From Deltaproteobacteria bacterium (GTDB lineage Bacteria; Myxococcota; Myxococcia; SLRQ01): DNA of 64,000 bases. Within the stretch, counting starts at the first letter, position 1; each line of letters opens with the position of its first letter. The DNA is taken from positions 62,001-126,000 of the forward strand of contig JARGFU010000003.1 of assembly GCA_029210625.1 (NCBI GenBank), read 5' to 3'. The notes beneath the pieces are model-generated. The model was not told the origin of the DNA and did not search any database. It was given only the letters and a program-made list of their open reading frames with translations. The position numbers and the translations under genes were made by a program. Positions 1 through 64,000 of the stretch are shown here, in pieces.

Positions 1-2
1 TC

Positions 3-1223
3 GTGCGCGACGACACCATCAGCCTGCGCCTCGTCTCCCGGCGGGGTGGGGCGCTGGAGCTCTGGGTCTCCCCACGCGACGAGGGGCGGGAGGCCTACGC
101 CCGCACCCCGCACTTCAACGTGAACTACCGCCGCCCGAGGCAGCGGGGCGCGGACCCGGGCGCCGAGGGCGCGGGCGCGGGAGGGGTCCTGCGGCTGGTC
201 GTCCGGGCGCTGGAGCGCGCCGACGCCGGGCAGCGGCGCTGGATCTTCCCCGAGGTGCCGCCCGCGCCCCCCGAGGTCGCGGTGGCCGTCTACACCCTCT
301 CCCTGCCCAGCCCCTGCGGGCTGCGCTGCACCTTCTGCGGGATCGAGCCCGAGCCCGCGCTCGCCGCCCGCACCCTGGCGGAGCTCCACTCGGAGCTGCA
401 CCAGGGGCGGGAGCAGGGGGCGCGCCTGCTCAACCTGACCGGCACCGAGCCCCTGGCGCACCCCCACGCCCTCGGCCTGGTGCGGGAGGCGGTGCGCCTC
501 GGCTACGAGGAGCTCCACATCTCCACCGCCGGCCTCCCCCTGGCCGACCGAGCCTTCGCCGAGGCGCTGGCCGACGCCCTCCCGGGACGGTACGAGCTCT
601 CCATCCCCATCCTGGCCGCCGAGGCGGAGCTCCACGACGCCCTCACCCGGACCCCCGGCAGCCACCAGCGCCTCTTGGAGGCGCTCGCCATCGCCCGGGA
701 GGTCTTCGAGCCCTCCCGGATCAAGCTGGTCTGCGTCGTCCTCGCCCAGAACCTCGCGGCCATCCCCGACCTCGCGCGCCACGCCGCTGCGCTGGGGCTC
801 GAGCTGCAGCTGCAGCTCCCCTTCCCGGACCGGGCCGAGCCGGGCTCGCGCTACGAGGCGGTCGCCCTGCGCTACGAGGAGGCGGTCGAGGCCCTCCTCG
901 TCCCGGGCTCGGAGCTCTCCCTCTCCGAGGTGCACCCCTGCATCCTCTGGCGCCACGAGCAGGCCACCGGGCTCCCGGTCTTCACCCGGCTGGGCGGGGA
1001 GCGCTCGCGCCTGACCGGCAGGGCCGAGGTGGACAGCCAGGCCCTCGCCGCGCGGGGCACGCGCCTGCGGGCCGGCGTGCCCTCGGTCGCCTGCCCCGAG
1101 CGCGAGGCCTGCGCCCTGGCCGGGCAGTGCAGCGGTGCGATCTACCGGGCCTACGCCGAGCGCTTCGGCCTCGGCGAGTTCCGCGCGGTGCCGGCCGAGG
1201 CCCTCGCCCCGTCCGGGACCTGA
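3..1223 (+). CDS. Radical SAM protein (5' end possibly beyond the window)
   Basis: The protein shows a radical SAM [4Fe-4S] motif, CGLRCTFC (CxxxCxxC), at about residues 105-112. Such enzymes cleave S-adenosylmethionine to start radical chemistry. After the motif come TGTEPLAHP and further strands typical of the partial TIM barrel. The C-terminus has a Cys cluster (CPEREACALAGQC, about residues 364-376), suggesting an auxiliary Fe-S or SPASM-like site. The first usable start here is GTG at position 3, preceded by only two bases, so the true start may lie upstream. The roughly 100 residues before the motif form an extra N-terminal region. It converges with the aldo/keto reductase gene, leaving a 4-base gap. 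The substrate cannot be told from the sequence. Confidence 0.8.
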   Translation: MRDDTISLRLVSRRGGALELWVSPRDEGREAYARTPHFNVNYRRPRQRGADPGAEGAGAGGVLRLVVRALERADAGQRRWIFPEVPPAPPEVAVAVYTLSLPSPCGLRCTFCGIEPEPALAARTLAELHSELHQGREQGARLLNLTGTEPLAHPHALGLVREAVRLGYEELHISTAGLPLADRAFAEALADALPGRYELSIPILAAEAELHDALTRTPGSHQRLLEALAIAREVFEPSRIKLVCVVLAQNLAAIPDLARHAAALGLELQLQLPFPDRAEPGSRYEAVALRYEEAVEALLVPGSELSLSEVHPCILWRHEQATGLPVFTRLGGERSRLTGRAEVDSQALAARGTRLRAGVPSVACPEREACALAGQCSGAIYRAYAERFGLGEFRAVPAEALAPSGT

Positions 1224-1227
1224 GCCC

Positions 1228-2457
1228 TCAGGCCACGAAGATCTGCCGGGCCCGCTCCATCAGGGCCACCACGTCCACGCCGTGCGGACACACCCGCTTC
1301 GCCGGCTCGAAGTCGATCCCGGCGAGGCGGCGGGCGCCCTCGGGGAGCTCGCGGAAGAGGCGCTGGGCCTTCTCCGCCTCGCCGTAGGCGTCGTGGTACA
1401 TCAGGTAGCGCAGGGTGGTCCCGATCTGGACCTCGCCGTCCACCGCCGGGTTGCAGAGGTGGTCGCAGCCGTCGCAGGCGTCGCCCCGGGTGGCGTCGGC
1501 GTACTTCCGGAGGGCCTCCACCTCGCGCAGGCCCAGCTCCGAGTCGTCGAGGGCGGCGGCGATGTTCTCCTTGAGCTTCTCGAAGGTGTCCATCGCCGAG
1601 ACCGCGGCGGTGATCCGGGAGTCGGCCCAGACCGCCTTGAGCACGGCCTGGTGCTTGTTCCACTTCCCCGTCTTCTCGAACTTCTTCCAGGCCTCCTGGA
1701 AGGAGACCTCCGAGCCCTGGGTCTTCATGGCGATGAGGCCGATCTTCGCCGCGTGGCAGGCGTCGATGGCGGCGTTGAGCTTCTCGTCGCCGTACATCCG
1801 GAAGTTGTAGCGGAACATGATCGCGTCGATCCACGGCAGCTTGGCGGCCTGCTGCATCAGCTCGGCGACGTTGCCGTGGTGGCAGGAGAAGCCGAAGTAC
1901 TTCAGCTTGCCGGCCTTCTTCAGCCGCGCCACGGTCTTCTCGAACTCGGGGGAGAGGTAGCTCCCCTCCTGCAGCGCGTGGAGGAAGTAGAGATCGACGT
2001 GATCGGTCTTCAGGCGGGAGAGGCTCTTCTCGAGGGTCTCCTCGAAGCCCTCGGGGTCGTGGGCGTCGCTCTTGGAGGTGATCCAGAGCCGGTCGCGGGC
2101 CTTGGCGCGCTCGTGGAAGCTCGCCACCGCCGGCTCGCAGCTGCCGCCGGAGTAGCAGTCGGCGGCGTCGACGTAGTTCACGCCGAAGCGCAGGGCCTCG
2201 GCGAGCTTCGGATCGAAGCGCGGATCGAGCGGCACGCCTCCGCCGAAGAGCAGGATCGGGATCGACTCGCCGGTCTTGCCCAGGATCCGCCGGGGCACCT
2301 GCGGCAGGGCCGCGTCCTTCTTCGCCGGCTTCTTCGGTGGGGTGGCGGTCGCGGCCTCCACCGCCCGCGCCTCCCGGGGCAGCAGCAGGGCGGCGCCCGC
2401 GGCGCCCCCGAGGGTCAGCAGGTCACGACGGCTCAGGCCTTCCTTCTTCTTAGCCAT
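1228..2457 (-). CDS. Tat-exported aldo/keto reductase with C-terminal ferredoxin-like segment
   Basis: The start at [18 protein letters not shown] gives a clean twin-arginine signal (SRRDLL plus a hydrophobic stretch) and overlaps the upstream polyferredoxin gene by 8 bases; a longer reading frame upstream has no signal. The mature part resembles the Fe-S-containing aldo/keto reductase family: [40 protein letters not shown] and the late [10 protein letters not shown] helix. A Cys-rich tail (CDGCDHLC, then VCPHGVD) would hold an iron-sulfur centre. It is the last gene of a four-gene redox operon, so electrons may come from the neighbouring polyferredoxin. The substrate is unknown. Confidence 0.85.
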
Positions 2458-4218
2458 TCTTCTCTCCGGTCTCACTTCCGAGTAGCAGGGATCGCGCCTT
2501 CGAGCGGCTCTCGCCGATGGCCGTAACATAGACCGCGGCGTCGTCGATCACGGGGCATTCGTGCTCGCAGATTCCGCAGCCGATGCAGAGCTCGGGGCGG
2601 ACGTAGGGTCGCTTCAGGACGACGGTCTTGCCGTCCCAGCGGACGTGCTCTTCCTCGTAGGTTCCGATGGCCTTGGGCGAGGTCGGGCAGACCTCCTCGC
2701 AGACCACGCAGGGCGTCTCCATCCCCCAGGGCAGGCAGCGGCCCCGGTCGAAGAAGGCGGTGCCGAGGATCACCGGCCCCTCCCCGGCGAACTCGCCGGT
2801 GCCCAGCTTGCGCGGGGTCGAGATCTTCTGGATGGCGCCGGTGGGGCAGACCTCGCTGCAGAGGGTGCAGTTCAGCTGGCAGAAGCCGATCGAGAAGTCC
2901 ATCACCGGGGTCCAGAGCCCCTCGAAGCCAGCCTGCGCGAGGGTGGCGGGCTGCAGGACGTTGGTCGGGCAGACGTTGAGGCACTGATCGCACTTGATGC
3001 AGCGCTCGAGGAACTCGCTCTCCTCCACGCTCCCGGGGGGCCGGATGGCCTTCTCGTGGAAGCCCCGGTCGTTCACCGCGCCGGTCAGGCGCAGGAAGGG
3101 GTAGGCCAGCACCCCGGCCAGCCCGGAGAAGATCCAGCGGCGGCGGCGAAGGTCGGGGGCGGCCCGCACCGTCTCGCCGAGCTTCGAGATCACCTTGTTC
3201 CCGAAGAGGGTGGCGGTACCCGCCTTGAGGTTGCCGACGATCCTCTCCTTCACGCTGATCGGCGTGAAGCGGAAGGCCAGGGCGTCCTCGGGACAGTCGT
3301 CGATGCAGTTGAAGCAGACGAAGCACTCGCTCTTGCGCAGGGCGGCCTGGGGATCGGCCGCGCCCTCGCAGGCCGAGAGGCAGAGGTCGCAGTCGGTGCA
3401 CTTCGTGAGGTCCCGGTCGATCCGGAAGAGGGCGAAGCGGGAGAGCACGCCGAGGAAGGCGCCGAGGGGGCACATCACCCGGCAGAAGAAGCGGGGGATG
3501 ACGAGGTTCATCCCGACCAGGCCGAGGATCATCAGGCCGACGAAGAAGGCGCCGTGGAAGATGCGCTGCTCCGGAGCGCCGGGGGCGCTGGAGAGGAAGG
3601 AGAGGGTGTTCTGATCGAGCTCGAAGGCCGTGGTGAGGCTGGAGGCGGCGAGGTCCGAGGCCGGCGTCAGGGCCACCGCGAAGGTGCGGGTGAGCAGGCA
3701 GATGGGATCGAGCAGGCCGATCTGCAGCGAGCCGAAGGCCGCGAGCACCAGGAAGATCGCGAGGCCGACGTACTTGAGCTGATAGGCCGGGCGGTAGCGG
3801 CTCGAGTCGATGGCGCTCTTGTTGGAGCGGACGTTGAAGACCCAGCCGAAGAACTGGTGGAGGGTGCCGTAGGGACACATCCAGTTGCAGAAGGCCCGGC
3901 CGAGCAGGAGGGTCGGCACCAGGATCCACATCCCGCGCCAGAGCCACCGGTAGACCGTGCCGGTGGAGAGCGCGGTGGCGAAGCCCACCAGGGGATCGAG
4001 CTCCAGGAAGAGCGAGACCGGGTAGCCCTCCAGGCGGGAGAACCAGGTCACCCAGAGCAGGAAGGTGAAGAGGGCGAAGAAGAAGGCCTGCGCGATCACC
4101 CGGGCGGTGGTGATCCGGAAGACGCGCGCGGTCCAGGAGCTGCCGTCCGCGTTGGCGCGCAGCGTCCGCGCGAGGAAGGCCGGGCGCAGGAGCCCGTCGT
4201 CTTTCTTTCCGCCAGGGC

Positions 4219-4222
<4 letters not shown>
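2450..4222 (-). CDS. NapH/NosR-like membrane polyferredoxin
   Basis: About 590 residues. The start is ATG at 4222, which overlaps the upstream stop as ATGA; a longer frame adds 12 residues without support. The N-terminal half has several membrane segments with two CxxxCP pairs (FCNWMCPYG and FCRVMCPLG) as in the NapH/NosR/CcoG group. Next comes [11 protein letters not shown] with [12 protein letters not shown], then further clusters [30 protein letters not shown] and [12 protein letters not shown]. This implies many [4Fe-4S] centres, with the C-terminal part resembling NapG-type ferredoxins. The likely role is moving electrons between the quinone pool and periplasmic partners. It is co-transcribed with Tat-exported DUF362 and aldo/keto reductase proteins. 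It could also serve the distant napDAB, which lacks its own electron input, but that is inference. Confidence 0.85.
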
Positions 4223-5240
<1,018 letters not shown>

Positions 5241-5244
<4 letters not shown>

Positions 5245-6329
5245 TCGTAGCCCTCCTCTGCCGCAGCGGGTGCCTCCGGCGCGACCGGGGCGGCCGCGGC
5301 GGGCAGCGGCGCCAGGCGGCCGACCTCTTCCCGCAGCTTGCCGAGCTGCGCCTCGGCCGTCTCGAGGTCCGGCGCGGTGCGGACGCCGATCACCCAGCGC
5401 CCCTCGGCGACCGCGCCCGAGACCTCACCCAGGTAGCGGTCCTTCACCCAGTGGTCGCTCCCCTCGACGGCCTCCCCGTACTGGAGGAAGCCCTCGTGGA
5501 ACTGGCGGGCGAGGGTGGCAGCGGCCGCCTCGTCGCCGGCGCGGTGCACGAAGAGCTCGGTGGAGCCGTCGGCCAGGCGGGCGGCGTGGACCTCGCGGGC
5601 GAAGCCGAAGGAGAAGGCGCTCTCGGGGTAGTAGGCGAGGTCACCGGCGCCGGCCCCGAAGGCCTCGAAGAGGGCCTGGGACCAGGGCCGCTCGGCGCCC
5701 TCGAGGGCCCCGGAGAAGGTGGCCTCCAGGGCGGCGAGGGCAGCCTTCACCTCGGCGCCCTCGTCCGAGCCGATGGCCCGGAGGAAGTGCTTCCCGCGGG
5801 TGAGGAGCAGGGCGTTGCGCTCGAGGTGGGCGAGGTCTCCGCCCACCCGCCGGGGCTCGGCGCCCTCGGGCAGCTCACCGGAGAGGGCGCCGGCGGCGTT
5901 CTCGGCCCGGCCGAGATCGTAGAGCTCGAGCTCGATGGTCCGCTCGGGGGCATCGCTGGCCACCAGGGTGGCGGCCCAGAGGTGCTGGAAGCCGAAGGCC
6001 TTGAAGTAGCCCTCCCGGCCGTTGATCTTCACGTAGAGGTTCTCGGCGTCGAAGGAGCCCAGGCCCTGCTCGGCGAAGCCCTCGGGCGCCAGGCCCTCGG
6101 GCAGGGGGCCCCGGTCGACGAGCCCGGCGGCGGCCGGCAGGCCGGGATCCACCGGCGCCTCGAAGAGGGTCGGGTCGGGGTGCGCGCCCCTCCAGGCCAC
6201 CCAGGCCGTGATCGCGCCGAGGGCGAGGAAGACCGCCAGGGAGTAGCGGACCTCCACCCGGGAGTAGGTCTTCCTGAAGTGCTGACGCCCCCGGTGGGTC
6301 AGCACTCGCTCTTCGAGCTTCGAAGCCAT
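5241..6329 (-). CDS. Membrane-anchored DUF6599-like protein
   Basis: Start taken at MASKLEERV (6329). The upstream extension of the frame is Arg/Pro-rich and looks non-coding. One membrane helix ([18 protein letters not shown], about residues 30-47) would anchor the protein in the inner membrane. The outer part contains [17 protein letters not shown] and a later [14 protein letters not shown], patterns that recall the DUF6599 family, whose function is unknown. It is the first gene of the operon with DUF362, polyferredoxin and aldo/keto reductase. Ala/Pro-rich C-terminal tail. The family call is by eye. Confidence 0.6.
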
Positions 6330-6387
6330 CGCGCGCGAGAGGTTAGCATAGGCCGCGTCGCGCGCCGGACACCTCCCGCGCGAGGCT

Positions 6388-6951
6388 TCAGCGGGTGGCG
6401 GCGGCCTCGGCCTCGACCTCGGCGGGCGCGGGCTCACCGGGCTCGACGTCGACCACCGCCGGCAGCCAGGGCATCTGCTGCGCGGCGCGCTTCGGGACCT
6501 TGACCCGCCGCGGCGCCTGGTAGGTGCCGAAGACCACGTCCCAGACCGGCGAGCTCACGCCGTGGTTGGTGCTGGGGTTCATGAAGTGGTGGTCGAAGTG
6601 ATGCCGGATCGCCCAGTGGGTGTAGGCCCCGGTCGGGCCCTTCTGGTGCAGGCGGAGGTGCAGCCGCTCGTAGAGCAGCCAGCCCGTGGCCAGCCCGGCG
6701 GTGACGACGCTGGCCAGGCGAAGGCCGATGGCGAGGGCGCCGGCGCCGGCCACCAGGAGCAGCACCGGGATCGCGAGGAGGACCTTGCGGGCCATCGGGG
6801 CGAAGTAGTCGATCTTCGCGTGGTGCGCCCGGTGCTCCTTCGCGAAGGGGTTGGTGGCCCGCTTCCGGTGACCGAGGAAGCGGTGGATCAGGTACTCGAG
6901 CAGGCTCCAGAGGGCCATGCCCACCAGGAAGAGGAAGGTGAGGATCAGCAT
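6388..6951 (-). CDS. Fatty acid hydroxylase/sterol desaturase-type membrane protein
   Basis: Short member (187 residues) starting at MLILTFLFL; the longer frame upstream runs through the intergenic region. It has a start helix followed by LIHRFLGH, then HRAHHAKIDYF, and HWAIRHHFDHHFMNP. This is the set of His boxes that bind the di-iron centre in the fatty acid hydroxylase superfamily (including carotene hydroxylases). Two to four membrane helices are visible. It would hydroxylate or desaturate a lipid, sterol or carotenoid-like substrate at the membrane. It is divergent from the TetR/radical SAM/SCP2-E1 operon, with a palindrome in the shared control region. Confidence 0.8.
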   Translation of the reverse strand: MLILTFLFLVGMALWSLLEYLIHRFLGHRKRATNPFAKEHRAHHAKIDYFAPMARKVLLAIPVLLLVAGAGALAIGLRLASVVTAGLATGWLLYERLHLRLHQKGPTGAYTHWAIRHHFDHHFMNPSTNHGVSSPVWDVVFGTYQAPRRVKVPKRAAQQMPWLPAVVDVEPGEPAPAEVEAEAAATR

Positions 6952-7005
6952 TTTTGGGGTCCCCCGTTTCGAAAAGGGCTTGACGGTCTCGTCGGAAGGT
7001 GAGAA

Positions 7006-7025
7006 TTGATTGGGCGCCCAGTTAA
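7006..7025. promoter_or_regulatory. Palindromic candidate TetR operator
   Basis: TTGATTGGGCGCCCAGTTAA has a perfect 10-bp core palindrome (TGGGCGCCCA) and 16 of 20 symmetric positions overall. It sits 23 bases before the TetR start and 54 bases before the divergent hydroxylase start, where an autoregulatory operator would be expected. A TTGACG hexamer at 6980-6985 could be a -35 box, but no good -10 follows at 17 bases. Confidence 0.5.
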
Positions 7026-7048
7026 AACACGAGGGAGGGAGAAGATCA

Positions 7049-7672
7049 ATGGCCGAAGACACCCAGGAGAAGATCCTCGAGGCCGCTGACGCCCTCTTCT
7101 GCGAGCTGGGCTTCGAGGCCGCCAGCACCCGCCTGATCGCGGAGCGCTCCGGCGTCAACAAGGCCCTGATCCACTACCATTTCCGCAACAAGGACGAGCT
7201 CTTCGGGGCCGTCCTGGACCGCTACTACGAGCGCCTCGGGGGCGTCCTGGGGACGGCCCTCGGCGCCGAGGGGAGCGTCCGGGACCGCTTCGTGGCTCTG
7301 ATCGACGCCTACGTCGACTTCCTCCGGGAGAACCAGGGCTTCTCCCACATCGTCCAGCGCGAGGCCGCGGGAGGCCGCCACGTCGAGCGGATCGCCTCCC
7401 GGATGACCCCCCTGCTCCAGAGCGGGGTGGCCCTCCTGCGCGCCACCTACCCCCACGCCTTCCCGGACGACGTGGGACCCGCCCAGGTGCTGCTCTCCTT
7501 CTACGGGATGGTGATCAGCACCTTCACCTATGCCCCCGTCCTCGCCCCGCTCCTGGGCTTCGATCCCCTGGGAGAGGAGGCGCTGGCGGCTCGAAAGGCC
7601 CACCTCCAGCTGATGGTCGATCTGATCGTGAGGGAGCTGGAGCGGCCCAGGAAAGAAGGAGAAGCGTCATGA
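7049..7672 (+). CDS. TetR-family regulator
   Basis: 207 residues starting at MAEDTQEKIL, preceded by a strong purine-rich ribosome site (gagggagggagaag). The N-terminal helix-turn-helix is clear: ILEAADALFCELGFEAAS then LIAERSGVNKALIHYHF and KDELF, about residues 8-55. The C-terminal ligand domain is diverse, as usual. It overlaps the next gene by 4 bases (ATGA), so it is the first gene of the operon it probably controls. The ligand may be a lipid-like intermediate, judging by the neighbours; that is inference. Confidence 0.92.
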   Translation: MAEDTQEKILEAADALFCELGFEAASTRLIAERSGVNKALIHYHFRNKDELFGAVLDRYYERLGGVLGTALGAEGSVRDRFVALIDAYVDFLRENQGFSHIVQREAAGGRHVERIASRMTPLLQSGVALLRATYPHAFPDDVGPAQVLLSFYGMVISTFTYAPVLAPLLGFDPLGEEALAARKAHLQLMVDLIVRELERPRKEGEAS

Positions 7673-8706
7673 TGAACGAACTCTCGCCCTCGACCCAGGA
7701 GGCGATCGGCCGGCTGCTCGGACGGGTGATGGAGGCCCGGGAGCGACAGGACGGCGTGCCCTTCGTCGTCGCCCACTTCGTCACCGCCCGCTGCAACTGC
7801 AAGTGCCGCAGCTGTCTGTGGAAGAACAACGACACGCCGGACGTCCCCCTCGAGGACCTCAAGTCCTTCTACGCCCAGGCGCGGGACGCCGGCTTCGTGG
7901 CGGCGGCCCTCTCCGGCGGGGCGCCCTTCGTGCGCCAGGACCTCGGTGAGCTCGTCCGCTTCATGAAGGAGGAGGCGCAGATGGCCATCCTCCTCTTCAA
8001 CACCGGCTGGTTCCTCGAGCAGCGGATGGACGAGGTCGCGCCCTTCATCGACATGATGATCGTCAGCGTCGACTCGGCCGTTCCTTCCCGCCACGACGAG
8101 ATCCGCGGGCTGCCCGGCCTCTTCGACCGCCTGGTGCGGGGGGTGAAGGCCATGCGCGAGCGCTACCCCCACGTGCCCCTGCACCTGAACACCTGCGTGC
8201 AGAAGGGCATCGAGCCGGAGATCGACGGACTGATCGGCCTGGCCGAGGAGCTCGGCGTGAAGATCTCCTTCGACTTCATCACCGAGGCCCGCAACGCCGG
8301 CGACGGCTCGGCCTTCACCTCCACCGACATGGGGCTCTCCCTGCCGGAGGTGCAGGCGGTGGCGGCGCACCTGCTGGAGAAGAAGCGGGCCGGCGCGCCG
8401 ATCGTGAACACCGGCCTCTACTTCGACTACATGGCCCGCGGCCGGCCCGGCTACCACTGCCACCTCCCCAAGGTGGCGATGAGCCTCGACGCCCGCGGCA
8501 ACGTCGAGGACTGCCTGGCCCTCGAGCGCCCCATCGGCAATATCCGGGAGACTCCGCTGAAGGAGATCATGGCGCGCCAGCGCTTCCTGGAGCTGCGCCG
8601 GGACGCGGAGGGCTGCTCCTCGTGCAACTCGCCCACCATGGTGGATTGCTCCCACATCTGGGAGCGCCCGGAGCTGCTACTCTCCGAGGGAGGCCTGGCC
8701 TTCTAG
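7669..8706 (+). CDS. Radical SAM protein
   Basis: 345 residues (two adjacent Met codons at the start). Motif CNCKCRSC (CxxxCxxC) lies at about residues 43-50, followed by SGGAPFVRQDL, the Gly-rich SAM site. The C-terminal region has MSLDARGNVEDCLALE and a late Cys group (GCSSCNSPTMVDC), compatible with a second Fe-S cluster. It is translationally coupled to TetR and followed by a CrtC/AttH-like gene and the SCP2-E1 fusion. I considered the hopanoid enzyme HpnH, but the motif surroundings do not match it. Reaction unknown; a modification of a lipid or carotenoid-like compound would fit the context. Confidence 0.85.
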   Translation: MMNELSPSTQEAIGRLLGRVMEARERQDGVPFVVAHFVTARCNCKCRSCLWKNNDTPDVPLEDLKSFYAQARDAGFVAAALSGGAPFVRQDLGELVRFMKEEAQMAILLFNTGWFLEQRMDEVAPFIDMMIVSVDSAVPSRHDEIRGLPGLFDRLVRGVKAMRERYPHVPLHLNTCVQKGIEPEIDGLIGLAEELGVKISFDFITEARNAGDGSAFTSTDMGLSLPEVQAVAAHLLEKKRAGAPIVNTGLYFDYMARGRPGYHCHLPKVAMSLDARGNVEDCLALERPIGNIRETPLKEIMARQRFLELRRDAEGCSSCNSPTMVDCSHIWERPELLLSEGGLAF

Positions 8707-8725
8707 CCAGGCCCTGGGGGACGCG

Positions 8726-9790
8726 ATGTTGGTCATGCCGCTCATCGATCGGCTGAACCCCGTGGTCAGCGGGGTGCTCTCCCGGGTCGACGCCTGGGAG
8801 CGCACCCCGAGCCGCGCCCCGAGCCCGGCCGAGGACCTCTCCCCGGTGAGGGTGGAGCCCGGCCGCTGGGATCTGCGCACCCTGATCGCGGTCTTCGGAC
8901 CCGAGGCGCCGCTGCGCTACCTGAACCTGAACTTCGCCGTGGGTCTCACCGGGCTGCCCTTCGACCGCCCGGAGCACCTCGGCGCCGTCCCGGCCGGGCA
9001 GGCCTTCGACCTGCAGGTCTGCCTGGAGGGCCGGGGGCTCCACGCGGCCCACAAGGCCTACCACCCCCGCGCGGCGTACCCCGCGCGCCGCTCGCCGGGC
9101 GGCGTCGAGCTGCCCCCGCTCCTCTCCTTCGAGGGGACCTGGCCCGACTACCGCGCCGAGCTCTGCCTGCCCCACGAGGCCCTGACCCTCGAGCTGGAGC
9201 TGCGCTCACGCGAGGGTCTGTGCTGGTGGGCGCGCAACCCCGGGCTCTACTCGCACTACACCTCCTTCGCGTCGGCGCGCCTGCGCTGGCGCTGGGGCCG
9301 GGAGGAGGGCGCCCTCGAGACGCCGCTGCTCCACGATCACGGCTGGGGGCGCAACCTGGGGGTCCTCGGCCGCGGCCTGCAGCTCTTCCGCTACGAGGTC
9401 CTGCGCCTGCCCGGCGACGCCTACCTGGTGGTGCTGGTCTGCGACGGGCCCGGTGGCGTGCACCTGCGGCGGACGGCGCTGCACCGCCGGCTCGAGGGCC
9501 CGGGGCACCGGCTGAAGCTGCGCAGCTTCGAGGTGCTCGAGTGGGAGACGCTGCCGAACTACCGGGGCGCCCCGCGGCGCCTGCCCCGCCGCTGGCGGAC
9601 CCGCCTGCGCGACGAGGCGGGGCGGGAGCTGATCCTGCACGGGGCGCTCGCGGAGGAGGCCCGGCCGCTGCTGGGCGACGGCTTCCTCGCCGCCCAGGAC
9701 TACCAGGCCGAGGGAGCGCTGCTCGAGACCCTCGGCCACACCGGAGCGCTCGAGGGCGAGGGCTACGTCGAGCAGATGGGGAACCCCTAG
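8726..9790 (+). CDS. CrtC/AttH-like (hydroxyneurosporene synthase-type) protein
   Basis: 354 residues, no signal peptide. The protein is rich in beta strands with many aromatic residues. Its centre has LLHDHGWGRN, resembling the acidic DH-x-W-G motif of AttH/CrtC (carotenoid 1,2-hydratase) lipocalin-like proteins. It ends with GEGYVEQMG, like the closing strand of that family. Those proteins hydrate carotenoids or act on hydrophobic compounds. It sits 19 bases after the radical SAM gene with a ggggga ribosome site, and 16 bases before the SCP2-E1 fusion. The family call is by motif only; the hydrophobic-ligand interpretation is supported by its neighbours. Confidence 0.45.
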   Translation: MLVMPLIDRLNPVVSGVLSRVDAWERTPSRAPSPAEDLSPVRVEPGRWDLRTLIAVFGPEAPLRYLNLNFAVGLTGLPFDRPEHLGAVPAGQAFDLQVCLEGRGLHAAHKAYHPRAAYPARRSPGGVELPPLLSFEGTWPDYRAELCLPHEALTLELELRSREGLCWWARNPGLYSHYTSFASARLRWRWGREEGALETPLLHDHGWGRNLGVLGRGLQLFRYEVLRLPGDAYLVVLVCDGPGGVHLRRTALHRRLEGPGHRLKLRSFEVLEWETLPNYRGAPRRLPRRWRTRLRDEAGRELILHGALAEEARPLLGDGFLAAQDYQAEGALLETLGHTGALEGEGYVEQMGNP

Positions 9791-9806
9791 GGGGAAGGAG
9801 AGGGTC

Positions 9807-12428
9807 ATGCCAGTCTTCCAGAACACCGAGCAGCTCTACGAGGTCTTCGACGCGCTCTTCCGGCGGATGAGCGATCGCCGGGAGATCGTCGAGCCGCTCC
9901 TGAACGCTTCCTTCGTGTTGCGCTTCCGCTACCGCGACCCCGACGGTCTGGTCACGTGCGACCTGCGGGGCGAGCGGCTGGTCTGGAGCTTCGGCGAGAG
10001 CGAGCTCGCCTGCGACCTGGAGATGATCCAGAGCGGCGACGTGGCGCACCAGTTCTGGCTCGGTGAGCTGAACGTCCCCCTGGCCATCGCCGGCCGGAAG
10101 ATCGTCAGCCGCGGCGAGATCGCCAAGGCGCTGTCCCTGCTCCCGGCGGTGAAGCCGGCCTTCCCGATCTACCGGCAGGTCCTGCAGGAGCTCGGGCTCT
10201 CCGACTTGCTGCCGCAGCCCCGGGCCTCGCGGCGGCCGGGCGCCGGACCCACCCTCGGCGACCGTCTCCGGGGCCTCTTCCGGAGGGAGAGCACCCGCCT
10301 CCTCGACACCAGCGGGCTGGGCGGCGCGCCCATCCCGATCATCGGCCCCCACACCCCCGCCCCCGAGGCGCCGCTCCTTAGGGAGCTGAACCTGCCCACG
10401 GAGCCCGCCGCCCTCCACCGCGAGATGCTCTCCCGGATGCTCCTCGTCCGCAGCTTCGAGGAGGCCCTCTCGACGCTCTACGCCGAGGGAGAGGTGCCCA
10501 CCGAGGCCATCCACCTCTCCATCGGGCAGGAGGCCACGGCCGTCGGCGCCTGCTTCGCCCTCCGGGCGGACGACTACCTCGCCACCACCCACCGCGGCCA
10601 CGGGCACCTGCTGGCCAAGGGCGCCCCGGTCGACGGGATGATGGCGGAGATCCTCGGCAAGGCCACCGGGCTGTGCCGGGGCAAGGGCGGCTCGATGCAT
10701 GTCACCGACGCCCGGGTGGGCGCCATCGGCGCCAACGGCATCGTCGGCGCGAGCCCGCTCCTGGCCGCCGGGGCCGCCCACACCATCAAGCGGGAGGGCG
10801 ACGACCGGGTGGCGGTCGCCTTCTTCGGCGACGGCGCCACCAACCAGGGCATGTTCCACGAGGCCCTCAACTTCGCCGCCGTCTTCGAGCTGCCGGTGAT
10901 CTTCGTCTGCGAGAACAACCTCTACGGGGAGTTCACGCCCCTCCACGCCCACACCCGGGTCGAGCGCCTGCAGGACCGCGCGCGCGCCTACGGGATGGCC
11001 GGCGCCACGGTGGACGGCAACGACGTGCGCGCCGTTCACCGGGCCATGGGCGAGGCGGTGGCCCGGGCGCGGCAGGGTGGGGGACCGACCCTCCTGGTCT
11101 GTGACACCTACCGCTGGCACGGCCACATGGAGGGCGAGAAGGTGCCCTACCGGAGCGCCGAGGAGATCGCCTCCTGGAAGGCCCGCTGCCCCATCGCCGC
11201 CCTGCGCGACGCGCTCCTCGAGGAGGGGGTGCTCGACGCGGCGGGCTTCGAGGCCCTGGAGCGGGAGGCGAAGGAGGCCGTCGAGGCGGCCCTGCTCTTC
11301 GCGCGGGAGAGCGAGGCGCCCTCCCTCGAGACCCTCGACCAGGACGTCTTCGCCCCCGAGCCGGCCGAGCTCTTCCTCGCCGGCGAGGTCCAGCCGCGCT
11401 ACCTGCCCGGCTCGAGCCCGCCGAGGCTGGCGCCGGTGCGGGAGATCTCCTGCGCCGAGGCCATCCGCGAGGCCCTGGCCGAGGAGCTGCGCCGCGACCC
11501 CACCGTCTACCTCCTGGGAGAGGACGTCCGGGGGGGCGGCTACTTCGCCGTGACCGCCGGGCTCGCGGGCGAGTTCGGCAGCGAGCGGATCGTCGACACG
11601 CCGATCAGCGAGTACGCCATCGTCGGCTCGGCGGTGGGCGCTGCCATGACCGGCAGCCGGCCCGTGGCCGAGATCCTCTTCTCGGACTTCCTCACCACCT
11701 GCCTCGATCCCATCGTGAACAACGCCGCGAAGCTGCGGCTGATGTCCGGGGGGCAGTACCAGATGCCCCTCGTCGTGCGGACGCCCGGCGGCGCGGGCCT
11801 GGGCATGGCGGCCCAGCACTCCCAGTCCCTGGAGGCGCTGCTCTGCGGCGTCCCCGGCCTGATCGTGATGGCGCCCAGCACGCCGGCGGACTCCAAGGGC
11901 CTGCTCAAGACGGCCATCCGCTCCAACAACCCGGTGATCTTCTTCGAGAACAAGCTGGCCTACGCCGCGGTGGGGCCGGTGCCCGAGGAGGAGTACCTGA
12001 TCCCGATCGGTAAGGCGGCGATCAAGCGGGCGGGGAGCGATCTGACCCTCGTCGCCATCGGCGGCGCCCTCAACCAGGCCCTCGAGGCGGCCAAGGAGCT
12101 GGCGCGGCGGGGGATCGAGCTCGAGGTGATCGATCCGCGGACCCTGGTCCCGCTGGATCTGAAGACCATCCTCGAGAGCGTCCGCAAGACCGGCCGCATC
12201 GCCACCCTGGAGGAGGCGCCCAAGACCCACGGCTTCGGCGCCGAGATCGTCGCCCGGGTCAGCGAGCGCGCCTTCGACCTCCTGCGCGCCCCGCCCCTGC
12301 GCCTGGCCGCGAAGGACCTGCCCATCGCCTACGCCCCGGGCCTCGAGCGGGCGACCCTCCCCACCGTCGAGGGCATCGTCACCTCGCTGGAGGGGATGGC
12401 CGTCGGGGGGGCGCCTGCGAGGCGGTGA
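9807..12428 (+). CDS. SCP2-like domain fused to ThDP 2-oxoacid dehydrogenase E1 alpha and beta
   Basis: 873 residues with three parts. Residues about 1-125 look like an SCP2 sterol-carrier-type domain (QSGDVAHQFWLGELNVPLAIA, then KIVSRGEIAKAL). Residues about 195-520 are an E1 alpha chain: HRGHGH, the ThDP motif GDGATNQGMFHEAL ending in ENN, and YRWHGHMEG, closest in style to acetoin dehydrogenase E1. Residues about 545-870 are an E1 beta chain: LLGEDV, DTPISE, VRTPGG, EVIDPRTLVPLD. E1 enzymes decarboxylate 2-oxoacids using thiamine diphosphate and normally pass the acyl group to a lipoyl E2. No E2 or E3 is visible in this window. The SCP2-like part suggests a hydrophobic substrate or product. 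Ribosome site ggggaaggag upstream. Confidence 0.8.
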   Translation: MPVFQNTEQLYEVFDALFRRMSDRREIVEPLLNASFVLRFRYRDPDGLVTCDLRGERLVWSFGESELACDLEMIQSGDVAHQFWLGELNVPLAIAGRKIVSRGEIAKALSLLPAVKPAFPIYRQVLQELGLSDLLPQPRASRRPGAGPTLGDRLRGLFRRESTRLLDTSGLGGAPIPIIGPHTPAPEAPLLRELNLPTEPAALHREMLSRMLLVRSFEEALSTLYAEGEVPTEAIHLSIGQEATAVGACFALRADDYLATTHRGHGHLLAKGAPVDGMMAEILGKATGLCRGKGGSMHVTDARVGAIGANGIVGASPLLAAGAAHTIKREGDDRVAVAFFGDGATNQGMFHEALNFAAVFELPVIFVCENNLYGEFTPLHAHTRVERLQDRARAYGMAGATVDGNDVRAVHRAMGEAVARARQGGGPTLLVCDTYRWHGHMEGEKVPYRSAEEIASWKARCPIAALRDALLEEGVLDAAGFEALEREAKEAVEAALLFARESEAPSLETLDQDVFAPEPAELFLAGEVQPRYLPGSSPPRLAPVREISCAEAIREALAEELRRDPTVYLLGEDVRGGGYFAVTAGLAGEFGSERIVDTPISEYAIVGSAVGAAMTGSRPVAEILFSDFLTTCLDPIVNNAAKLRLMSGGQYQMPLVVRTPGGAGLGMAAQHSQSLEALLCGVPGLIVMAPSTPADSKGLLKTAIRSNNPVIFFENKLAYAAVGPVPEEEYLIPIGKAAIKRAGSDLTLVAIGGALNQALEAAKELARRGIELEVIDPRTLVPLDLKTILESVRKTGRIATLEEAPKTHGFGAEIVARVSERAFDLLRAPPLRLAAKDLPIAYAPGLERATLPTVEGIVTSLEGMAVGGAPARR

Positions 12429-12431
12429 TCC

Positions 12432-12740
12432 TCAGTTCACCGCGCTGCGGCAGCTGTTGAGGCAGGTGCTGCGGGCCTCGTCGCAGGCGGTGCCGCAGGC
12501 GTGATCACCATCCGAGGTCTCGGCGCTCTCACTGCATCCCCCGTAGCACTCGTCGTAGGTCGCCTGGCAGCTCTCGTTGCAGGCCGAGCTCTTGGCCTTC
12601 TTCTCGGCCAGGCGCTCGACGCCGCCCGGCCGGGTGGTGGCGCTCTTCACCTCGTTGAGGGAGAGGCCGGTGGTCTTGCAGGCCCCGAGGGAGAGGGCGA
12701 AGAACGAGAGGCAGAGGACGGCGAGGATGGCGCGGGCCAT
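12432..12740 (-). CDS. Small Cys-rich lipoprotein
   Basis: 102 residues. Start ATG at 12740 follows AGGAATCCAC, a good ribosome site; the frame upstream is not credible. The signal peptide ends in a lipobox (LSLGAC). The mature protein has eight further Cys residues in a regular pattern (CNESCQATYDECYGGC, CGTACDEARSTCLNSC), likely forming disulfides. Short Cys-repeat lipoproteins of this kind are common in Myxococcota; function unknown. It converges with the SCP2-E1 gene, with 3 bases between stops. Confidence 0.75.
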   Translation of the reverse strand: MARAILAVLCLSFFALSLGACKTTGLSLNEVKSATTRPGGVERLAEKKAKSSACNESCQATYDECYGGCSESAETSDGDHACGTACDEARSTCLNSCRSAVN

Positions 12741-12952
12741 GTGGATTCCTTTCGGGAGCGGTCCGATTCTCACGGACCGGTGTCGCGCGAGTTGAAGTGC
12801 GTCCGCCCTCCAACCGCCCTTGGCCGACGCGGTACTCACCCTAGCCGGAAGAATCGAACCGGCGCCAGGAAGATTCAGGCGCCCTGCCGTCCTCTCTCCC
12901 GGCGGTGGATCCGCCCCCAATCGCCCCATTCGCCGACCATGGCGCGTGGGAA

Positions 12953-12970
12953 TGTCAGGTCACCCTGACA
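12953..12970. promoter_or_regulatory. Inverted repeat overlapping a -35 box
   Basis: TGTCAGG-TCAC-CCTGACA is a perfect inverted repeat with 7-bp arms and a 4-base spacer. Its right arm ends on the -35 hexamer CTGACA, the classic position for a repressor operator. The cognate regulator is unknown. Confidence 0.5.
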
Positions 12971-12993
12971 ACCACGGAGGTCCATGCTAATCT
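12965..12993 (+). promoter_or_regulatory. Sigma70-type promoter for the membrane protein gene
   Basis: CTGACA (12965-12970), a 17-base spacer, and TAATCT (12988-12993). This is the best -35/-10 pair in the window by eye. Transcription would start near 13000, giving a leader of about 30 bases before the GTG at 13030. Confidence 0.55.
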
Positions 12994-13029
12994 ACGGGCG
13001 ACCCGTCCGGGGGGGCATGGAGCCAGCAA

Positions 13030-13521
13030 GTGAAGGATCTGCTCTCTCGAGGATTCCTGGGATTCCGGGGGGATCTGCTCTCGGATCTGCTGATGATCGC
13101 CCTCGTCGTCATCGTGCCGGCGTTGCTCGCCGGGGTCTGGGCCGGCCGCGGAGGAAGGCGGCGGCTGCACCGGTTCCTGATGTGGTCGGTGGTCTCGGTG
13201 GTGGTGGGCTACGTCGTGATCTACGAGGCGAGCATGCTCTACCAGGGGGGGCTGGCCTTCCTCCGGGATCGAATCCAGATGCCCGAGAGCACCTACTTCA
13301 CGGTCGTGGCGCTCCACGTCCTCTGCGCCATCCTCGCGCTGATCGTCGCCGGCCTGGCCGTGGGGAGCGGTCGGCGCCTGAATCCGGATGCGCCCGTCGA
13401 TCCCGGCCTTCGCGCGACGCATCGGACCCGGGGCTACCCCGCCTTCCTCTTGCTCGTGGGATCGGTCGGCTCCGGGGTCTTCGTCTACTACCTGACCTTC
13501 GTCTACGTGGCCGGCACCTGA
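13030..13521 (+). CDS. Four-helix membrane protein, DUF420-like
   Basis: 163 residues starting with GTG. Four hydrophobic helices are visible: LLMIALVVIVPALLAGVWAG, MWSVVSVVVGYVVIY, VVALHVLCAILALIVAGLAV and FLLLVGSVGSGVFVYYLTF. His residues in the third helix and in the following THRTRGYPAF loop resemble DUF420, a family related to cytochrome oxidase assembly proteins. Alternative frames here give Arg/Pro-rich, non-membrane sequence. It appears to be a single-gene unit with its own promoter. Function unknown. Confidence 0.65.
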   Translation: MKDLLSRGFLGFRGDLLSDLLMIALVVIVPALLAGVWAGRGGRRRLHRFLMWSVVSVVVGYVVIYEASMLYQGGLAFLRDRIQMPESTYFTVVALHVLCAILALIVAGLAVGSGRRLNPDAPVDPGLRATHRTRGYPAFLLLVGSVGSGVFVYYLTFVYVAGT

Positions 13522-13598
13522 GCCGGCCGGTGATCCAGGGCCGCTCACCGGGCCTCCCGGGACCTGGCTTCCGGGGTGCTGGCGAGGGGTCCTTGGAC

Positions 13599-13604
13599 TA
13601 GAGT
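13599..13604 (+). promoter_or_regulatory. -10 box of a putative leaderless promoter
   Basis: TAGAGT ends 6 bases before the ATG at 13611, so the transcript would begin at or next to the start codon. No ribosome site is present in the gap (accttc). Confidence 0.5.
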
Positions 13605-13610
13605 ACCTTC

Positions 13611-14570
13611 ATGCAGCTGCGATCACGAGCGGGCGGGGAGGGGTGGGCGCTGCCCGTGGAGTCGCTCTTACGCTACCTGCTGCGGCCCGGCGCCCGGCAG
13701 GAGAACGACGCCAGCGCGGCGGCCGACCGGAACGTCAGCCGCCACCCCCTCGCGCTGCCCCCGGGCCTCTCCCTGCAGTGGCTGGGCACCGCCGGCTTTG
13801 CCATCGCCCACGAGGGTACGCGCCTGCTGATCGATCCCTTCGTCACCCGGCCGCCCCTGCGGCCGGTCGCGCTCAACCAGAACCTGCGGCCCCGCGGCGA
13901 GGCGGTGGCGCAGCACCTCGGGGAGCGGGCCGATGCGATCCTGGTCGGGCACACCCACTACGATCACGCGATGGACGTGCCGGTGGCGGCGCGGCACCTG
14001 GACTGCCCGGTCTACGGCGGCCGCTCGGTCGCCACCCTGATGGGGCTCTGGGGCGAGGGCGCGCGGGCGCGGGAGGTCGAGGGCAACCAGCCCTTCGAGA
14101 TCGGCCCCTTCAAGGTGACCTTCGTGCCCTCGGTCCACAGCAAGCTGGCGCTGGGCCTGAAGGTCACCTCCGAGGGCGAGATCACCTGCGACCACCTCGA
14201 CGCGCTCTCCAACGGCACCTTCTGCTGCGGGCAGGTCTGGGGCATCCACCTGGAGGTCGCCGGCCACAGCCTCTACCACCTCGGCAGCGCCAACCTCCTC
14301 GAGGACGAGATCCGCTTCGACCGGGTGGACACCCTCCTGCTGGGCATCGCCGGTCGCGGCCACACCCCCGACTTCCTGCCCCGGATCCTGCGGGCCACCC
14401 GCCCCTCGGCGATCCTGCCCCACCACTTCGACAACTTCTTCCTGCCCCTCGAGGGGCCGATGGGCTTCTCCTTCAACGTGAACCTCGGGGGCTTCCTCGA
14501 GGAGGTCCACCGCCACGCGCCCGGGCTGCCGGTGCACACCCTCGAGCTCCTCCAGACCACCGGAGGGTAG
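13611..14570 (+). CDS. UlaG-like metallo-beta-lactamase-fold hydrolase
   Basis: 319 residues. The metal-binding motif HTHYDH is at about residues 109-114, and later ligands appear as PSVHSKLA and LPHHFDN. The core starts LQWLGTAGFAIAHEGTRLLIDPF, as in the UlaG/NAPE-phospholipase D branch of the fold. N-terminal 50 residues are an extension without clear features. A metal-dependent hydrolase is expected; the substrate is not predictable. TerC follows 3 bases later and is probably co-transcribed. Confidence 0.8.
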   Translation: MQLRSRAGGEGWALPVESLLRYLLRPGARQENDASAAADRNVSRHPLALPPGLSLQWLGTAGFAIAHEGTRLLIDPFVTRPPLRPVALNQNLRPRGEAVAQHLGERADAILVGHTHYDHAMDVPVAARHLDCPVYGGRSVATLMGLWGEGARAREVEGNQPFEIGPFKVTFVPSVHSKLALGLKVTSEGEITCDHLDALSNGTFCCGQVWGIHLEVAGHSLYHLGSANLLEDEIRFDRVDTLLLGIAGRGHTPDFLPRILRATRPSAILPHHFDNFFLPLEGPMGFSFNVNLGGFLEEVHRHAPGLPVHTLELLQTTGG

Positions 14571-14573
14571 GGG

Positions 14574-15320
14574 ATGGTGCAGCTCCTCTCCTCGCCCGAC
14601 GCCTGGCTGGCCCTGCTCTCCCTGACGGCGCTCGAGATCGTCCTGGGGATCGACAACATCGTCTTCATCGCGATCCTCACCGAGCGCGTGAGGAAGGAAG
14701 ATCGGGCACTGGCCTACCGCCTGGGCCTCGGCGGCGCGCTCTTCACCCGGGTCCTCCTGCTGCTGGCCATCTCCTGGGTGATGGGGCTGCAGGCCACCCT
14801 CTTCGAGTTCTGGGGCTCCGAGTTCTCGGGCCGGGACGTGATCCTGCTCCTCGGCGGGCTCTTCCTCATCGGCAAGAGCGCCCACGAGATCTTCGAGAAG
14901 ATGGAGGGCCTCGACGACGAGACGCAGGGCACCGGGGGGCACGGCAACCTCTGGTCCATCGTCGTGCAGATCATGCTGCTCGACATCGTCTTCTCCCTCG
15001 ACTCGGTGATCACCGCCGTCGGGATGGTCGACGAGATCGCGATCATGGTCACCGCGGTGATCATCGCCATCGCGATCATGATGGTCTTCGCTCAGAGGAT
15101 CGGTGACTTCGTCAACGCGAACCCGGCCATCAAGATCCTGGCGCTCTCGTTCCTGCTCCTCATCGGCGTGCTGCTCACGGCCGAGGCCTTCGACCGCCAC
15201 ATCGACAAGGGCTACGTCTACTTCGCCATGGGCTACGCCCTGTTGGTCGAGCTGGTCAACATGCGCCTGCGCAAGAACAAGCTGCGCAAGCGCGGGGACT
15301 CACCAGAAGCGCAGGGGTAG
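14574..15320 (+). CDS. TerC-family integral membrane protein
   Basis: 248 residues with about seven membrane helices. The TerC signature LTALEIVLGIDNIVFIAIL is near the N-terminus and is repeated later as MLLDIVFSLDSVITAVGM; the paired acidic residues inside helices are typical. TerC proteins are linked to tellurite resistance and, in other bacteria, to manganese export during protein secretion. The gene overlaps the converging barrel-protein gene by 21 bases. Confidence 0.9.
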   Translation: MVQLLSSPDAWLALLSLTALEIVLGIDNIVFIAILTERVRKEDRALAYRLGLGGALFTRVLLLLAISWVMGLQATLFEFWGSEFSGRDVILLLGGLFLIGKSAHEIFEKMEGLDDETQGTGGHGNLWSIVVQIMLLDIVFSLDSVITAVGMVDEIAIMVTAVIIAIAIMMVFAQRIGDFVNANPAIKILALSFLLLIGVLLTAEAFDRHIDKGYVYFAMGYALLVELVNMRLRKNKLRKRGDSPEAQG

Positions 15321-16499
15321 CTGCAGCCCGCCGGTGACCGCGAGGGGGCCCCGGACGTTCTTGCCGGGCAGCAGGCTGATGTCGCGCACCTTGGCGTAGA
15401 GGCGCAGCGGCACGCCCACCCGCAGCAGGCTCACCATGACCTGACCCAGGAGGATGTTCTTGTAGCCGGGCTTCCAGAACTTCTCCTGCTCCCAGTCCCA
15501 GAGCTCGCTGTTGGACGTGTAGTCGGTCTGTCCCACGTAGGTGAAGTTGTAGCGGGCGGTGAGCGTGACCAGCGGCGGGATGTTGCCGGCGCCCTTGAGC
15601 TTCTTGGTCAGCCAGGTGTCGAGGATCGGGCCCTGGATGGCGATGACCTCCACGCCCACGTCGACGCCGGTGAAGTCGCCGCCGTCGATGACGTAGGTCT
15701 CGCCCACGTAGGGGCGGGTGTTCAGCAGCAGCGGGTGCACCGCGCCGGTGGAGGAGTAGAAGCGATGGGGGAAGAAGATCTCGTGGAAGAAGTCCACGCC
15801 CACGAGCACCCGGTCGCCCAGCTCCCGCTCGAAGGCGAGGTGGAAGCCCAGCTCACCCTGGGTGTTGAGGTTCCAGCTCATGGTGCCGGCCGCGACCAGC
15901 TCCTCGGGATCCGGCGCCACGCCCGTGGGCAGGGCGCCGAAGATCTGCACGGCCGAGCGCAGCTTCAGGTCCTGGAAGGGCGGGATCAGCTCGTCGAAGC
16001 GCCACCGCGCGCCGAGGACGATGTCCGAGAGCGCCCCCTTGTTGCCCGTCCAGGGGCCGGGCTTGGGCTGATCCATGCTGCCGGCCCAGGCCCAGAAGTC
16101 CTCCTCGCTGTAGGGCCGCCCGATCTGCACGCTGTGGACGCCGACCTCCCAGCCGAGGTCGGGGTCGATCGAGGTCTGGAGCACCAGGGGGATTCCCGCC
16201 ATCACCGAGATGCGGTCGGTGACCCCGTACATCAACAGGCTGACCAGCACGTCGTACTCGGCCGTGGCGTTGGGGATGAGGGTGCCCTGCCAGCCGCCGC
16301 CGGGCTCGTAGCGCACCACCTCCTCGAGGAGGGGGCCGGGCTCGCCCTCGTCGTTCCAGTGGGTCTTCACCTTCGACCAGACGAAGCTGCTGTCGAGGAT
16401 GAAGGTGCTCGAGGGCAGGGTCTCGGTGTAGCCGGCCCGGGCGAGGCCCGGCGCGGCGAGGAGGGCGACGAGGCTCAGGGCCGGGAGGAGGCGCTTCAC
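15300..16499 (-). CDS. Outer-membrane beta-barrel protein
   Basis: 399 residues with a cleavable signal (MKRLLPALSLVALLAAPGLARA). The mature chain is made of alternating aromatic strands (SVMAGIPLVLQ, IVLGARWRFDE, LVGVDFFHEIFF, LVTLTARYNFTYVG) and ends in RFW, the terminal aromatic residue used in barrel assembly. The style matches the transporter/phenol-degradation MetA-like barrel group. Its start codon overlaps the stop of the C45-type lipoprotein by 4 bases, so the two are co-translated and may work together in the envelope. Ligand unknown. Confidence 0.75.
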   Translation of the reverse strand: MKRLLPALSLVALLAAPGLARAGYTETLPSSTFILDSSFVWSKVKTHWNDEGEPGPLLEEVVRYEPGGGWQGTLIPNATAEYDVLVSLLMYGVTDRISVMAGIPLVLQTSIDPDLGWEVGVHSVQIGRPYSEEDFWAWAGSMDQPKPGPWTGNKGALSDIVLGARWRFDELIPPFQDLKLRSAVQIFGALPTGVAPDPEELVAAGTMSWNLNTQGELGFHLAFERELGDRVLVGVDFFHEIFFPHRFYSSTGAVHPLLLNTRPYVGETYVIDGGDFTGVDVGVEVIAIQGPILDTWLTKKLKGAGNIPPLVTLTARYNFTYVGQTDYTSNSELWDWEQEKFWKPGYKNILLGQVMVSLLRVGVPLRLYAKVRDISLLPGKNVRGPLAVTGGLQLPLRFW

Positions 16500-18391
16500 G
16501 GCGTCACCTCCCCGGCGTCCCGCGCGATGAGGTCCGTCAGATTCAGCGGGATGAAGTCCGCGCCGGTGGCCGGGACGACGCCGAGGCCGACGTGGAAGGA
16601 CTGGCTCTCGGGCTCGAAGACCGCGGCGGTCATGCTGTCGCGGGTGTTGACCACCTCCGGGTGCCGGAGGGTCTCGATGATCTGCTCGGCGTCGAAGCTG
16701 CCGTGGTCGCGCACGAGCAGCTCGGAGAGGAAGGACTGGCTGCGGACCGAGGAGTGCCAGATGCCGCTCCAGTAGCGCTGGGGCATCAGGTCGAAGCCCA
16801 GGATCGAGGTTCGCAGGTCCTCCATGTTGAGCAGGTAGTGGGCGCTCATGTAGAGGTCGTCGCCCGTGGCGCTGCCGATCCGGCGGCCGTTGGCGTCGCG
16901 GGTCTCGGTGTCGTAGCCGAGGGCGCCGCCGTCGGCCTCGGAGAACATGTTCCCGTCCCGCTCGACGACCCGCATGGCGTGGGCGCTGTCGGCCAGCATG
17001 TGGGTCCAGCCCACCGTCTGGCCCGACTGGCGGATGAAGGCCTCGGCGGGGGCCACGGTGGAGTGGGTGGCGAGGAGCTCCCGGCCCTGGTAGCCGACGG
17101 GGATCCCGGTCGAGATCAGCTGCCCGGCGATGGTCTTCTCGTAGATGTCCTTGACCATCGGGTTGTCGAGGGTGTCCGCGCTGTTCACCGTCCAGACCAG
17201 GCCCTCGGCGTTCATGCCGGCGACACCCCAGGTGATGCCCGTCCAGCCCAGGGTGACGTGGGGGATGCTGCCGTCGTCGGGCACGTGGACGAAGACCACG
17301 TTGTGCTTGTGGGCGACGTTGCCGTCGAAGAGGACGAAGTGGTGGCCGACGCGGATCTCCCCGTCGGGGGTCGCGCCGTCTCGCACGCCGAAGCCCTGGG
17401 AGTAGGGGGGGAAGCGGTCGTCCAGGATGCTGCGGTTGGGGATCTCGTAGGTCGACTTGCCCAGCCCGGTGGTCCCGACGACCACGGCCTGCTCGCGCAT
17501 CACCCGGCTCTTGGTCGGCGGCGGAGCGGTGACCAGGGTGGTGTCGGTGGCCTCGACCCGCAGGGTGACCACCGCGGCGGCGGGGAGGGGAGCGGGGGGC
17601 GTGAAGATCAGCTCCAGGCTGTCGTTCTCGGCGCCGAAGACCCGGATCGAGAGGGCGGGATCGCCGGCGAGGTAGGTCGCGTCCTCGACCATCAGCCGGA
17701 TGCTCTCGGGGTTCACGCCGTCGGGATCCCAGAGGACCCAGCGGAAGACGGCGTCGGTGGGGACCTCGACGAAGGGGGCGTGGAAGAGCGGGTCGTAGGG
17801 ATCCAGGATCCCCTCGTCGACCTCGTCGGTCTGGCCGTCCTCGTCGTTGTCGACCCCGTCGCCCTCGAGGTCGTCCGTCGAGGCGCTCCGGATCTCCAGG
17901 ACCGTGACCCGGGGGGCCTGGGCGAGGTTCACGAACTTCTGGATCGATCGCACCCCCAGCACCGAGTCGATGAAGGTGTTGAGCAGGAGCATCTGGTCGT
18001 AGGGGAGGCCGGCGCCGTCGGCGAGACCCTGGATCTCGTCGAGGTGCGCAGGGGACATCTCCAGCTCGAGGTTGTAGGCGCTCTCGAGCATCACCTCCTC
18101 GGCGAAGCGGGAGCCGGCGTAGCGCTCGTCCTGGTAGGTCCAGAGCACCTCGGCGATGTCGGGGCGCTCCCGGCTGATGGCCGGCATCAGGGAGTTGGTG
18201 AGCATCCGGGTGTAGAAGGACCGGATCTCGGAGGAGAAGAGCTGACCGTGCTGGAAGCCCCGCTCGTAGTCCGAGCCCTTCAGGACCACGATCCGGACGA
18301 AGGGTGGGGGCTCGGTGGCCTTGCTGCAGCCACCGGCCGCCATCAGCATCGGAAGGAGCAGAATGGCTCCCCGCTTGATCAGGTCCTTCAT
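16496..18391 (-). CDS. C45-type (acyltransferase/amidohydrolase-like) lipoprotein lacking the usual Cys
   Basis: 631 residues. The start MKDLIKR follows cgggagc at good spacing; MRMKDL six bases upstream is possible. Lipobox MAAGGC. The N-terminal part (YERGFQHGQLF, then QGLADGAGLPYDQMLLLN) resembles the C45 family related to acyl-CoA:6-aminopenicillanate acyltransferase. A block of about 150 residues is inserted: an acidic Asp-rich loop (DGVDNDEDGQTDEVDEG) like calcium-binding thrombospondin type 3 repeats, then an Ig-like region. The core resumes at GATPDGEIRVGHHF and GVAGMNAEGLVWTVN. Where the self-processing Cys is expected there is YSQG (Ser about 331). Co-translated with the barrel protein. 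Confidence 0.65.
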   Translation of the reverse strand: MKDLIKRGAILLLPMLMAAGGCSKATEPPPFVRIVVLKGSDYERGFQHGQLFSSEIRSFYTRMLTNSLMPAISRERPDIAEVLWTYQDERYAGSRFAEEVMLESAYNLELEMSPAHLDEIQGLADGAGLPYDQMLLLNTFIDSVLGVRSIQKFVNLAQAPRVTVLEIRSASTDDLEGDGVDNDEDGQTDEVDEGILDPYDPLFHAPFVEVPTDAVFRWVLWDPDGVNPESIRLMVEDATYLAGDPALSIRVFGAENDSLELIFTPPAPLPAAAVVTLRVEATDTTLVTAPPPTKSRVMREQAVVVGTTGLGKSTYEIPNRSILDDRFPPYSQGFGVRDGATPDGEIRVGHHFVLFDGNVAHKHNVVFVHVPDDGSIPHVTLGWTGITWGVAGMNAEGLVWTVNSADTLDNPMVKDIYEKTIAGQLISTGIPVGYQGRELLATHSTVAPAEAFIRQSGQTVGWTHMLADSAHAMRVVERDGNMFSEADGGALGYDTETRDANGRRIGSATGDDLYMSAHYLLNMEDLRTSILGFDLMPQRYWSGIWHSSVRSQSFLSELLVRDHGSFDAEQIIETLRHPEVVNTRDSMTAAVFEPESQSFHVGLGVVPATGADFIPLNLTDLIARDAGEVTP

Positions 18392-18425
18392 ACGCATGCT
18401 CCCGCCCCCGCAGCCTAGGGGCCGC

Positions 18426-18431
18426 ATATTA
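18426..18431 (-). promoter_or_regulatory. Candidate -10 box for the C45-type lipoprotein operon
   Basis: TAATAT on the minus strand, about 35 bases before the chosen start, leaving room for a leader with the gggcgggag ribosome site. No convincing -35 was seen. Confidence 0.35.
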
Positions 18432-18499
18432 GCGTCTTCTGCCGGGTTTCGTGGCGTCCCGGCGCGTCATTCCCGGATCTCGACCGCCCGGTGAAGAAA

Positions 18500-18559
18500 T
18501 GACTGGACGGTCAGTCATGGATTCGATAACTACGGCGAAACTGACTGACTGTCCAGTCA
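18500..18559. promoter_or_regulatory. Two TetR-type operators, 42 bp apart
   Basis: Two copies of TGACTG-N6-CAGTCA, both with perfect 6-bp arms, lie at 18500-18517 and 18542-18559. Their centres are 42 bp apart, four DNA turns, so two dimers would bind the same face. The second ends 15 bases before the TetR start codon. This is a strong autoregulatory arrangement and probably controls the whole operon downstream. Confidence 0.75.
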
Positions 18560-18574
18560 TTCCGGAGAGCCACC

Positions 18575-19237
18575 ATGCCTCGAGACACCCTGGAAAACAT
18601 CGCCTCCGAGAAGAAGGAGAGGATCCTCCGCGAGGCGGCCATCCTCTTCGCCGAGCGCGGCTACAGCCAGACCGACATGGCCGAGCTGGCCCGCCGCTGC
18701 CGCATCGCCAAGGGCTCCCTCTACAACTACTTCGAGAACAAGGAAGAGCTCTACGTCTTCGTCTGCCGGGACGGGCTCTCCCGCTCCCGGGAGGCGGTCT
18801 GGGAGAGCGCTCCCGCCGAGGCGAACATCTTCGAGCTGGTGGAGCACGTCTTCGCCGCCGGGGTGCGCTTCGCCCGCGAGCACCCCGAGTACGTCTCCCT
18901 CTACCTCCACGTCGCCTCCTCCGGGCTCGAGCACTTCGCCCGGCGGCTCTCGGTGGAGGTGGAGAAGCCCACCGCCGATCGTCTGAAGGACACCCTGCGG
19001 GCGGGCATCGAGGCGGGCCTGGTCGACACGTCGATCGACGTGCCGCAGGTCGCCTGGCAGATCAACAACACCTACGTGATGCTGCTGACCGCGCTGGTCA
19101 GCCAGCACTTCGGCACGCGCCTGCGCGAGTACCTCGAGGTCGGCGAGCCCGACGTCGAGCTCTCCGACGATCAGGTCGAGACGCTGCGCGAGCGTGCCCT
19201 CGACTTCATCCGCTTCAACCTGCGTCCGACGGCCTGA
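18575..19237 (+). CDS. TetR-family regulator
   Basis: 220 residues, ribosome site ggagag before the ATG. The helix-turn-helix is standard: ILREAAILFAERGYSQ then MAELARRCRIAKGSLYNYF and KEELY (about residues 18-65). The C-terminal domain has a long helical region (EHPEYVSLYLHVASSGLEHFA), resembling regulators of acyl or aromatic compound use. It faces two perfect-armed operators just upstream. Four genes for a ThDP enzyme, transporter, epimerase and SDR follow on the same strand and are the likely regulon. Confidence 0.92.
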   Translation: MPRDTLENIASEKKERILREAAILFAERGYSQTDMAELARRCRIAKGSLYNYFENKEELYVFVCRDGLSRSREAVWESAPAEANIFELVEHVFAAGVRFAREHPEYVSLYLHVASSGLEHFARRLSVEVEKPTADRLKDTLRAGIEAGLVDTSIDVPQVAWQINNTYVMLLTALVSQHFGTRLREYLEVGEPDVELSDDQVETLRERALDFIRFNLRPTA

Positions 19238-19293
19238 AGAGAAGGGCCCTCGGCGACGAAATTCGAACAAACCGAGACAAGGGGAGATACGAC

Positions 19294-21045
19294 ATGGCCA
19301 AGGAGACCGGTGGAGAGATCATCGCCCGCATGCTGCGCCTCGAGGGGGTGGAGCAGGCCTTCGGCATCGTGGACGGGTCCTACCTGCAGCTCTGCGCGGG
19401 CCTGGTGAAGGAGGGCATCGAGCTGACGACGCCGCGGCACGAGACCATCGGCGCGCACATGGCCGGGGCCTACGCCCGCCTCACCGGAAAGCTCGGTGTG
19501 GTCATCGCCAGCAACGGGCCCGGCGTGGCCAACGTGCTCTCGGGCATCGCCGTGGAGGAGGTCGAGGGCCACCGGGTCCTGCTCATCACCAGCTGCCGCC
19601 GCACGGGGATCCACTACCCCAACCGGGGCGGCACCTATCAGGCCTTCGACCAGGTGGGCGTGATCGGGAAGATGGCCAAGTGGTCCGAGGCGGTGCACTC
19701 CTTCGAGCGCATCCCCGAGCTGATGCGGCGCGCCCTGGCGAAGTGCTGGGAGGGGCGGCCCGGGGTGGTCCACCTCGACGTCCCCGAGAACCTCATCAAC
19801 GGCAAGGGTGAGGTGCCCCCCGACTGGGCCCCCGAGCGCTACCGGCGCACCCGCCCCGCCGTCCCGGCGCCCGAGGCGGTGCAGCAGGCGGCCCGGATGC
19901 TGGTGGACGCGAAGCTGCCGGTGATCCACGCCGGCGGCGGGGTCATCCACGCCGGCGCCTTCGAGGAGCTGGAGGCCGTCGCCGAGCGCCTCCACGCCCC
20001 GGTGACCACCTCCTGGAGCGGCCGCACGGTGCTCTCCGAGGCGCACCCGCTGGCCTGGCCGATGGTCCACGTGAAGTCCAACAACGAGGTCCGCAACGAG
20101 GCGGACGTCGTCCTCTGCCTGGGCTCCCGCCTGGGCGAGACCGACTGGTGGGGCAAGGCGCCCTACTGGGCGACGCCCGACCAGCAGAAGCTGATCCAGG
20201 TCGACATCGACGGCGACGTCCTGGGCCGGATCCGCCCGGCGGACCTGCCGGTGCAGGCCGACGTGAAGGTCTTCCTGCGGCAGCTGGCCCTGGCCCTCGA
20301 CGAGCTGAAGTCGGAGATGCCCCTGGCCGCCCGCAAGGAGACGGTCGCCCGCCTCGCGAAGGAGCGGGACAAGGACCGGGCGAAGCTCGACGAGAAGCTC
20401 GAGGATCTGGCCACCCCGATGAACACCGCCCACGTCGGCGTCAGCGCCCGCAAGGTGCTGGACGACGACGCGGTGCTGGTCTTCGACGGCGGCAACACCT
20501 CGGTCTGGGGCCAGTTCTTCTTCCAGGCCCGCGCGGCGAACTCGGTGCTCGCCACCCACCACATGGGGCACCTGGGCGCCGGGGTGGGGCAGGCCCTCGG
20601 CGCGGCCATCGCCCGGCCCGGGAAGCAGGTCTGCTGCATCATCGGGGACGGGGCCTTCGGGATGCACCCCCAGGAGATCGAGACGGCGATCCGCAACGAT
20701 CTCAAGATCGTCTTCCTGGTGGTGAGCGACCGGCAGTGGGGCATGGTGAAGATGACCCAGTCCATCGCCTTCAAGCCCCTGAAGATGATGCTGAAGAAGC
20801 GCCTCGATCCCGAGGAGACCATCAACTCCACCCTGGACGAGATCGACTACGCCAAGCTGGCTGAGGCGATGGGCGGCTACGGGGATCGGGTGGCCGATCC
20901 CGCGAAGCTCCCCGCGGCCATCGAGAAGGCCCTGCAGTGCGGCCGCTGCGCCGTGATCCACGTCGACGTCGATCCGGACAAGCACCTCTGGGCGCCGGCG
21001 CTGATGCACTTCAAGGACATGCACCAGGAGCCGAAGGGGAAGTGA
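19294..21045 (+). CDS. ThDP-dependent enzyme, acetolactate synthase-like family
   Basis: 583 residues from the ATG at 19294, after ggggagatac; a longer frame upstream overlaps the TetR gene and is rejected. The N-terminal ThDP half has the catalytic Glu in PRHETIGAHMAGAYAR and ASNGPGVANVLSGI. The central domain follows, and the C-terminal half carries HHMGHLGAGVGQALGAAIA and GDGAFGMHPQEIETAIRNDL, the diphosphate/Mg motif. The usual Asn pair is replaced by SDRQWGMVK. Family members include acetolactate synthase, benzoylformate decarboxylase and oxalyl-CoA decarboxylase, so the reaction cannot be fixed. The next gene starts within its stop codon (TGATG). Confidence 0.85.
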   Translation: MAKETGGEIIARMLRLEGVEQAFGIVDGSYLQLCAGLVKEGIELTTPRHETIGAHMAGAYARLTGKLGVVIASNGPGVANVLSGIAVEEVEGHRVLLITSCRRTGIHYPNRGGTYQAFDQVGVIGKMAKWSEAVHSFERIPELMRRALAKCWEGRPGVVHLDVPENLINGKGEVPPDWAPERYRRTRPAVPAPEAVQQAARMLVDAKLPVIHAGGGVIHAGAFEELEAVAERLHAPVTTSWSGRTVLSEAHPLAWPMVHVKSNNEVRNEADVVLCLGSRLGETDWWGKAPYWATPDQQKLIQVDIDGDVLGRIRPADLPVQADVKVFLRQLALALDELKSEMPLAARKETVARLAKERDKDRAKLDEKLEDLATPMNTAHVGVSARKVLDDDAVLVFDGGNTSVWGQFFFQARAANSVLATHHMGHLGAGVGQALGAAIARPGKQVCCIIGDGAFGMHPQEIETAIRNDLKIVFLVVSDRQWGMVKMTQSIAFKPLKMMLKKRLDPEETINSTLDEIDYAKLAEAMGGYGDRVADPAKLPAAIEKALQCGRCAVIHVDVDPDKHLWAPALMHFKDMHQEPKGK

Positions 21046-21992
21046 TGGACGCTTCCACCGTCGACACCATCCAGCTCAACTTCAGTCAGGTAGGCCTCAA
21101 CGCCATCAACGCCGTCATCGGCCTGATGATGTTCGGGGTCGCCCTGGACATGAAGCTGGAAGACTTCGTGAAGATCGCGAAGTCCCCCAAGGCCCCCCTC
21201 ATCGGGCTGGTGGCGCAGTTCATCCTGCTGCCCGCCTTCACCTTCGGCCTGACGATGATCCTCGGGCCGCTGCCCTCCCTGGCCCTGGGGATGATCCTGG
21301 TGGCCGCCTGCCCGGGCGGAAACCTCTCGAACCTCATGACCTACCTCGCCGGAGGGAACGTCGCCGTCTCGATCAGCATGACGGCCATCTCCACCCTCGC
21401 CGCGATCGTCATGACGCCGCTGAACCTCACCCTCTGGGGCAGCCTCAACCCGGACACTGCGCCGATCCTCAAGCAGGTCAGCCTCTCGCCGGTGGACGTC
21501 TTCGTCACGGTCTTCGTGATCCTGGGCATCCCCCTGATCGCGGGCCTGCTGGTGGCGCGCTGGAAGCCGGCCCTGGTGGAGAAGGTCCGCAGGCCCTTCA
21601 AGATCCTCACCGTGATCATCTTCATCGGCGTGGTCGGCGGGGCGCTGGCCGCCAACTGGAAGATCTTCCTCGAGGTGATCGGGCTGGTGATCTTCGCCGT
21701 GCTCCTCCACAACGCCCTGGCCATCGGCGTCGGCTGGGGCTCGGCCCGGCTCATGGGGCTGCCCCCGGCGGATCGCCGCGCGGTGGCGATCGAGGTGGGG
21801 ATCCAGAACTCGGCCCTGGGCCTGGTGCTGGTCTTCAACTTCTTCGACGGGCTCGGCGGGATGGCCATCCTCGTGGCCTGGTGGGGCATCTGGCACATCA
21901 TCGCCGGCCTGACCCTGGCCTTCTTCTGGTCCCGGACCCCCATCCTGACCCCCGCCGAGGTCGGCTCGGCCTACGAGGAGGAGGCGGTATGA
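21045..21992 (+). CDS. Bile acid:sodium symporter (BASS) family transporter
   Basis: 315 residues with about nine to ten membrane helices. Family features: GLMMFGVALDMKLEDF near the start, AACPGGNLSNLMTYLAGGNVAVSISMT (Pro-Gly-Gly and sodium-site region, residues about 85-110) and EVGIQNSALGLVLVFNFF. BASS proteins import organic acids such as bile acids, pyruvate, pantoate or 2-oxo acids with sodium. Placed directly after a ThDP enzyme that acts on 2-oxo acids, import of a 2-oxo acid or related compound is a reasonable guess. It overlaps both neighbours by 1-4 bases. Confidence 0.88.
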   Translation: MDASTVDTIQLNFSQVGLNAINAVIGLMMFGVALDMKLEDFVKIAKSPKAPLIGLVAQFILLPAFTFGLTMILGPLPSLALGMILVAACPGGNLSNLMTYLAGGNVAVSISMTAISTLAAIVMTPLNLTLWGSLNPDTAPILKQVSLSPVDVFVTVFVILGIPLIAGLLVARWKPALVEKVRRPFKILTVIIFIGVVGGALAANWKIFLEVIGLVIFAVLLHNALAIGVGWGSARLMGLPPADRRAVAIEVGIQNSALGLVLVFNFFDGLGGMAILVAWWGIWHIIAGLTLAFFWSRTPILTPAEVGSAYEEEAV

Positions 21993-22972
21993 GCGCTCCG
22001 ATCAACGTCCTGGTCACCGGGGCCGGCGGCTACATCGGCCGGGTGGTGGTGGAGGAGCTGCACCGCCACGCCCGGGAGACGGTGGGCCGCCTCGGCACCA
22101 TCGTCGCCGCCGACCTGCGCGAGCCCGCCCCGGAGGACCGGCTCGAGGGCGTGGTCTACGCCGCCTCCGACGTGCGGGACAGCGCCCTGAAGGGGCTGCT
22201 CGAGGAGCACTCCATCGGGGTGGTGGCGCACCTGGCCGCCATCGTCACCCCCGGCAAGAAGCCGAACCGGGAGCTGGAGTACTCGGTGGACGTCCTGGGG
22301 ACGAAGAACGTCCTGGAGTGCAGCCTGGCGGCCGGCGTGCGCAAGGTGATCATCACCAGCAGCGGGGCGGCCTACGGCTACCACGCCGACAACCCCGAGT
22401 GGCTCTCGGAGGAGGACGCCCTGCGGGGCAACCAGGAGTTCGCCTACTCGGATCACAAGCGGCTGGTCGAGGAGATGCTCGCCCGCTGGCGCGAGGAGCA
22501 CCCCGAGCTGCAGCAGCTGATCCTGCGCCCGGGGACGGTGCTGGGGGACCACACCCGCAACCAGATCACCGACCTCTTCGACGGGAAGCTGGTGGTGGGC
22601 CTGCGCGGCGCCGAGACCCCCTTCGTGCTGATCTGGGACCGGGACGTCGCCGAGATCATCGTCCGCGGCGTGCTGGAGGAGGTGACCGGCGCCTTCAACC
22701 TCGCCGGGGACGGCGCGCTGCCCATGCGGGAGCTGGCGCGGATGATGGGCAAGCCCTACCTGCCCCTGCCGGTGGGGCTGGTGCGCTCGGCCCTCTGGGT
22801 GATGAAGCGCCTCGGGCGGACCCAGTACGGCCCCGAGCAGGTGGACTTCCTGCGCTACCGGCCGGTGCTCTCCAACGCGCGGCTGAAGCGGGACTTCCCC
22901 TACACCCCCCGCAAGACCAGCCGGGAGGTCTTCGAGCACTTCCTGGAGGCGCGCCGCCATGCCCGCGCGTGA
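21989..22972 (+). CDS. NAD-dependent epimerase/dehydratase (extended SDR)
   Basis: 327 residues starting at MSAPINVLVTGAGGYIG, with the Rossmann GxxGxxG motif at residues 11-17. Other family features are DVRD, HLAAIVTPG, the active-site ITSSGAAYG with YSDHK (YxxxK), and LRPGTVLGDHTRNQ. Such enzymes epimerise or reduce sugar nucleotides, or oxidise 3-hydroxysteroids and flavonoid-like compounds. The start overlaps the transporter stop by 4 bases and the end overlaps the SDR start by 14 bases. The substrate is probably shared with the pathway of this operon. Confidence 0.85.
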   Translation: MSAPINVLVTGAGGYIGRVVVEELHRHARETVGRLGTIVAADLREPAPEDRLEGVVYAASDVRDSALKGLLEEHSIGVVAHLAAIVTPGKKPNRELEYSVDVLGTKNVLECSLAAGVRKVIITSSGAAYGYHADNPEWLSEEDALRGNQEFAYSDHKRLVEEMLARWREEHPELQQLILRPGTVLGDHTRNQITDLFDGKLVVGLRGAETPFVLIWDRDVAEIIVRGVLEEVTGAFNLAGDGALPMRELARMMGKPYLPLPVGLVRSALWVMKRLGRTQYGPEQVDFLRYRPVLSNARLKRDFPYTPRKTSREVFEHFLEARRHARA

Positions 22973-23771
22973 TCCGAGGGGCAAGGTCGTCGTCATCACC
23001 GGCGCGACCGGCGGGCTCGGCGCGGCGATGGCGAGGGCCTTCGCGGCGCGGGGGGCGCGGCTCGGCCTGCTCGACCTCGACGGGGCGGCCTGCGCGGCGC
23101 TCGCCGCGGAGCTCACGGGGAAGGGGAGCGAGTGCGCCCACGCCGCCTGCGACGTGACCGACCCCGCGGCCTGCGAGGCCGGCATCACCCATGTCGCCGG
23201 CGCCCTCGGGGGCCTCGACGTGCTGGTGAACAACGCCGGCATCACTCAGCGAAGCGCCTTCGTGGACACGGACCTGGCCGTCTACCGCAAGGTGATGGAG
23301 GTGAACTTCTTCGGATCCCTCCACTGCACCCGCGCGGCCCTGCCTCACCTGAAGGCCAGCCGCGGCCAGGTGATCGTCATCTCCTCGGTGGCCGGCTTCG
23401 CCCCCCTGCTGGGCCGCACCGGCTACTGCGCCTCGAAGCACGCCCTGCACGGCTTCTTCGACACCCTGCGCGCCGAGCTCGCCCCCGACGGAGTCGGCGT
23501 GCTGATCGTCTCGCCCTCCTTCATCCGCACCGACATCAACGTGAACGCCCTCGACGGGGACGGCAGCAGGACCCGGCACCCCCAGTCGACGGTGGGGAAG
23601 GTGATGGGGCCGGCGGAGGCCGCCGCCAAGATCGTCGACGCGTCGCGGCGGGATCGGCGCTTCCTCCCCCTCGGCCGCGTCGCGGTCGTGACCCGCCTGC
23701 TCACCGCCCTCTGGCCGCGACTCTACGAGCGCCTCATGGTCCGCTCGGTGGGCTCGGAGCTGGAGCGCTAG
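22959..23771 (+). CDS. Classical short-chain dehydrogenase/reductase
   Basis: 270 residues. Cofactor motif TGATGGLG (residues 14-21), acidic LDLDG after the second strand suggesting NAD, NNAG, catalytic Ser in VISSVAGF and YCASK. The C-terminus (LTALWPRLYERLMVRSVG) is a hydrophobic tail often seen in SDRs acting on lipids or steroids. It is the last gene of the TetR-controlled operon. The end overlaps the converging small gene by 38 bases. Confidence 0.9.
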   Translation: MPARDPRGKVVVITGATGGLGAAMARAFAARGARLGLLDLDGAACAALAAELTGKGSECAHAACDVTDPAACEAGITHVAGALGGLDVLVNNAGITQRSAFVDTDLAVYRKVMEVNFFGSLHCTRAALPHLKASRGQVIVISSVAGFAPLLGRTGYCASKHALHGFFDTLRAELAPDGVGVLIVSPSFIRTDINVNALDGDGSRTRHPQSTVGKVMGPAEAAAKIVDASRRDRRFLPLGRVAVVTRLLTALWPRLYERLMVRSVGSELER

Positions 23772-24318
23772 CGCGGCGCCAGCGCCAGGCGCCCAGGGCC
23801 AGCAGCAGGAGGGAGGCGAGCCCGAGGCCGAGGAGGAGGCGGAGGTCGCCTGCCATCAGGAAGCCGAGGAGGATCGGAGAGGGGGCCTCGGCCGCCCGCG
23901 GTGGCGTGTCCCGGGGCTCGCTCCGGAGGGCCTGCCTCGCGGCCGGATCGGCCAGCGCCCCGATCAGCGCGGCGGCGGCCCGGGGGCACCGGGCCTCGAG
24001 GGCCGCGATCCCGCCGAGGAAGAAGGGGCCCTCCGCGCGCCCCGCCTCCCCCCGCGGCCGGCACTCGAGGGCCCGCAGGGCGACCTGCGGTCCCGGCCCC
24101 TCCGCCTGCTCGTAGACGAGGCGCAACACGGTGCGCTCGGTCGCGAGGGAGGCCAGCGTGCAGCCCTCGCCGCTCGCCTCGGGCAGCTGCCCGGCGAGCC
24201 AGTAGGGGCCGCCGGGCGAGATCACGAAGCGGCACGCGTCGCTCTCCTCCCCGGCGCGCCCCGCGCGGGGGGCGAGCAGCAGGGCCAGGAGGACCACCAC
24301 GAGCGCTCGGCGGATCAT
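23734..24318 (-). CDS. Secreted or membrane-anchored hypothetical protein
   Basis: 194 residues, not recognised. It has a signal peptide (MIRRALVVVLLALLLAPRAGRA), a central domain with five Cys residues (DACRFVI, GCTLASLAT, LECRPRG, ARCPRAAAALIG), and a C-terminal membrane helix (LLLGLGLASLLLLALGAWRW) with a basic tail, so it would be anchored with its domain in the periplasm. Start codon is 23 bases from the divergent glycosyltransferase-like gene; each has its own -10 box in that gap. No shadow frame on the other strand is better. Confidence 0.6.
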   Translation of the reverse strand: MIRRALVVVLLALLLAPRAGRAGEESDACRFVISPGGPYWLAGQLPEASGEGCTLASLATERTVLRLVYEQAEGPGPQVALRALECRPRGEAGRAEGPFFLGGIAALEARCPRAAAALIGALADPAARQALRSEPRDTPPRAAEAPSPILLGFLMAGDLRLLLGLGLASLLLLALGAWRWRRASAPAPSPPSGP

Positions 24319-24324
24319 GGAAGC

Positions 24325-24330
24325 ACTCTA
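24325..24330 (-). promoter_or_regulatory. -10 box of a putative leaderless promoter (minus strand)
   Basis: TAGAGT on the minus strand, 6 bases before the ATG at 24318. It overlaps the plus-strand TATAAT by two bases. Confidence 0.5.
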
Positions 24331-24334
24331 TAAT
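24329..24334 (+). promoter_or_regulatory. Consensus -10 box of a putative leaderless promoter
   Basis: A perfect TATAAT lies 7 bases before ATG 24342, in a very GC-rich setting. Transcription would start at the initiation codon. An earlier in-frame ATG at 24333 overlaps this box and is therefore unlikely to be the start. Confidence 0.6.
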
Positions 24335-24341
24335 GCGCGCC

Positions 24342-26546
24342 ATGGATTCCGAGGGCCCGGGGCGCTTCAGAGGACTTCGGGTCTGGGCCGGTGGGCTGGG
24401 GGTCTTCCTGATCCTGGCCCTGCAGGTCTGGAGCCAGACGGCGCCCCTGGATCAGGGCGAGCTCTGCACGCACATCGACACGGCCGGGCACTGGGCGCGC
24501 GCCCTGGACTGCGCCGAGGGGCGGGGGTGCTCCCTCTCCCTCGGGCGCCTGAGCCGCCTGGATCTGGCCCACGGGGCGGCGGCGCTCCACCTGATGTCGG
24601 GGCTCGCGGTGCTCGGCGGCGAGCTCGAGGACGTCGCCTACCTGGCGGCGGCGCTCTACCTGCTGGCGCTCTTCGCTCTCTACCTCCTCGGCGCTCGCCT
24701 GCAGGAGCCCCTCGCCGGTCTCCTGGCGGCCGAGCTCTGCCTGCTCGCCGCGGGCTCCTCGATGATCACCGGGCTCTCGGTCCTCTGGAACCCCGTCTTC
24801 CTCCCGCCCTTCGTGGTGCTGGCCCTGGCGGCGGGCGTCCTCTTCCTCGAGACGCGCCGGCTGCGGCACCTCCTGCTCGTGGCCTTCTTCCTCTCCTGGG
24901 TGGCGCAGACCCACCTCGCCGGCCTCGCCCTGCTGCCCTTCGGGGTCTGGCTGGCGAGCCGGCTCCCGCCCCGGCGCTGGCTCGCGGCGCTCCTCCTCTC
25001 CCTCGGCGTCGTTCTGCTCACCTTTCTCCTGGGCTCCCCGGCGAGCCTGGCGCAGCTGGACCCGGGCGGCTCCGGGCCCGCGGCCGCGACCGACGCCCGC
25101 GGCCTCGAGGGCGCCCACCTCCTCCTCTTCGGCCTCTGCGCTCTCGCCGGCCTCGACCTCCTCTGGCGGCGGCGAGGGTCGGCGGGCGAGGCGACGCCCG
25201 GCCGTGCGCTCGCGCTGGCCCTCCTCGTCACCCACCTGCCCCTGGCGCTCCTGGCCGGCCTCTCCTCCACCGGGGATGCCCGCTACCTCCTCCCGCTCGT
25301 CCCGGGGCTCGCCCTCCTCGCCGCGCTGCGCCTGTCGCACTTCTTCGCCCGGATCCCCACGCGCCTGCGCGGGATTCCCCTCGCCCGGATCGCCCTCGGC
25401 GTCGGCGTCGGGGTGCTGACCCTCGTCGCGCTCCAGCGCTACCAGCCGAGCCTCGAGGCGCAACCCAAGCTCACCCCCCTCTGCGTCCGGCCGGCCGACG
25501 GCCGGGCCCTGGCCCGCCTGCTGCGGGAGGAGCTCGACTGGGACTTCGAGGACGCCCTCTGGAGGCTGCGCGGCGCGCGCCGCGCGGATCTCTGGCTCGC
25601 CGCCCTCTCCACCGAGCCCCTCGGCCAGCCAGGTGAGGAGGGCATCGTCGATCTCGACCTCCAGATCGTGCGCCTGCCGCCCGGTGCCCGGGCCCAGCTA
25701 CCCGCCGGGTGGATCGACCTGCGGCCGGACGCCCCGGCCCGGGAGCCCACCTTCGGCGTGCAGGTGCATCGGTCCATCCTGGATCGTGGAGCCCCGGAGA
25801 TCTGCGGGATCGGGGCGGCTCCGCCAGGCGATCCCCTGGCCTGCGCGCCCGGGGGCGGGACCCTGAGCGCGCGGCTGAGCATCGCCGCCCCCCCCGAGCC
25901 CTACCTCGCCCGGGAGCTGGCCTCCATCGCCCCCCCCGGCGAGGACCCGATCGATCGCATCCGCTACCGCGTGAAGCTGCGCCCGGAGGTGAGGGAGCCC
26001 CGGCGCCTCCTCCTGGAGCCGGTCGAGTTCCACGGCTGCGTGACGCAGGTGCTCGGCGCCACCGGGGCCCATCTCGAGGTGCTCTCCGCGGGCGAGGTGA
26101 TCCTGCACCCGGCCGATCCGGAGGGGGAGGCCCACCTCTACCTCTCCCGCGCCCTGGAGGGCTGCGACTCTCGCTTCTTCGGGACGCCGGCCCTCCTGGA
26201 GTGGCCCGCCGACCGGCCGTCCGCCGAGGCGCGCGCCCTCTACCCCGAGCCGGCCGACGCCGCCGAGGCGGCGCCCCTCGTCTCGCTCTCCCTGGTGCCC
26301 GGCCTCGAGCTGGCCGCGGCCCCCCGCCGGCCGGCGATGCGCACCCGGCCCGTACCCGCGGCGGACGCGACGCTGCCGCTGCGGACGCCCTTCGTCTACG
26401 TCGCCTTCCTGCTGCTGGGCCTGGGACTCGTCACGGCCTGGACCCTGGGGGAGCTCATCCGGTCTTCCGGACCAGGAAGTCCTCGATCACCATCCCGTCG
26501 AGATCCGTCGCCTGCAGACAGGCCAGCGCCTCCTCCGGCGTGTTGA
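24342..26546 (+). CDS. Large membrane protein, GT39-like glycosyltransferase candidate
   Basis: 734 residues. Start chosen at MDSEGPGRF because a TATAAT box sits just upstream; the frame extends further but only as Arg/Pro-rich sequence. The N-terminal half has about ten membrane helices, the first (VWAGGLGVFLILALQVWSQ) followed by an acidic loop (DQGELCTHIDTAGH) in the place of the catalytic Asp/Glu of ArnT/PMT-type enzymes. The C-terminal 250 residues are a soluble domain ending in one more helix (FVYVAFLLLGLGLVTAWTLG). These enzymes move sugars from lipid carriers on the outer face of the inner membrane. The 3' end overlaps the converging carbamoyltransferase by 92 bases. Confidence 0.5.
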   Translation: MDSEGPGRFRGLRVWAGGLGVFLILALQVWSQTAPLDQGELCTHIDTAGHWARALDCAEGRGCSLSLGRLSRLDLAHGAAALHLMSGLAVLGGELEDVAYLAAALYLLALFALYLLGARLQEPLAGLLAAELCLLAAGSSMITGLSVLWNPVFLPPFVVLALAAGVLFLETRRLRHLLLVAFFLSWVAQTHLAGLALLPFGVWLASRLPPRRWLAALLLSLGVVLLTFLLGSPASLAQLDPGGSGPAAATDARGLEGAHLLLFGLCALAGLDLLWRRRGSAGEATPGRALALALLVTHLPLALLAGLSSTGDARYLLPLVPGLALLAALRLSHFFARIPTRLRGIPLARIALGVGVGVLTLVALQRYQPSLEAQPKLTPLCVRPADGRALARLLREELDWDFEDALWRLRGARRADLWLAALSTEPLGQPGEEGIVDLDLQIVRLPPGARAQLPAGWIDLRPDAPAREPTFGVQVHRSILDRGAPEICGIGAAPPGDPLACAPGGGTLSARLSIAAPPEPYLARELASIAPPGEDPIDRIRYRVKLRPEVREPRRLLLEPVEFHGCVTQVLGATGAHLEVLSAGEVILHPADPEGEAHLYLSRALEGCDSRFFGTPALLEWPADRPSAEARALYPEPADAAEAAPLVSLSLVPGLELAAAPRRPAMRTRPVPAADATLPLRTPFVYVAFLLLGLGLVTAWTLGELIRSSGPGSPRSPSRRDPSPADRPAPPPAC

Positions 26547-28152
26547 CGATCGGCTCGCCCATCACGTTGAGGGAGGTGTTCAGGACCACCGGCACGCCGG
26601 TGCGGCGGCCGAAGGCCTCGATCACCCGCCGGTAGCGGGGGTGGTCGGCAGCCGAGACGGTCTGCACCCGCGCGGTGCCGTCCACGTGGGTCACGGCGGG
26701 GATGCGATCCTTGAAGCCCTCCCGCACGGGGAAGACCGTGGTCATGTAGGGGGAGCGGCCGCAGCCCTCGAACCACTCGGGGGCGGCCTCCTCGAGGATC
26801 GAGGGCGCGAAGGGGCGGAAGGGCTCCCGGTGCTTCACCTTGAGGTTCACCCGGTCCTTCATCTCGGCGCGGCGGGGGTCGGCGAGGATCGAGCGGTCAC
26901 CCAGGGCGCGGGCGCCCACCGCCATCCGGCCGCTGAAGTGCGCGAGGACCTCGCCCTCGTCCAGCCGCCGGGCGACCTCCTCCACCAGCGCCTCCTCCGG
27001 GAGCTGCTCGAAGGGCAGCCCCGAGGCCTCCAGCGCGCGCCTTACCTCCTCGCTGCCGAAGCCCGGGCCGAGGAAGACCGACTCCAGGGGCTGCCGGGGC
27101 GCCCGGGGGGCGAGCTGGTGGTAGACCTGCAGCGCCGCGCCGATGCTCGCGCCCGCGTCGTTCGCCGCCGGCTGGATCCAGAGCTCCTCGAAGGGGCCCT
27201 CCCGCTGCAGCCGGCCGTTCATCGCGGAGTTGAGCGCCACGCCGCCGGCCAGGCAGAGGCGGCGGGCGCCGGTGCGCTGGTGGAGCCGGTGGGCCAGGTG
27301 GAGCGCCACCTCCTCCAGGGCCGCCTGCATGGCCCGGGCGACGGCGCGGTGCCGGTCCTCCAGGGGGGCGCCGCGGGGGCGCACCGGCCCGAAGGTCTCG
27401 ACGAAGCGCCGGGAGACCCAGGGATCCCGGCCCCCGGCGGGGTAGTCGACGTAGGAGAGGTCGACCTCGAAGGTGCCGCCCGGCAGCGGGTGGAGGACCT
27501 CGCGGAAGCGCTCGACCAGGCTCTCGTCCCCGAAGGGCGCCAGCCCCATCACCTTGTACTGGTCCCCCTCCGGGTCGAAGCCCAGGTAGTGGGTGACGGC
27601 CGCGTAGAGGTAGCCGAGGGAGTGGGGGTAGTCGACCTCCTCCAGCACCCGGATCCGGCTGCCCTCGCCCATCGCCAGCTGGGTCGAGGCGATCTCGCCG
27701 TTGCCGTCCAGGGTGAGGATGGCCGCCGAGTCGAAGGGGGAGGGCAGGAAGGCGCTGGCGGCGTGCGCCAGGTGGTGCCGGACGTGGGTCAGGGGAGGGT
27801 GCCGCCGGCCCAGGCCGAAGGTCGAGCGGAAGCGGGCGCCGGCCTGCAGCAGATCGGCGTAGGTGCCGCCGTGCGCGCTCCCCATGCGCAGGGCCCGCGG
27901 GAGGTTCTGCAGGAGCATCCGCCCGCGCTGGGGCAGGCCGTGGAGGGGCTGCCAGTGGAAGGCGGCGGCGTCGAGCTCGTCGGCGCGCAGGCCCGCCTGC
28001 TCCAGGCACCAGGCCATCGCGAGCCGGGGCAGCCGGCCGTCGTGCTTGCGGCGGGAGAGGCGCTCCTCCTGCACGTAGTGGGTGAGCCGCCCGTCCTCGA
28101 CGAGCGCGGCCGCGGCGTTGTGGGCGTAGCAGTTGAAGCCCAGGACGCGCAT
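26455..28152 (-). CDS. NodU/CmcH-family carbamoyltransferase (second of a tandem pair)
   Basis: 565 residues starting MRVLGFNCYAHNAAAAL, whose ATG overlaps the preceding stop by one base. Family signatures: HVRHHLAHAASAFLPSPFDSAAILTLDGNGE, the ASKHA-type nucleotide domain, LCLAGGVALNSAMNGRL, and the C-terminal MAVGARALGDRSILADPR with HVDGTARVQTV and NTSLNVMGEPIV. These enzymes transfer a carbamoyl group from carbamoyl phosphate, through a carbamoyl-adenylate, to a hydroxyl on a sugar or natural product. The acceptor is unknown. Paralogous to the gene just upstream. Confidence 0.92.
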   Translation of the reverse strand: MRVLGFNCYAHNAAAALVEDGRLTHYVQEERLSRRKHDGRLPRLAMAWCLEQAGLRADELDAAAFHWQPLHGLPQRGRMLLQNLPRALRMGSAHGGTYADLLQAGARFRSTFGLGRRHPPLTHVRHHLAHAASAFLPSPFDSAAILTLDGNGEIASTQLAMGEGSRIRVLEEVDYPHSLGYLYAAVTHYLGFDPEGDQYKVMGLAPFGDESLVERFREVLHPLPGGTFEVDLSYVDYPAGGRDPWVSRRFVETFGPVRPRGAPLEDRHRAVARAMQAALEEVALHLAHRLHQRTGARRLCLAGGVALNSAMNGRLQREGPFEELWIQPAANDAGASIGAALQVYHQLAPRAPRQPLESVFLGPGFGSEEVRRALEASGLPFEQLPEEALVEEVARRLDEGEVLAHFSGRMAVGARALGDRSILADPRRAEMKDRVNLKVKHREPFRPFAPSILEEAAPEWFEGCGRSPYMTTVFPVREGFKDRIPAVTHVDGTARVQTVSAADHPRYRRVIEAFGRRTGVPVVLNTSLNVMGEPIVNTPEEALACLQATDLDGMVIEDFLVRKTG

Positions 28153-29846
28153 CACTCGGGCTTCTCGACCCAGCAGGGGCCCAGCGCCAGGGCGTCGATG
28201 CCCGTGCCGTCGTAGCAGGCGACCGCGTCCTCCGGCGTGCAGACGATGGGCTCCCCCATCACGTTGAAGGAGGTGTTCAGGATCACCGGGACGCCGCTCT
28301 CCTTCTCGAAGGCGCGCAGCAGCCCCCAGAAGAGGGGGTCGACCTCGCGCTCGACGGTCTGCAGCCGGGCCGTGCCATCCACGTGCGCCACCGCCGCCAG
28401 CCGGTCGACCCACGCCTCGCGGATGGGCACGACGTAGAGCATGAAGGGCGAGGGGCGGGTGGAGTCGAAGAAGGTGCTGGCCTCCTCCAGGGGCACGGCG
28501 GGGGCGAAGGGGCGGAAGCCCTCCCGGTGCTTCACCTTGGCGTTGATCCGGTCCTTCATCTCGGCGGGCCGCGGATCCGCCAGGATCGAGCGGTGGCCGA
28601 GGGCCCGGGGGCCGAACTCCATCCGGCCCTGGAACCAGCCGACGACCTTGCCCGCGGCGAGGGCCTTGGCCGTGCGCTCGAGGAGGGCCTCCTCGCCGAG
28701 GACCTCGTGGGGGCGGCCGGCGAGGGCGGCCTGGCAGGCCTCGTCCGGGAAGGCCGGGCCGAGGGCCGCCGAGCGGAAGTCGCAGCGGGTGTCCTGCTTC
28801 AGGTGGTGGCGCCAGACGTAGAGCGCGGCGCCCAGCGCCGTCCCGGCGTCGTTGGCGCCGGGCTGGACGAAGACCTCGTCGAAGCCCAGCTCCTCCCGGA
28901 GGCGGGTGTTGAGGACCGAGTTGAGGGCGACGCCGCCGGCGTAGGCCAGGTTGCGGCTCCCGGTGCGCGCCTTCAGCCCGCGGGCGAGGTGGAGGACGAC
29001 GTCCTCCACGCGCTTCTGCAGGGCGAAGGCGATGTCGTAGTGCCGCTGCTCGAGGGGCTCTCCCCGCCGGCGCAGGGGACCGAAGCGCTCGATGAAGCGC
29101 GGGGAGACCCAGGGATCCCGGATGCCGTGCTGGAAGCCGAAGTAGTCGAGGTCGAGGCGGAAGCTCCCCTCACCCTCGAGGGTGACGATCTCCTCGAAGT
29201 CCTTCCGGAAGGTCGGCTGCCCGAGCGCCGAGAGCGCCATCACCTTGTACTCGTCGCTGTCGGGCTTGAAGCCGAGGTAGTGGGTCAGGGAGACGTAGAG
29301 GTAGCCGAGGGAGTGGGGGAAGTAGACCTCGCCCAGGGTCTCGATCTCCGAGCCGCGCCCGTGAGCCAGGGTGGTGGTGGCCATCTCGCCGGAGCCGTCC
29401 ACCGTCAGGATGGCGGCCTCGTCGAAGGGAGCGCAGAAGAAGGCGCTCGAGCCGTGGCAGAGGTGGTGGCGGACCCTCCAGAAGCGAGGCCGCTGCTTCG
29501 TCGCCTCCGGGAAGTGGCGGCGGAGATCCTCGGGGGCCCGGATCATGTTCCACCACCGGCCCCCGTGGCTGTTCCAGAAGCGCAGGGAGGCGGGCATCCC
29601 CCGGGCGATCTGGCCCAGGCGGCGGTGGAAGTCGTGGAAGGGACGCCAGTGGAAGGCGACGTGATCCACGTCCTTCAGCCCGATGCCCTCCTGGGCCAGG
29701 CAGTAGGCGATCGCGTCCTTCGGGAACTCGCCGGTGTGGCGGTTGCGGTCGAAGCGCTCCTGCTGCGCCGCCGCCACCGGCACGCCGTCGCGCAGGAGGA
29801 CGGCGGCCGAGTTGAAGACGTAGCAGTTGAATCCCAGGACATACAT
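28152..29846 (-). CDS. NodU/CmcH-family carbamoyltransferase (first of a tandem pair)
   Basis: 564 residues starting MYVLGFNCYVFNSAAVLL; a longer frame adds 13 residues without support. Key segments: VRHHLCHGSSAFFCAPFDEAAILTVDGSGE, LAYAGGVALNSVLNTRL, MEFGPRALGHRSILADPR, HVDGTARLQTV and NTSFNVMGEPIVCTPEDA. Collinear with its neighbour throughout, so the pair arose by duplication. A Cys replaces the Ala of the HLAHA motif (HHLCHG). Likely O-carbamoylation of a glycan or secondary metabolite. A -10-like box lies 8 bases upstream of the ATG. Confidence 0.92.
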   Translation of the reverse strand: MYVLGFNCYVFNSAAVLLRDGVPVAAAQQERFDRNRHTGEFPKDAIAYCLAQEGIGLKDVDHVAFHWRPFHDFHRRLGQIARGMPASLRFWNSHGGRWWNMIRAPEDLRRHFPEATKQRPRFWRVRHHLCHGSSAFFCAPFDEAAILTVDGSGEMATTTLAHGRGSEIETLGEVYFPHSLGYLYVSLTHYLGFKPDSDEYKVMALSALGQPTFRKDFEEIVTLEGEGSFRLDLDYFGFQHGIRDPWVSPRFIERFGPLRRRGEPLEQRHYDIAFALQKRVEDVVLHLARGLKARTGSRNLAYAGGVALNSVLNTRLREELGFDEVFVQPGANDAGTALGAALYVWRHHLKQDTRCDFRSAALGPAFPDEACQAALAGRPHEVLGEEALLERTAKALAAGKVVGWFQGRMEFGPRALGHRSILADPRPAEMKDRINAKVKHREGFRPFAPAVPLEEASTFFDSTRPSPFMLYVVPIREAWVDRLAAVAHVDGTARLQTVEREVDPLFWGLLRAFEKESGVPVILNTSFNVMGEPIVCTPEDAVACYDGTGIDALALGPCWVEKPE

Positions 29847-29854
29847 CGGGGCAG

Positions 29855-29860
29855 AACCTA
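29855..29860 (-). promoter_or_regulatory. -10-like box close to the carbamoyltransferase start
   Basis: TAGGTT on the minus strand, 8 bases before the ATG at 29846; fits the leaderless pattern seen at other genes in the window. Confidence 0.4.
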
Positions 29861-29966
29861 GCAGCGCAGCGGATCCGGGGGCCATCCCTCGAATGGGGGC
29901 CGCCCGCTCTTCTCGCCGGCGGCCTCCCGGAGGTCCCGGGGGGCGCTTGTCGCGGGCGGCGCGCGG

Positions 29967-30470
29967 GTGCTACCGATCGTGGACGTGGAAGCCTATCGGG
30001 TCCCGAAGACGAAGGTGCAGGCCACCCTGGGGTTGGCGGGCCGGGAGGCTCGCCAGGTGAGCATCTTCCTGGCGCACCAGGCGGAGCGGCACGCCGGACC
30101 CGAGCGCCCCAGCGACCTCCTCGAGGGCGAGGCCACCTTCTTCGCCTGCGTCGACGCCGAGGACGGCTTCGTCCTCATCCAGCGGGAGGCGGTCGCCTTC
30201 CTGAAGGTGGCCACCGAGGTCGAGCTGGGCAGCGACCACCTGCCGGCCGAGGATCTGGGGGCCTCCTCGGCCCAGGCGGTGCCGGTGACGGTGATGCTCG
30301 AGGACGACCGGCCCCTGGAGGGCACGGTCGTCTTCCTCCTGCCGGACGCCCAGCAGCGCCTGCAGGACTACCTCAACGTCAGCGGGACCTTCTTCCCGCT
30401 GCGCGCGGGGGAGGAGATCTACCTGGTGAACAAGCGGCGGATCCTCTGGATCCGCAAGAAGGAAGGCTAG
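29967..30470 (+). CDS. Conserved-looking small protein preceding the PilT-like gene
   Basis: Up to 167 residues; the start is uncertain because GTG codons occur at 29967, 29979 and 29985. No signal peptide or membrane helix. The middle and end form strands: VTVMLEDDRPLEGTVVFLLPD, then RLQDYLNVSGTFFPL and EEIYLVNKRRILWI. The RLxDYLN pattern followed by a hydrophobic strand recalls the DUF6812 type. It lies 10 bases before the PilT-like ATPase gene, so a role in surface motility or its control is possible. Function unknown. Confidence 0.6.
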   Translation: MLPIVDVEAYRVPKTKVQATLGLAGREARQVSIFLAHQAERHAGPERPSDLLEGEATFFACVDAEDGFVLIQREAVAFLKVATEVELGSDHLPAEDLGASSAQAVPVTVMLEDDRPLEGTVVFLLPDAQQRLQDYLNVSGTFFPLRAGEEIYLVNKRRILWIRKKEG

Positions 30471-30480
30471 CAGGAGAGCG

Positions 30481-32178
30481 ATGGCACGCATCGACAAGTT
30501 CATCGACGCGCTCTTCCAGTTCGGCGCCGACGAGCTGCGCATCGTGGCCGGGATGCGGGCCATCCTGGTGACCGGCCAGGAGGCCCGGCCGGTGACCCAC
30601 CAGGACGCCACCTCCGCCCAGGTGGTCGAGCTGCTGCGGGAGATCGCCCCCGAGGTGCACCACCCGGAGCTGGAGGTGGACGGCGCCTTCTCCTTCGAGC
30701 ACCGCTCGGGCCAGGGCAAGGTGAAGGTGACCGTGGGGCGAGTGGGCGACCAGATCACCGCCTCCCTGCGGCCGGTGCCCGAGGAGCCCGACGGGGAGTC
30801 GGCCCTCGAGGCCCTGCGGGCCTGGACCCAGGAGGAGTCCGTCGGGGAGGTCGAGCTCGACGCGCCCGACACCGGCGTCTTCATCCCCGAGGCCGGGATC
30901 TCGCTGGCCGAGGCGCCCGACGCCATCGAGCTGGACGACGTTCCGGAGACCGGGGCCGGCTTCCCGGACCTCCTCGAGCGGGAGCGCGAGCCGGTGCCGG
31001 ACGTCGCGGCGGGCGCCACCCGGGCGCCCGACTCCGAGTACCCGGCGCCCCCCGAGGCGCCGCCCTCCGCCCCGGTGGCGGTCTCCTCCCCGGGAGGCGC
31101 GGCGGAGATCGATGCCTTCTTCCGGAGGATGCAGGACGAGGGCTGCTCGGATCTGCACCTCACCAGCGGGCAGCCGCCCCTCTTCCGACTCGACGGCTCG
31201 ATGGTGTCGTTGATGGGCGACGGGCGGCTCTCGGCCGAGACGGTGCACCGCCTGGTCCTGGAGATCACCCCGGAGAAGAACCGGCGGGAGTTCGAGGAGC
31301 TCCACGACACCGACTTCGCCTACGAGATCCCGGGGCTCGCGCGCTTCCGGGCCAACCTCTTCATGGACCGGAACGGCCCGGGCGCCGTCTTCCGGATCAT
31401 CCCGGCCGAGATCCTCTCCGCGAAGCAGCTCGGGCTGCCCCCGGCGGTGATGAACCTCTGCGAGCTGCGCAAGGGGCTCGTGCTGGTGACCGGCCCCACC
31501 GGCTCCGGCAAGTCGACGACCCTGGCGGCGATGATCGACCACATCAACCGCAGCCGGGACGAGCACATCATCACCATCGAGGACCCCATCGAGTTCGTGC
31601 ACCCCCAGCACAAGTGCCTGATCAACCAGCGGGAGGTGGGGGTCCACACGAAGGGCTTCAAGCAGGCCCTGCGCGCGGCCCTCCGAGAGGATCCGGACAT
31701 CGTCCTGGTGGGTGAGATGCGGGATCTGGAGACGGTGGCCATCGCCATCGAGACCGCCGAGACCGGTCACCTGGTCTTCGGGACGCTCCACACCAACACC
31801 GCGGCCTCCACCATCGACCGGATCATCGACCAGTTCCCGGCGGACCGTCAGGCCCAGATCCGGACCATGCTCTCCGAGTCCCTGAAGGGGGTCATCGCCC
31901 AGACCCTCTGCAAGAAGGTGGGGGGAGGACGGGTCGCCGCCCTCGAGGTGCTGATCGTCACCGCCTCGGTGGCCAACCTGATCCGCGAGGGCAAGACCTT
32001 CCAGATCCCCTCGATCATGCAGACCGGCCGGAGCGCCGGGATGACCACCCTCAACGAGTCGCTCCTGCGCCTGCTCAAGAGCCGGCTGATCTCTCCGGAG
32101 GAGGCGGTCACCAAGTCGGTGGCCCGCGCCGAGATGCGCCAGACCCTGATGGAGAAGGGGATCGTCGTCCGCGAGTAG
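30481..32178 (+). CDS. PilT/PilU-like ATPase with duplicated N-terminal domain
   Basis: 565 residues, longer than usual PilT (about 350-380). Residues about 207-565 are a complete retraction ATPase: SDLHLTSGQPPLFRLDG, Walker A GPTGSGKSTT (about 338-347), the Asp box EDPIEFVH, Walker B DPDIVLVGEMRDLET and the His box TGHLVFGTLHTNTA. The first 105 residues (ADELRIVAGMRAILVTG, ATSAQVVELLREI, VTVGRVGDQITASLRPVPE) align with the PilT N-terminal domain at 207-315, so this domain is duplicated, with a Pro/Glu-rich linker between copies. The role would be pilus retraction or regulation. No other pilus gene is nearby. Confidence 0.88.
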   Translation: MARIDKFIDALFQFGADELRIVAGMRAILVTGQEARPVTHQDATSAQVVELLREIAPEVHHPELEVDGAFSFEHRSGQGKVKVTVGRVGDQITASLRPVPEEPDGESALEALRAWTQEESVGEVELDAPDTGVFIPEAGISLAEAPDAIELDDVPETGAGFPDLLEREREPVPDVAAGATRAPDSEYPAPPEAPPSAPVAVSSPGGAAEIDAFFRRMQDEGCSDLHLTSGQPPLFRLDGSMVSLMGDGRLSAETVHRLVLEITPEKNRREFEELHDTDFAYEIPGLARFRANLFMDRNGPGAVFRIIPAEILSAKQLGLPPAVMNLCELRKGLVLVTGPTGSGKSTTLAAMIDHINRSRDEHIITIEDPIEFVHPQHKCLINQREVGVHTKGFKQALRAALREDPDIVLVGEMRDLETVAIAIETAETGHLVFGTLHTNTAASTIDRIIDQFPADRQAQIRTMLSESLKGVIAQTLCKKVGGGRVAALEVLIVTASVANLIREGKTFQIPSIMQTGRSAGMTTLNESLLRLLKSRLISPEEAVTKSVARAEMRQTLMEKGIVVRE

Positions 32179-32724
32179 CTACTCGGAGGGCTGCGCCTCG
32201 CGCAGCGCTACCCCCAACTCGGCGAGGGTGCGCGCGACATCCGCGCCGGCCGTCGAGGGGCTGACGTCCCGGTCGACCTTCAGGATCTTCCCGTCCTTGC
32301 CGATGTAGAAGGTGTGGCGGCTCGCCACGCCGACCCCCTTGAGGAGCACCCCGTAGGCGCGGGCGACCTCCTTCCCCGGGTCGGAGAGGATGGGGTAGTC
32401 GAGCTCGAGCTTCTTGGCGAACTCGGTGTTCTTCTCCACGGGATCGACGCTCGCCGCGTAGTAGGCGACCTCGTAGCGCCGGATGGCCTCGCCGCTCTCA
32501 CGGAGCGACTTGCACTCCATGGTTCACCCGCCGGTGAAGGCCTTGGGGAACCAGGCCAGGACGACCACCTCCTTGCCGAGGTGGTCCGCCAGGGCGTGCT
32601 GCCGTCCATCGGAGCCCGCCAGCTCGAAGGGGGGGGCCGAGGTGCCCGGGTCCAGCTGCTGCCCGTGGGCGCAGGCGGAGGACAGGAGCGCCGCGGCGAC
32701 GGCGATCGTGTTGCGCGTCTTCAT
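32179..32724 (-). CDS. Selenocysteine-containing peroxiredoxin lipoprotein (UGA read as Sec)
   Basis: 181 residues when the in-frame TGA at 32526-32524 is read as selenocysteine. The N-terminal part has a lipoprotein signal ([10 protein letters not shown]), then [17 protein letters not shown] and [14 protein letters not shown]. The TGA follows directly, then TMECKSLRE. In the AhpC/TSA (PrxQ-like) family this is the peroxidatic Cys (FTxGCTxE...C), so Sec sits at the active site with a possible resolving Cys four positions later. The rest is normal: [46 protein letters not shown]. It would reduce peroxides at the cell envelope. The reading frame continues without shift, and a SECIS hairpin lies downstream of the TGA. 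Confidence 0.9.
32491..32526 (-). promoter_or_regulatory. Bacterial SECIS element with its UGA codon
   Basis: The UGA is at 32526-32524. Downstream in the mRNA, GUCGCUC-CGUGA-GAGCGGC (32509-32491) forms a 7-bp stem with one G-U pair and a 5-base loop whose second base is G. The loop starts 22 bases after the UGA. These values fit the bacterial SECIS rules known for SelB recruitment (G in the first two loop positions, loop 16-37 bases from UGA). Confidence 0.85.
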
Positions 32725-32732
32725 GGAGGGAG

Positions 32733-32738
32733 AGCCTA
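32733..32738 (-). promoter_or_regulatory. -10-like box of the peroxiredoxin gene
   Basis: TAGGCT on the minus strand, 8 bases before the ATG at 32724. The gap CTCCCTCC contains no ribosome site, which fits a leaderless transcript. Confidence 0.45.
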
Positions 32739-32876
32739 GTCCCGGCGAGGCGGCCGCGCCGCCGGATCCTCGAGCGGGGTCGGGAGTCGGTCAGGGCTCC
32801 TTGACCACCCTTCGTTCCAGCCTGGGAAAGGATCGAGTAGACCCTCGACACCGGCGATCGCCGGGGGAGGCAAGCG

Positions 32877-33134
32877 ATGGAGTACTCAGGGATCCTCATA
32901 GCGGCCCGGCCGGAGGCGATGGACGAGGTCCGTCGCGCCGTCGACGGCCTGGAGGCGTTCGAGGTCCACCGCTTCCACCCCGAGGAGGGCCGGATGATCG
33001 CGGTCCAGGAGGCCGCGACCAACGAGGCCTCGAAGGAGGGGCTTCGGAGGATCCAGGCCCTGCCCGGGGTCCTCTTCGCCGAGCTCGTCTATCACCTGGT
33101 CGACGAGCACCGAGAACCGCACGAGGGAGAGTAG
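32877..33134 (+). CDS. napD: NapD chaperone for periplasmic nitrate reductase
   Basis: 85 residues with ferredoxin-like fold pattern: [38 protein letters not shown] and [15 protein letters not shown], as in NapD. NapD binds the Tat signal of NapA and checks cofactor loading before export. The ATG follows a gggggaggc ribosome site, and napA starts 2 bases after the stop, which secures the call. Confidence 0.85.
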
Positions 33135-33136
33135 CA

Positions 33137-35917
33137 ATGGCCAATCTCGATCGCCGTGATTTCTTGAAGACCTCCGTCGCCGCCGCCGCGGCCGCGACGG
33201 TGGGGCTCTCCGCCCGGGAGGCCGCCGCCGAGGTCCTGGAGGAGGGCTGGAAGTGGGACAAGGGGGCCTGCCGCTTCTGTGGCGTGGGCTGCGGCATCCA
33301 GATCGCCACCAGGAAGGGCAAGGTGGTCGCGGTGAAGGGCGACCCGGACAGCCCCGTCAACCGTGGCATCCTCTGCGCCAAGGGCTACGCTAACGCCCTG
33401 ATCCCCTACGGCGACGATCGCCTCACCCGGCCCCTGCTCCGGATGAAGGACGGCAAGTTCGACAAGAGCGGTGACTTCGTGCCGGTCTCCTGGGAGCGGG
33501 CCTTCGACGAGATGGAGGCCCAGTTCAAGAAAGCCCACGGCGAGCTCGGCCCCACGGGCGTCGGCATCATGGGCTCAGGCCAGTACACCATCCAGGAGGG
33601 CTACGCCGCGGTGAAGCTCGCCAAGGCGGGCTGGCGGACCAACAACCTCGATCCCAACGCCCGCCACTGCATGGCCTCGGCGGTGGCCGCCTTCATCCAG
33701 ACCTTCGGCATCGACGAGCCCTCGGGCTGCTACGACGACCTCGAGCTCACCGACACCGCGGTGCTCTGGGGCGCGAACATGGCCGAGATGCACCCCATGC
33801 TCTGGTCACGCATCGTCGACAAGCGGCTGGCCGGCGGCAAGTACCAGATCGTGAACCTCACCACGATCAGCAACCGCAGCTCGCAGCTCGCCGATCTGGA
33901 GATCGTCTTCAAGCCGCAGACCGATCTGGCGATCTGGAACTTCCTGGCCCGCGAGGTCATCAAGCGCAAGGCGATGGACAAGAAGTTCGTCGACGCGCAC
34001 TGCGTCTTCGCCACCGGCCCCTACGACATCGGCTACGGGATGCGGGGGAGCGATGCCTTCGCCTACGAGGCCGAGAAGGACACCCAGCTTCGCGAGCGGG
34101 TGGTCGTCCTCACCAAGGAGGAGGCCATCGCCCAGCGCAAGCCCGTGGGGACCCGCACTGCCTACGAGCAGAAGAACGTCGCCAGCGCGGGCAAGCACTG
34201 GCAGATCACCTTCAAGGACTTCCAGAAGGCCCTCGAGCCCTACACCCTCGACTTCGTGGCCAACCTGGCCAATGGGGATCCGGACGAGCCGATCGAGTCC
34301 TTCAAGAAGAAGCTGAAGCAGCTCGCCGACCTCTACGTCGACAAGCAGCGCAAGATCGTCTCGCTCTGGACGATGGGCATGAACCAGCACACCCGCGGCA
34401 CCTGGGTGAACGAGCAGGCCTACATGGTGCACCTGCTCACCGGGCGCCAGGCCAAGCCGGGCAACGGCGCCTTCTCGCTCACCGGGCAGCCCTCGGCCTG
34501 CGGCACCGCCCGCGAGGTCGGCACCTTCGCGCACCGCCTTCCCGCCGACATGGTGGTGGCCAACCCCAAGCACCGGGAGATCAGCGAGAAGCACTGGAAG
34601 CTCCCGGCGAAGACCCTCAACCCCAAGATCGGCAGCCACATCACCCAGCAGATGCGCGACATCGAGGACGGGTCGATGAAGTGGCTCTGGGTCCAGGTCA
34701 CCAACCCCTTCCAGTCCACGGCCAACGCCAACCACTGGATCAAGGCGGCCCGAAAGAACGACGCCTTCGTGGTGGTCTCGGACGTCTACCCGACCCTCTC
34801 CTGCAAGGTCGCCGACCTGATCCTCCCCTCGGCGATCATCTTCGAGAAGTGGGGTGCCTACGGGAACTCGGAGCGCCGCACCCAGGTCTGGCGGCAGCAG
34901 GTCCCGCCGCCGGGCGAGGCCCGCTCCGACGTCTGGCAGATCATGGAGTTCGCCAAGCGCTTCAAGCTCTCCGAGGTCTGGGGTGAGCAGAGCATCCCCG
35001 GCCTGCAGGCCGAGGGCTTCGAGGACGGCAAGCTCCCCGACGTGCTGGCCGAGGCCGGGAAGCTCGGCTACTCGCCCGACGATACCCTCTACGACGTGCT
35101 CTTCGAGAGGCCCCTCGCCGGAACCTTCGCCTGGCCCGATCCGGTGGCGAAGGGCGCGGACAACTGCACGGTCGACGCCGCGGGCATCACCTGGTTCCCG
35201 GAGAAGGCCCTCTTCGAGGACTACGCCGCCTTCGGCCGGGGGCACGCCCACGACCTGGCGCCCTTCGACCTGCTCTTCGCCGACGACGTGCGCGGCCTGC
35301 GCTGGCCAGTGGTCGACGGCAAGGAGACGAGGTGGCGCTTCAACGAGGAGCACGATCCCTACGTGAAGAAGGGCGCGGGCTTCGAGTTCTACGGTGGCGC
35401 CCTCAAGGCCATCCCCAAGGGGAACCTGGACGAGGTCACCAAGCCGGAGCCGCAGTCGGTGGCCGGCCGGGCGAAGATCTTCTTCCGCCCCTACGCGGCC
35501 CCCGCCGAGTCGCCGGACGAGGCCTTCGATCTCTGGCTGGCCACCGGCCGGGTGATGGAGCACTGGCACAGCGGGACGATGACCCGCCGGGTCCCCGAGC
35601 TGCACAACGCCGTGCCCGTCGCGACGCTGGCGATGCACCCGAAGGACGCGACCGCGCGGAAGGTGAAGCACGGTCACCTGGTCTGGGTCGAGTCGCGGCG
35701 CGGCAAGATCCAGGCACGGGTCGAGATCGGGGGACGCAACAAGGTTCCCCGGGGGACCGTCTACGTTCCCTGGTTCGACGAGAGCGTCTTCATCAACAAG
35801 CTGACGCTCGACGCGACCTGCCCGATCTCCAAGGAGACCGACTTCAAGAAGTGCGCGGTCAAGGTCTACGCCGCCGAGGCCGTGGCCGCCGCCCCGGCCG
35901 TCGAGGAGGCCCGCTGA
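33137..35917 (+). CDS. napA: Periplasmic nitrate reductase catalytic subunit
   Basis: 926 residues. Tat signal [19 protein letters not shown]. The [4Fe-4S] site is CRFCGVGC with C in GILCAKGY (about residues 47-82). The molybdenum ligand is a Cys in RHCMASAV (about residue 178), typical of NapA rather than the Sec or Cys of formate dehydrogenases. Other Nap features are [35 protein letters not shown] and the C-terminal [20 protein letters not shown], the molybdopterin-dinucleotide domain. It reduces nitrate to nitrite in the periplasm. Forms an operon with napD and napB; the napB start overlaps its stop by one base. Confidence 0.95.
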
Positions 35918-36444
35918 TGCGCTCTCTCACTCTTCTCTCGCTCGCACTGCTGATCACCGCCTGCTCGGGCGCGGCCCCGGCGCCGGACAAGGCTCCCGAG
36001 CCGCCGCCCGCCGACGAGGGCGCGACCGAGACCGCCGAGGCCCCGGCGCCGGCCCCCGCGTCGATCCCCGAGTCCGAGATCGGCCTGGGGAGCTACGACG
36101 TCTTCGAGGCCGGCACGCCGATGGCGCCGGTGGCGGAGGGCTCCGAGCCCGGTGAGGGCCCGAAGCACCCCCGCGCCCACCCCATGGCCGCGCCGGTGAT
36201 CCCGCACGGCGTCGCCGACCTCGATCCCATCACCCGGGAGAGCAACGCCTGCGTCGACTGCCACGAGGTGAAGGAGAAGACCGAGGGCGAGCCCACCCCC
36301 ATGCCGCCGAGCCACTACACCGACCTGCGCAACGCGCCGGAGAAGGTGGGGGAGAAGGTGGCCGGAGCGCGCTGGGTCTGCATCTCCTGCCACGTGGCCC
36401 GCACCGACCAGGCGCCGCTGGTCGGCAACTCCTTCGGGGGTTGA
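35917..36444 (+). CDS. napB: NapB-like dihaem cytochrome c, predicted lipoprotein
   Basis: 175 residues. Two haem motifs, CVDCH (about residue 111) and CISCH (about 155), with Met/His-rich surroundings (HPMAAPVIPH) as in NapB, the electron-transfer subunit of periplasmic nitrate reductase. Unlike common NapB, the N-terminus is a lipoprotein signal (LSLALLITACSG) followed by a 35-residue Pro/Ala/Glu tether, so it should be membrane-anchored. TGATG coupling with napA. No napC, napGH or napF follows. Confidence 0.88.
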   Translation: MRSLTLLSLALLITACSGAAPAPDKAPEPPPADEGATETAEAPAPAPASIPESEIGLGSYDVFEAGTPMAPVAEGSEPGEGPKHPRAHPMAAPVIPHGVADLDPITRESNACVDCHEVKEKTEGEPTPMPPSHYTDLRNAPEKVGEKVAGARWVCISCHVARTDQAPLVGNSFGG

Positions 36445-36465
36445 GCCTCGCGCCGGGGGGCGCCC

Positions 36466-36480
36466 GGGCTCCGGGAGCCC
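36466..36480. terminator. GC-rich hairpin after napB
   Basis: GGGCTC-CGG-GAGCCC is a perfect 6-bp hairpin 22 bases after the napB stop. It lacks a T run, so it may be a weak terminator or only a stabilising 3' end. Confidence 0.3.
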
Positions 36481-36491
36481 CCGGGATTCGG

Positions 36492-36497
36492 TAGACT
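36492..36497 (+). promoter_or_regulatory. -10 box of a putative leaderless promoter
   Basis: TAGACT ends 7 bases before ATG 36505. The ggagg in the gap touches the start codon directly, too close to act as a normal ribosome site. Confidence 0.5.
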
Positions 36498-36504
36498 CCG
36501 GAGG

Positions 36505-38448
36505 ATGAGCTCTTCCTCCCGCTGGAGCGTCGCCTGCCTCGCACTCCTCTCTCTCCTCTGCGAGGGCTGCGGAGCCCCCGAACCGCTGGCGATCCCGGCG
36601 GGCTGCCAGCCGCTCGCGACCGAGCTCGACTGCTTCCTGCCCTTCCCCTCGGACCACTTCCGGGAGGCGGACGCCGCGATGCCGACGGGCTTCCGGGTGG
36701 CCTTCCCCGACGCGGCCCTGGTGCACACGCCGGAGGCGGAGGCCATCGATCCCACCCTCCTGCACCCGGCGGACGGCTGGTCCCTCCACCCCTCCATCTA
36801 CGCCCTGCTGCCGGGAGCGATCGACGACGGGAACCTGATCTTCCACGACGATCCCGCCGTGGCGACGACCCTGGACGCGGCCGGTCCGACCGTGCTCCTC
36901 GACGGGGAGGGCAGGGCGCTGCTCCACTTCGCCGAGCTCGATCCGAGGCCCGCGGATCCAGCGCGGCGGGCGATCTTCCTGCGCCCGATGCGTCCCCTCG
37001 CGCCGGCTACTCGCCACGTGGTCGCGCTGCGCGGGCTACGGGGCCTCGATGGGGAGCTCTTGCCCGCCCCGGAGGCCTTCCGGCGGATCCGGGACGGCGA
37101 GACCCGGCACGACCCCGTCCTCGACCCCCTGGCCGAGCGCTACGAGGAGGAGGTCTTCCCCCTCCTGGAGGCGGCCGGTGTCGCCCGGGACGAGCTGCAG
37201 CTGGCCTGGGACTTCACCACGCGCAGCGCGGAGCAGACCACCGCCGACCTCCTGGAGGTGCGGCGGGCGATCCTGGAGGCCTTCGGTGCCGCACCGCCGG
37301 TGGTCCGGATCATCGAGGTCCTCGACGACGTCGACGCCCAGATCTTCCGGAAGGTGAGTGGGACCCTGGAGGTGCCGCTCTTCGTCGAGGACGAGAACAC
37401 CGGTGCCATGCTCCGGCGCGGCGCGGACGGCCTGCCCGAGGCCAGCGGCGTCGGCGAGGTGCCCTTCACGGCCGTCATCCCGCGGAGCGTGGGGGAGGCG
37501 CCGGCCCCCGCGCGGATCATCCAGTTCGGCCACGGCTTCTTCGGCGGGCAGGACGAGATCACCGACGGCTTCTCCGTCGGCTTCGCTCAGGACACGGCCA
37601 GCGTCTTCGTCGCGGCGAACTGGCAGGGGATGGCGCGGGCCGACATGGTCTCCCTCGGGGGCGACCTCATCACCGACCCGTCCATCGCCATGCGCTTCGT
37701 CGATCGCCTGCACCAGGGCATGGCCAACCAGCTCGCGCTGGCCTTCGCGCTGAAGGAGGTGCTGCCGCTGAACGCCGCCTTCCAGGTGGGGGGCGTCTCC
37801 CTGCTGGATCCGGAGCGCCTCTACTTCTACGGGCTGAGCAACGGGCACATCCTGGGTGGCACCTTCCTGGCCCTCTCCCCCTTCCACGATCGCGCCGCGC
37901 TCTCGGTCGGGGGGGCGAGTTACAACTTCATCATGTTCCGCTCCCGGAACTTCGAGTCCCTCCTCGGGGTGATCGCCGGGGCGGTCCCCGACGCGCTGGA
38001 TCAGCAGAAGGTCACCTCGCTGATGCAGCTCACCCTCGACCGGATCGATCCCATCACCTACGCGAGCCACGTCGTCACCTCGCCCCTCCCCGGAGGGCTC
38101 ACCGGGCGGCGGGTCCTGCTGCAGATCGGCCTGGGGGACACGGCGGTGCCGAACCTCGCCTCCCACCTCGACGCCCGCGCCCTCGGGATCCCCCTGATGC
38201 AGCCCGGGCCGCGCAGCGTGGTGGGCCTCGACGAGGTCACGGCGCCCCACGCGGGCTCCGCCCTGGTCGAGTTCGACTTTGGCGTGCCCGCACCCCTGCC
38301 GGGGACCCACGCGACCATCCCCCCCGAGGGCACCTCGGTCCACGGCGACGTCCGCAACAGCCCGGAGGGGCAGGCGCAGGTCGACGCCTTCCTCTCTCCC
38401 GGGGGAGAGATCCTCCAGACCTGCGACGGCCCCTGTGACCCGGACTGA
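36505..38448 (+). CDS. Alpha/beta-hydrolase-like lipoprotein
   Basis: 647 residues with a lipoprotein signal (LALLSLLCEGC). The first 250 residues contain FLPFPSDHFRE, FLRPMRPLAPATRHVVALR, segments seen in large secreted proteins of Myxococcota. The second half looks like an alpha/beta hydrolase: RIIQFGHGFFGG (oxyanion region), then FYGLSNGHILGG with a GxSxG nucleophile elbow, and a late TAPHAGSAL that could hold the catalytic His. Probably an envelope esterase or depolymerase; substrate unknown. Confidence 0.6.
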   Translation: MSSSSRWSVACLALLSLLCEGCGAPEPLAIPAGCQPLATELDCFLPFPSDHFREADAAMPTGFRVAFPDAALVHTPEAEAIDPTLLHPADGWSLHPSIYALLPGAIDDGNLIFHDDPAVATTLDAAGPTVLLDGEGRALLHFAELDPRPADPARRAIFLRPMRPLAPATRHVVALRGLRGLDGELLPAPEAFRRIRDGETRHDPVLDPLAERYEEEVFPLLEAAGVARDELQLAWDFTTRSAEQTTADLLEVRRAILEAFGAAPPVVRIIEVLDDVDAQIFRKVSGTLEVPLFVEDENTGAMLRRGADGLPEASGVGEVPFTAVIPRSVGEAPAPARIIQFGHGFFGGQDEITDGFSVGFAQDTASVFVAANWQGMARADMVSLGGDLITDPSIAMRFVDRLHQGMANQLALAFALKEVLPLNAAFQVGGVSLLDPERLYFYGLSNGHILGGTFLALSPFHDRAALSVGGASYNFIMFRSRNFESLLGVIAGAVPDALDQQKVTSLMQLTLDRIDPITYASHVVTSPLPGGLTGRRVLLQIGLGDTAVPNLASHLDARALGIPLMQPGPRSVVGLDEVTAPHAGSALVEFDFGVPAPLPGTHATIPPEGTSVHGDVRNSPEGQAQVDAFLSPGGEILQTCDGPCDPD

Positions 38449-38498
38449 GGTCCGCGCGGCGGCTGCGGGGGCCCCGGAATCGTGGTAGCCCTGGGGCG

Positions 38499-39812
38499 GT
38501 GAGGGCCGCGGAACAGGGCGCAGGATCGAAGGGCGAGCGGGGGCGGATCAGCCACGGGCTCCTCGCGGGCTTCGCGGCCTACCTGGCGGGGACCCCCTTC
38601 GTCGTCGTCAACATGGACGAGGGCGATCTCGATCTGACCAGCTACTGGCTCCTCCTGCGGCTCGCCCTCGTGCAGGTCGTGGCCAGCCACCTCGCCCTGC
38701 TCGTCTCACCGCCGCCGGAGGCGCGCCGCTTCTGGGTGCGGGAGAGCGCGACCTACGCGTTCCTCTTCGTGGCGCTGCTCGCGCTCTTCTGGGGTCTCAT
38801 CAACCTCGGCGAGGTCACCGAGCGATTCCGGGGCCTGCTCCCGGCCTTCGTCGCGGGCGTGGCCGTGATCTGGGGCGTCCGACGCTGGTCGGGGGTCCGG
38901 CGGACCCTGGCCGCCTACCTCGCCGCCGGCCTCGCGGTGGTCGCCTTCCTCTCGACCTCGTCGGCGCGAGGGGAGCAGGCGGACTGGGGCGAGGCCCGGG
39001 GTGCCCCCCCGGACCTGGTGGGCTTCCCTCCCTCCAGGACCGATGTCACCGACGGGTCGCTCTACCTGAACAAGGACGGCTATCCGCTGATGACCTTCCG
39101 CTACAACCGCCTGGGCTTCCGGGACGAGGAGCCGGTGGCGGAGCTGAAGGAGGGGCAGCGGAGGGTCCTCATCGTCGGAGACTCCTTCGTGTGGGGGGAC
39201 GGGATCGCGACGAACGAGGAGACCATCGGCTACCAGCTGCGCCAGGCGCTCGAGGCCCGGGCCCCGGGCGCCTACGTGGTGATGAGCCTCGCCTTCCCCG
39301 GCAACGGCTTCCACGGCTACGAGCGGGCCATCCAGGCCGCGGGCCGGCACTTCCCCCCCGATCTGATCATCGTGGGCTCCCTGGGGCGCTCCGACGCCGA
39401 CCCGCTGGACGCCCAGCGGCTCCAGGAGAGCCTGCCGAGCTCGACGCTCTTCCGGAACCTGATCTGGAACCTCAAGATCCTCCAGCGCGTCCACGTCGTC
39501 GCGGTGGTCCACCGGGAGCACTTCTGGGAGTCGGAGGCGAACATGGAGCGCAACCTGGGCATCCTGGAGCGCATCGCCCGGGACGCGGCCGCTGCCGGAC
39601 GCAAGGTGATCCTGCTGCACTACCTCGAGCGCTACCCCCTGTCGGGGATGCCGGGCATGGTCGAGTTCGAGCTCCCCGAGGAGCTGCGCTACCCCAACCA
39701 TCGCAACGAGTACTGGTACGAGAAGGACTTCCACCCCAAGGCGACCCTCAACGCGAAGCTGGGCGTGCTGCTGGCCGAGCGAGTGCTGGAGCAAGTGCCT
39801 CCGGCTCGGTAG
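38499..39812 (+). CDS. Membrane protein with C-terminal SGNH hydrolase domain
   Basis: 437 residues with a GTG start at 38499; no ATG candidate is in a suitable place. The N-terminal 150 residues have about five membrane helices. The C-terminal domain has the SGNH/GDSL block I (RRVLIVGDSFVWGDGI, Ser nucleophile about residue 228), GNGFHGYE with the Gly/Asn block, and KDFHPKATLNAKLG with the Asp-x-x-His pair. Such proteins often add or remove acyl groups on surface glycans, similar in idea to AlgX/DltD-like enzymes. A weak TAGCCC box is 7 bases before the start. Confidence 0.75.
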   Translation: MRAAEQGAGSKGERGRISHGLLAGFAAYLAGTPFVVVNMDEGDLDLTSYWLLLRLALVQVVASHLALLVSPPPEARRFWVRESATYAFLFVALLALFWGLINLGEVTERFRGLLPAFVAGVAVIWGVRRWSGVRRTLAAYLAAGLAVVAFLSTSSARGEQADWGEARGAPPDLVGFPPSRTDVTDGSLYLNKDGYPLMTFRYNRLGFRDEEPVAELKEGQRRVLIVGDSFVWGDGIATNEETIGYQLRQALEARAPGAYVVMSLAFPGNGFHGYERAIQAAGRHFPPDLIIVGSLGRSDADPLDAQRLQESLPSSTLFRNLIWNLKILQRVHVVAVVHREHFWESEANMERNLGILERIARDAAAAGRKVILLHYLERYPLSGMPGMVEFELPEELRYPNHRNEYWYEKDFHPKATLNAKLGVLLAERVLEQVPPAR

Positions 39813-39815
39813 AGT
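39810..39815 (+). promoter_or_regulatory. -10 box of a putative leaderless promoter
   Basis: TAGAGT, 6 bases before ATG 39822. Its TAG is the stop codon of the upstream gene, so the promoter is built into the gene end. Confidence 0.5.
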
Positions 39816-39821
39816 AGGGGG

Positions 39822-40409
39822 ATGCGTATCCTCTCCGCCCTCTCCCGCTTCGCGCTCGTCGCGCTCCTCTCGACGACCCTCGCCTGCTTCCCCGCGACCG
39901 ATGACAGCGGCGATGGCGACGCTGGAACCTCGCCGGATGGCAGCATCTCCGACGGTGGGGGGACCACGGACGGCGGGCTCACGGACGGCGGCACCGACGG
40001 TGGCACGGACGGCGGGCTCACGGACGGTGGCAGCGATGGTGGCACGGACGGTGGGACCGACGGTGGCGTCGGCGGCGGCGCCTGCGACAACCCGGACGAC
40101 GGGGCCTCCCTCTCCTCCGGCGTGATGGAGGAGCTGGCCTCGACCTGCAGCATGAACTGCATGTCCGACGGTGATCGCGTCACCTGCCTCGACAACTGCA
40201 TCCAGAGCGAGAGCTCGAACGCCGGCCAGCCCATCTCCGCGGGCTGCTCCTACTGCCTGGCCGACAACGCCGACTGCACCCTCTCCAACTGCCTCTCCAC
40301 CTGCAGTTTCGACCCCACCGGGCCGGAGTGCGCGGGGTGCCGCTGCGAGATGTGCGAGCTCGGCTTCGAGGCCTGCGCCGGGGTCACCTCGGGCGCCTGC
40401 GCACCCTAG
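39822..40409 (+). CDS. Cys-rich lipoprotein with Gly/Asp repeat linker
   Basis: 195 residues. Lipoprotein signal MRILSALSRFALVALLSTTLAC. A linker of TDGG-type repeats (about residues 44-83) follows. The C-terminal domain has many paired Cys residues (TCSMNCMSDGDRVTCLDNC, CSYCLADNADC, CAGCRCEMCELG), likely disulfide-bonded. Its stop TAG lies within a CTAG shared with the converging lipase gene. Typical Myxococcota surface lipoprotein; function unknown. Confidence 0.75.
   Translation: MRILSALSRFALVALLSTTLACFPATDDSGDGDAGTSPDGSISDGGGTTDGGLTDGGTDGGTDGGLTDGGSDGGTDGGTDGGVGGGACDNPDDGASLSSGVMEELASTCSMNCMSDGDRVTCLDNCIQSESSNAGQPISAGCSYCLADNADCTLSNCLSTCSFDPTGPECAGCRCEMCELGFEACAGVTSGACAP
39951..40068 (+). 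repeat. Imperfect GGCACGGACGGT-type repeats coding Thr-Asp-Gly-Gly
   Basis: Short degenerate units of 9-12 bases (such as acggacggtgggaccgacggt) code for a flexible Gly/Asp/Thr linker in the lipoprotein. Repeats stay in frame and lack spacers, so this is coding low complexity. Confidence 0.8.
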
Positions 40410-41116
40410 TCCGCGGACCGGAACGTCACGAAGTCGCGGATCTCCCGGAAGACCTCCCGGGAGAAGAGGAGATCCAGGTGGCCCCGGCCGGGGATCATCC
40501 GCCGCTCGCCGAAGGGGCAGAGGGCGTTCTCGGCCGGGAGGACCATCAGGTCCTTCTCGGCGGCGATGGAGAGGACCTCGACCCCCCCGGGGGGCGGCAG
40601 AGCGTTGAGGTGCTCGAGGAAGGGGCCGCCGGGGCGAAGCTGGGAGACCAGCGGGGTCGGGAGATAGGCGGTGGCGTGGCTGCCGAGGTGGGGTGTGCCG
40701 AGGGTGACCAGCCGCTCGACTCGCCGGTGGCCTCCGAGGAGCTGCAGGTAGACGCGGGAGACCAGCCCGCCCATGGAGTGGGCGACGAGGGTGATGCGCC
40801 CGCCCCGCACCTGGGCGTCGAGGAGGCGCTTCAGCTCCAGGCCGAGGCCCTCGAGCGAGGCGCCGCTGCTCCGGTAGTTGTAGGCGAGCTGCCGGTCGTG
40901 GCCGTGCCAGGCCAGGTAGCCCTGGAGGGGGAAGAAGCCCGCCCGGTTCCCCCCCAGGCCATGGACGAAGACCAGGGTGTGCAGCTCCTTCCGGCGCAGG
41001 GGGCGGTGCCGGCTGCGCAGGTAGCCGAAGCCGTAGAGGAGGCCGTGCCCCAGGTGCGCGGCGCCCTCCCGGAGCAGGCCCCGCTTCAGCTCTCCGGGCT
41101 CGTGATCGGTGCGCAC
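40406..41116 (-). CDS. Alpha/beta-fold lipase/esterase
   Basis: 236 residues, GTG start. Clear fold: LVFVHGLGG (oxyanion), nucleophile TLVAHSMGGLVSRVYL (GxSxG-like AHSMGG, Ser about residue 118), LVTLGTPHLGSHA, and late GRGHLDLLF with the catalytic His. This pattern is that of triacylglycerol lipase/PGAP1-like acyl hydrolases. No signal peptide, so it is probably cytoplasmic or peripheral. It follows the YiiX-like gene by 13 bases on the same strand. Confidence 0.85.
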   Translation of the reverse strand: MRTDHEPGELKRGLLREGAAHLGHGLLYGFGYLRSRHRPLRRKELHTLVFVHGLGGNRAGFFPLQGYLAWHGHDRQLAYNYRSSGASLEGLGLELKRLLDAQVRGGRITLVAHSMGGLVSRVYLQLLGGHRRVERLVTLGTPHLGSHATAYLPTPLVSQLRPGGPFLEHLNALPPPGGVEVLSIAAEKDLMVLPAENALCPFGERRMIPGRGHLDLLFSREVFREIRDFVTFRSAD

Positions 41117-41129
41117 CTCGGTGCCCCCT

Positions 41130-41738
41130 CTAGTCCCGGCTGCCGGAGTCGAAGAGGATCTCGCCCCAGAGGTAGAGCTGCCCCGGCTCGATCACCTTCG
41201 GGAGGTGCTCGTTCTCCTGGTGGTGCTCCGCATAGGCCCAGGTCGCCAGCTCCGAGCAGTAGAAGCGCTTCTTCGAGGGCAGCCCGACGGTGCCCAGGAA
41301 GTCGTACTTCTTCCCCACCGTCTCCCGCGCCCGCGCGATGGCGTCGAGGCCGGCCTCCCGGGTCCACCACTTGGGCCGGATCAGCAGCACCCGGTGCGAC
41401 TCGTGGACGAAGTCCTTCAGGGCGCGCTGCTGCACCCCGGAGCCGATGGCCTCGACGATCTGCTCCCCCTCGAGATCGAAGAGGGCCACGTGGGAGATGG
41501 GAGAGTTCGTGGCGGTGACCACCAGATCGTCGGTGGAGTGGTAGCCGCGGATGGCCAGCCAGTCGCCGGCCTCGGCCAGCGAGCGGATCTCCACCAGCCA
41601 GTCCCGGGTCTGCTGGTCGCGGATCTCCGGGGGCGGGGGCTTCACGTGGGTGCGCACCCCCGTGCACTGCACCATGACCAGCACGCCAACGCCCAGGCAG
41701 AGGGCGCCCCCGAGGAAGGCCCAGCGCTTGCGGTTCAT
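41130..41738 (-). CDS. YiiX/YebB-like permuted NlpC/P60 hydrolase, membrane anchored
   Basis: 202 residues from MNRKRWAFLGG; MGWTQM, five codons upstream, is an alternative. One N-terminal helix (LGGALCLGVGVLVMVQC) that could be a signal anchor or lipoprotein signal. The core fits the permuted papain-like group: SPISHVALFDLEG (His) first, then YDFLGTVGLPSKKRFYCSELATWAYAE (Cys later). These enzymes cleave amides or thioesters in peptidoglycan or lipids. It probably forms an operon with the lipase. Confidence 0.75.
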   Translation of the reverse strand: MNRKRWAFLGGALCLGVGVLVMVQCTGVRTHVKPPPPEIRDQQTRDWLVEIRSLAEAGDWLAIRGYHSTDDLVVTATNSPISHVALFDLEGEQIVEAIGSGVQQRALKDFVHESHRVLLIRPKWWTREAGLDAIARARETVGKKYDFLGTVGLPSKKRFYCSELATWAYAEHHQENEHLPKVIEPGQLYLWGEILFDSGSRD

Positions 41739-41800
41739 CTGCGTCCACCCCATGGCCCATGGTGGCCACGGCCCGGGCGGCAGGTCAATCCGCGCCCGGG

Positions 41801-41806
41801 TATCAT
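41801..41806 (+). promoter_or_regulatory. -10 box of a putative leaderless promoter
   Basis: TATCAT, 6 bases before ATG 41813; no ribosome site in the gap cgcgcc. Confidence 0.5.
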
Positions 41807-41812
41807 CGCGCC

Positions 41813-42517
41813 ATGCGCTGGTTCCTCGCCCTGCTCGCCGCCGGCGGCCTCGCCGCCTGCAAGCCGCCCGCACCGGACCTGCTCGTCCAGCCCTTCGTCG
41901 ACGTCGGGCAGATCGCGCGCATCTCCCGCTACCGCTCCTGCTGCGGGCACGACTACTCGGGCCACGGAGAGAAGAACCGCAGCATGAAGCACTACTTCCA
42001 TCCGGTCGACGCGGTGGGGCTCTCCGACGACCTCCTGCCGATCACCGCGCCCTTCGCGGGCAAGGTCTACCGGATCAGCGAGTCCTCCCGGGAGCTGCCC
42101 TGCTTCGGCGACCGGCACGGCGTGAACCTCTATCTGCGCTCCGAGGCCCAGGCGACCTTCTACCTGAAGTTCTTCCACGTGAACGCCGCGGTGGAGGAGG
42201 GCACCCGGGTGGAGGCCGGGGAGCGCATCGCCTGGGCGGACACCCGGGAGTGCGATCCCGGTGACCCCTCGCGCATCGCCGATCATCCCACCTCCTTCGA
42301 CCTGGCCCTCGAGCGCACCGACACGCCGCACCCGGTCTTTACCTCGATGTCGGACGCGGCCTTCGAGCCCTGGATCGCGGCCGGCCTCTCGAGCCGGGAG
42401 GCGAGCATCGTCCCGCGGGAGGAGCGAGACGCGAGCCCCTGCACCGACTACTGGCAGGAGTGCGCGCCAGGGATGCTCGGGCTCTGGGGCAACCCGGCCT
42501 ATCCACCCCACTGGTAG
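41813..42517 (+). CDS. M23-like (degenerate peptidase fold) lipoprotein
   Basis: 234 residues. Lipoprotein signal (MRWFLALLAAGGLAAC). The fold pattern of M23 endopeptidases is recognisable: KHYFHPVDAVGL, LPITAPFAGKVYRI, GVNLYLRSEAQATFYLKFFHVN and EEGTRVEAGERIAWADT. The usual metal triad (HxxxD and HxH) is not complete, so it may be a non-catalytic relative. Several Cys pairs (SCCGH, CTDYWQEC) suggest a disulfide-rich periplasmic protein. Divergent from the YiiX-like gene. Confidence 0.55.
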   Translation: MRWFLALLAAGGLAACKPPAPDLLVQPFVDVGQIARISRYRSCCGHDYSGHGEKNRSMKHYFHPVDAVGLSDDLLPITAPFAGKVYRISESSRELPCFGDRHGVNLYLRSEAQATFYLKFFHVNAAVEEGTRVEAGERIAWADTRECDPGDPSRIADHPTSFDLALERTDTPHPVFTSMSDAAFEPWIAAGLSSREASIVPREERDASPCTDYWQECAPGMLGLWGNPAYPPHW

Positions 42518-42520
42518 GGG

Positions 42521-44164
42521 CTAGCGCGGCAGGTAGAGGAGGTAGCGGCCCTGGTAGGGGTCGCTCTCCTGGTGGACGACCCGGTAGTGGGTGTCCACCC
42601 ACCCCTGGATCCCCGGGACGGTCGCCACCCCGCGGCCGGGCCGGAGGATCACGGCCGCCGGTGGCGCGGCGGCGAGGCGATCGAGGAAGTCACGGGTGGG
42701 CGTCACGCCCGAGCGAAAGCGCATGAAGTTCGTGTCGGCCTCGTGGTTGGCGAGGTGACGATCCGCGAGGAGTGCGATCAGCGGCACCGAGGTGCTGTCG
42801 CCGAAGAGGGTCCCCCCGGGCGGCACCCGCGCCTGGACCTCGCGGGCGAGCGCCTCCCCGGCCTCGAAGACCCGGCTCTCGTGCCAGAGGTACTGGTGCA
42901 GGCCGAGGCTGAAGCCGCCGATCGTGCGCTGCTCCTTCCAGAAGACCGCCTTCAGCCCCCCGTCCACCCAGGACGGGAGCACCGGGGAGGGCGTCCAGAC
43001 GTAGGCGCGCACCTGGCCCTTCTCCTCCTGGTACCAGGAGAGGCCGGAGAGGGCGGCCTGGCGCAGGGCGAAGGCGCCCAGGCCCAGGAGGCAGAGGAGC
43101 AGCCCCGCGACCATCCGGCGGTCGTGGCCGGCCTCTTCCCGCCGGGTGTGGACCTCGGCCAGGCGGCGGAGCATTGCTCCGTAGCCCCACCCGCCGAGGA
43201 GGGCGAGCCCGGGAAAGCCGGCGAGGAAGTAGAAGTGGTAGAGGCGGCCGAGGAGGGAGAGGAGGAGGAGGGTGGCCAGCACCATCGCGCCGGCCTCGAG
43301 GAGGAGCCGGGGGAGCGGAGGACCCCGGCCCTCGCCCTTCTTGCGGCCCTCCAGGAGGTGGCGGGCCAGCAGGGCGCCCGGGGCCATCGCCAGGGCCCAG
43401 ATCAGGGTGGCGTTGCGGAAGGTCACCGGCTTGATCGCACCCCAGATCGCGTCCTCCACCTCGGGCTTCTTCAGGTGGTAGCCGTAGACCTGATCCCAGT
43501 AGGCCCCACCGGCCACGAGGAGGAAGAGGAGGTTCACCGCGAGGAAGGCGGCGGTGCCCGAGGCGATGAGGCGCAGGCCGCGCCGCCGATCCCGGTAGAG
43601 GTGGACCAGGGCCAGGGCCGCGCCGGCCGGCGCCAGGTAGAAGGCCGTCAGCGCGCTGCCCGCGATGGCCACGCCCGCCCAGACCTCCTTCTCTCGATCG
43701 AGGAGGTAGAGGCCGAGGCAGAGGAGGAGGAGCCCCAGGTTGACCCCCGTGTGGTGGCTCGAGGCCCGCAGGAGGTCGTGCGCGGAGAGGAAGAGCAGGA
43801 GGGTGAGCAGCCCCTCGAGGCGGCCGAGGCGCCGGTGGGCCACGCGCCAGAGCAGGAGCCCCGCGCCCGCGGCCGAGAGGGGGGCGATGGTCTTGAAGAG
43901 GAGCAGCCCGGGGGAGAAGAGGAGGGCGAGGAGCGTCCCCGGCAGCAGGTGCACCGGGGGGTGGGCGAAGAAGGCGTCCCGGTAGGGGAGGACGCCCTCG
44001 GCGGCCCGGGCGGCGAGGTAGAAGTAGATGTTCTCGTCGCTGGCGGCCGGCTGGAGGCCGTAGGTCTTCAGCAGGAGGAAGAGGCCGAGGAGCCCCGCGC
44101 CGGCGAGCAGCTCCGGCTGCTGGCGCCAGGCAGGCCCGGCTCCCCCTGTCTCGTTCTCGCTCAT
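42521..44164 (-). CDS. GT39/ArnT-like membrane glycosyltransferase
   Basis: 547 residues from MSENETGG; the longer frame runs into the control region of the next gene. It has about eleven membrane helices. After the first helix comes ASDENIYFYLAARAAEGVLPYRDAFFAHPP, with the Asp-Glu pair and HPP motif of GT83/GT39 enzymes. The C-terminal periplasmic domain has LFGDSTSVPLIALLADRHLANH. It would move a sugar from a polyprenyl carrier to a lipid or protein. It converges with the M23-like gene. Confidence 0.8.
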   Translation of the reverse strand: MSENETGGAGPAWRQQPELLAGAGLLGLFLLLKTYGLQPAASDENIYFYLAARAAEGVLPYRDAFFAHPPVHLLPGTLLALLFSPGLLLFKTIAPLSAAGAGLLLWRVAHRRLGRLEGLLTLLLFLSAHDLLRASSHHTGVNLGLLLLCLGLYLLDREKEVWAGVAIAGSALTAFYLAPAGAALALVHLYRDRRRGLRLIASGTAAFLAVNLLFLLVAGGAYWDQVYGYHLKKPEVEDAIWGAIKPVTFRNATLIWALAMAPGALLARHLLEGRKKGEGRGPPLPRLLLEAGAMVLATLLLLSLLGRLYHFYFLAGFPGLALLGGWGYGAMLRRLAEVHTRREEAGHDRRMVAGLLLCLLGLGAFALRQAALSGLSWYQEEKGQVRAYVWTPSPVLPSWVDGGLKAVFWKEQRTIGGFSLGLHQYLWHESRVFEAGEALAREVQARVPPGGTLFGDSTSVPLIALLADRHLANHEADTNFMRFRSGVTPTRDFLDRLAAAPPAAVILRPGRGVATVPGIQGWVDTHYRVVHQESDPYQGRYLLYLPR

Positions 44165-44230
44165 CCGCCCTATGAATACCCCGGAGTGAGCGCTCGTCGT
44201 AAGGGAGGTGGCAGGTAAGGTGAGCTGCGT

Positions 44231-44260
44231 TTGACCCTGCCGGGTCCCTCTGGCTACCAT
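44231..44260 (+). promoter_or_regulatory. Sigma70-type promoter
   Basis: TTGACC (44231-44236), 18-base spacer, TACCAT (44255-44260). Start expected near 44267, leaving a leader that contains the gaaggagaaggag ribosome site. Confidence 0.55.
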
Positions 44261-44302
44261 TCGCGGCCGTCACGACTGTTCCCGAAGGAGAAGGAGTCCA
44301 CC

Positions 44303-45037
44303 ATGCGGCGAGCCGGCCGGAAGGCCCCCATCCAGTTGATCCTGATCTGCCTCGCCCTCGGAATCGGGGGGGTGGCCCGGGCCGAGTCCGAGGGTGTGGA
44401 CCCGGCCGCGATGACCGCCAAGGAGTACAAGCTCTACAAGGACTACCTGAACGCCCTCGAGGACCCCCGGGTCCAGAAGATGAAGGCGGCCCAGCGTCTC
44501 CCGCGGATCGCCCGCAACTTCGGGGTGACGACGCCGGAGCTGAAGAAGGCCGTCACCAAAGGTGAGAAGAGCGCTGAGGGCCTCGTGGCCGCCAACCAGG
44601 CCGACGCCGAGAAGGCGCTCAAGGCCAGCGAGGTCGGCGGCCAGATCACCTCCATCGAGCTGGTCGAGGTGGACGGCACGATCGTCGGCTACGTCTCCTG
44701 GAACGCCGCCCAGAAGGAGCGCCTGACCCACGACGCGGTCTACCTCGCCCAGGCGATCAGCGAGTCCGCCCCCCTGACCAACGTCTGGGCGATGTGGGCC
44801 TGCATGGGCAAGAAGAAGGTCTGGACCGGGATGATCCGGCCCTCGGCCGCCAACCGGATCGACGCCGCCCGCATCGAGGACTTCGCCCAGACCCGCTACC
44901 TGCGCCTCTTCGAGGAGGTGCACAACTTCTTCGAGGGCACGCCGCCCGAGAAGCCCAAGCGGGACCCCGAGACCGGCAAGGAGATCAAGGATCCCAAGAC
45001 CGGCAAGCCCGTGATGGAGCCTGATCCGAGCTGCTGA
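44303..45037 (+). CDS. Secreted protein of unknown function
   Basis: 244 residues. Signal peptide (IQLILICLALGIGGVARA), cleaved after ARA. The mature part begins with a Lys/Tyr-rich helix (MTAKEYKLYKDYLNALEDPRV), then RLPRIARNFGVTTPELKKAV and a strand region with IVGYVSWNAAQKERLTHDA. The end is a Pro/Lys-rich tail with KDPKTGKPV. Not recognised. Strong ribosome site and promoter upstream and a terminator downstream show a separately expressed single gene. Confidence 0.75.
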   Translation: MRRAGRKAPIQLILICLALGIGGVARAESEGVDPAAMTAKEYKLYKDYLNALEDPRVQKMKAAQRLPRIARNFGVTTPELKKAVTKGEKSAEGLVAANQADAEKALKASEVGGQITSIELVEVDGTIVGYVSWNAAQKERLTHDAVYLAQAISESAPLTNVWAMWACMGKKKVWTGMIRPSAANRIDAARIEDFAQTRYLRLFEEVHNFFEGTPPEKPKRDPETGKEIKDPKTGKPVMEPDPSC

Positions 45038-45074
45038 TCACGCCTCCGCGTTCACGCGGCGAAGCCCACGAAAG

Positions 45075-45114
45075 AGCCCGGATCTCGCCCAAATCGGGGG
45101 TCCGGGCTTTTTTT
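45075..45114 (+). terminator. Rho-independent terminator
   Basis: AGCCCGGA pairs with TCCGGGCT around an inner CGCCC/GGGGG region, followed by TTTTTTT. It ends the transcript of the secreted protein gene before the kinase gene. Confidence 0.85.
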
Positions 45115-45182
45115 CGTGATCGGATGCAGGTTAGGATCCAACGGATCTCTACTGCCAAGAGGGATCCAGGCACCGCACGCTC

Positions 45183-47933
<2,751 letters not shown>

Positions 47934-47950
47934 GCGGAAGAGCCGGAACC

Positions 47951-47993
47951 AAAGAGAAACGCCCGCCCCCCGAAGGGGAGCGGGCGTCTCTTT
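47951..47993. terminator. Bidirectional rho-independent terminator
   Basis: AAAGAGAAACGCCCGC and GCGGGCGTCTCTTT pair around a C4/G4 stem with a CGAA loop. An A run on one side and a T run on the other allow stopping in both directions, for the kinase and the converging DsbA-like gene. Confidence 0.88.
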
Positions 47994-48015
47994 GTTCGGT
48001 CTTCAGACCTCGCCG

Positions 48016-49986
48016 CTACTTCGCGAGCTCCTCGTCGATGAGGGCCTTGAAGGCGGGGAAGGGCTGGGCGCCGACCAGCTTGCGACCGTTGATGAAGAAG
48101 GTCGGGGTGCCGGAGGCGCCGTACTTGCGGGCCTCGGCCTGGTCGGCGGCGACGGCGGCCTTGTAGGTGCCCTGGTCGAGGGCGGCCTTGAACTTCGCCA
48201 TGTCGAGGCCGAGCTCCCCGGCGTACTGCTCGAGCTGGGGCCGCTGGATGGCCTTCTGGTTGGCGAAGAGCTTGTCGTGGAACTCCCAGAACTTGCCCTG
48301 GGCGTTGGCGGCGAGCGAGGCCTCGGCGGCCAGCGGGGCGTCCTGGTGGAAGGGCAGCGGCTGGTGCTTGAAGACGACCCGGACCTTGCCCTTGTACTCG
48401 TCCATGATCTGGCTGATCGTCGGGTTCACCCGGCTGCAGAAGGGGCACTGGAAGTCGGAGAACTCGATGATGGTGACCTTGGCGTTCTCCGGACCCTTGG
48501 CAGGCGAGTTGCCGGCCTTGATGTCGACCGGCGCGGCGGGGGCCGCCGGGGCGGCCGGGGAGGGCGCCGGGGCGTTCTTGAAGAGCTTGGCGTTGTCGGC
48601 CAGCAGCTTCTCGTAGAGGCCCGAGCGGGGGGTGCCGGCCTGCAGGGCGGCGTCGGCCTTCTTCAGCTCCTCGTCGATGATCCGCTTGAAGGCGTCGACG
48701 GGCTGGGCGCCGGAGAGGAGGCGGCCGTTGATGAAGAAGGTGGGGGTCCCGTTGGCGCCGACGCCCCGGCCCTCGTTGGAGTGAGCGTCGATCTTCTTCT
48801 TGAAGGCGCCCTGGTCGAGGGAGGCCTTGAACTTCGCCATGTCGAGGCCGAGCTCACCGGCGTACTGCTCGAGCTGGGGCCGATCGAGGGCCTTCTGGTT
48901 GGCGAAGAGCTTGTCGTGGTACTCCCAGAACTTGCCCTGGGCGCCGGCGGCCTCGACCGCCTGAGCAGCGAGGTGGGCGTTCTTGTGGAAGGGCAGGGGC
49001 TGGTGCTTGAAGGCGATGCGGATGTCCTTGCCGTAGCTGTCGGTCAGCTCCTTGATGGTGGGGACCACCCGGGAGCAGAAGGGGCACTCGAAGTCCGACC
49101 ACTCGACGATGGTCACCTTCGCGTCCGCCGGGCCCTTCACGTGGGCGTCGCCCACCTTCACGTCGCCGAACTGCGGGCGCGCCGGTCGCTGGTTCGGCGC
49201 CTGCTGGGGCGGCGGGGCGGCCTTGGTCAGGCCCCGCGCGATGGTGCGCTCGTAGACCTGCGCCTTGGCGACGCCGGTGGCGACGAGCTTCTCGGCGGCG
49301 GCCAGCTCGCGGTCGATGACCTCCTTGAAGCGCGGGAAGGGCTGGGCGCCCCGGAGGAACTTACCGTTGATGAAGAAGCCGGGGGTGCCGCTGGCGCCCA
49401 GGCGCCGGGCCTCGGCCTGCTGGGCCGTGATCTTCTGCTGGAAGGCGTTCCCGTCCATGGCCGCCTTGAACTTGCCCATGTCGAGGCCGATCTCCTCGGC
49501 GTAGCCGTCGAGGTCGGGGCGGGTGAGGGCCTTCTGGTTGGCGAAGAGCTTGTCGTGCATCTCCCAGAACTTGCCCTGGGCGCCGGCCGCCTCGACGGCG
49601 TTGGCCGCCGGGCCCGCGTTCTTGTGGAAGGGCAGCGGGTTGTGCTTGAAGGCGATCCGCACCTTGTCGCCGTAGGTGTCCTGGATCTGCTTGATGGTGG
49701 GGTTCACCCGGGAACAGAAGGGGCACTCGAAGTCGGAGAACTCGATGATCGTCACGAGGGCGTCGGCGGGGCCCTTGAAGTGGGCGTCGCCCACCTCGAT
49801 CCGGTAGGTGGGATCGTCGGAGGGGGCGGCGGGGGCGCCGCGGACGGCCTCGGCGGCCGAGGGCGCGGGGGCGGCGGCGACGGTGGGGGTACCGGATGGG
49901 GCGGTCCCCTCGGCGGTCATGCGGCCGACGAGAAGGCCGATGACCATCCCGATGACCAGGGCGATGACGACACTCGCGTTCTTCAT
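48016..49986 (-). CDS. Membrane-anchored protein with three tandem DsbA-like thioredoxin domains
   Basis: 656 residues. An N-terminal helix (SVVIALVIGMVIGLLVGRM) serves as anchor. Three DsbA-type domains follow at about 58-245, 275-450 and 480-656. Each has the active site CPFC in FSDFECPFCSR, WSDFECPFCSR and FSDFQCPFCSR. Each also has PLPFHKNA or similar, GKFWE-HDKLFANQKA, and the cis-Pro motif SGTP/NGTP-FFING. Domains are joined by Ala/Pro-rich linkers. Single-domain DsbA/thiol oxidoreductases form or reshuffle disulfides; three in one chain is rare. It may serve the many Cys-rich lipoproteins coded nearby. Ribosome site AGAGGA before the ATG. Confidence 0.92.
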   Translation of the reverse strand: MKNASVVIALVIGMVIGLLVGRMTAEGTAPSGTPTVAAAPAPSAAEAVRGAPAAPSDDPTYRIEVGDAHFKGPADALVTIIEFSDFECPFCSRVNPTIKQIQDTYGDKVRIAFKHNPLPFHKNAGPAANAVEAAGAQGKFWEMHDKLFANQKALTRPDLDGYAEEIGLDMGKFKAAMDGNAFQQKITAQQAEARRLGASGTPGFFINGKFLRGAQPFPRFKEVIDRELAAAEKLVATGVAKAQVYERTIARGLTKAAPPPQQAPNQRPARPQFGDVKVGDAHVKGPADAKVTIVEWSDFECPFCSRVVPTIKELTDSYGKDIRIAFKHQPLPFHKNAHLAAQAVEAAGAQGKFWEYHDKLFANQKALDRPQLEQYAGELGLDMAKFKASLDQGAFKKKIDAHSNEGRGVGANGTPTFFINGRLLSGAQPVDAFKRIIDEELKKADAALQAGTPRSGLYEKLLADNAKLFKNAPAPSPAAPAAPAAPVDIKAGNSPAKGPENAKVTIIEFSDFQCPFCSRVNPTISQIMDEYKGKVRVVFKHQPLPFHQDAPLAAEASLAANAQGKFWEFHDKLFANQKAIQRPQLEQYAGELGLDMAKFKAALDQGTYKAAVAADQAEARKYGASGTPTFFINGRKLVGAQPFPAFKALIDEELAK

Positions 49987-50024
49987 GCTTGGGATCCTCT
50001 CGGAATCAAAACTCTTGGAAAATC

Positions 50025-50039
50025 AACAGGTTGCACCTG
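50025..50039. promoter_or_regulatory. Inverted repeat upstream of the triple-DsbA gene
   Basis: ACAGGT-TGC-ACCTGT has perfect 6-bp arms with a 3-base centre, 39 bases before the start codon on the minus strand. It could be an operator. Confidence 0.3.
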
Positions 50040-50206
50040 TGCGAAGGTTGGCCGGGCACTGTAGCAGATGGCGCGGGGAGACGGCAAGCCAGGGCCGCCG
50101 CCGGCACTCCCGGCAGCGGTGAACCCCGGAGCCCCGGAGGCCATTCCCGGCTCTGGCCGCGCCTCCCGGACCCCCGCTCCGGTGGCGACCCGGAGGCACC
50201 CGCTCC

Positions 50207-50212
50207 TATAAT
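50207..50212 (+). promoter_or_regulatory. Consensus -10 box of the sulfur-transfer operon
   Basis: A perfect TATAAT lies 13 bases before ATG 50226, leaving a very short leader with no ribosome site. No TTGAC-like -35 was seen. Confidence 0.5.
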
Positions 50213-50225
50213 CCCTCCGCTGCCC

Positions 50226-50477
50226 ATGTGTATCTCCCGTCAACACCTGACCTACCTGGTCGACCGCAACGAGGAGGACTACGAGCGGGGGAACATCGGC
50301 TACGAGACCCACGTCCGCTTCGTGGACCAGTCCACCCGCTGCGAGACCTGCACCCTCCTCGACAACGGTCGGCAGGGCGACATGATGGAGGAGTGCCGGC
50401 TGCGGATCCTGCGCTTCTTCATCGCCGGGCGCCGTGACGACGAGCGCCGCCTCTCCGATCAGGAAGTGGCTGGTTGA
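50226..50477 (+). CDS. Small protein with CxxC motif at the head of the TusA operon
   Basis: 83 residues, not recognised, no signal. It holds a Cys near the start (MCISRQH), a CETC pair (about residue 39) and another Cys in MMEECRLRILRFF, enough for a metal or sulfur site. Charged C-terminus. The stop overlaps the TTG start of the TusA-like gene by 4 bases (TTGA), so it is translated with it and probably belongs to the same sulfur-handling process. Confidence 0.6.
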   Translation: MCISRQHLTYLVDRNEEDYERGNIGYETHVRFVDQSTRCETCTLLDNGRQGDMMEECRLRILRFFIAGRRDDERRLSDQEVAG

Positions 50478-50722
50478 GCGAGGCCAGTGAGGGCTCTTTC
50501 GTCCGGGAGGTCGACGTCCAGGGGACCTTCTGCCCCCGGCCGGTGATCGAGACCGCCCGGGCGATCAAGGAGATCGCCCGGGGGGAGATCCTCCGGGTGG
50601 TGGGTACGGATCGGGGGATGCACAGCGACTTCCCGGCCTGGTGCAAGGCCACCGGCCACGAGCTCGTGGACATGCACGAGGAGGGGGATAGGATCTTCGT
50701 CTCGATCCGTCGGCGCCGATAG
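50474..50722 (+). CDS. TusA-family sulfur carrier protein
   Basis: 82 residues with a TTG start inside the previous stop. Motif QGTFCPRPVIETARAIKEI (CPxP, active Cys about residue 20), then GEILRVVGTDRGMHSDFPAWCKATGHELV, the standard TusA/SirA/YedF fold. These proteins carry persulfide sulfur for tRNA thiolation, molybdenum cofactor or selenium metabolism. Followed by a PP-loop enzyme, so delivery of sulfur to tRNA is the best guess. Confidence 0.9.
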   Translation: MSEASEGSFVREVDVQGTFCPRPVIETARAIKEIARGEILRVVGTDRGMHSDFPAWCKATGHELVDMHEEGDRIFVSIRRRR

Positions 50723-50758
50723 GGGCGCCGGCTCCACCCGCCGCTGGAAGCCACACCG

Positions 50759-51895
50759 ATGTCCGACCCCTCCGATCGCGGAAAGCCGAAGCTGCCGCCT
50801 GCCCATCCGCTGCCCGAGGCCCCCGAGCCCGAGGCGGGGGCCCCGCCGCGCCGCAAGGCCATCGCCATGATCTCGGGGGGCCTCGACTCCTCGATCGCCC
50901 TGCAGCACGTGAAGCGGATGGGCTACGAGGTGAAGGCGCTGAACTTCTATACCGGCTTCTGCATCACCGAGACCCACCGCCGGATGGGGGGGCGCCCGAA
51001 GGACGGGGTCTATCCGCGCAACGAGCCGCTGCGGGCGGCCGCCGAGTCCGAGACCGAGGTCGAGTTCATCGACATCTCCGAGGAGTACGTCGACGTCGTC
51101 ACGAACCCCCGCTTCGGCTACGGCAAGAACCTCAACCCCTGCATCGACTGCCGCATCTTCATGCTCTCCAAGGCGCGGGAGATCATGGAGGCCGAGGGCG
51201 CGGACTTCGTCTTCACCGGCGAGGTCGTCGGCCAGCGCCCGAAGAGCCAGCGCAAGGAGGCCCTCGCCCTGGTGGAGAAGCACTCGGGCCTCAAGGGGCG
51301 CCTCCTGCGGCCCCTCTCGGGTCGCCACCTGCCTCCGGTCATCGCCGAGGAGGAGGGGCACATCCGGCGGGAGGACCTGGCGGAGATGCGGGGCCGGGGC
51401 CGCAAGCGGCAGATCGAGTACGCCGCGGCCTACGGCATCGACGACTACCCCCAGCCGGCCGGCGGCTGCTGCTTCCTCACCGACGAGACCTACGCCCAGC
51501 GCTTCGCCGACCTCCTCGAGCACCGCCCGGAGCGCACCTACACCACCGAGGACATCGTCCTGCTCTCCGCCGGGCGCTACTTCCGGCTGCCCGACGGCGG
51601 GAGGCTGATCGTCGCCCGCAACGATCCCGAGAACAAGGTCCTGGAGCTCCACGGCAAGAGCCAGTGGTTCGGGGACGCCGCCGAGATCCCGGGAGCGGCG
51701 GGGGTCTACGAGCACCCCGAGGGCAAGCCGCCGGGGGAGGAGGCCTCGCGGATCATCGCCCACTACGGCAAGGGGCGGGAGCTCCCGGAGGTGATCGTCC
51801 GCTGGCGGCCGCCGGGCTCTAGGGTCGGCGACGAGGACTTCCGCCACACGGTCGCGCCGATGAGCCGCGCCGAGATGGACCCCTACCTGATCTAG
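50759..51895 (+). CDS. PP-loop ATPase, tRNA-thiolation-like
   Basis: 378 residues. Nucleotide site ISGGLDSSIAL (PP-loop SGGxDS, about residue 40). Possible sulfur or metal Cys residues in NPCIDCRIFM (CxxC, about 125) and GGCCFLTDE. TGEVVGQRPKSQ follows as in MnmA/ThiI-like relatives. The C-terminal part contains LSAGRYFRLPDGGRLIVARND, common to a family often annotated as thiouridylase in delta- and epsilon-type bacteria. It adenylates a tRNA base and replaces oxygen with sulfur. Forms an operon with the TusA-like and CxxC proteins. The end overlaps the converging GT2 gene by 77 bases. Confidence 0.75.
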   Translation: MSDPSDRGKPKLPPAHPLPEAPEPEAGAPPRRKAIAMISGGLDSSIALQHVKRMGYEVKALNFYTGFCITETHRRMGGRPKDGVYPRNEPLRAAAESETEVEFIDISEEYVDVVTNPRFGYGKNLNPCIDCRIFMLSKAREIMEAEGADFVFTGEVVGQRPKSQRKEALALVEKHSGLKGRLLRPLSGRHLPPVIAEEEGHIRREDLAEMRGRGRKRQIEYAAAYGIDDYPQPAGGCCFLTDETYAQRFADLLEHRPERTYTTEDIVLLSAGRYFRLPDGGRLIVARNDPENKVLELHGKSQWFGDAAEIPGAAGVYEHPEGKPPGEEASRIIAHYGKGRELPEVIVRWRPPGSRVGDEDFRHTVAPMSRAEMDPYLI

Positions 51896-52613
51896 GGGCG
51901 GGGCGCCCGCGCACGTCCCGGTAGAGGCGGGCGAGGCGCTCGGGCGAGACCCCGGCCCGGTAGAGGAGGGGGAAGAGGTTCACCATCAGAGTGTAGCGGA
52001 TCGGGCCCTCCTGGAAGCGGCGCCCGGAGACCTCGACCCGCGCCCTCGCCCGCCCGATACCGCCGCGGCGCCGCAGGCGCAGGGAGAGCTCGAGGTCCTC
52101 CATCAGGGGCTGATGGGGGAAGCCGCCCACCGCCTCGTAGACCTCCCGCCGCAGGAAGAGGCCCTGGTCCCCGTAGGGAAGGGTGGTGTAGCGGGAGCGC
52201 AGGTCGGCCAGGTGGAGCAGGCGCTCCATCAGGCGCGAGGCCTCGCCCTCGGCCCGGTGCCAGGTGCGGAAGGCCCCCGCCACCACCCCCGGCCGGGAGA
52301 GGACCCGCAGCAGCTCCTCCCGGGCTCCGGGAGGCAGGCGGGCGTCGGCGTGGAGGAAGAGCAGCACCTCTCCCCGCGCGGCGCGGGCGCCGGCGTCCAG
52401 CTGCAGGCCCCGGCCCGGGCCGGCCTGGAGCCGCTGGTCGACCGCGAGCCCCTCCAGGAGCTCCCAGCTTCCATCGGAGGAGTGGCCGTCCACGACGACC
52501 AGCTCGGCCCCGGGCAGCCGCTCCCGCAGGTGGCCCACCAGCCGCGGCAGGTGCGCCGCCTCGTCGAGGATCGGGACGATCACCGAGAGGGTGGGTGCGT
52601 CGGGGGCCGGCAT
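51819..52613 (-). CDS. Family 2 glycosyltransferase (TIGR04283-like)
   Basis: 264 residues from MPAPDAPTLSVIVPILDEAAHLP. GT-A features: VVDGHSSDGSW, GRGLQLDAGARAARGEVLLFLHADARLPPG (the DxD-like HADA), GAFRTWHR, YGDQGLFLRREVYEAVGGFP and MEDLELSLRLRRRG. This matches the group often found in glycan or carotenoid glycosylation clusters. The C-terminal 35 residues are Arg/Ser/Gly-rich and lie over the 3' end of the PP-loop gene, so they may be an extension of little function. Confidence 0.85.
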   Translation of the reverse strand: MPAPDAPTLSVIVPILDEAAHLPRLVGHLRERLPGAELVVVDGHSSDGSWELLEGLAVDQRLQAGPGRGLQLDAGARAARGEVLLFLHADARLPPGAREELLRVLSRPGVVAGAFRTWHRAEGEASRLMERLLHLADLRSRYTTLPYGDQGLFLRREVYEAVGGFPHQPLMEDLELSLRLRRRGGIGRARARVEVSGRRFQEGPIRYTLMVNLFPLLYRAGVSPERLARLYRDVRGRPAPRSGRGPSRRGSSARPCGGSPRRRP

Positions 52614-52620
52614 CGCGGCC

Positions 52621-52626
52621 ACGTTA
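52621..52626 (-). promoter_or_regulatory. -10 box of a putative leaderless promoter (minus strand)
   Basis: TAACGT on the minus strand, 7 bases before the ATG at 52613. Confidence 0.45.
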
Positions 52627-52646
52627 GCGATTGTCGCGCCGGGGCG

Positions 52647-52652
52647 TAACCT
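52647..52652 (+). promoter_or_regulatory. -10 box of a putative leaderless promoter
   Basis: TAACCT, 7 bases before an in-frame GTG at 52660. This supports the GTG over the ATG at 52675. Forms a divergent pair with the -10 box at 52621-52626. Confidence 0.45.
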
Positions 52653-52659
52653 GAAGGGG

Positions 52660-53148
52660 GTGGAGGAGGTGCCCATGCCCGAGGTCCTGCCCGTTCGCCC
52701 CTACGAGAACCGCATCCGCGAGCGCGTCTTCAAGGTGCTCCAGGAGGCCGGGCTCACCGTCGCCGTGAAGAAGGCCATCCCGCCCGGCCTCTCCGACGCC
52801 GAGGTCGTGGAGCGGCTCCGGTACCAGCACCCGGCGGTGCTGCTGATCCCCTACCACGCCCAGACCGACGCCGAGGGGAACTCCAGCAACGGGCTGGAGC
52901 TGGCGCAGCGGATCGAGGAGCAGCTCCCCCGGCTGGAGCGGGTGCCCATCCTGATGCCCGTCTCGGCGACGGCGATCCAGGGCGTGAGGGGGATGCTGGG
53001 CTTCCGGACCCGGCGGGGACCGGTGAGCGTCGCGCTGCAGCGCCGGGTGTTGCTCATCGACGAGGCCGAGCTGGGCGATCCGACCCTGCCGGAGCGGATC
53101 CGCCGGCACGCGGCGATGCGCGAGGAGCCGGCGCGCGAGAGCGCCTAG
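52660..53148 (+). CDS. Small protein with receiver-like pattern, unknown
   Basis: 162 residues from GTG 52660 ([10 protein letters not shown]), or 157 from ATG 52675, which has a ggaggagg ribosome site in front. The sequence alternates helices and strands: [42 protein letters not shown]. This order resembles a response-regulator receiver fold, with an acidic residue near the second strand end, but the usual phospho-Asp context is not clear. Divergent from the glycosyltransferase; converges with msrA. Function unknown. Confidence 0.55.
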
Positions 53149-53152
53149 CCCC

Positions 53153-53791
53153 TCAGGTGCCCAGGCCCACCGGGCAGCTCACCCCCGTGCCGCCCAGACC
53201 GCAGTAGCCCTGGGGGTTCTTGGCCAGGTACTGCTGGTGGTAGCCCTCGGCGAAGTAGAAGGGGCCCGCCTCGGCGATCTCGGTGGTGATCTCCCCGTGC
53301 CCCGCGGCGCGGAGCGCCTCCTGGTACGCCTCCCGGCTGGCCTGGGCCGCCCTTCGCTGCCGCTCGTCCACGCAGTAGATGGCCGAGCGGTACTGGGTGC
53401 CGCGGTCGTTGCCCTGGCGCATCCCCTGAGTGGGGTCGTGCCCCTCCCAGAAGAGGGTGAGCATCGCCTCGAGGGAGGTGCGGGCGGGATCGAAGGCGAG
53501 GCGCACGACCTCGGTGTGGCCGGTGCCGCCGGAGCAGACCTCCTCGTAGGTGGGGTTCGGCGTCTGGCCGCCGGCGTAGCCGACCATGGTCACGACCACC
53601 CCGGGCGCCTGCCAGAAGCGCCGCTCGGCGCCCCAGAAGCAGCCCATGCCCACCGTGAGGGTCTCGAGGCCCTCGTAGGGAGGTTGCAGGCGGTGCCCGC
53701 TCACGAAGTGTGCCTCGGGGACGGGCAGGGGGGTCTCTCGGCCGGGGAGGGCCTCGCCGGGTCCGGGCAGCTGGGTCTTGGCGAAGAGCAT
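53153..53791 (-). CDS. msrA: Peptide methionine-S-sulfoxide reductase
   Basis: 212 residues from [11 protein letters not shown]; upstream in-frame Met codons run into the preceding gene. The active site is [12 protein letters not shown] (Cys about residue 49), with [28 protein letters not shown], the MsrA signature, [10 protein letters not shown], and [29 protein letters not shown] at the end with the recycling Cys residues. It repairs oxidised methionine. No signal peptide. It follows the PEP/pyruvate-binding gene but has its own -10-like box. Confidence 0.96.
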
Positions 53792-53797
53792 GCCAGC

Positions 53798-53803
53798 AGG
53801 GTA
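53798..53803 (-). promoter_or_regulatory. -10 box of a putative leaderless promoter for msrA
   Basis: TACCCT on the minus strand, 6 bases before the ATG at 53791; no ribosome site in the gap GCTGGC. Confidence 0.45.
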
Positions 53804-53829
53804 GTCCCCGCGCGGCGCGGGGCGAGACA

Positions 53830-56800
53830 TCAGGAGTGGTAGGGCTCGGGCTGCTCCTCGGGCGGGATCGGCTTGATGATCTGGGCGCTCCCCTCGCGTC
53901 CGTAGAGCTCGATCGTGAGGGGATCGTCGAAGCGGATGCACCGCACCGTCGCGCTCTCGGCCCGGGCGGGTCGGGAGTCGAGCCAGGCGCGATCGAGGAA
54001 GCCGTCGGCCCGGGAGGGATCGTCGATGCCGCCCGCGACCGTCAGGTAGCCGATGCGCAGGGAGGTGATGTTCAGGAAGAAGTGGGTCCCCTGGGAGGGC
54101 TCGACCGCGCGGGTGCCGAAGGGCACCTCGATGATCGTGCGCGCCCCGGCGATCTGCTCCCAGTCCACCGGGATCCCGAGGGCGGGGTCGGAGGTGCCCC
54201 AGCGACCCGGGCCGATGAGGAGGTAGGGGCGGCCCTCCTCCATGAGCTGGCGGTTGATCCCGCCCACCTCCTGCGCGACCGAGGGGGTGCTGAAGGCGTC
54301 GAGCTCGTTGGAGGTGACGTAGACCACGTCCCGCACGTCCCGCATCACGCCGTGCCCGAGGGCCTGGGTCGTCCGGCAGAGGAGCTGCTCGGGCCGCACG
54401 TCGGTCAGCTCCTCGGTGCCGTCGGCGAAGGAGCGGGCGATCATCGGGCGGATCTGGAGGAGGGAGAGCGAGGGCGGCTCACGCTTGCGGCCGCGCACGT
54501 GCTTGCCGTGGTCGCCGGGATCGACGGCAAACTCGATCTCGACGTCGCCGCCGAGCGCCCGGCGGAAGCGGCGGAGGATGTCCAGCATCGCCGGCGCGAC
54601 CGGGATGGTCTCGTACTTCAGGATGTTGTTCATCGTGACCACCCGCGGGCCGGTGGCGGTCAGGGTGTCGCGGATCAGGTCGTCGGCGCGATCGTAGACG
54701 CTCGCGACCAGCGCGAGGGTGCCGTCCTCCTCCGCCGCGGAGAGGGAGTGGAGGCGCAGGTTCGACTCGGGGCCCGCGCTGAAGTCGACCTCCTCCTGGG
54801 ACATGTCCAGGGCGTAGAAGGCCCGCTGGGTGCCCTTGGCCATGGAGCTGGCCGAGGCGAACTGGGGCAGGACGGTCGGCGAGCCCGGCGAGAAGCGCAG
54901 GCAGGAGCCCCCCGAGACGACCAGGTGGCCCAGCCCGAGGGCCATGACCATGGCGCCGTCCTCCGCCTCCTGGGGCGGGATCGGATAGAAGTTGTAGGAC
55001 TGCGCCACCCCGGCGAGCTGCGGGTAGAAGCGGTCCCCGTGGCGCCGCCCCACGACCTCCTGGATGACGATGCCCATCTTCTCCTCTTCGGGAGAGTGGG
55101 GGGTGTTCCGGAAGTAGGAGCGAGCCGCGGGCGCGAAGGTCGAGGCGTAGACCGCCCTCACCGCGCAGCAGATCTCCCGGAAGCGCACCTCGGGGTCGGG
55201 GTGGGAGTTGGGCAGGATCCAGGTGGCGTAGATGCCGGCGAAGGGCTGGAAGCGCGAGTCCTCCAGCAGGCTGGAGCTGCGCACGGCGATGGGGCCGTCG
55301 AAGCGCGCCGTCGCCGAGCGCAGGTCCTCCCGGAGATCGTGGGGGAGGTCGGTCTTCAGGAAGTCGGTGACCAGCTCGGCCTCGGTGCCGTTGGTGAGGA
55401 GCGAGCTGGAGGTGCCGTGCCGCTCCATGAAGACGTCGAAGGCGTCGGTGCCCAGCATCAGCGCCCGCGGCACGCGCACCTGGATGCCGGGGTAGCGATC
55501 GGCCAGGGCCTTGCGCTGCACCTGGCTGGAGAGGAAGGCGATGCCGCGTCCCTTACCGCCCATGGAGCCGCTGGAGAGGCGCAGCACGGCGCCGCCACGC
55601 TCGCGGCCGCGGCCGGTGTTGTAGTCGGTGATCATCCCCGCGGCCTCGTCGGCCCGGGCGTTGGCCAGCACCTCGATGAGGAAGGCCCGCATCTCCTCCA
55701 CGTCCTCGAAGTCCGTGGTCAGGCGAGGACGCACGAGCTCGGCCTGGGGGAACATGCTCCGGGCCTTCAGCCAGAGGGAGAAGTGGTTGTGCTTGGCGTG
55801 GTAGGAGACCGACCCGGCGGGGACGTCGCGCAGGGTGCGCTCCATCTCGTAGACGTCGCGGGCGCGCGCGACCTCCTGGCCGTTGGGGAGGCGGAAGACG
55901 AAGTCGCCGAAGCCGAGCCCCTCCCGGAGGAAGTTCCGGATCTGGGCCAGGAGCTGGGGCGAGTTCTTGTCGACGTAGGCGCAGCCGAGCTCGGCGGCGT
56001 AGTGCGCGTTCTCCTGCTCGGCCGACTGCATCAGGATCGGCAGGCCCAGATCCTCGGCCCGGACCCTCCGCACGAGATCGAAGCCGGCCACGGCGTTCTT
56101 CTTCCCTTCCTTGGGGAAGCGCACGTCGGTGATGAGGGCCATCAGGCTCTCGCGGAACTCCTCGTAGAGGCTGATGGCCGCCTCGTAGTTCGTGGCCAGG
56201 AGGATCTTCGGGCGCGCCTTCAGGCGCATCAGCTTGTGGAGGGGGTTCACGCCCTCGGCGATGAGGGAGGCCGCGTGGCGCAGCAGCTCCGGGAAGAGGA
56301 GGGCCAGGAAGGTCGAGTAGCGGCGGACCGAGTCCTCGACCACGATGATCACTTGCAGGCCGGCCCGCTTGGTGTCGTAGGCGGCGTTGCGGTGGTCCTC
56401 GATCAGCTTGATCCCCGACATGAGGATCTGGGAGTTGCCCGTCCACTGGAGGACCGCGTCCACCAGCGGCGGCCAGACCCCGCCCGGGCACTGCTGGCGA
56501 TCCCCCTCGTCGAAGGTGAGGAGGATGATGGGCAGGGTCTGGAAGGCGCCCTTCACCATCTCGCTGAAGGTGGTCGCGTCCATGTCGGCGAGGCGGACCA
56601 CCGTCACCACCAGGTCGAAGCGCCGCTCGCGCAGGAGCTGGAGCGCCTTCTCGCCGGTGGAGGTGTGGATGATCCGCGGCGCCTGGGAGAGGTTGAGCTC
56701 CGAGTATTGCGAGAAGAGCCGCTCGGTGAGGCGCCCGTCCTCCTCCAGGATGAAGGCGTCGTAGACCGGGGAGACCAGGAGCACCTCCCGGATCCGGTAG

Positions 56801-56868
56801 GGCATCAGGTCATGGAAGCGGAGGAAGAAGGGCTCGCTGACCGGCGGCTGCGTGGCGTGCTCGGACAT
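53830..56868 (-). CDS. PEP/pyruvate-binding (PPDK N-domain) protein with two receiver-like domains
   Basis: 1012 residues from [10 protein letters not shown]; upstream frame lies over gdhA. Two receiver-like regions are at about 20-135 ([30 protein letters not shown]) and 150-290 ([49 protein letters not shown]). The rest resembles the ATP-grasp domain of pyruvate phosphate dikinase: [45 protein letters not shown] and LLQIRPM. The phospho-His and PEP-binding domains of full dikinases are missing, so it is probably a kinase-like or signalling protein. It begins 5 bases after gdhA, suggesting control of carbon/nitrogen flow. Confidence 0.75.
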
Positions 56869-56873
56869 CAATC

Positions 56874-58211
56874 CTAGACGACGCCCTGGTCGATCATCGC
56901 GTTGGCGATCTTGATGAAGCCCGCGATGTTCGCGCCGCGGACGTAGTCGATGTAGTCGCGGTCGCGGCCGTGCTCCACGCAGGCGCTGTGGATCGCGGAC
57001 ATGATCTGGTGCAGCCGCCCGTCGACCTCGTCGGCGCCCCAGGAGAGGTGCATCGCGTTCTGGCTCATCTCCAGCCCGGAGACGCCGACGCCGCCGGCGT
57101 TGGCGGCCTTGCCCGGGGCGAAGAGGATCTCGGCGGCCTGGAAGACGTCCACGCCCTCCGGCTCGGTGGGCATGTTCGCGCCCTCGACGACGCAGAAGCA
57201 GCCGTTGTCCACGAGGGTCTTGGCGTCCTTGCCGTTGAGCTCGTTCTGGATCGCGCAGGGCAGGGCGATGTCGACCGGCACCTCCCAGGGGCGCTTCCCG
57301 GGGACGAAGGTCGCGCCGAACTTGTCGGCGTAGGGCTTCACCTCGTCCTTGATGCCCAGGCGCATCACCTTCATGTAGTCGATCTTCTCGCCGGTCACGC
57401 CCTCGGGATCGTGGACGTAGCCGTCGGGGCCCGAGAGAGTGACGACCTTGCCGCCGAGCTGGGTGACCTTCTGCACCGCACCCCAGGCGACGTTGCCGAA
57501 GCCGGAGACGGCGACGGACTTGCCCTCGAGGGAGTCGTCGCGCATGGCGAGCATCTCCTGGACGAAGTAGGCGACGCCGAAGCCGGTCGCCTCCGGCCGC
57601 AGGAGGGAGCCGCCCCACTCGACGCCCTTGCCCGTGAGCGCGCCGTCGAACTTGCGGGTCAGCCGCTTGTACTGCCCGAAGAGGAAGCCGATCTCGCGGC
57701 CGCCGACGCCGATGTCACCGGCGGGCACGTCGATGTCCGGGTCGATGTGCCGGTAGAGCTCGTTCATGAAGGACTGGCAGAAGCGCATGATCTCGTGGTC
57801 GCTCTTGCCCTTGGGGTCGAAGTCGGCCCCGCCCTTGCCGCCGCCCATGGGCAGGGTGGTCAGGGAGTTCTTGAAGACCTGCTCGAAGGCGAGGAACTTC
57901 AGCACGCCGAGGTCGACGCTGGGGTGGAAGCGCAGGCCGCCCTTGTAGGGGCCGATGGCGCTGTTCATCTCGATCCGGTAGCCGCGGTTGACGTGGACCT
58001 CGCCCTTGTCGTCGACCCAGGGGACCCGGAACATGATGACCCGCTCGGGCTCCACCAGGCGCTCCAGGATGTTGGCGCTGCGGTAGGCCGGGGTCGTCTC
58101 GATGAGGGTCTCGACGGACTCGACCACTTCCTTCACGGCCTGATGGAACTCGGGCTGTGCGGGGTTCTTGGCGACGAGACGCTCCATGAAGGCATCGAGG
58201 TGGGTGGACAT
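56874..58211 (-). CDS. gdhA: Glutamate dehydrogenase (GdhA type)
   Basis: 445 residues, the size of hexameric bacterial GdhA (about 447). N-terminal YRSANILERLVEPERVIMFRVPWVDD; catalytic Lys in LPMGGGKGGADFDPKGKSD; VPAGDIGVGGREIGFLFGQYK; GSLLRPEATGFGVAYF; Rossmann motif GFGNVAWGA; end VRGANIAGFIKIANAMIDQG. It interconverts glutamate with 2-oxoglutarate and ammonium; the family is usually NADP-linked. Ribosome site AGAGGATCCGACC lies before the ATG. It is probably co-transcribed with the PEP/pyruvate-binding protein gene. Confidence 0.96.
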   Translation of the reverse strand: MSTHLDAFMERLVAKNPAQPEFHQAVKEVVESVETLIETTPAYRSANILERLVEPERVIMFRVPWVDDKGEVHVNRGYRIEMNSAIGPYKGGLRFHPSVDLGVLKFLAFEQVFKNSLTTLPMGGGKGGADFDPKGKSDHEIMRFCQSFMNELYRHIDPDIDVPAGDIGVGGREIGFLFGQYKRLTRKFDGALTGKGVEWGGSLLRPEATGFGVAYFVQEMLAMRDDSLEGKSVAVSGFGNVAWGAVQKVTQLGGKVVTLSGPDGYVHDPEGVTGEKIDYMKVMRLGIKDEVKPYADKFGATFVPGKRPWEVPVDIALPCAIQNELNGKDAKTLVDNGCFCVVEGANMPTEPEGVDVFQAAEILFAPGKAANAGGVGVSGLEMSQNAMHLSWGADEVDGRLHQIMSAIHSACVEHGRDRDYIDYVRGANIAGFIKIANAMIDQGVV

Positions 58212-58315
58212 CGGTCGGATCCTCTGTTGGGCAGGACGGGCGCGGGTCTTGGCCAGCGCCAGCGGGGGGTGGGAGTGAGTCCAGGTGCGGGTACCGTCGT
58301 CTCCGAGAGACAGGC

Positions 58316-58321
58316 TACACT
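58316..58321 (+). promoter_or_regulatory. -10 box of a putative leaderless promoter
   Basis: TACACT, 7 bases before the GTG start at 58329. Confidence 0.45.
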
Positions 58322-58328
58322 CTCGCAT

Positions 58329-59975
58329 GTGGGCGACCTGGCCGGAACACCGTGGCAGCCACCGCGGTGTGGATTCCTGGAGCAGCCCAGCCCCCTGCTC
58401 CGGCTGCCCGCCGGAGCCGTGAGGGAGGCGGGGGAGGCCGCGATCTCGGTGAAGCGGGACGACCTCCTGCCGGGCCTCCACGGGGGCACCAAGGTGCGGA
58501 AGCTGGACCTGCTCCTGGCCTCGCCGCCCTTCGACACCGCGGCGGGCTGGGTCTCGATGGGCGCCATCGGTTCGGGCCACGTCCTGGGGCTCGCCGAGGC
58601 CGCCCGGGAGCGGGGCGTCCCGCTCACCGCCTACCTCTTCGACGAACCCTACGGCCCGCACGTGGAGGAGAACCTGGCGGCGCTGGCCTCCTGCGGGAAG
58701 CGGCTCGGAGCCGCCCTGCGCCTGGTCTTCGTCGGCAGCCGCGCCGGCCTCCTCCTGCGGCCCCCCTGGCCCCTGCTCCGCCGGACGATCGGCGGGGCCG
58801 CGGTGGTGCCGCCGGGGGCGACCCTGCCCCGGGCCATGGTGGGCACCGTCCTGGGCGGGCTGGAGCTGGCCCGGCAGATCGACGCCGGAGAGCTCGAGCC
58901 CCCCGACCGGATCTACCTGCCGGTCGGGACCGGCGGGACCGCCGTCGGAATCGCCCTCGGCCTGGGGCTGGGGGGCCGGCCGATCCCCGTGCACGCGGTG
59001 GCGGTGGTGGAGCACCTCCTGCTCCCGGCCCGACGCCTGCGCGCGCTCGAGGGGCTGCTCCGGCGGGAGCTGGCGGCCCTGGGGACCCCCGGCCTGGAGG
59101 GCCTGGAGGCCGCGCCCCTCGTCCTGCGTCGGGGGTACCTCGGGCGGGGCTACGGTCACGTCACGCCCGAGGGGCTGGCCGCCTGCGCCGCGCTCGCGGA
59201 TCCCGGGGCCCGGTTGGCCCTGGAGCCGATCTACACCGGGAAGGCCGCCGCTGCGCTCCTGGAAGACGCCCGGGCGGGCGCCACCCGGCGGCCCCTGCTC
59301 TGGAACACCCACCGCGGCGTGCTGCCGGCGCCCGAGCCCGGCTGGCGCGAGCACCTCCCGCCGGCGCTGCGCGGGCACCTCGCGCACCCCGGCCGGGGCC
59401 GTCGCCGCTTCCTCGTCACGGCGGGCGTCGGCGCCGCTGGGCTCCTCGGCGCCGGGCGGCTGGCCTGCACCGGGCGCCGTCCGGGCTTCGGCGACGGGAG
59501 CCTCACGGCCCGGGAGGCCACCATCTTCGCGGCCGCGGTGCAGGCCCTCCTGCCCCCGGCCCCGATCGAAGAGCTGGTCGATCGGATCGTCGCGGCGGCC
59601 GACGCCTACGTCGCCACCTTCCCGCAGGGCCGCCGCCTGGAGGTGCACGGGATGCTCTTCGCGGTGGAGCAGGCCCCCCTCCTGGAGGGACACCTCTCGC
59701 GCTTCTCCGAGCTGCCGCTGCCGGAGGCGTCGGCCTACCTCGCCGCCCTGCGGGCCAGGCCGGACCTCCTGGGGGACGCCGGGCGCGGGCTGCGCGATCT
59801 CTGCCTCCTGGCCACCTACACCCGGCCCGAGATCTGGGAGGCCATCGGCTACACCGGACCCTGGGAGCAGCGCCCGCTCGACGCGCCGCCCCCCCTGGAG
59901 GCCCGGCGAGGCCCCTACGCGGACTACGCCGACCTGCGCGCCTCCGAGGGGGAGAGCCCGGAGGGGTGGTCGTGA
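58329..59975 (+). CDS. PLP-dependent desulfhydrase/ACC deaminase-like enzyme fused to gluconate dehydrogenase subunit 3-like domain
   Basis: 548 residues from GTG 58329; an ATG two bases earlier is out of frame. Residues about 15-335 form a fold-type II PLP enzyme: VKRDDLLPGLHGGTKVRKLD (PLP Lys in the GGxKxRKLE-type motif), GAIGSGHVLGLAEAARERG, YLPVGTGGTAVG, LEPIYTGKAAAAL. At about 355-377 comes a Tat-like motif RGRRRFLVTAG followed by a hydrophobic run ending LAC. Residues 385-548 (LTAREATIFAAAVQALLP, RFSELPLPEASAYLAAL, IWEAIGYTGPW) match the small subunit of gluconate 2-dehydrogenase-type enzymes. The next gene codes for its expected GMC partner. Either a true fusion or a lost boundary between two genes. 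Confidence 0.75.
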   Translation: MGDLAGTPWQPPRCGFLEQPSPLLRLPAGAVREAGEAAISVKRDDLLPGLHGGTKVRKLDLLLASPPFDTAAGWVSMGAIGSGHVLGLAEAARERGVPLTAYLFDEPYGPHVEENLAALASCGKRLGAALRLVFVGSRAGLLLRPPWPLLRRTIGGAAVVPPGATLPRAMVGTVLGGLELARQIDAGELEPPDRIYLPVGTGGTAVGIALGLGLGGRPIPVHAVAVVEHLLLPARRLRALEGLLRRELAALGTPGLEGLEAAPLVLRRGYLGRGYGHVTPEGLAACAALADPGARLALEPIYTGKAAAALLEDARAGATRRPLLWNTHRGVLPAPEPGWREHLPPALRGHLAHPGRGRRRFLVTAGVGAAGLLGAGRLACTGRRPGFGDGSLTAREATIFAAAVQALLPPAPIEELVDRIVAAADAYVATFPQGRRLEVHGMLFAVEQAPLLEGHLSRFSELPLPEASAYLAALRARPDLLGDAGRGLRDLCLLATYTRPEIWEAIGYTGPWEQRPLDAPPPLEARRGPYADYADLRASEGESPEGWS

Positions 59976-61492
59976 TCTTCGACGCCCGCGACCTGCGGCT
60001 GCCGGGGCGCCTGGAGGCCGACCTCTGTGTCGTCGGCTCGGGGCCGGGGGGCGCCACCGCGGCGATGGTCGCGGCCGAGGCCGGGCTGCGGGTCGTGGTG
60101 CTGGAGGCGGGCGAGCTCGTCACCCCCTCGATGGCCCGGCAGCGGGAGGAGGTGATGCTCCCGCGCCTCTACTGGGAGAGCGGCAGCCGCACCACCCTCG
60201 ATCGGCGAGTGCACGTGCACCAGGGCCGGGGGGTCGGGGGCAGCGCCCTGCACAACCTCAACCTCATCAAGCGGATCCCCGACGCCCTCCTCGAGCGCTG
60301 GCGGGCGGCCGGGCGGCTCGAGCACCTCGGTCTGCCGGTCTGGCACGCGCTCTACGAGGAGCTCGAGGCCCTGCTGGAGGTGAAGGAGATCCCGGCCGAC
60401 GAGCGCAGCCCCCACAACCTCCTCCTGAAGGCGGGGGCCGAGGCGCTGGGCTGGCGCTCGGGGCCGCTCTCCCACAACCGCACGGGCTGCAAGCGCAGCG
60501 GCTTCTGCGAGCTCGGCTGCGCCTACGACGGGAAGAACAACCCCCTGAAGAAGATGGCTCCGCGGATCGTGGCGGCCGGGGGCACGATCCTCACCTGCGT
60601 CCAGGCGGTCCGCCTGCGGCAGGAGGGGGGGCGCGCCCGGGGCGTGGAGGCCGTGGTGCGCGCGCCCCTGGGCGGCGCGGTCCTCGGGCGGGTGGAGATC
60701 GTGGCCCCCCGGGTCTGCCTCTCGGCCTCGGCCACCGGCACGGCGGCGCTCCTGCTGCGCTCGAGGGTGCCCGACCGCAGCGGGCGCACCGGGCAGGGCC
60801 TCCACCTCCACCCCGGGGTCTTCGTGGCCGGCGAGTTCGAAGGGCTGATCGAGGCCCAGAACGGGGTCCCCCAGAGCTGGGAGTGCACCGAGTGGCTGGA
60901 CCTCGCCTCGGAGGAGGGGCACGGCCTCTGGCTGATCCCCTCCTTCGCCCACCCGGGCGGCGCGGCGACGATGATGCCGGGGGCCGGCGAGGAGCACTTC
61001 ACGATGATGGAGCGCTACCCGCACCTCGCGGTCTTCTCCGCCATGCTCCACGACCGCAGCGAGGGGAGGGTGGCGCCGGAGGGGGACCTGGGCCTGACGA
61101 TCCGCTACCGGCCGGGCCGGGAGGATCGGCGGGAGCTGGCCCTCGGGCAGTGGGCCTGCGCGCGCCTGCTGCTGGCCGCCGGCGCCCGCCGGGTGCTGGT
61201 CCCCGAGTCACCGGCCCGGAGCTTCGAGACGCCGGAGGCCATCGAGGTGCTCCGGCAGGGCGAGCCCCCGGAGCACTTCCCCGGCCTCACCGCCGTGCAC
61301 CCGATGAGCACGGTGGCGATGGACGACGATCCCACCCGGGGCCCGGTGGACAGCCGCGGCAAGCACCACGGCCTCGAGGGCCTCTGGGTCGCGGACGGCT
61401 CGCTCTTCCCGACCAGCGTCGGAGTGCCGCCCCAGCTCTCCATCTACGCGATGGGGCTGCACGTGGGGCGGCACCTGGTGGCCGCCGGCTAG
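59972..61492 (+). CDS. GMC-family FAD oxidoreductase (alcohol/sugar oxidase type)
   Basis: 506 residues from GTG 59972, overlapping the previous stop as GTGA after a gaggggtgg ribosome site. FAD motif VVGSGPGGATAAMVAAEAG; HQGRGVGGSALHNLNL; Cys group GCKRSGFCELGCAYDGKNN, typical of long-chain alcohol/cholesterol oxidase-like members. The C-terminus has HPMSTVAMDDDP and GLWVADGSLFPTSVGVPPQLSI, where the usual catalytic Asn of NPQLTI is Pro. No signal peptide; it may be exported with the Tat-like part of its partner. The stop TAG lies in a CTAG shared with the converging gene. Confidence 0.85.
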   Translation: MIFDARDLRLPGRLEADLCVVGSGPGGATAAMVAAEAGLRVVVLEAGELVTPSMARQREEVMLPRLYWESGSRTTLDRRVHVHQGRGVGGSALHNLNLIKRIPDALLERWRAAGRLEHLGLPVWHALYEELEALLEVKEIPADERSPHNLLLKAGAEALGWRSGPLSHNRTGCKRSGFCELGCAYDGKNNPLKKMAPRIVAAGGTILTCVQAVRLRQEGGRARGVEAVVRAPLGGAVLGRVEIVAPRVCLSASATGTAALLLRSRVPDRSGRTGQGLHLHPGVFVAGEFEGLIEAQNGVPQSWECTEWLDLASEEGHGLWLIPSFAHPGGAATMMPGAGEEHFTMMERYPHLAVFSAMLHDRSEGRVAPEGDLGLTIRYRPGREDRRELALGQWACARLLLAAGARRVLVPESPARSFETPEAIEVLRQGEPPEHFPGLTAVHPMSTVAMDDDPTRGPVDSRGKHHGLEGLWVADGSLFPTSVGVPPQLSIYAMGLHVGRHLVAAG

Positions 61493-63792
61493 CCGCCCGG
61501 GGTGATCACCACGATGTTCTTCAGGTCCAGGCCGCCCGGGTAGCCGTAGGAGACCGACCAGTCGAAGCCGTAGACGGTGAGGCCGACGGTGCTGGAGGCG
61601 TCCAGGCGGTGGGTGCCGTCGAGGACCGGGATCCGGCCCACCTGGTAGGCGGTGCTGCCCACCGGCACCCAGCCGTTGGGCGGGCTGACCGGGATCCCGT
61701 CGAGGAGCACCGTGGTGCCGGCGGTGCGCACCACGTTGATGTAGTCCTCCACGAAGGTGGTCGGGGTGATGAAGGAGTAGCTGTCCTTGAACTGCTGCAC
61801 CGGGATCGCGAGGATCATCGTGGGGTCGCCGGTGTTCTGCTTGCGGTTCGGATCCCCGCCGGTCACCTCGATGCCCGGGAAGAACTGGGCCACCATCACC
61901 GGGTGATCCTGATCCTGGCTGGTGACCAGGAAGTCCTCGGCGGTCGCGAACTCGAAGACCTCACCGGCGTTCAGGGTCTGGGCTGGGGCCACCGTGGAGG
62001 GCTCGAAGCTCAGGGTCGTGCCGTCCGCCGCCGCCAGGATCCGCCAGACGTCGCCCATCGGGTTGTTCAGGTAGTTGCTCCTCCCGCCGAGGTAGGTGCT
62101 GCCCCAGTTGGCGAAGGGGAAGAGCTGCTGCTCGAGGTGGTCGCAGGCCTGCTGGTCGAAGGGCACGAAGTGGCAGTCGGCGCCGCCGTAGACGGCCACC
62201 GGCTGGGTCGACTCGATGAGGGAGCCCGAGAGATCGGACTGCGGGAAGTTGAGGTGGTCCCGCCCGCTCAGGGGGTTGGTCGAGCGCACCTCGGTGCCGA
62301 AGGCCCGGGAGGCCAGCTGCATCACCTCGAACTGCTGCAGGTCGAAGACCACCGTGTCGCCGGGATCGGACTCGGGGAGCCCGCCGCCGGCGGCGATCGC
62401 GCCGCTCAGGCGCACCGTGACGGCGGTCGTCCCCGGCTGGGTCGCCACGATGGAGACCACCGCTGGCAGGTCGATGGTGAAGGGCGGCCGGGGGAAGTCC
62501 GGGATCTCCATCTGGATGTGGGGCGCGGCCATCGCCAGGTAGCGCGAGGCCGGCGTGTCGGCGGGGTCGCCGAAGACGTGGGTGGGCAGCAGGAGGGAGG
62601 CGTCGTTGGAGTAGGAGTAGAGGTTGCCCCGGATGTGGTTCGAGAGGGGGTTGAACTGGTAGGCGGTGACCGGCACCGAGCTGATCAGCTGGTAGGCGAT
62701 GGCGCCGCTCAGGGTCCGGGAGGTGCCCGTGGTGTTGTCGTAGGCGTCCAGGCCGTTCCAGGGCAGGTAGAGGGTCGCGAGCTGACCCCCGGCGACGGTG
62801 GCGGTGGCCACCGGCGTCAGGTTGCCCGCCTCGAAGACCGAGACCTGGGCGGTGGTGCCGATATTCGGGTTGGAGACGACGACGGCGTACTCGGCCTGGA
62901 ATTCCGGGTCCATGCCGGAGCTCGAGATGATGGTCGGCCAGTACTCGCAGCCGATGTAGTTGTTGATCGAGGCGGCGGCCTGGCAGAGGTCCACGCACTG
63001 GTCGAGGATGCAGGTGGCGCCGCTCGCCGCGCAGGCCTCCTGGATGGTGAACCCGTCGCCGGTCGAGTTGCAGAGCACCAGGTTGTCCCCCTGGCAGCTC
63101 AGGGTGTCGGGGTTGCAGCTGGTGATCACGCACTCCCCGACCGTGGGGTCGCAGAAGCCGTTGGTGCAGACCGTGGGGACCCAGGCGGTGCCGGTGCTGT
63201 TGCAGACCTGCTGGGTGCTGCCGTCCACGCACTCGGTGACGTAGGGGGTGCAGGCCAGGCAGACGCCGCCGCTGCAGGTGCCGCCGGTGGCCGCGCAGTC
63301 CACGTCGGTGGTGCCCGAGCCGTCGGGCAGGCAGGTCTGGGCGACCTCGCCGTTGCAGGAGGTCGCGCCCGGCGCGCAGGCGACGCAGGCCGAGTCCAGG
63401 CAGATGGGGGTCTGGGGGTCGCAGGGGGCGCGCTCCCAGGAGAGCTCGTCCGCCGCGCAGGTCTCCACGGTCTGGGTTCCGTCGAGGGCGCAGCGCACCT
63501 CGGCCGCCGTGCAGATCGGGGGCAGGGGGTCGCAGCGGCCGGTCAGCAGGTTGCAGGACTCGGTGGTCGCGCAGGTGGTGTCGTCCACACAGGGATCCTG
63601 GCAGGCGCCGGCCACGCAGATCTGCGGGTCACACTCCGAGTCCGCGAGGCAGCCCGCGCCGCCGTCCCCCCCGCCACCGTCGACGGAGGCGTCGGGCGTC
63701 CCGCCGTCGGCCGTGCCGGTCGGCTCCTTCGGGCAACCGGAGAGGGTGAGCAGACACACCAGACCCAGACACGACAGCAGTTTCATCCCCAT
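61489..63792 (-). CDS. Cys-rich lipoprotein with IgGFc-binding-like domain
   Basis: 767 residues from ATG 63792; ATG 63786 is an alternative. The signal MGMKLLSCLGLVCLLTLSGC carries a lipobox. A Gly/Asp linker (ADGGTPDASVDGG) precedes a Cys-rich stretch of short disulfide modules (about 48-275; CVDGSTQQVCNSTGTAWV and similar repeats). The second half (about 290-767) matches the IgGFc-binding protein domain: YAVVVSNPNIGTTAQVSVFE, SVPVTAYQFNPL, ESTQPVAVYGGADC, FITPTTFVEDYINVVR. This architecture is frequent in Myxococcota; likely a surface adhesin. Confidence 0.88.
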   Translation of the reverse strand: MGMKLLSCLGLVCLLTLSGCPKEPTGTADGGTPDASVDGGGGDGGAGCLADSECDPQICVAGACQDPCVDDTTCATTESCNLLTGRCDPLPPICTAAEVRCALDGTQTVETCAADELSWERAPCDPQTPICLDSACVACAPGATSCNGEVAQTCLPDGSGTTDVDCAATGGTCSGGVCLACTPYVTECVDGSTQQVCNSTGTAWVPTVCTNGFCDPTVGECVITSCNPDTLSCQGDNLVLCNSTGDGFTIQEACAASGATCILDQCVDLCQAAASINNYIGCEYWPTIISSSGMDPEFQAEYAVVVSNPNIGTTAQVSVFEAGNLTPVATATVAGGQLATLYLPWNGLDAYDNTTGTSRTLSGAIAYQLISSVPVTAYQFNPLSNHIRGNLYSYSNDASLLLPTHVFGDPADTPASRYLAMAAPHIQMEIPDFPRPPFTIDLPAVVSIVATQPGTTAVTVRLSGAIAAGGGLPESDPGDTVVFDLQQFEVMQLASRAFGTEVRSTNPLSGRDHLNFPQSDLSGSLIESTQPVAVYGGADCHFVPFDQQACDHLEQQLFPFANWGSTYLGGRSNYLNNPMGDVWRILAAADGTTLSFEPSTVAPAQTLNAGEVFEFATAEDFLVTSQDQDHPVMVAQFFPGIEVTGGDPNRKQNTGDPTMILAIPVQQFKDSYSFITPTTFVEDYINVVRTAGTTVLLDGIPVSPPNGWVPVGSTAYQVGRIPVLDGTHRLDASSTVGLTVYGFDWSVSYGYPGGLDLKNIVVITPGG

Positions 63793-63798
63793 CCCGGT

Positions 63799-63804
63799 AC
63801 CCTA
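63799..63804 (-). promoter_or_regulatory. -10 box of a putative leaderless promoter (minus strand)
   Basis: TAGGGT on the minus strand, 6 bases before the ATG at 63792, favouring that start. Confidence 0.45.
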
Positions 63805-63861
63805 TCAAATCGCCGATGGCTGAAAGCTGATAGCTGACAGCTGACAGCAGGAAACGAGCAA

Positions 63862-63890
63862 CGGCCGCCCCGGAACCTCCGGAGCGGCCG
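63862..63890 (-). terminator. Strong hairpin, likely terminator of the outer-membrane protein gene
   Basis: On the minus strand, CGGCCGC-TCCGGA pairs with TCCGGG-GCGGCCG with one mismatch, followed by TTGCTCGTTT. It sits 30 bases after the stop of the partial gene at the window end. Confidence 0.55.
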
Positions 63891-63919
63891 CAGAAGCCGT
63901 GAACGGCGCAGAACGCCGA

Positions 63920-64000
63920 TCAGAAGATGTAGTAGCGCAGGCCGGTCCGCAGCGAGCCGCCGCCCATGACGACCGGGAAGGCCAGGCGCTTGAACCACCA
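63920..64000 (-). CDS. C-terminal end of an outer-membrane beta-barrel-like protein (partial)
   Basis: Only 26 codons and a stop lie inside the window. The sequence ends GSLRTGLRYYIF, with alternating hydrophobic residues and a terminal Phe, the sign of a last beta strand in outer-membrane barrels. The gene continues beyond the right edge. Confidence 0.55.
   Translation of the reverse strand, partial: WWFKRLAFPVVMGGGSLRTGLRYYIF

Follow-up and report, generated by a model that had tools for sequence, protein, structure and literature searches.

A gene of a myxococcotal bacterium that a stop codon appears to interrupt almost certainly encodes a complete antioxidant enzyme with selenocysteine (Sec) in its active site, on the evidence of a recoded frame, a SECIS element, Sec decoding machinery and a peroxiredoxin fold, each as read from the sequence. 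The gene occupies 32179..32724 on the minus strand of the window (the whole stretch of 64,000 nucleotides that was analysed) and runs from 32724 to 32179 as 66 codons, a TGA and 114 codons in a single phase, with this one internal stop, giving 181 residues with Sec67 followed by a TAG stop (MKTRN...FPKAFTGG-[TGA]-TMECKSLRE...PSE-stop). The Pfam AhpC-TSA match spans the TGA (residues 27–148, E = 3.8e-29, 101.6 bits against a cut-off of 26), which bears out the proposal of an earlier note on this DNA that two minus-strand frames form one peroxiredoxin, and yields a whole enzyme where gene callers would report fragments. The UGA, the predicted Sec codon (32524..32526, minus), lies at the peroxidatic position of the motif known from Sec-peroxiredoxins, PxxxTxxU (PMC13188914), here P60-K-A-F-T64-G-G-U67. 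We infer an exported peroxiredoxin of the BCP/PrxQ–AhpE fold, with a probability of roughly 0.93 for the reading as a whole, in which SelB and Sec-tRNA would decode UGA67 as Sec at a hairpin just downstream, Sec67 would reduce peroxide and become a selenenic acid, this would probably condense with Cys71, a turn further along the helix, to a selenenylsulfide, and a periplasmic thiol reductant would reduce the latter.

A scan of GTDB genomes, with a pattern that left out the Sec column, provided the best 80 homologues (50–68% identity to the peroxiredoxin), mostly from Acidobacteriota and also from Planctomycetota, Verrucomicrobiota, Pseudomonadota, bins labelled Acidimicrobiia and one Myxococcales; many are metagenome-assembled genomes and their taxon labels may be wrong. 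The codon equivalent to 67 is TGA in 72 of these and TGC in eight, a frequency biased by the ranking of the 80 by similarity. Sec at the position of the peroxidatic Cys, as the earlier note had it, agrees with this distribution, in which Cys replaces the UGA in the eight. SelB scored above cut-off in 10 of the 12 TGA-form genomes tested and in 5/8 TGC-form genomes, and both gammaproteobacterial Cys forms are among the three TGC-form genomes without it. A decayed pseudogene, or a Cys codon turned into TGA by a sequencing error, would likewise show a lone in-frame stop in one draft genome, and the gene stands alone in its lineage: apart from itself, the best match in 195 genomes of the phylum was 42% identical, so that the subfamily is absent from these sampled genomes, a point which counts against our explanation too. 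We nevertheless consider decay or error exceedingly improbable, given TGA at the same codon in 72 other genomes, a covarying hairpin that is missing from the Cys forms, the lack of a second stop or frameshift and a complete Sec machinery. The phylum relatives (at most about 42% identity) have TGA, TGC or TGT at the equivalent codon, and the lone occurrence of the gene in its own lineage points to transfer or to loss on a wide scale.

Downstream of the UGA lies the putative bacterial SECIS hairpin GTCGCTC - CGTGA - GAGCGGC (32491..32509, minus), which reads from 32509 to 32491 as a 7-bp stem with one G-U pair and a five-base loop, CGUGA, with G second, the first loop base being base 22 past the UGA. 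Bacterial SECIS elements have a small apical loop with G in its first two positions, situated 16–37 nt from the UGA (PMC13188914), and the peroxiredoxin hairpin conforms in loop position and G. Tested against synonymous recoding, the hairpin of the source gene alone was not significant (0.133); it was the comparison across genes that decided the call. Of the 73 TGA genes, this one included, 66 keep the full stem or a version of it with paired changes, as against none of the eight TGC genes (Fisher p = 2e-7, with relatedness not corrected for); examples of paired changes are GTCATTC/GAATGGC, ATCGTTC/GAACGGT and CTCGTTC/GAACGGG. When the 3' arms were shuffled among genes, at most 48 stems stayed intact in 2000 trials, compared with the 66 observed. 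Where the loop encodes Arg (69 genes) the codon is CGT in 62, whilst CGT accounts for 45 of the 412 other arginines in these genes. Among the seven exceptions two miss the outermost pair only, and in the other five the stem is shifted in register and five pairs long. The re-registered stems (L101, L135, L142, L147 and L154) combine a 5' arm GTCGCTG or ATCGCTG with CAGCGAC around an eight-base loop, possibly an alternative SECIS geometry.

The earlier note had described a complete bacterial SECIS here, and its stem, loop position and G stand, with covariation and absence from the TGC forms added; the isolated RNA, however, prefers another fold. In the minimum-energy structure of the 45-base segment from the UGA onwards a different 9-bp hairpin has a pair probability of 0.95, against 0.05 for the SECIS stem, which is a point against the SECIS explanation. 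This competing hairpin is complete in just one of the 73 TGA genes, that of the source genome, and begins 3 bases past the UGA. A ribosome positioned on the UGA should cover a hairpin that begins so close downstream, and so would be expected to block its folding. An Rfam scan gave chance matches only. The comparison across genes is strong evidence for a bacterial SECIS and for Sec insertion.

The source genome encodes selA, selB and selD, each above curated cut-offs, and a tRNA-Sec with anticodon UCA (67.5 bits, also above its curated cut-off), so that all four genes named in the earlier note, selC included, are present. The features by which a bacterial Sec-peroxiredoxin is recognised, namely an AhpC-TSA/Redoxin domain, PxxxTxxU, a bacterial SECIS and selA/selB/selC/selD, thus occur together. 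tRNA-Sec was above cut-off in 35 of 38 relatives, although the scores of serine tRNAs come close to that cut-off too. SelD, the selenophosphate synthetase, has an in-frame TGA at its HGAGUACK site (L076, G000:C1:67334-68257, minus) and is probably itself a selenoprotein. Two further peroxiredoxin-like genes of the genome carry TGA in frame at the active-site position. One (L056, complement of about 5038-5850; G000:C7:176903-177286 region) has it at the peroxidatic site, FTPTUSREV, and encodes a peroxiredoxin fused to a C-terminal GST_N/glutaredoxin-like domain; the hairpin 3' of its TGA fits the simple bacterial SECIS rule poorly. The other, an AhpC-TSA_2 gene (L055, complement of 2018-2317; G000:C1:195517-195816; RHFGUIFCREQ), is probably a further selenoprotein.

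Premature termination occurs at Sec UGA codons, and UGA67 could on such general grounds be a regulated stop, read as Sec when selenium is available and otherwise releasing a short exported peptide. We regard this as very unlikely, since the frame 3' of the UGA is conserved across phyla, the part 5' of it is without the active site and none of our results points to a function of the short peptide.

The N-terminus (32671..32724, minus) is hydrophobic and carries an export signal with a possible lipobox, LLSSAC (Cys18), noted by inspection. The source protein and 76 of the 80 relatives passed a crude hydrophobicity test for export, and on this basis the peroxiredoxin is predicted to be exported. 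The lipoprotein of the earlier note fares less well: LLSSAC is a weak match and 4/80 homologues pass even a loose lipobox pattern (most clearly L103 and L150), leaving lipidation, and with it the exact mode of any membrane anchoring, uncertain. Adjacency to nitrate reductase genes, to which that note had also pointed, is real, as napD, napA and napB (periplasmic nitrate reductase; Pfam NapD, Molybdopterin/TAT and NapB; 32877..36444, plus) lie upstream of the peroxiredoxin gene and diverge from it as context rather than as part of the feature. We rejected a functional tie, however, because the nap neighbourhood is not conserved beside homologues; no ORF next to the source gene is found again at as many as five homologue loci. 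At the other end the peroxiredoxin stop abuts that of a convergent T2SSE/PilT-like ATPase gene (30481..32178), forming the palindrome GAGTAGCTACTC at 32173-32184, where a terminator scan found nothing.

An AlphaFold2 model of the protein, built with 30 homologues in the alignment, had a mean pLDDT of 92.1, and the solved folds nearest to it are BcpB, Bcp1 and AhpE. The TGA-encoded residue stands at the start of model helix 65–76, the usual place of the peroxidatic Cys in peroxiredoxins. The PrxQ-type label of the earlier note proved too loose, and we ruled out the canonical PrxQ/BCP 2-Cys type, as position +5 from Sec67 is Lys72 whilst a Cys occurs at +4 in the source protein and in 80/80 homologues, be they Sec or Cys forms. 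Two PrxQ equivalogs stayed below their curated cut-offs (NF006960, 71.7 against 140 bits; NF053650, 60.2 against 260 bits), as did the NCBIfam PrxU model (42.7 against 270 bits); no NCBIfam model reached cut-off for the source protein, and the same families match across 30 clade members. Cys71 (codon 32512..32514, minus), within helix 65–76, is the candidate resolving residue. The enzyme might instead work as a 1-Cys (here 1-Sec) peroxidase that depends on an external thiol for resolution, with Cys71 structural or protective, as AhpE, with one of the nearest folds, is of the 1-Cys type and the PrxQ +5 position holds no Cys. This we think possible but unlikely: the invariance of Cys71 in all 80, and the absence from the source protein of the C-terminal Cys of its Myxococcota relatives, make a Sec67–Cys71 selenenylsulfide the likeliest resolving step.

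The source protein and the best 80 homologues form a clade of 81 sequences with 100/99 support, separate from the Myxococcota relatives. On the midpoint-rooted tree its eight Cys members (L113, L114, L123, L127, L134, L137, L145 and L146) sit in three nested groups, so that the simplest reading is at least three changes from Sec to Cys; as five of the eight Cys-form genomes keep SelB, the switch would not always have followed loss of Sec decoding. An earlier survey of peroxiredoxins counted five Cys-to-Sec and zero Sec-to-Cys changes (PMC1794560), to which the nested Cys forms point in the opposite direction, making the question of direction testable. On balance we favour the reading that the gene belongs to a clade of exported UxxxC peroxiredoxins, so far undescribed and using selenium for the most part, in Acidobacteriota, Planctomycetota, Verrucomicrobiota and some Myxococcota, with a near-frozen SECIS and apparently ancestral Sec, whose genes pipelines split as no curated model fits. 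The papers searched contained no description of the clade, which older surveys may nonetheless have sighted, and none of them dealt with Sec-peroxiredoxins in Myxococcota as its subject. These data suggest that uncultured bacteria of soil, sediment and freshwater, which may meet oxygen, keep selenium in a predicted exported peroxide-reducing enzyme, and the alignment of Sec and Cys genes can serve at once for building a family model and for work on SECIS elements beyond E. coli.

Sec-peroxiredoxins do exist, but are less exotic than the earlier note implied: Anaeromyxobacter dehalogenans has three (PMC1794560) and the enzyme of Eubacterium acidaminophilum is cited from 2001. The class is long established, and the source gene adds a member in a mostly Sec, exported clade. 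With the known Sec-Prx/BCP proteins (COG1225, PF00578; e.g. E. acidaminophilum PrxU and those of A. dehalogenans) it shares the fold, a peroxidatic Sec, PxxxTxxU and a SECIS just downstream, and it differs from them in its export signal, its Cys at Sec+4 and its separate, well-supported clade. The PrxQ/BCP proteins M. tuberculosis BcpB (5epf) and S. solfataricus Bcp1 (3drn) are the top structural and sequence matches, but have Cys rather than Sec and any second Cys at +5. M. tuberculosis AhpE (1xvw) has the same fold and the AFTG active-site stretch, and is a 1-Cys enzyme with no Cys close to the peroxidatic one. Lastly, the exported FPKAFTGG[C/U] peroxiredoxins of Myxococcota (L027, L028, L059 and L063) share the active-site sequence and apparent export, several with TGA, whilst differing in their identity of at most about 42%, their lack of the +4 Cys, their conserved C-terminal Cys and their position in another clade.
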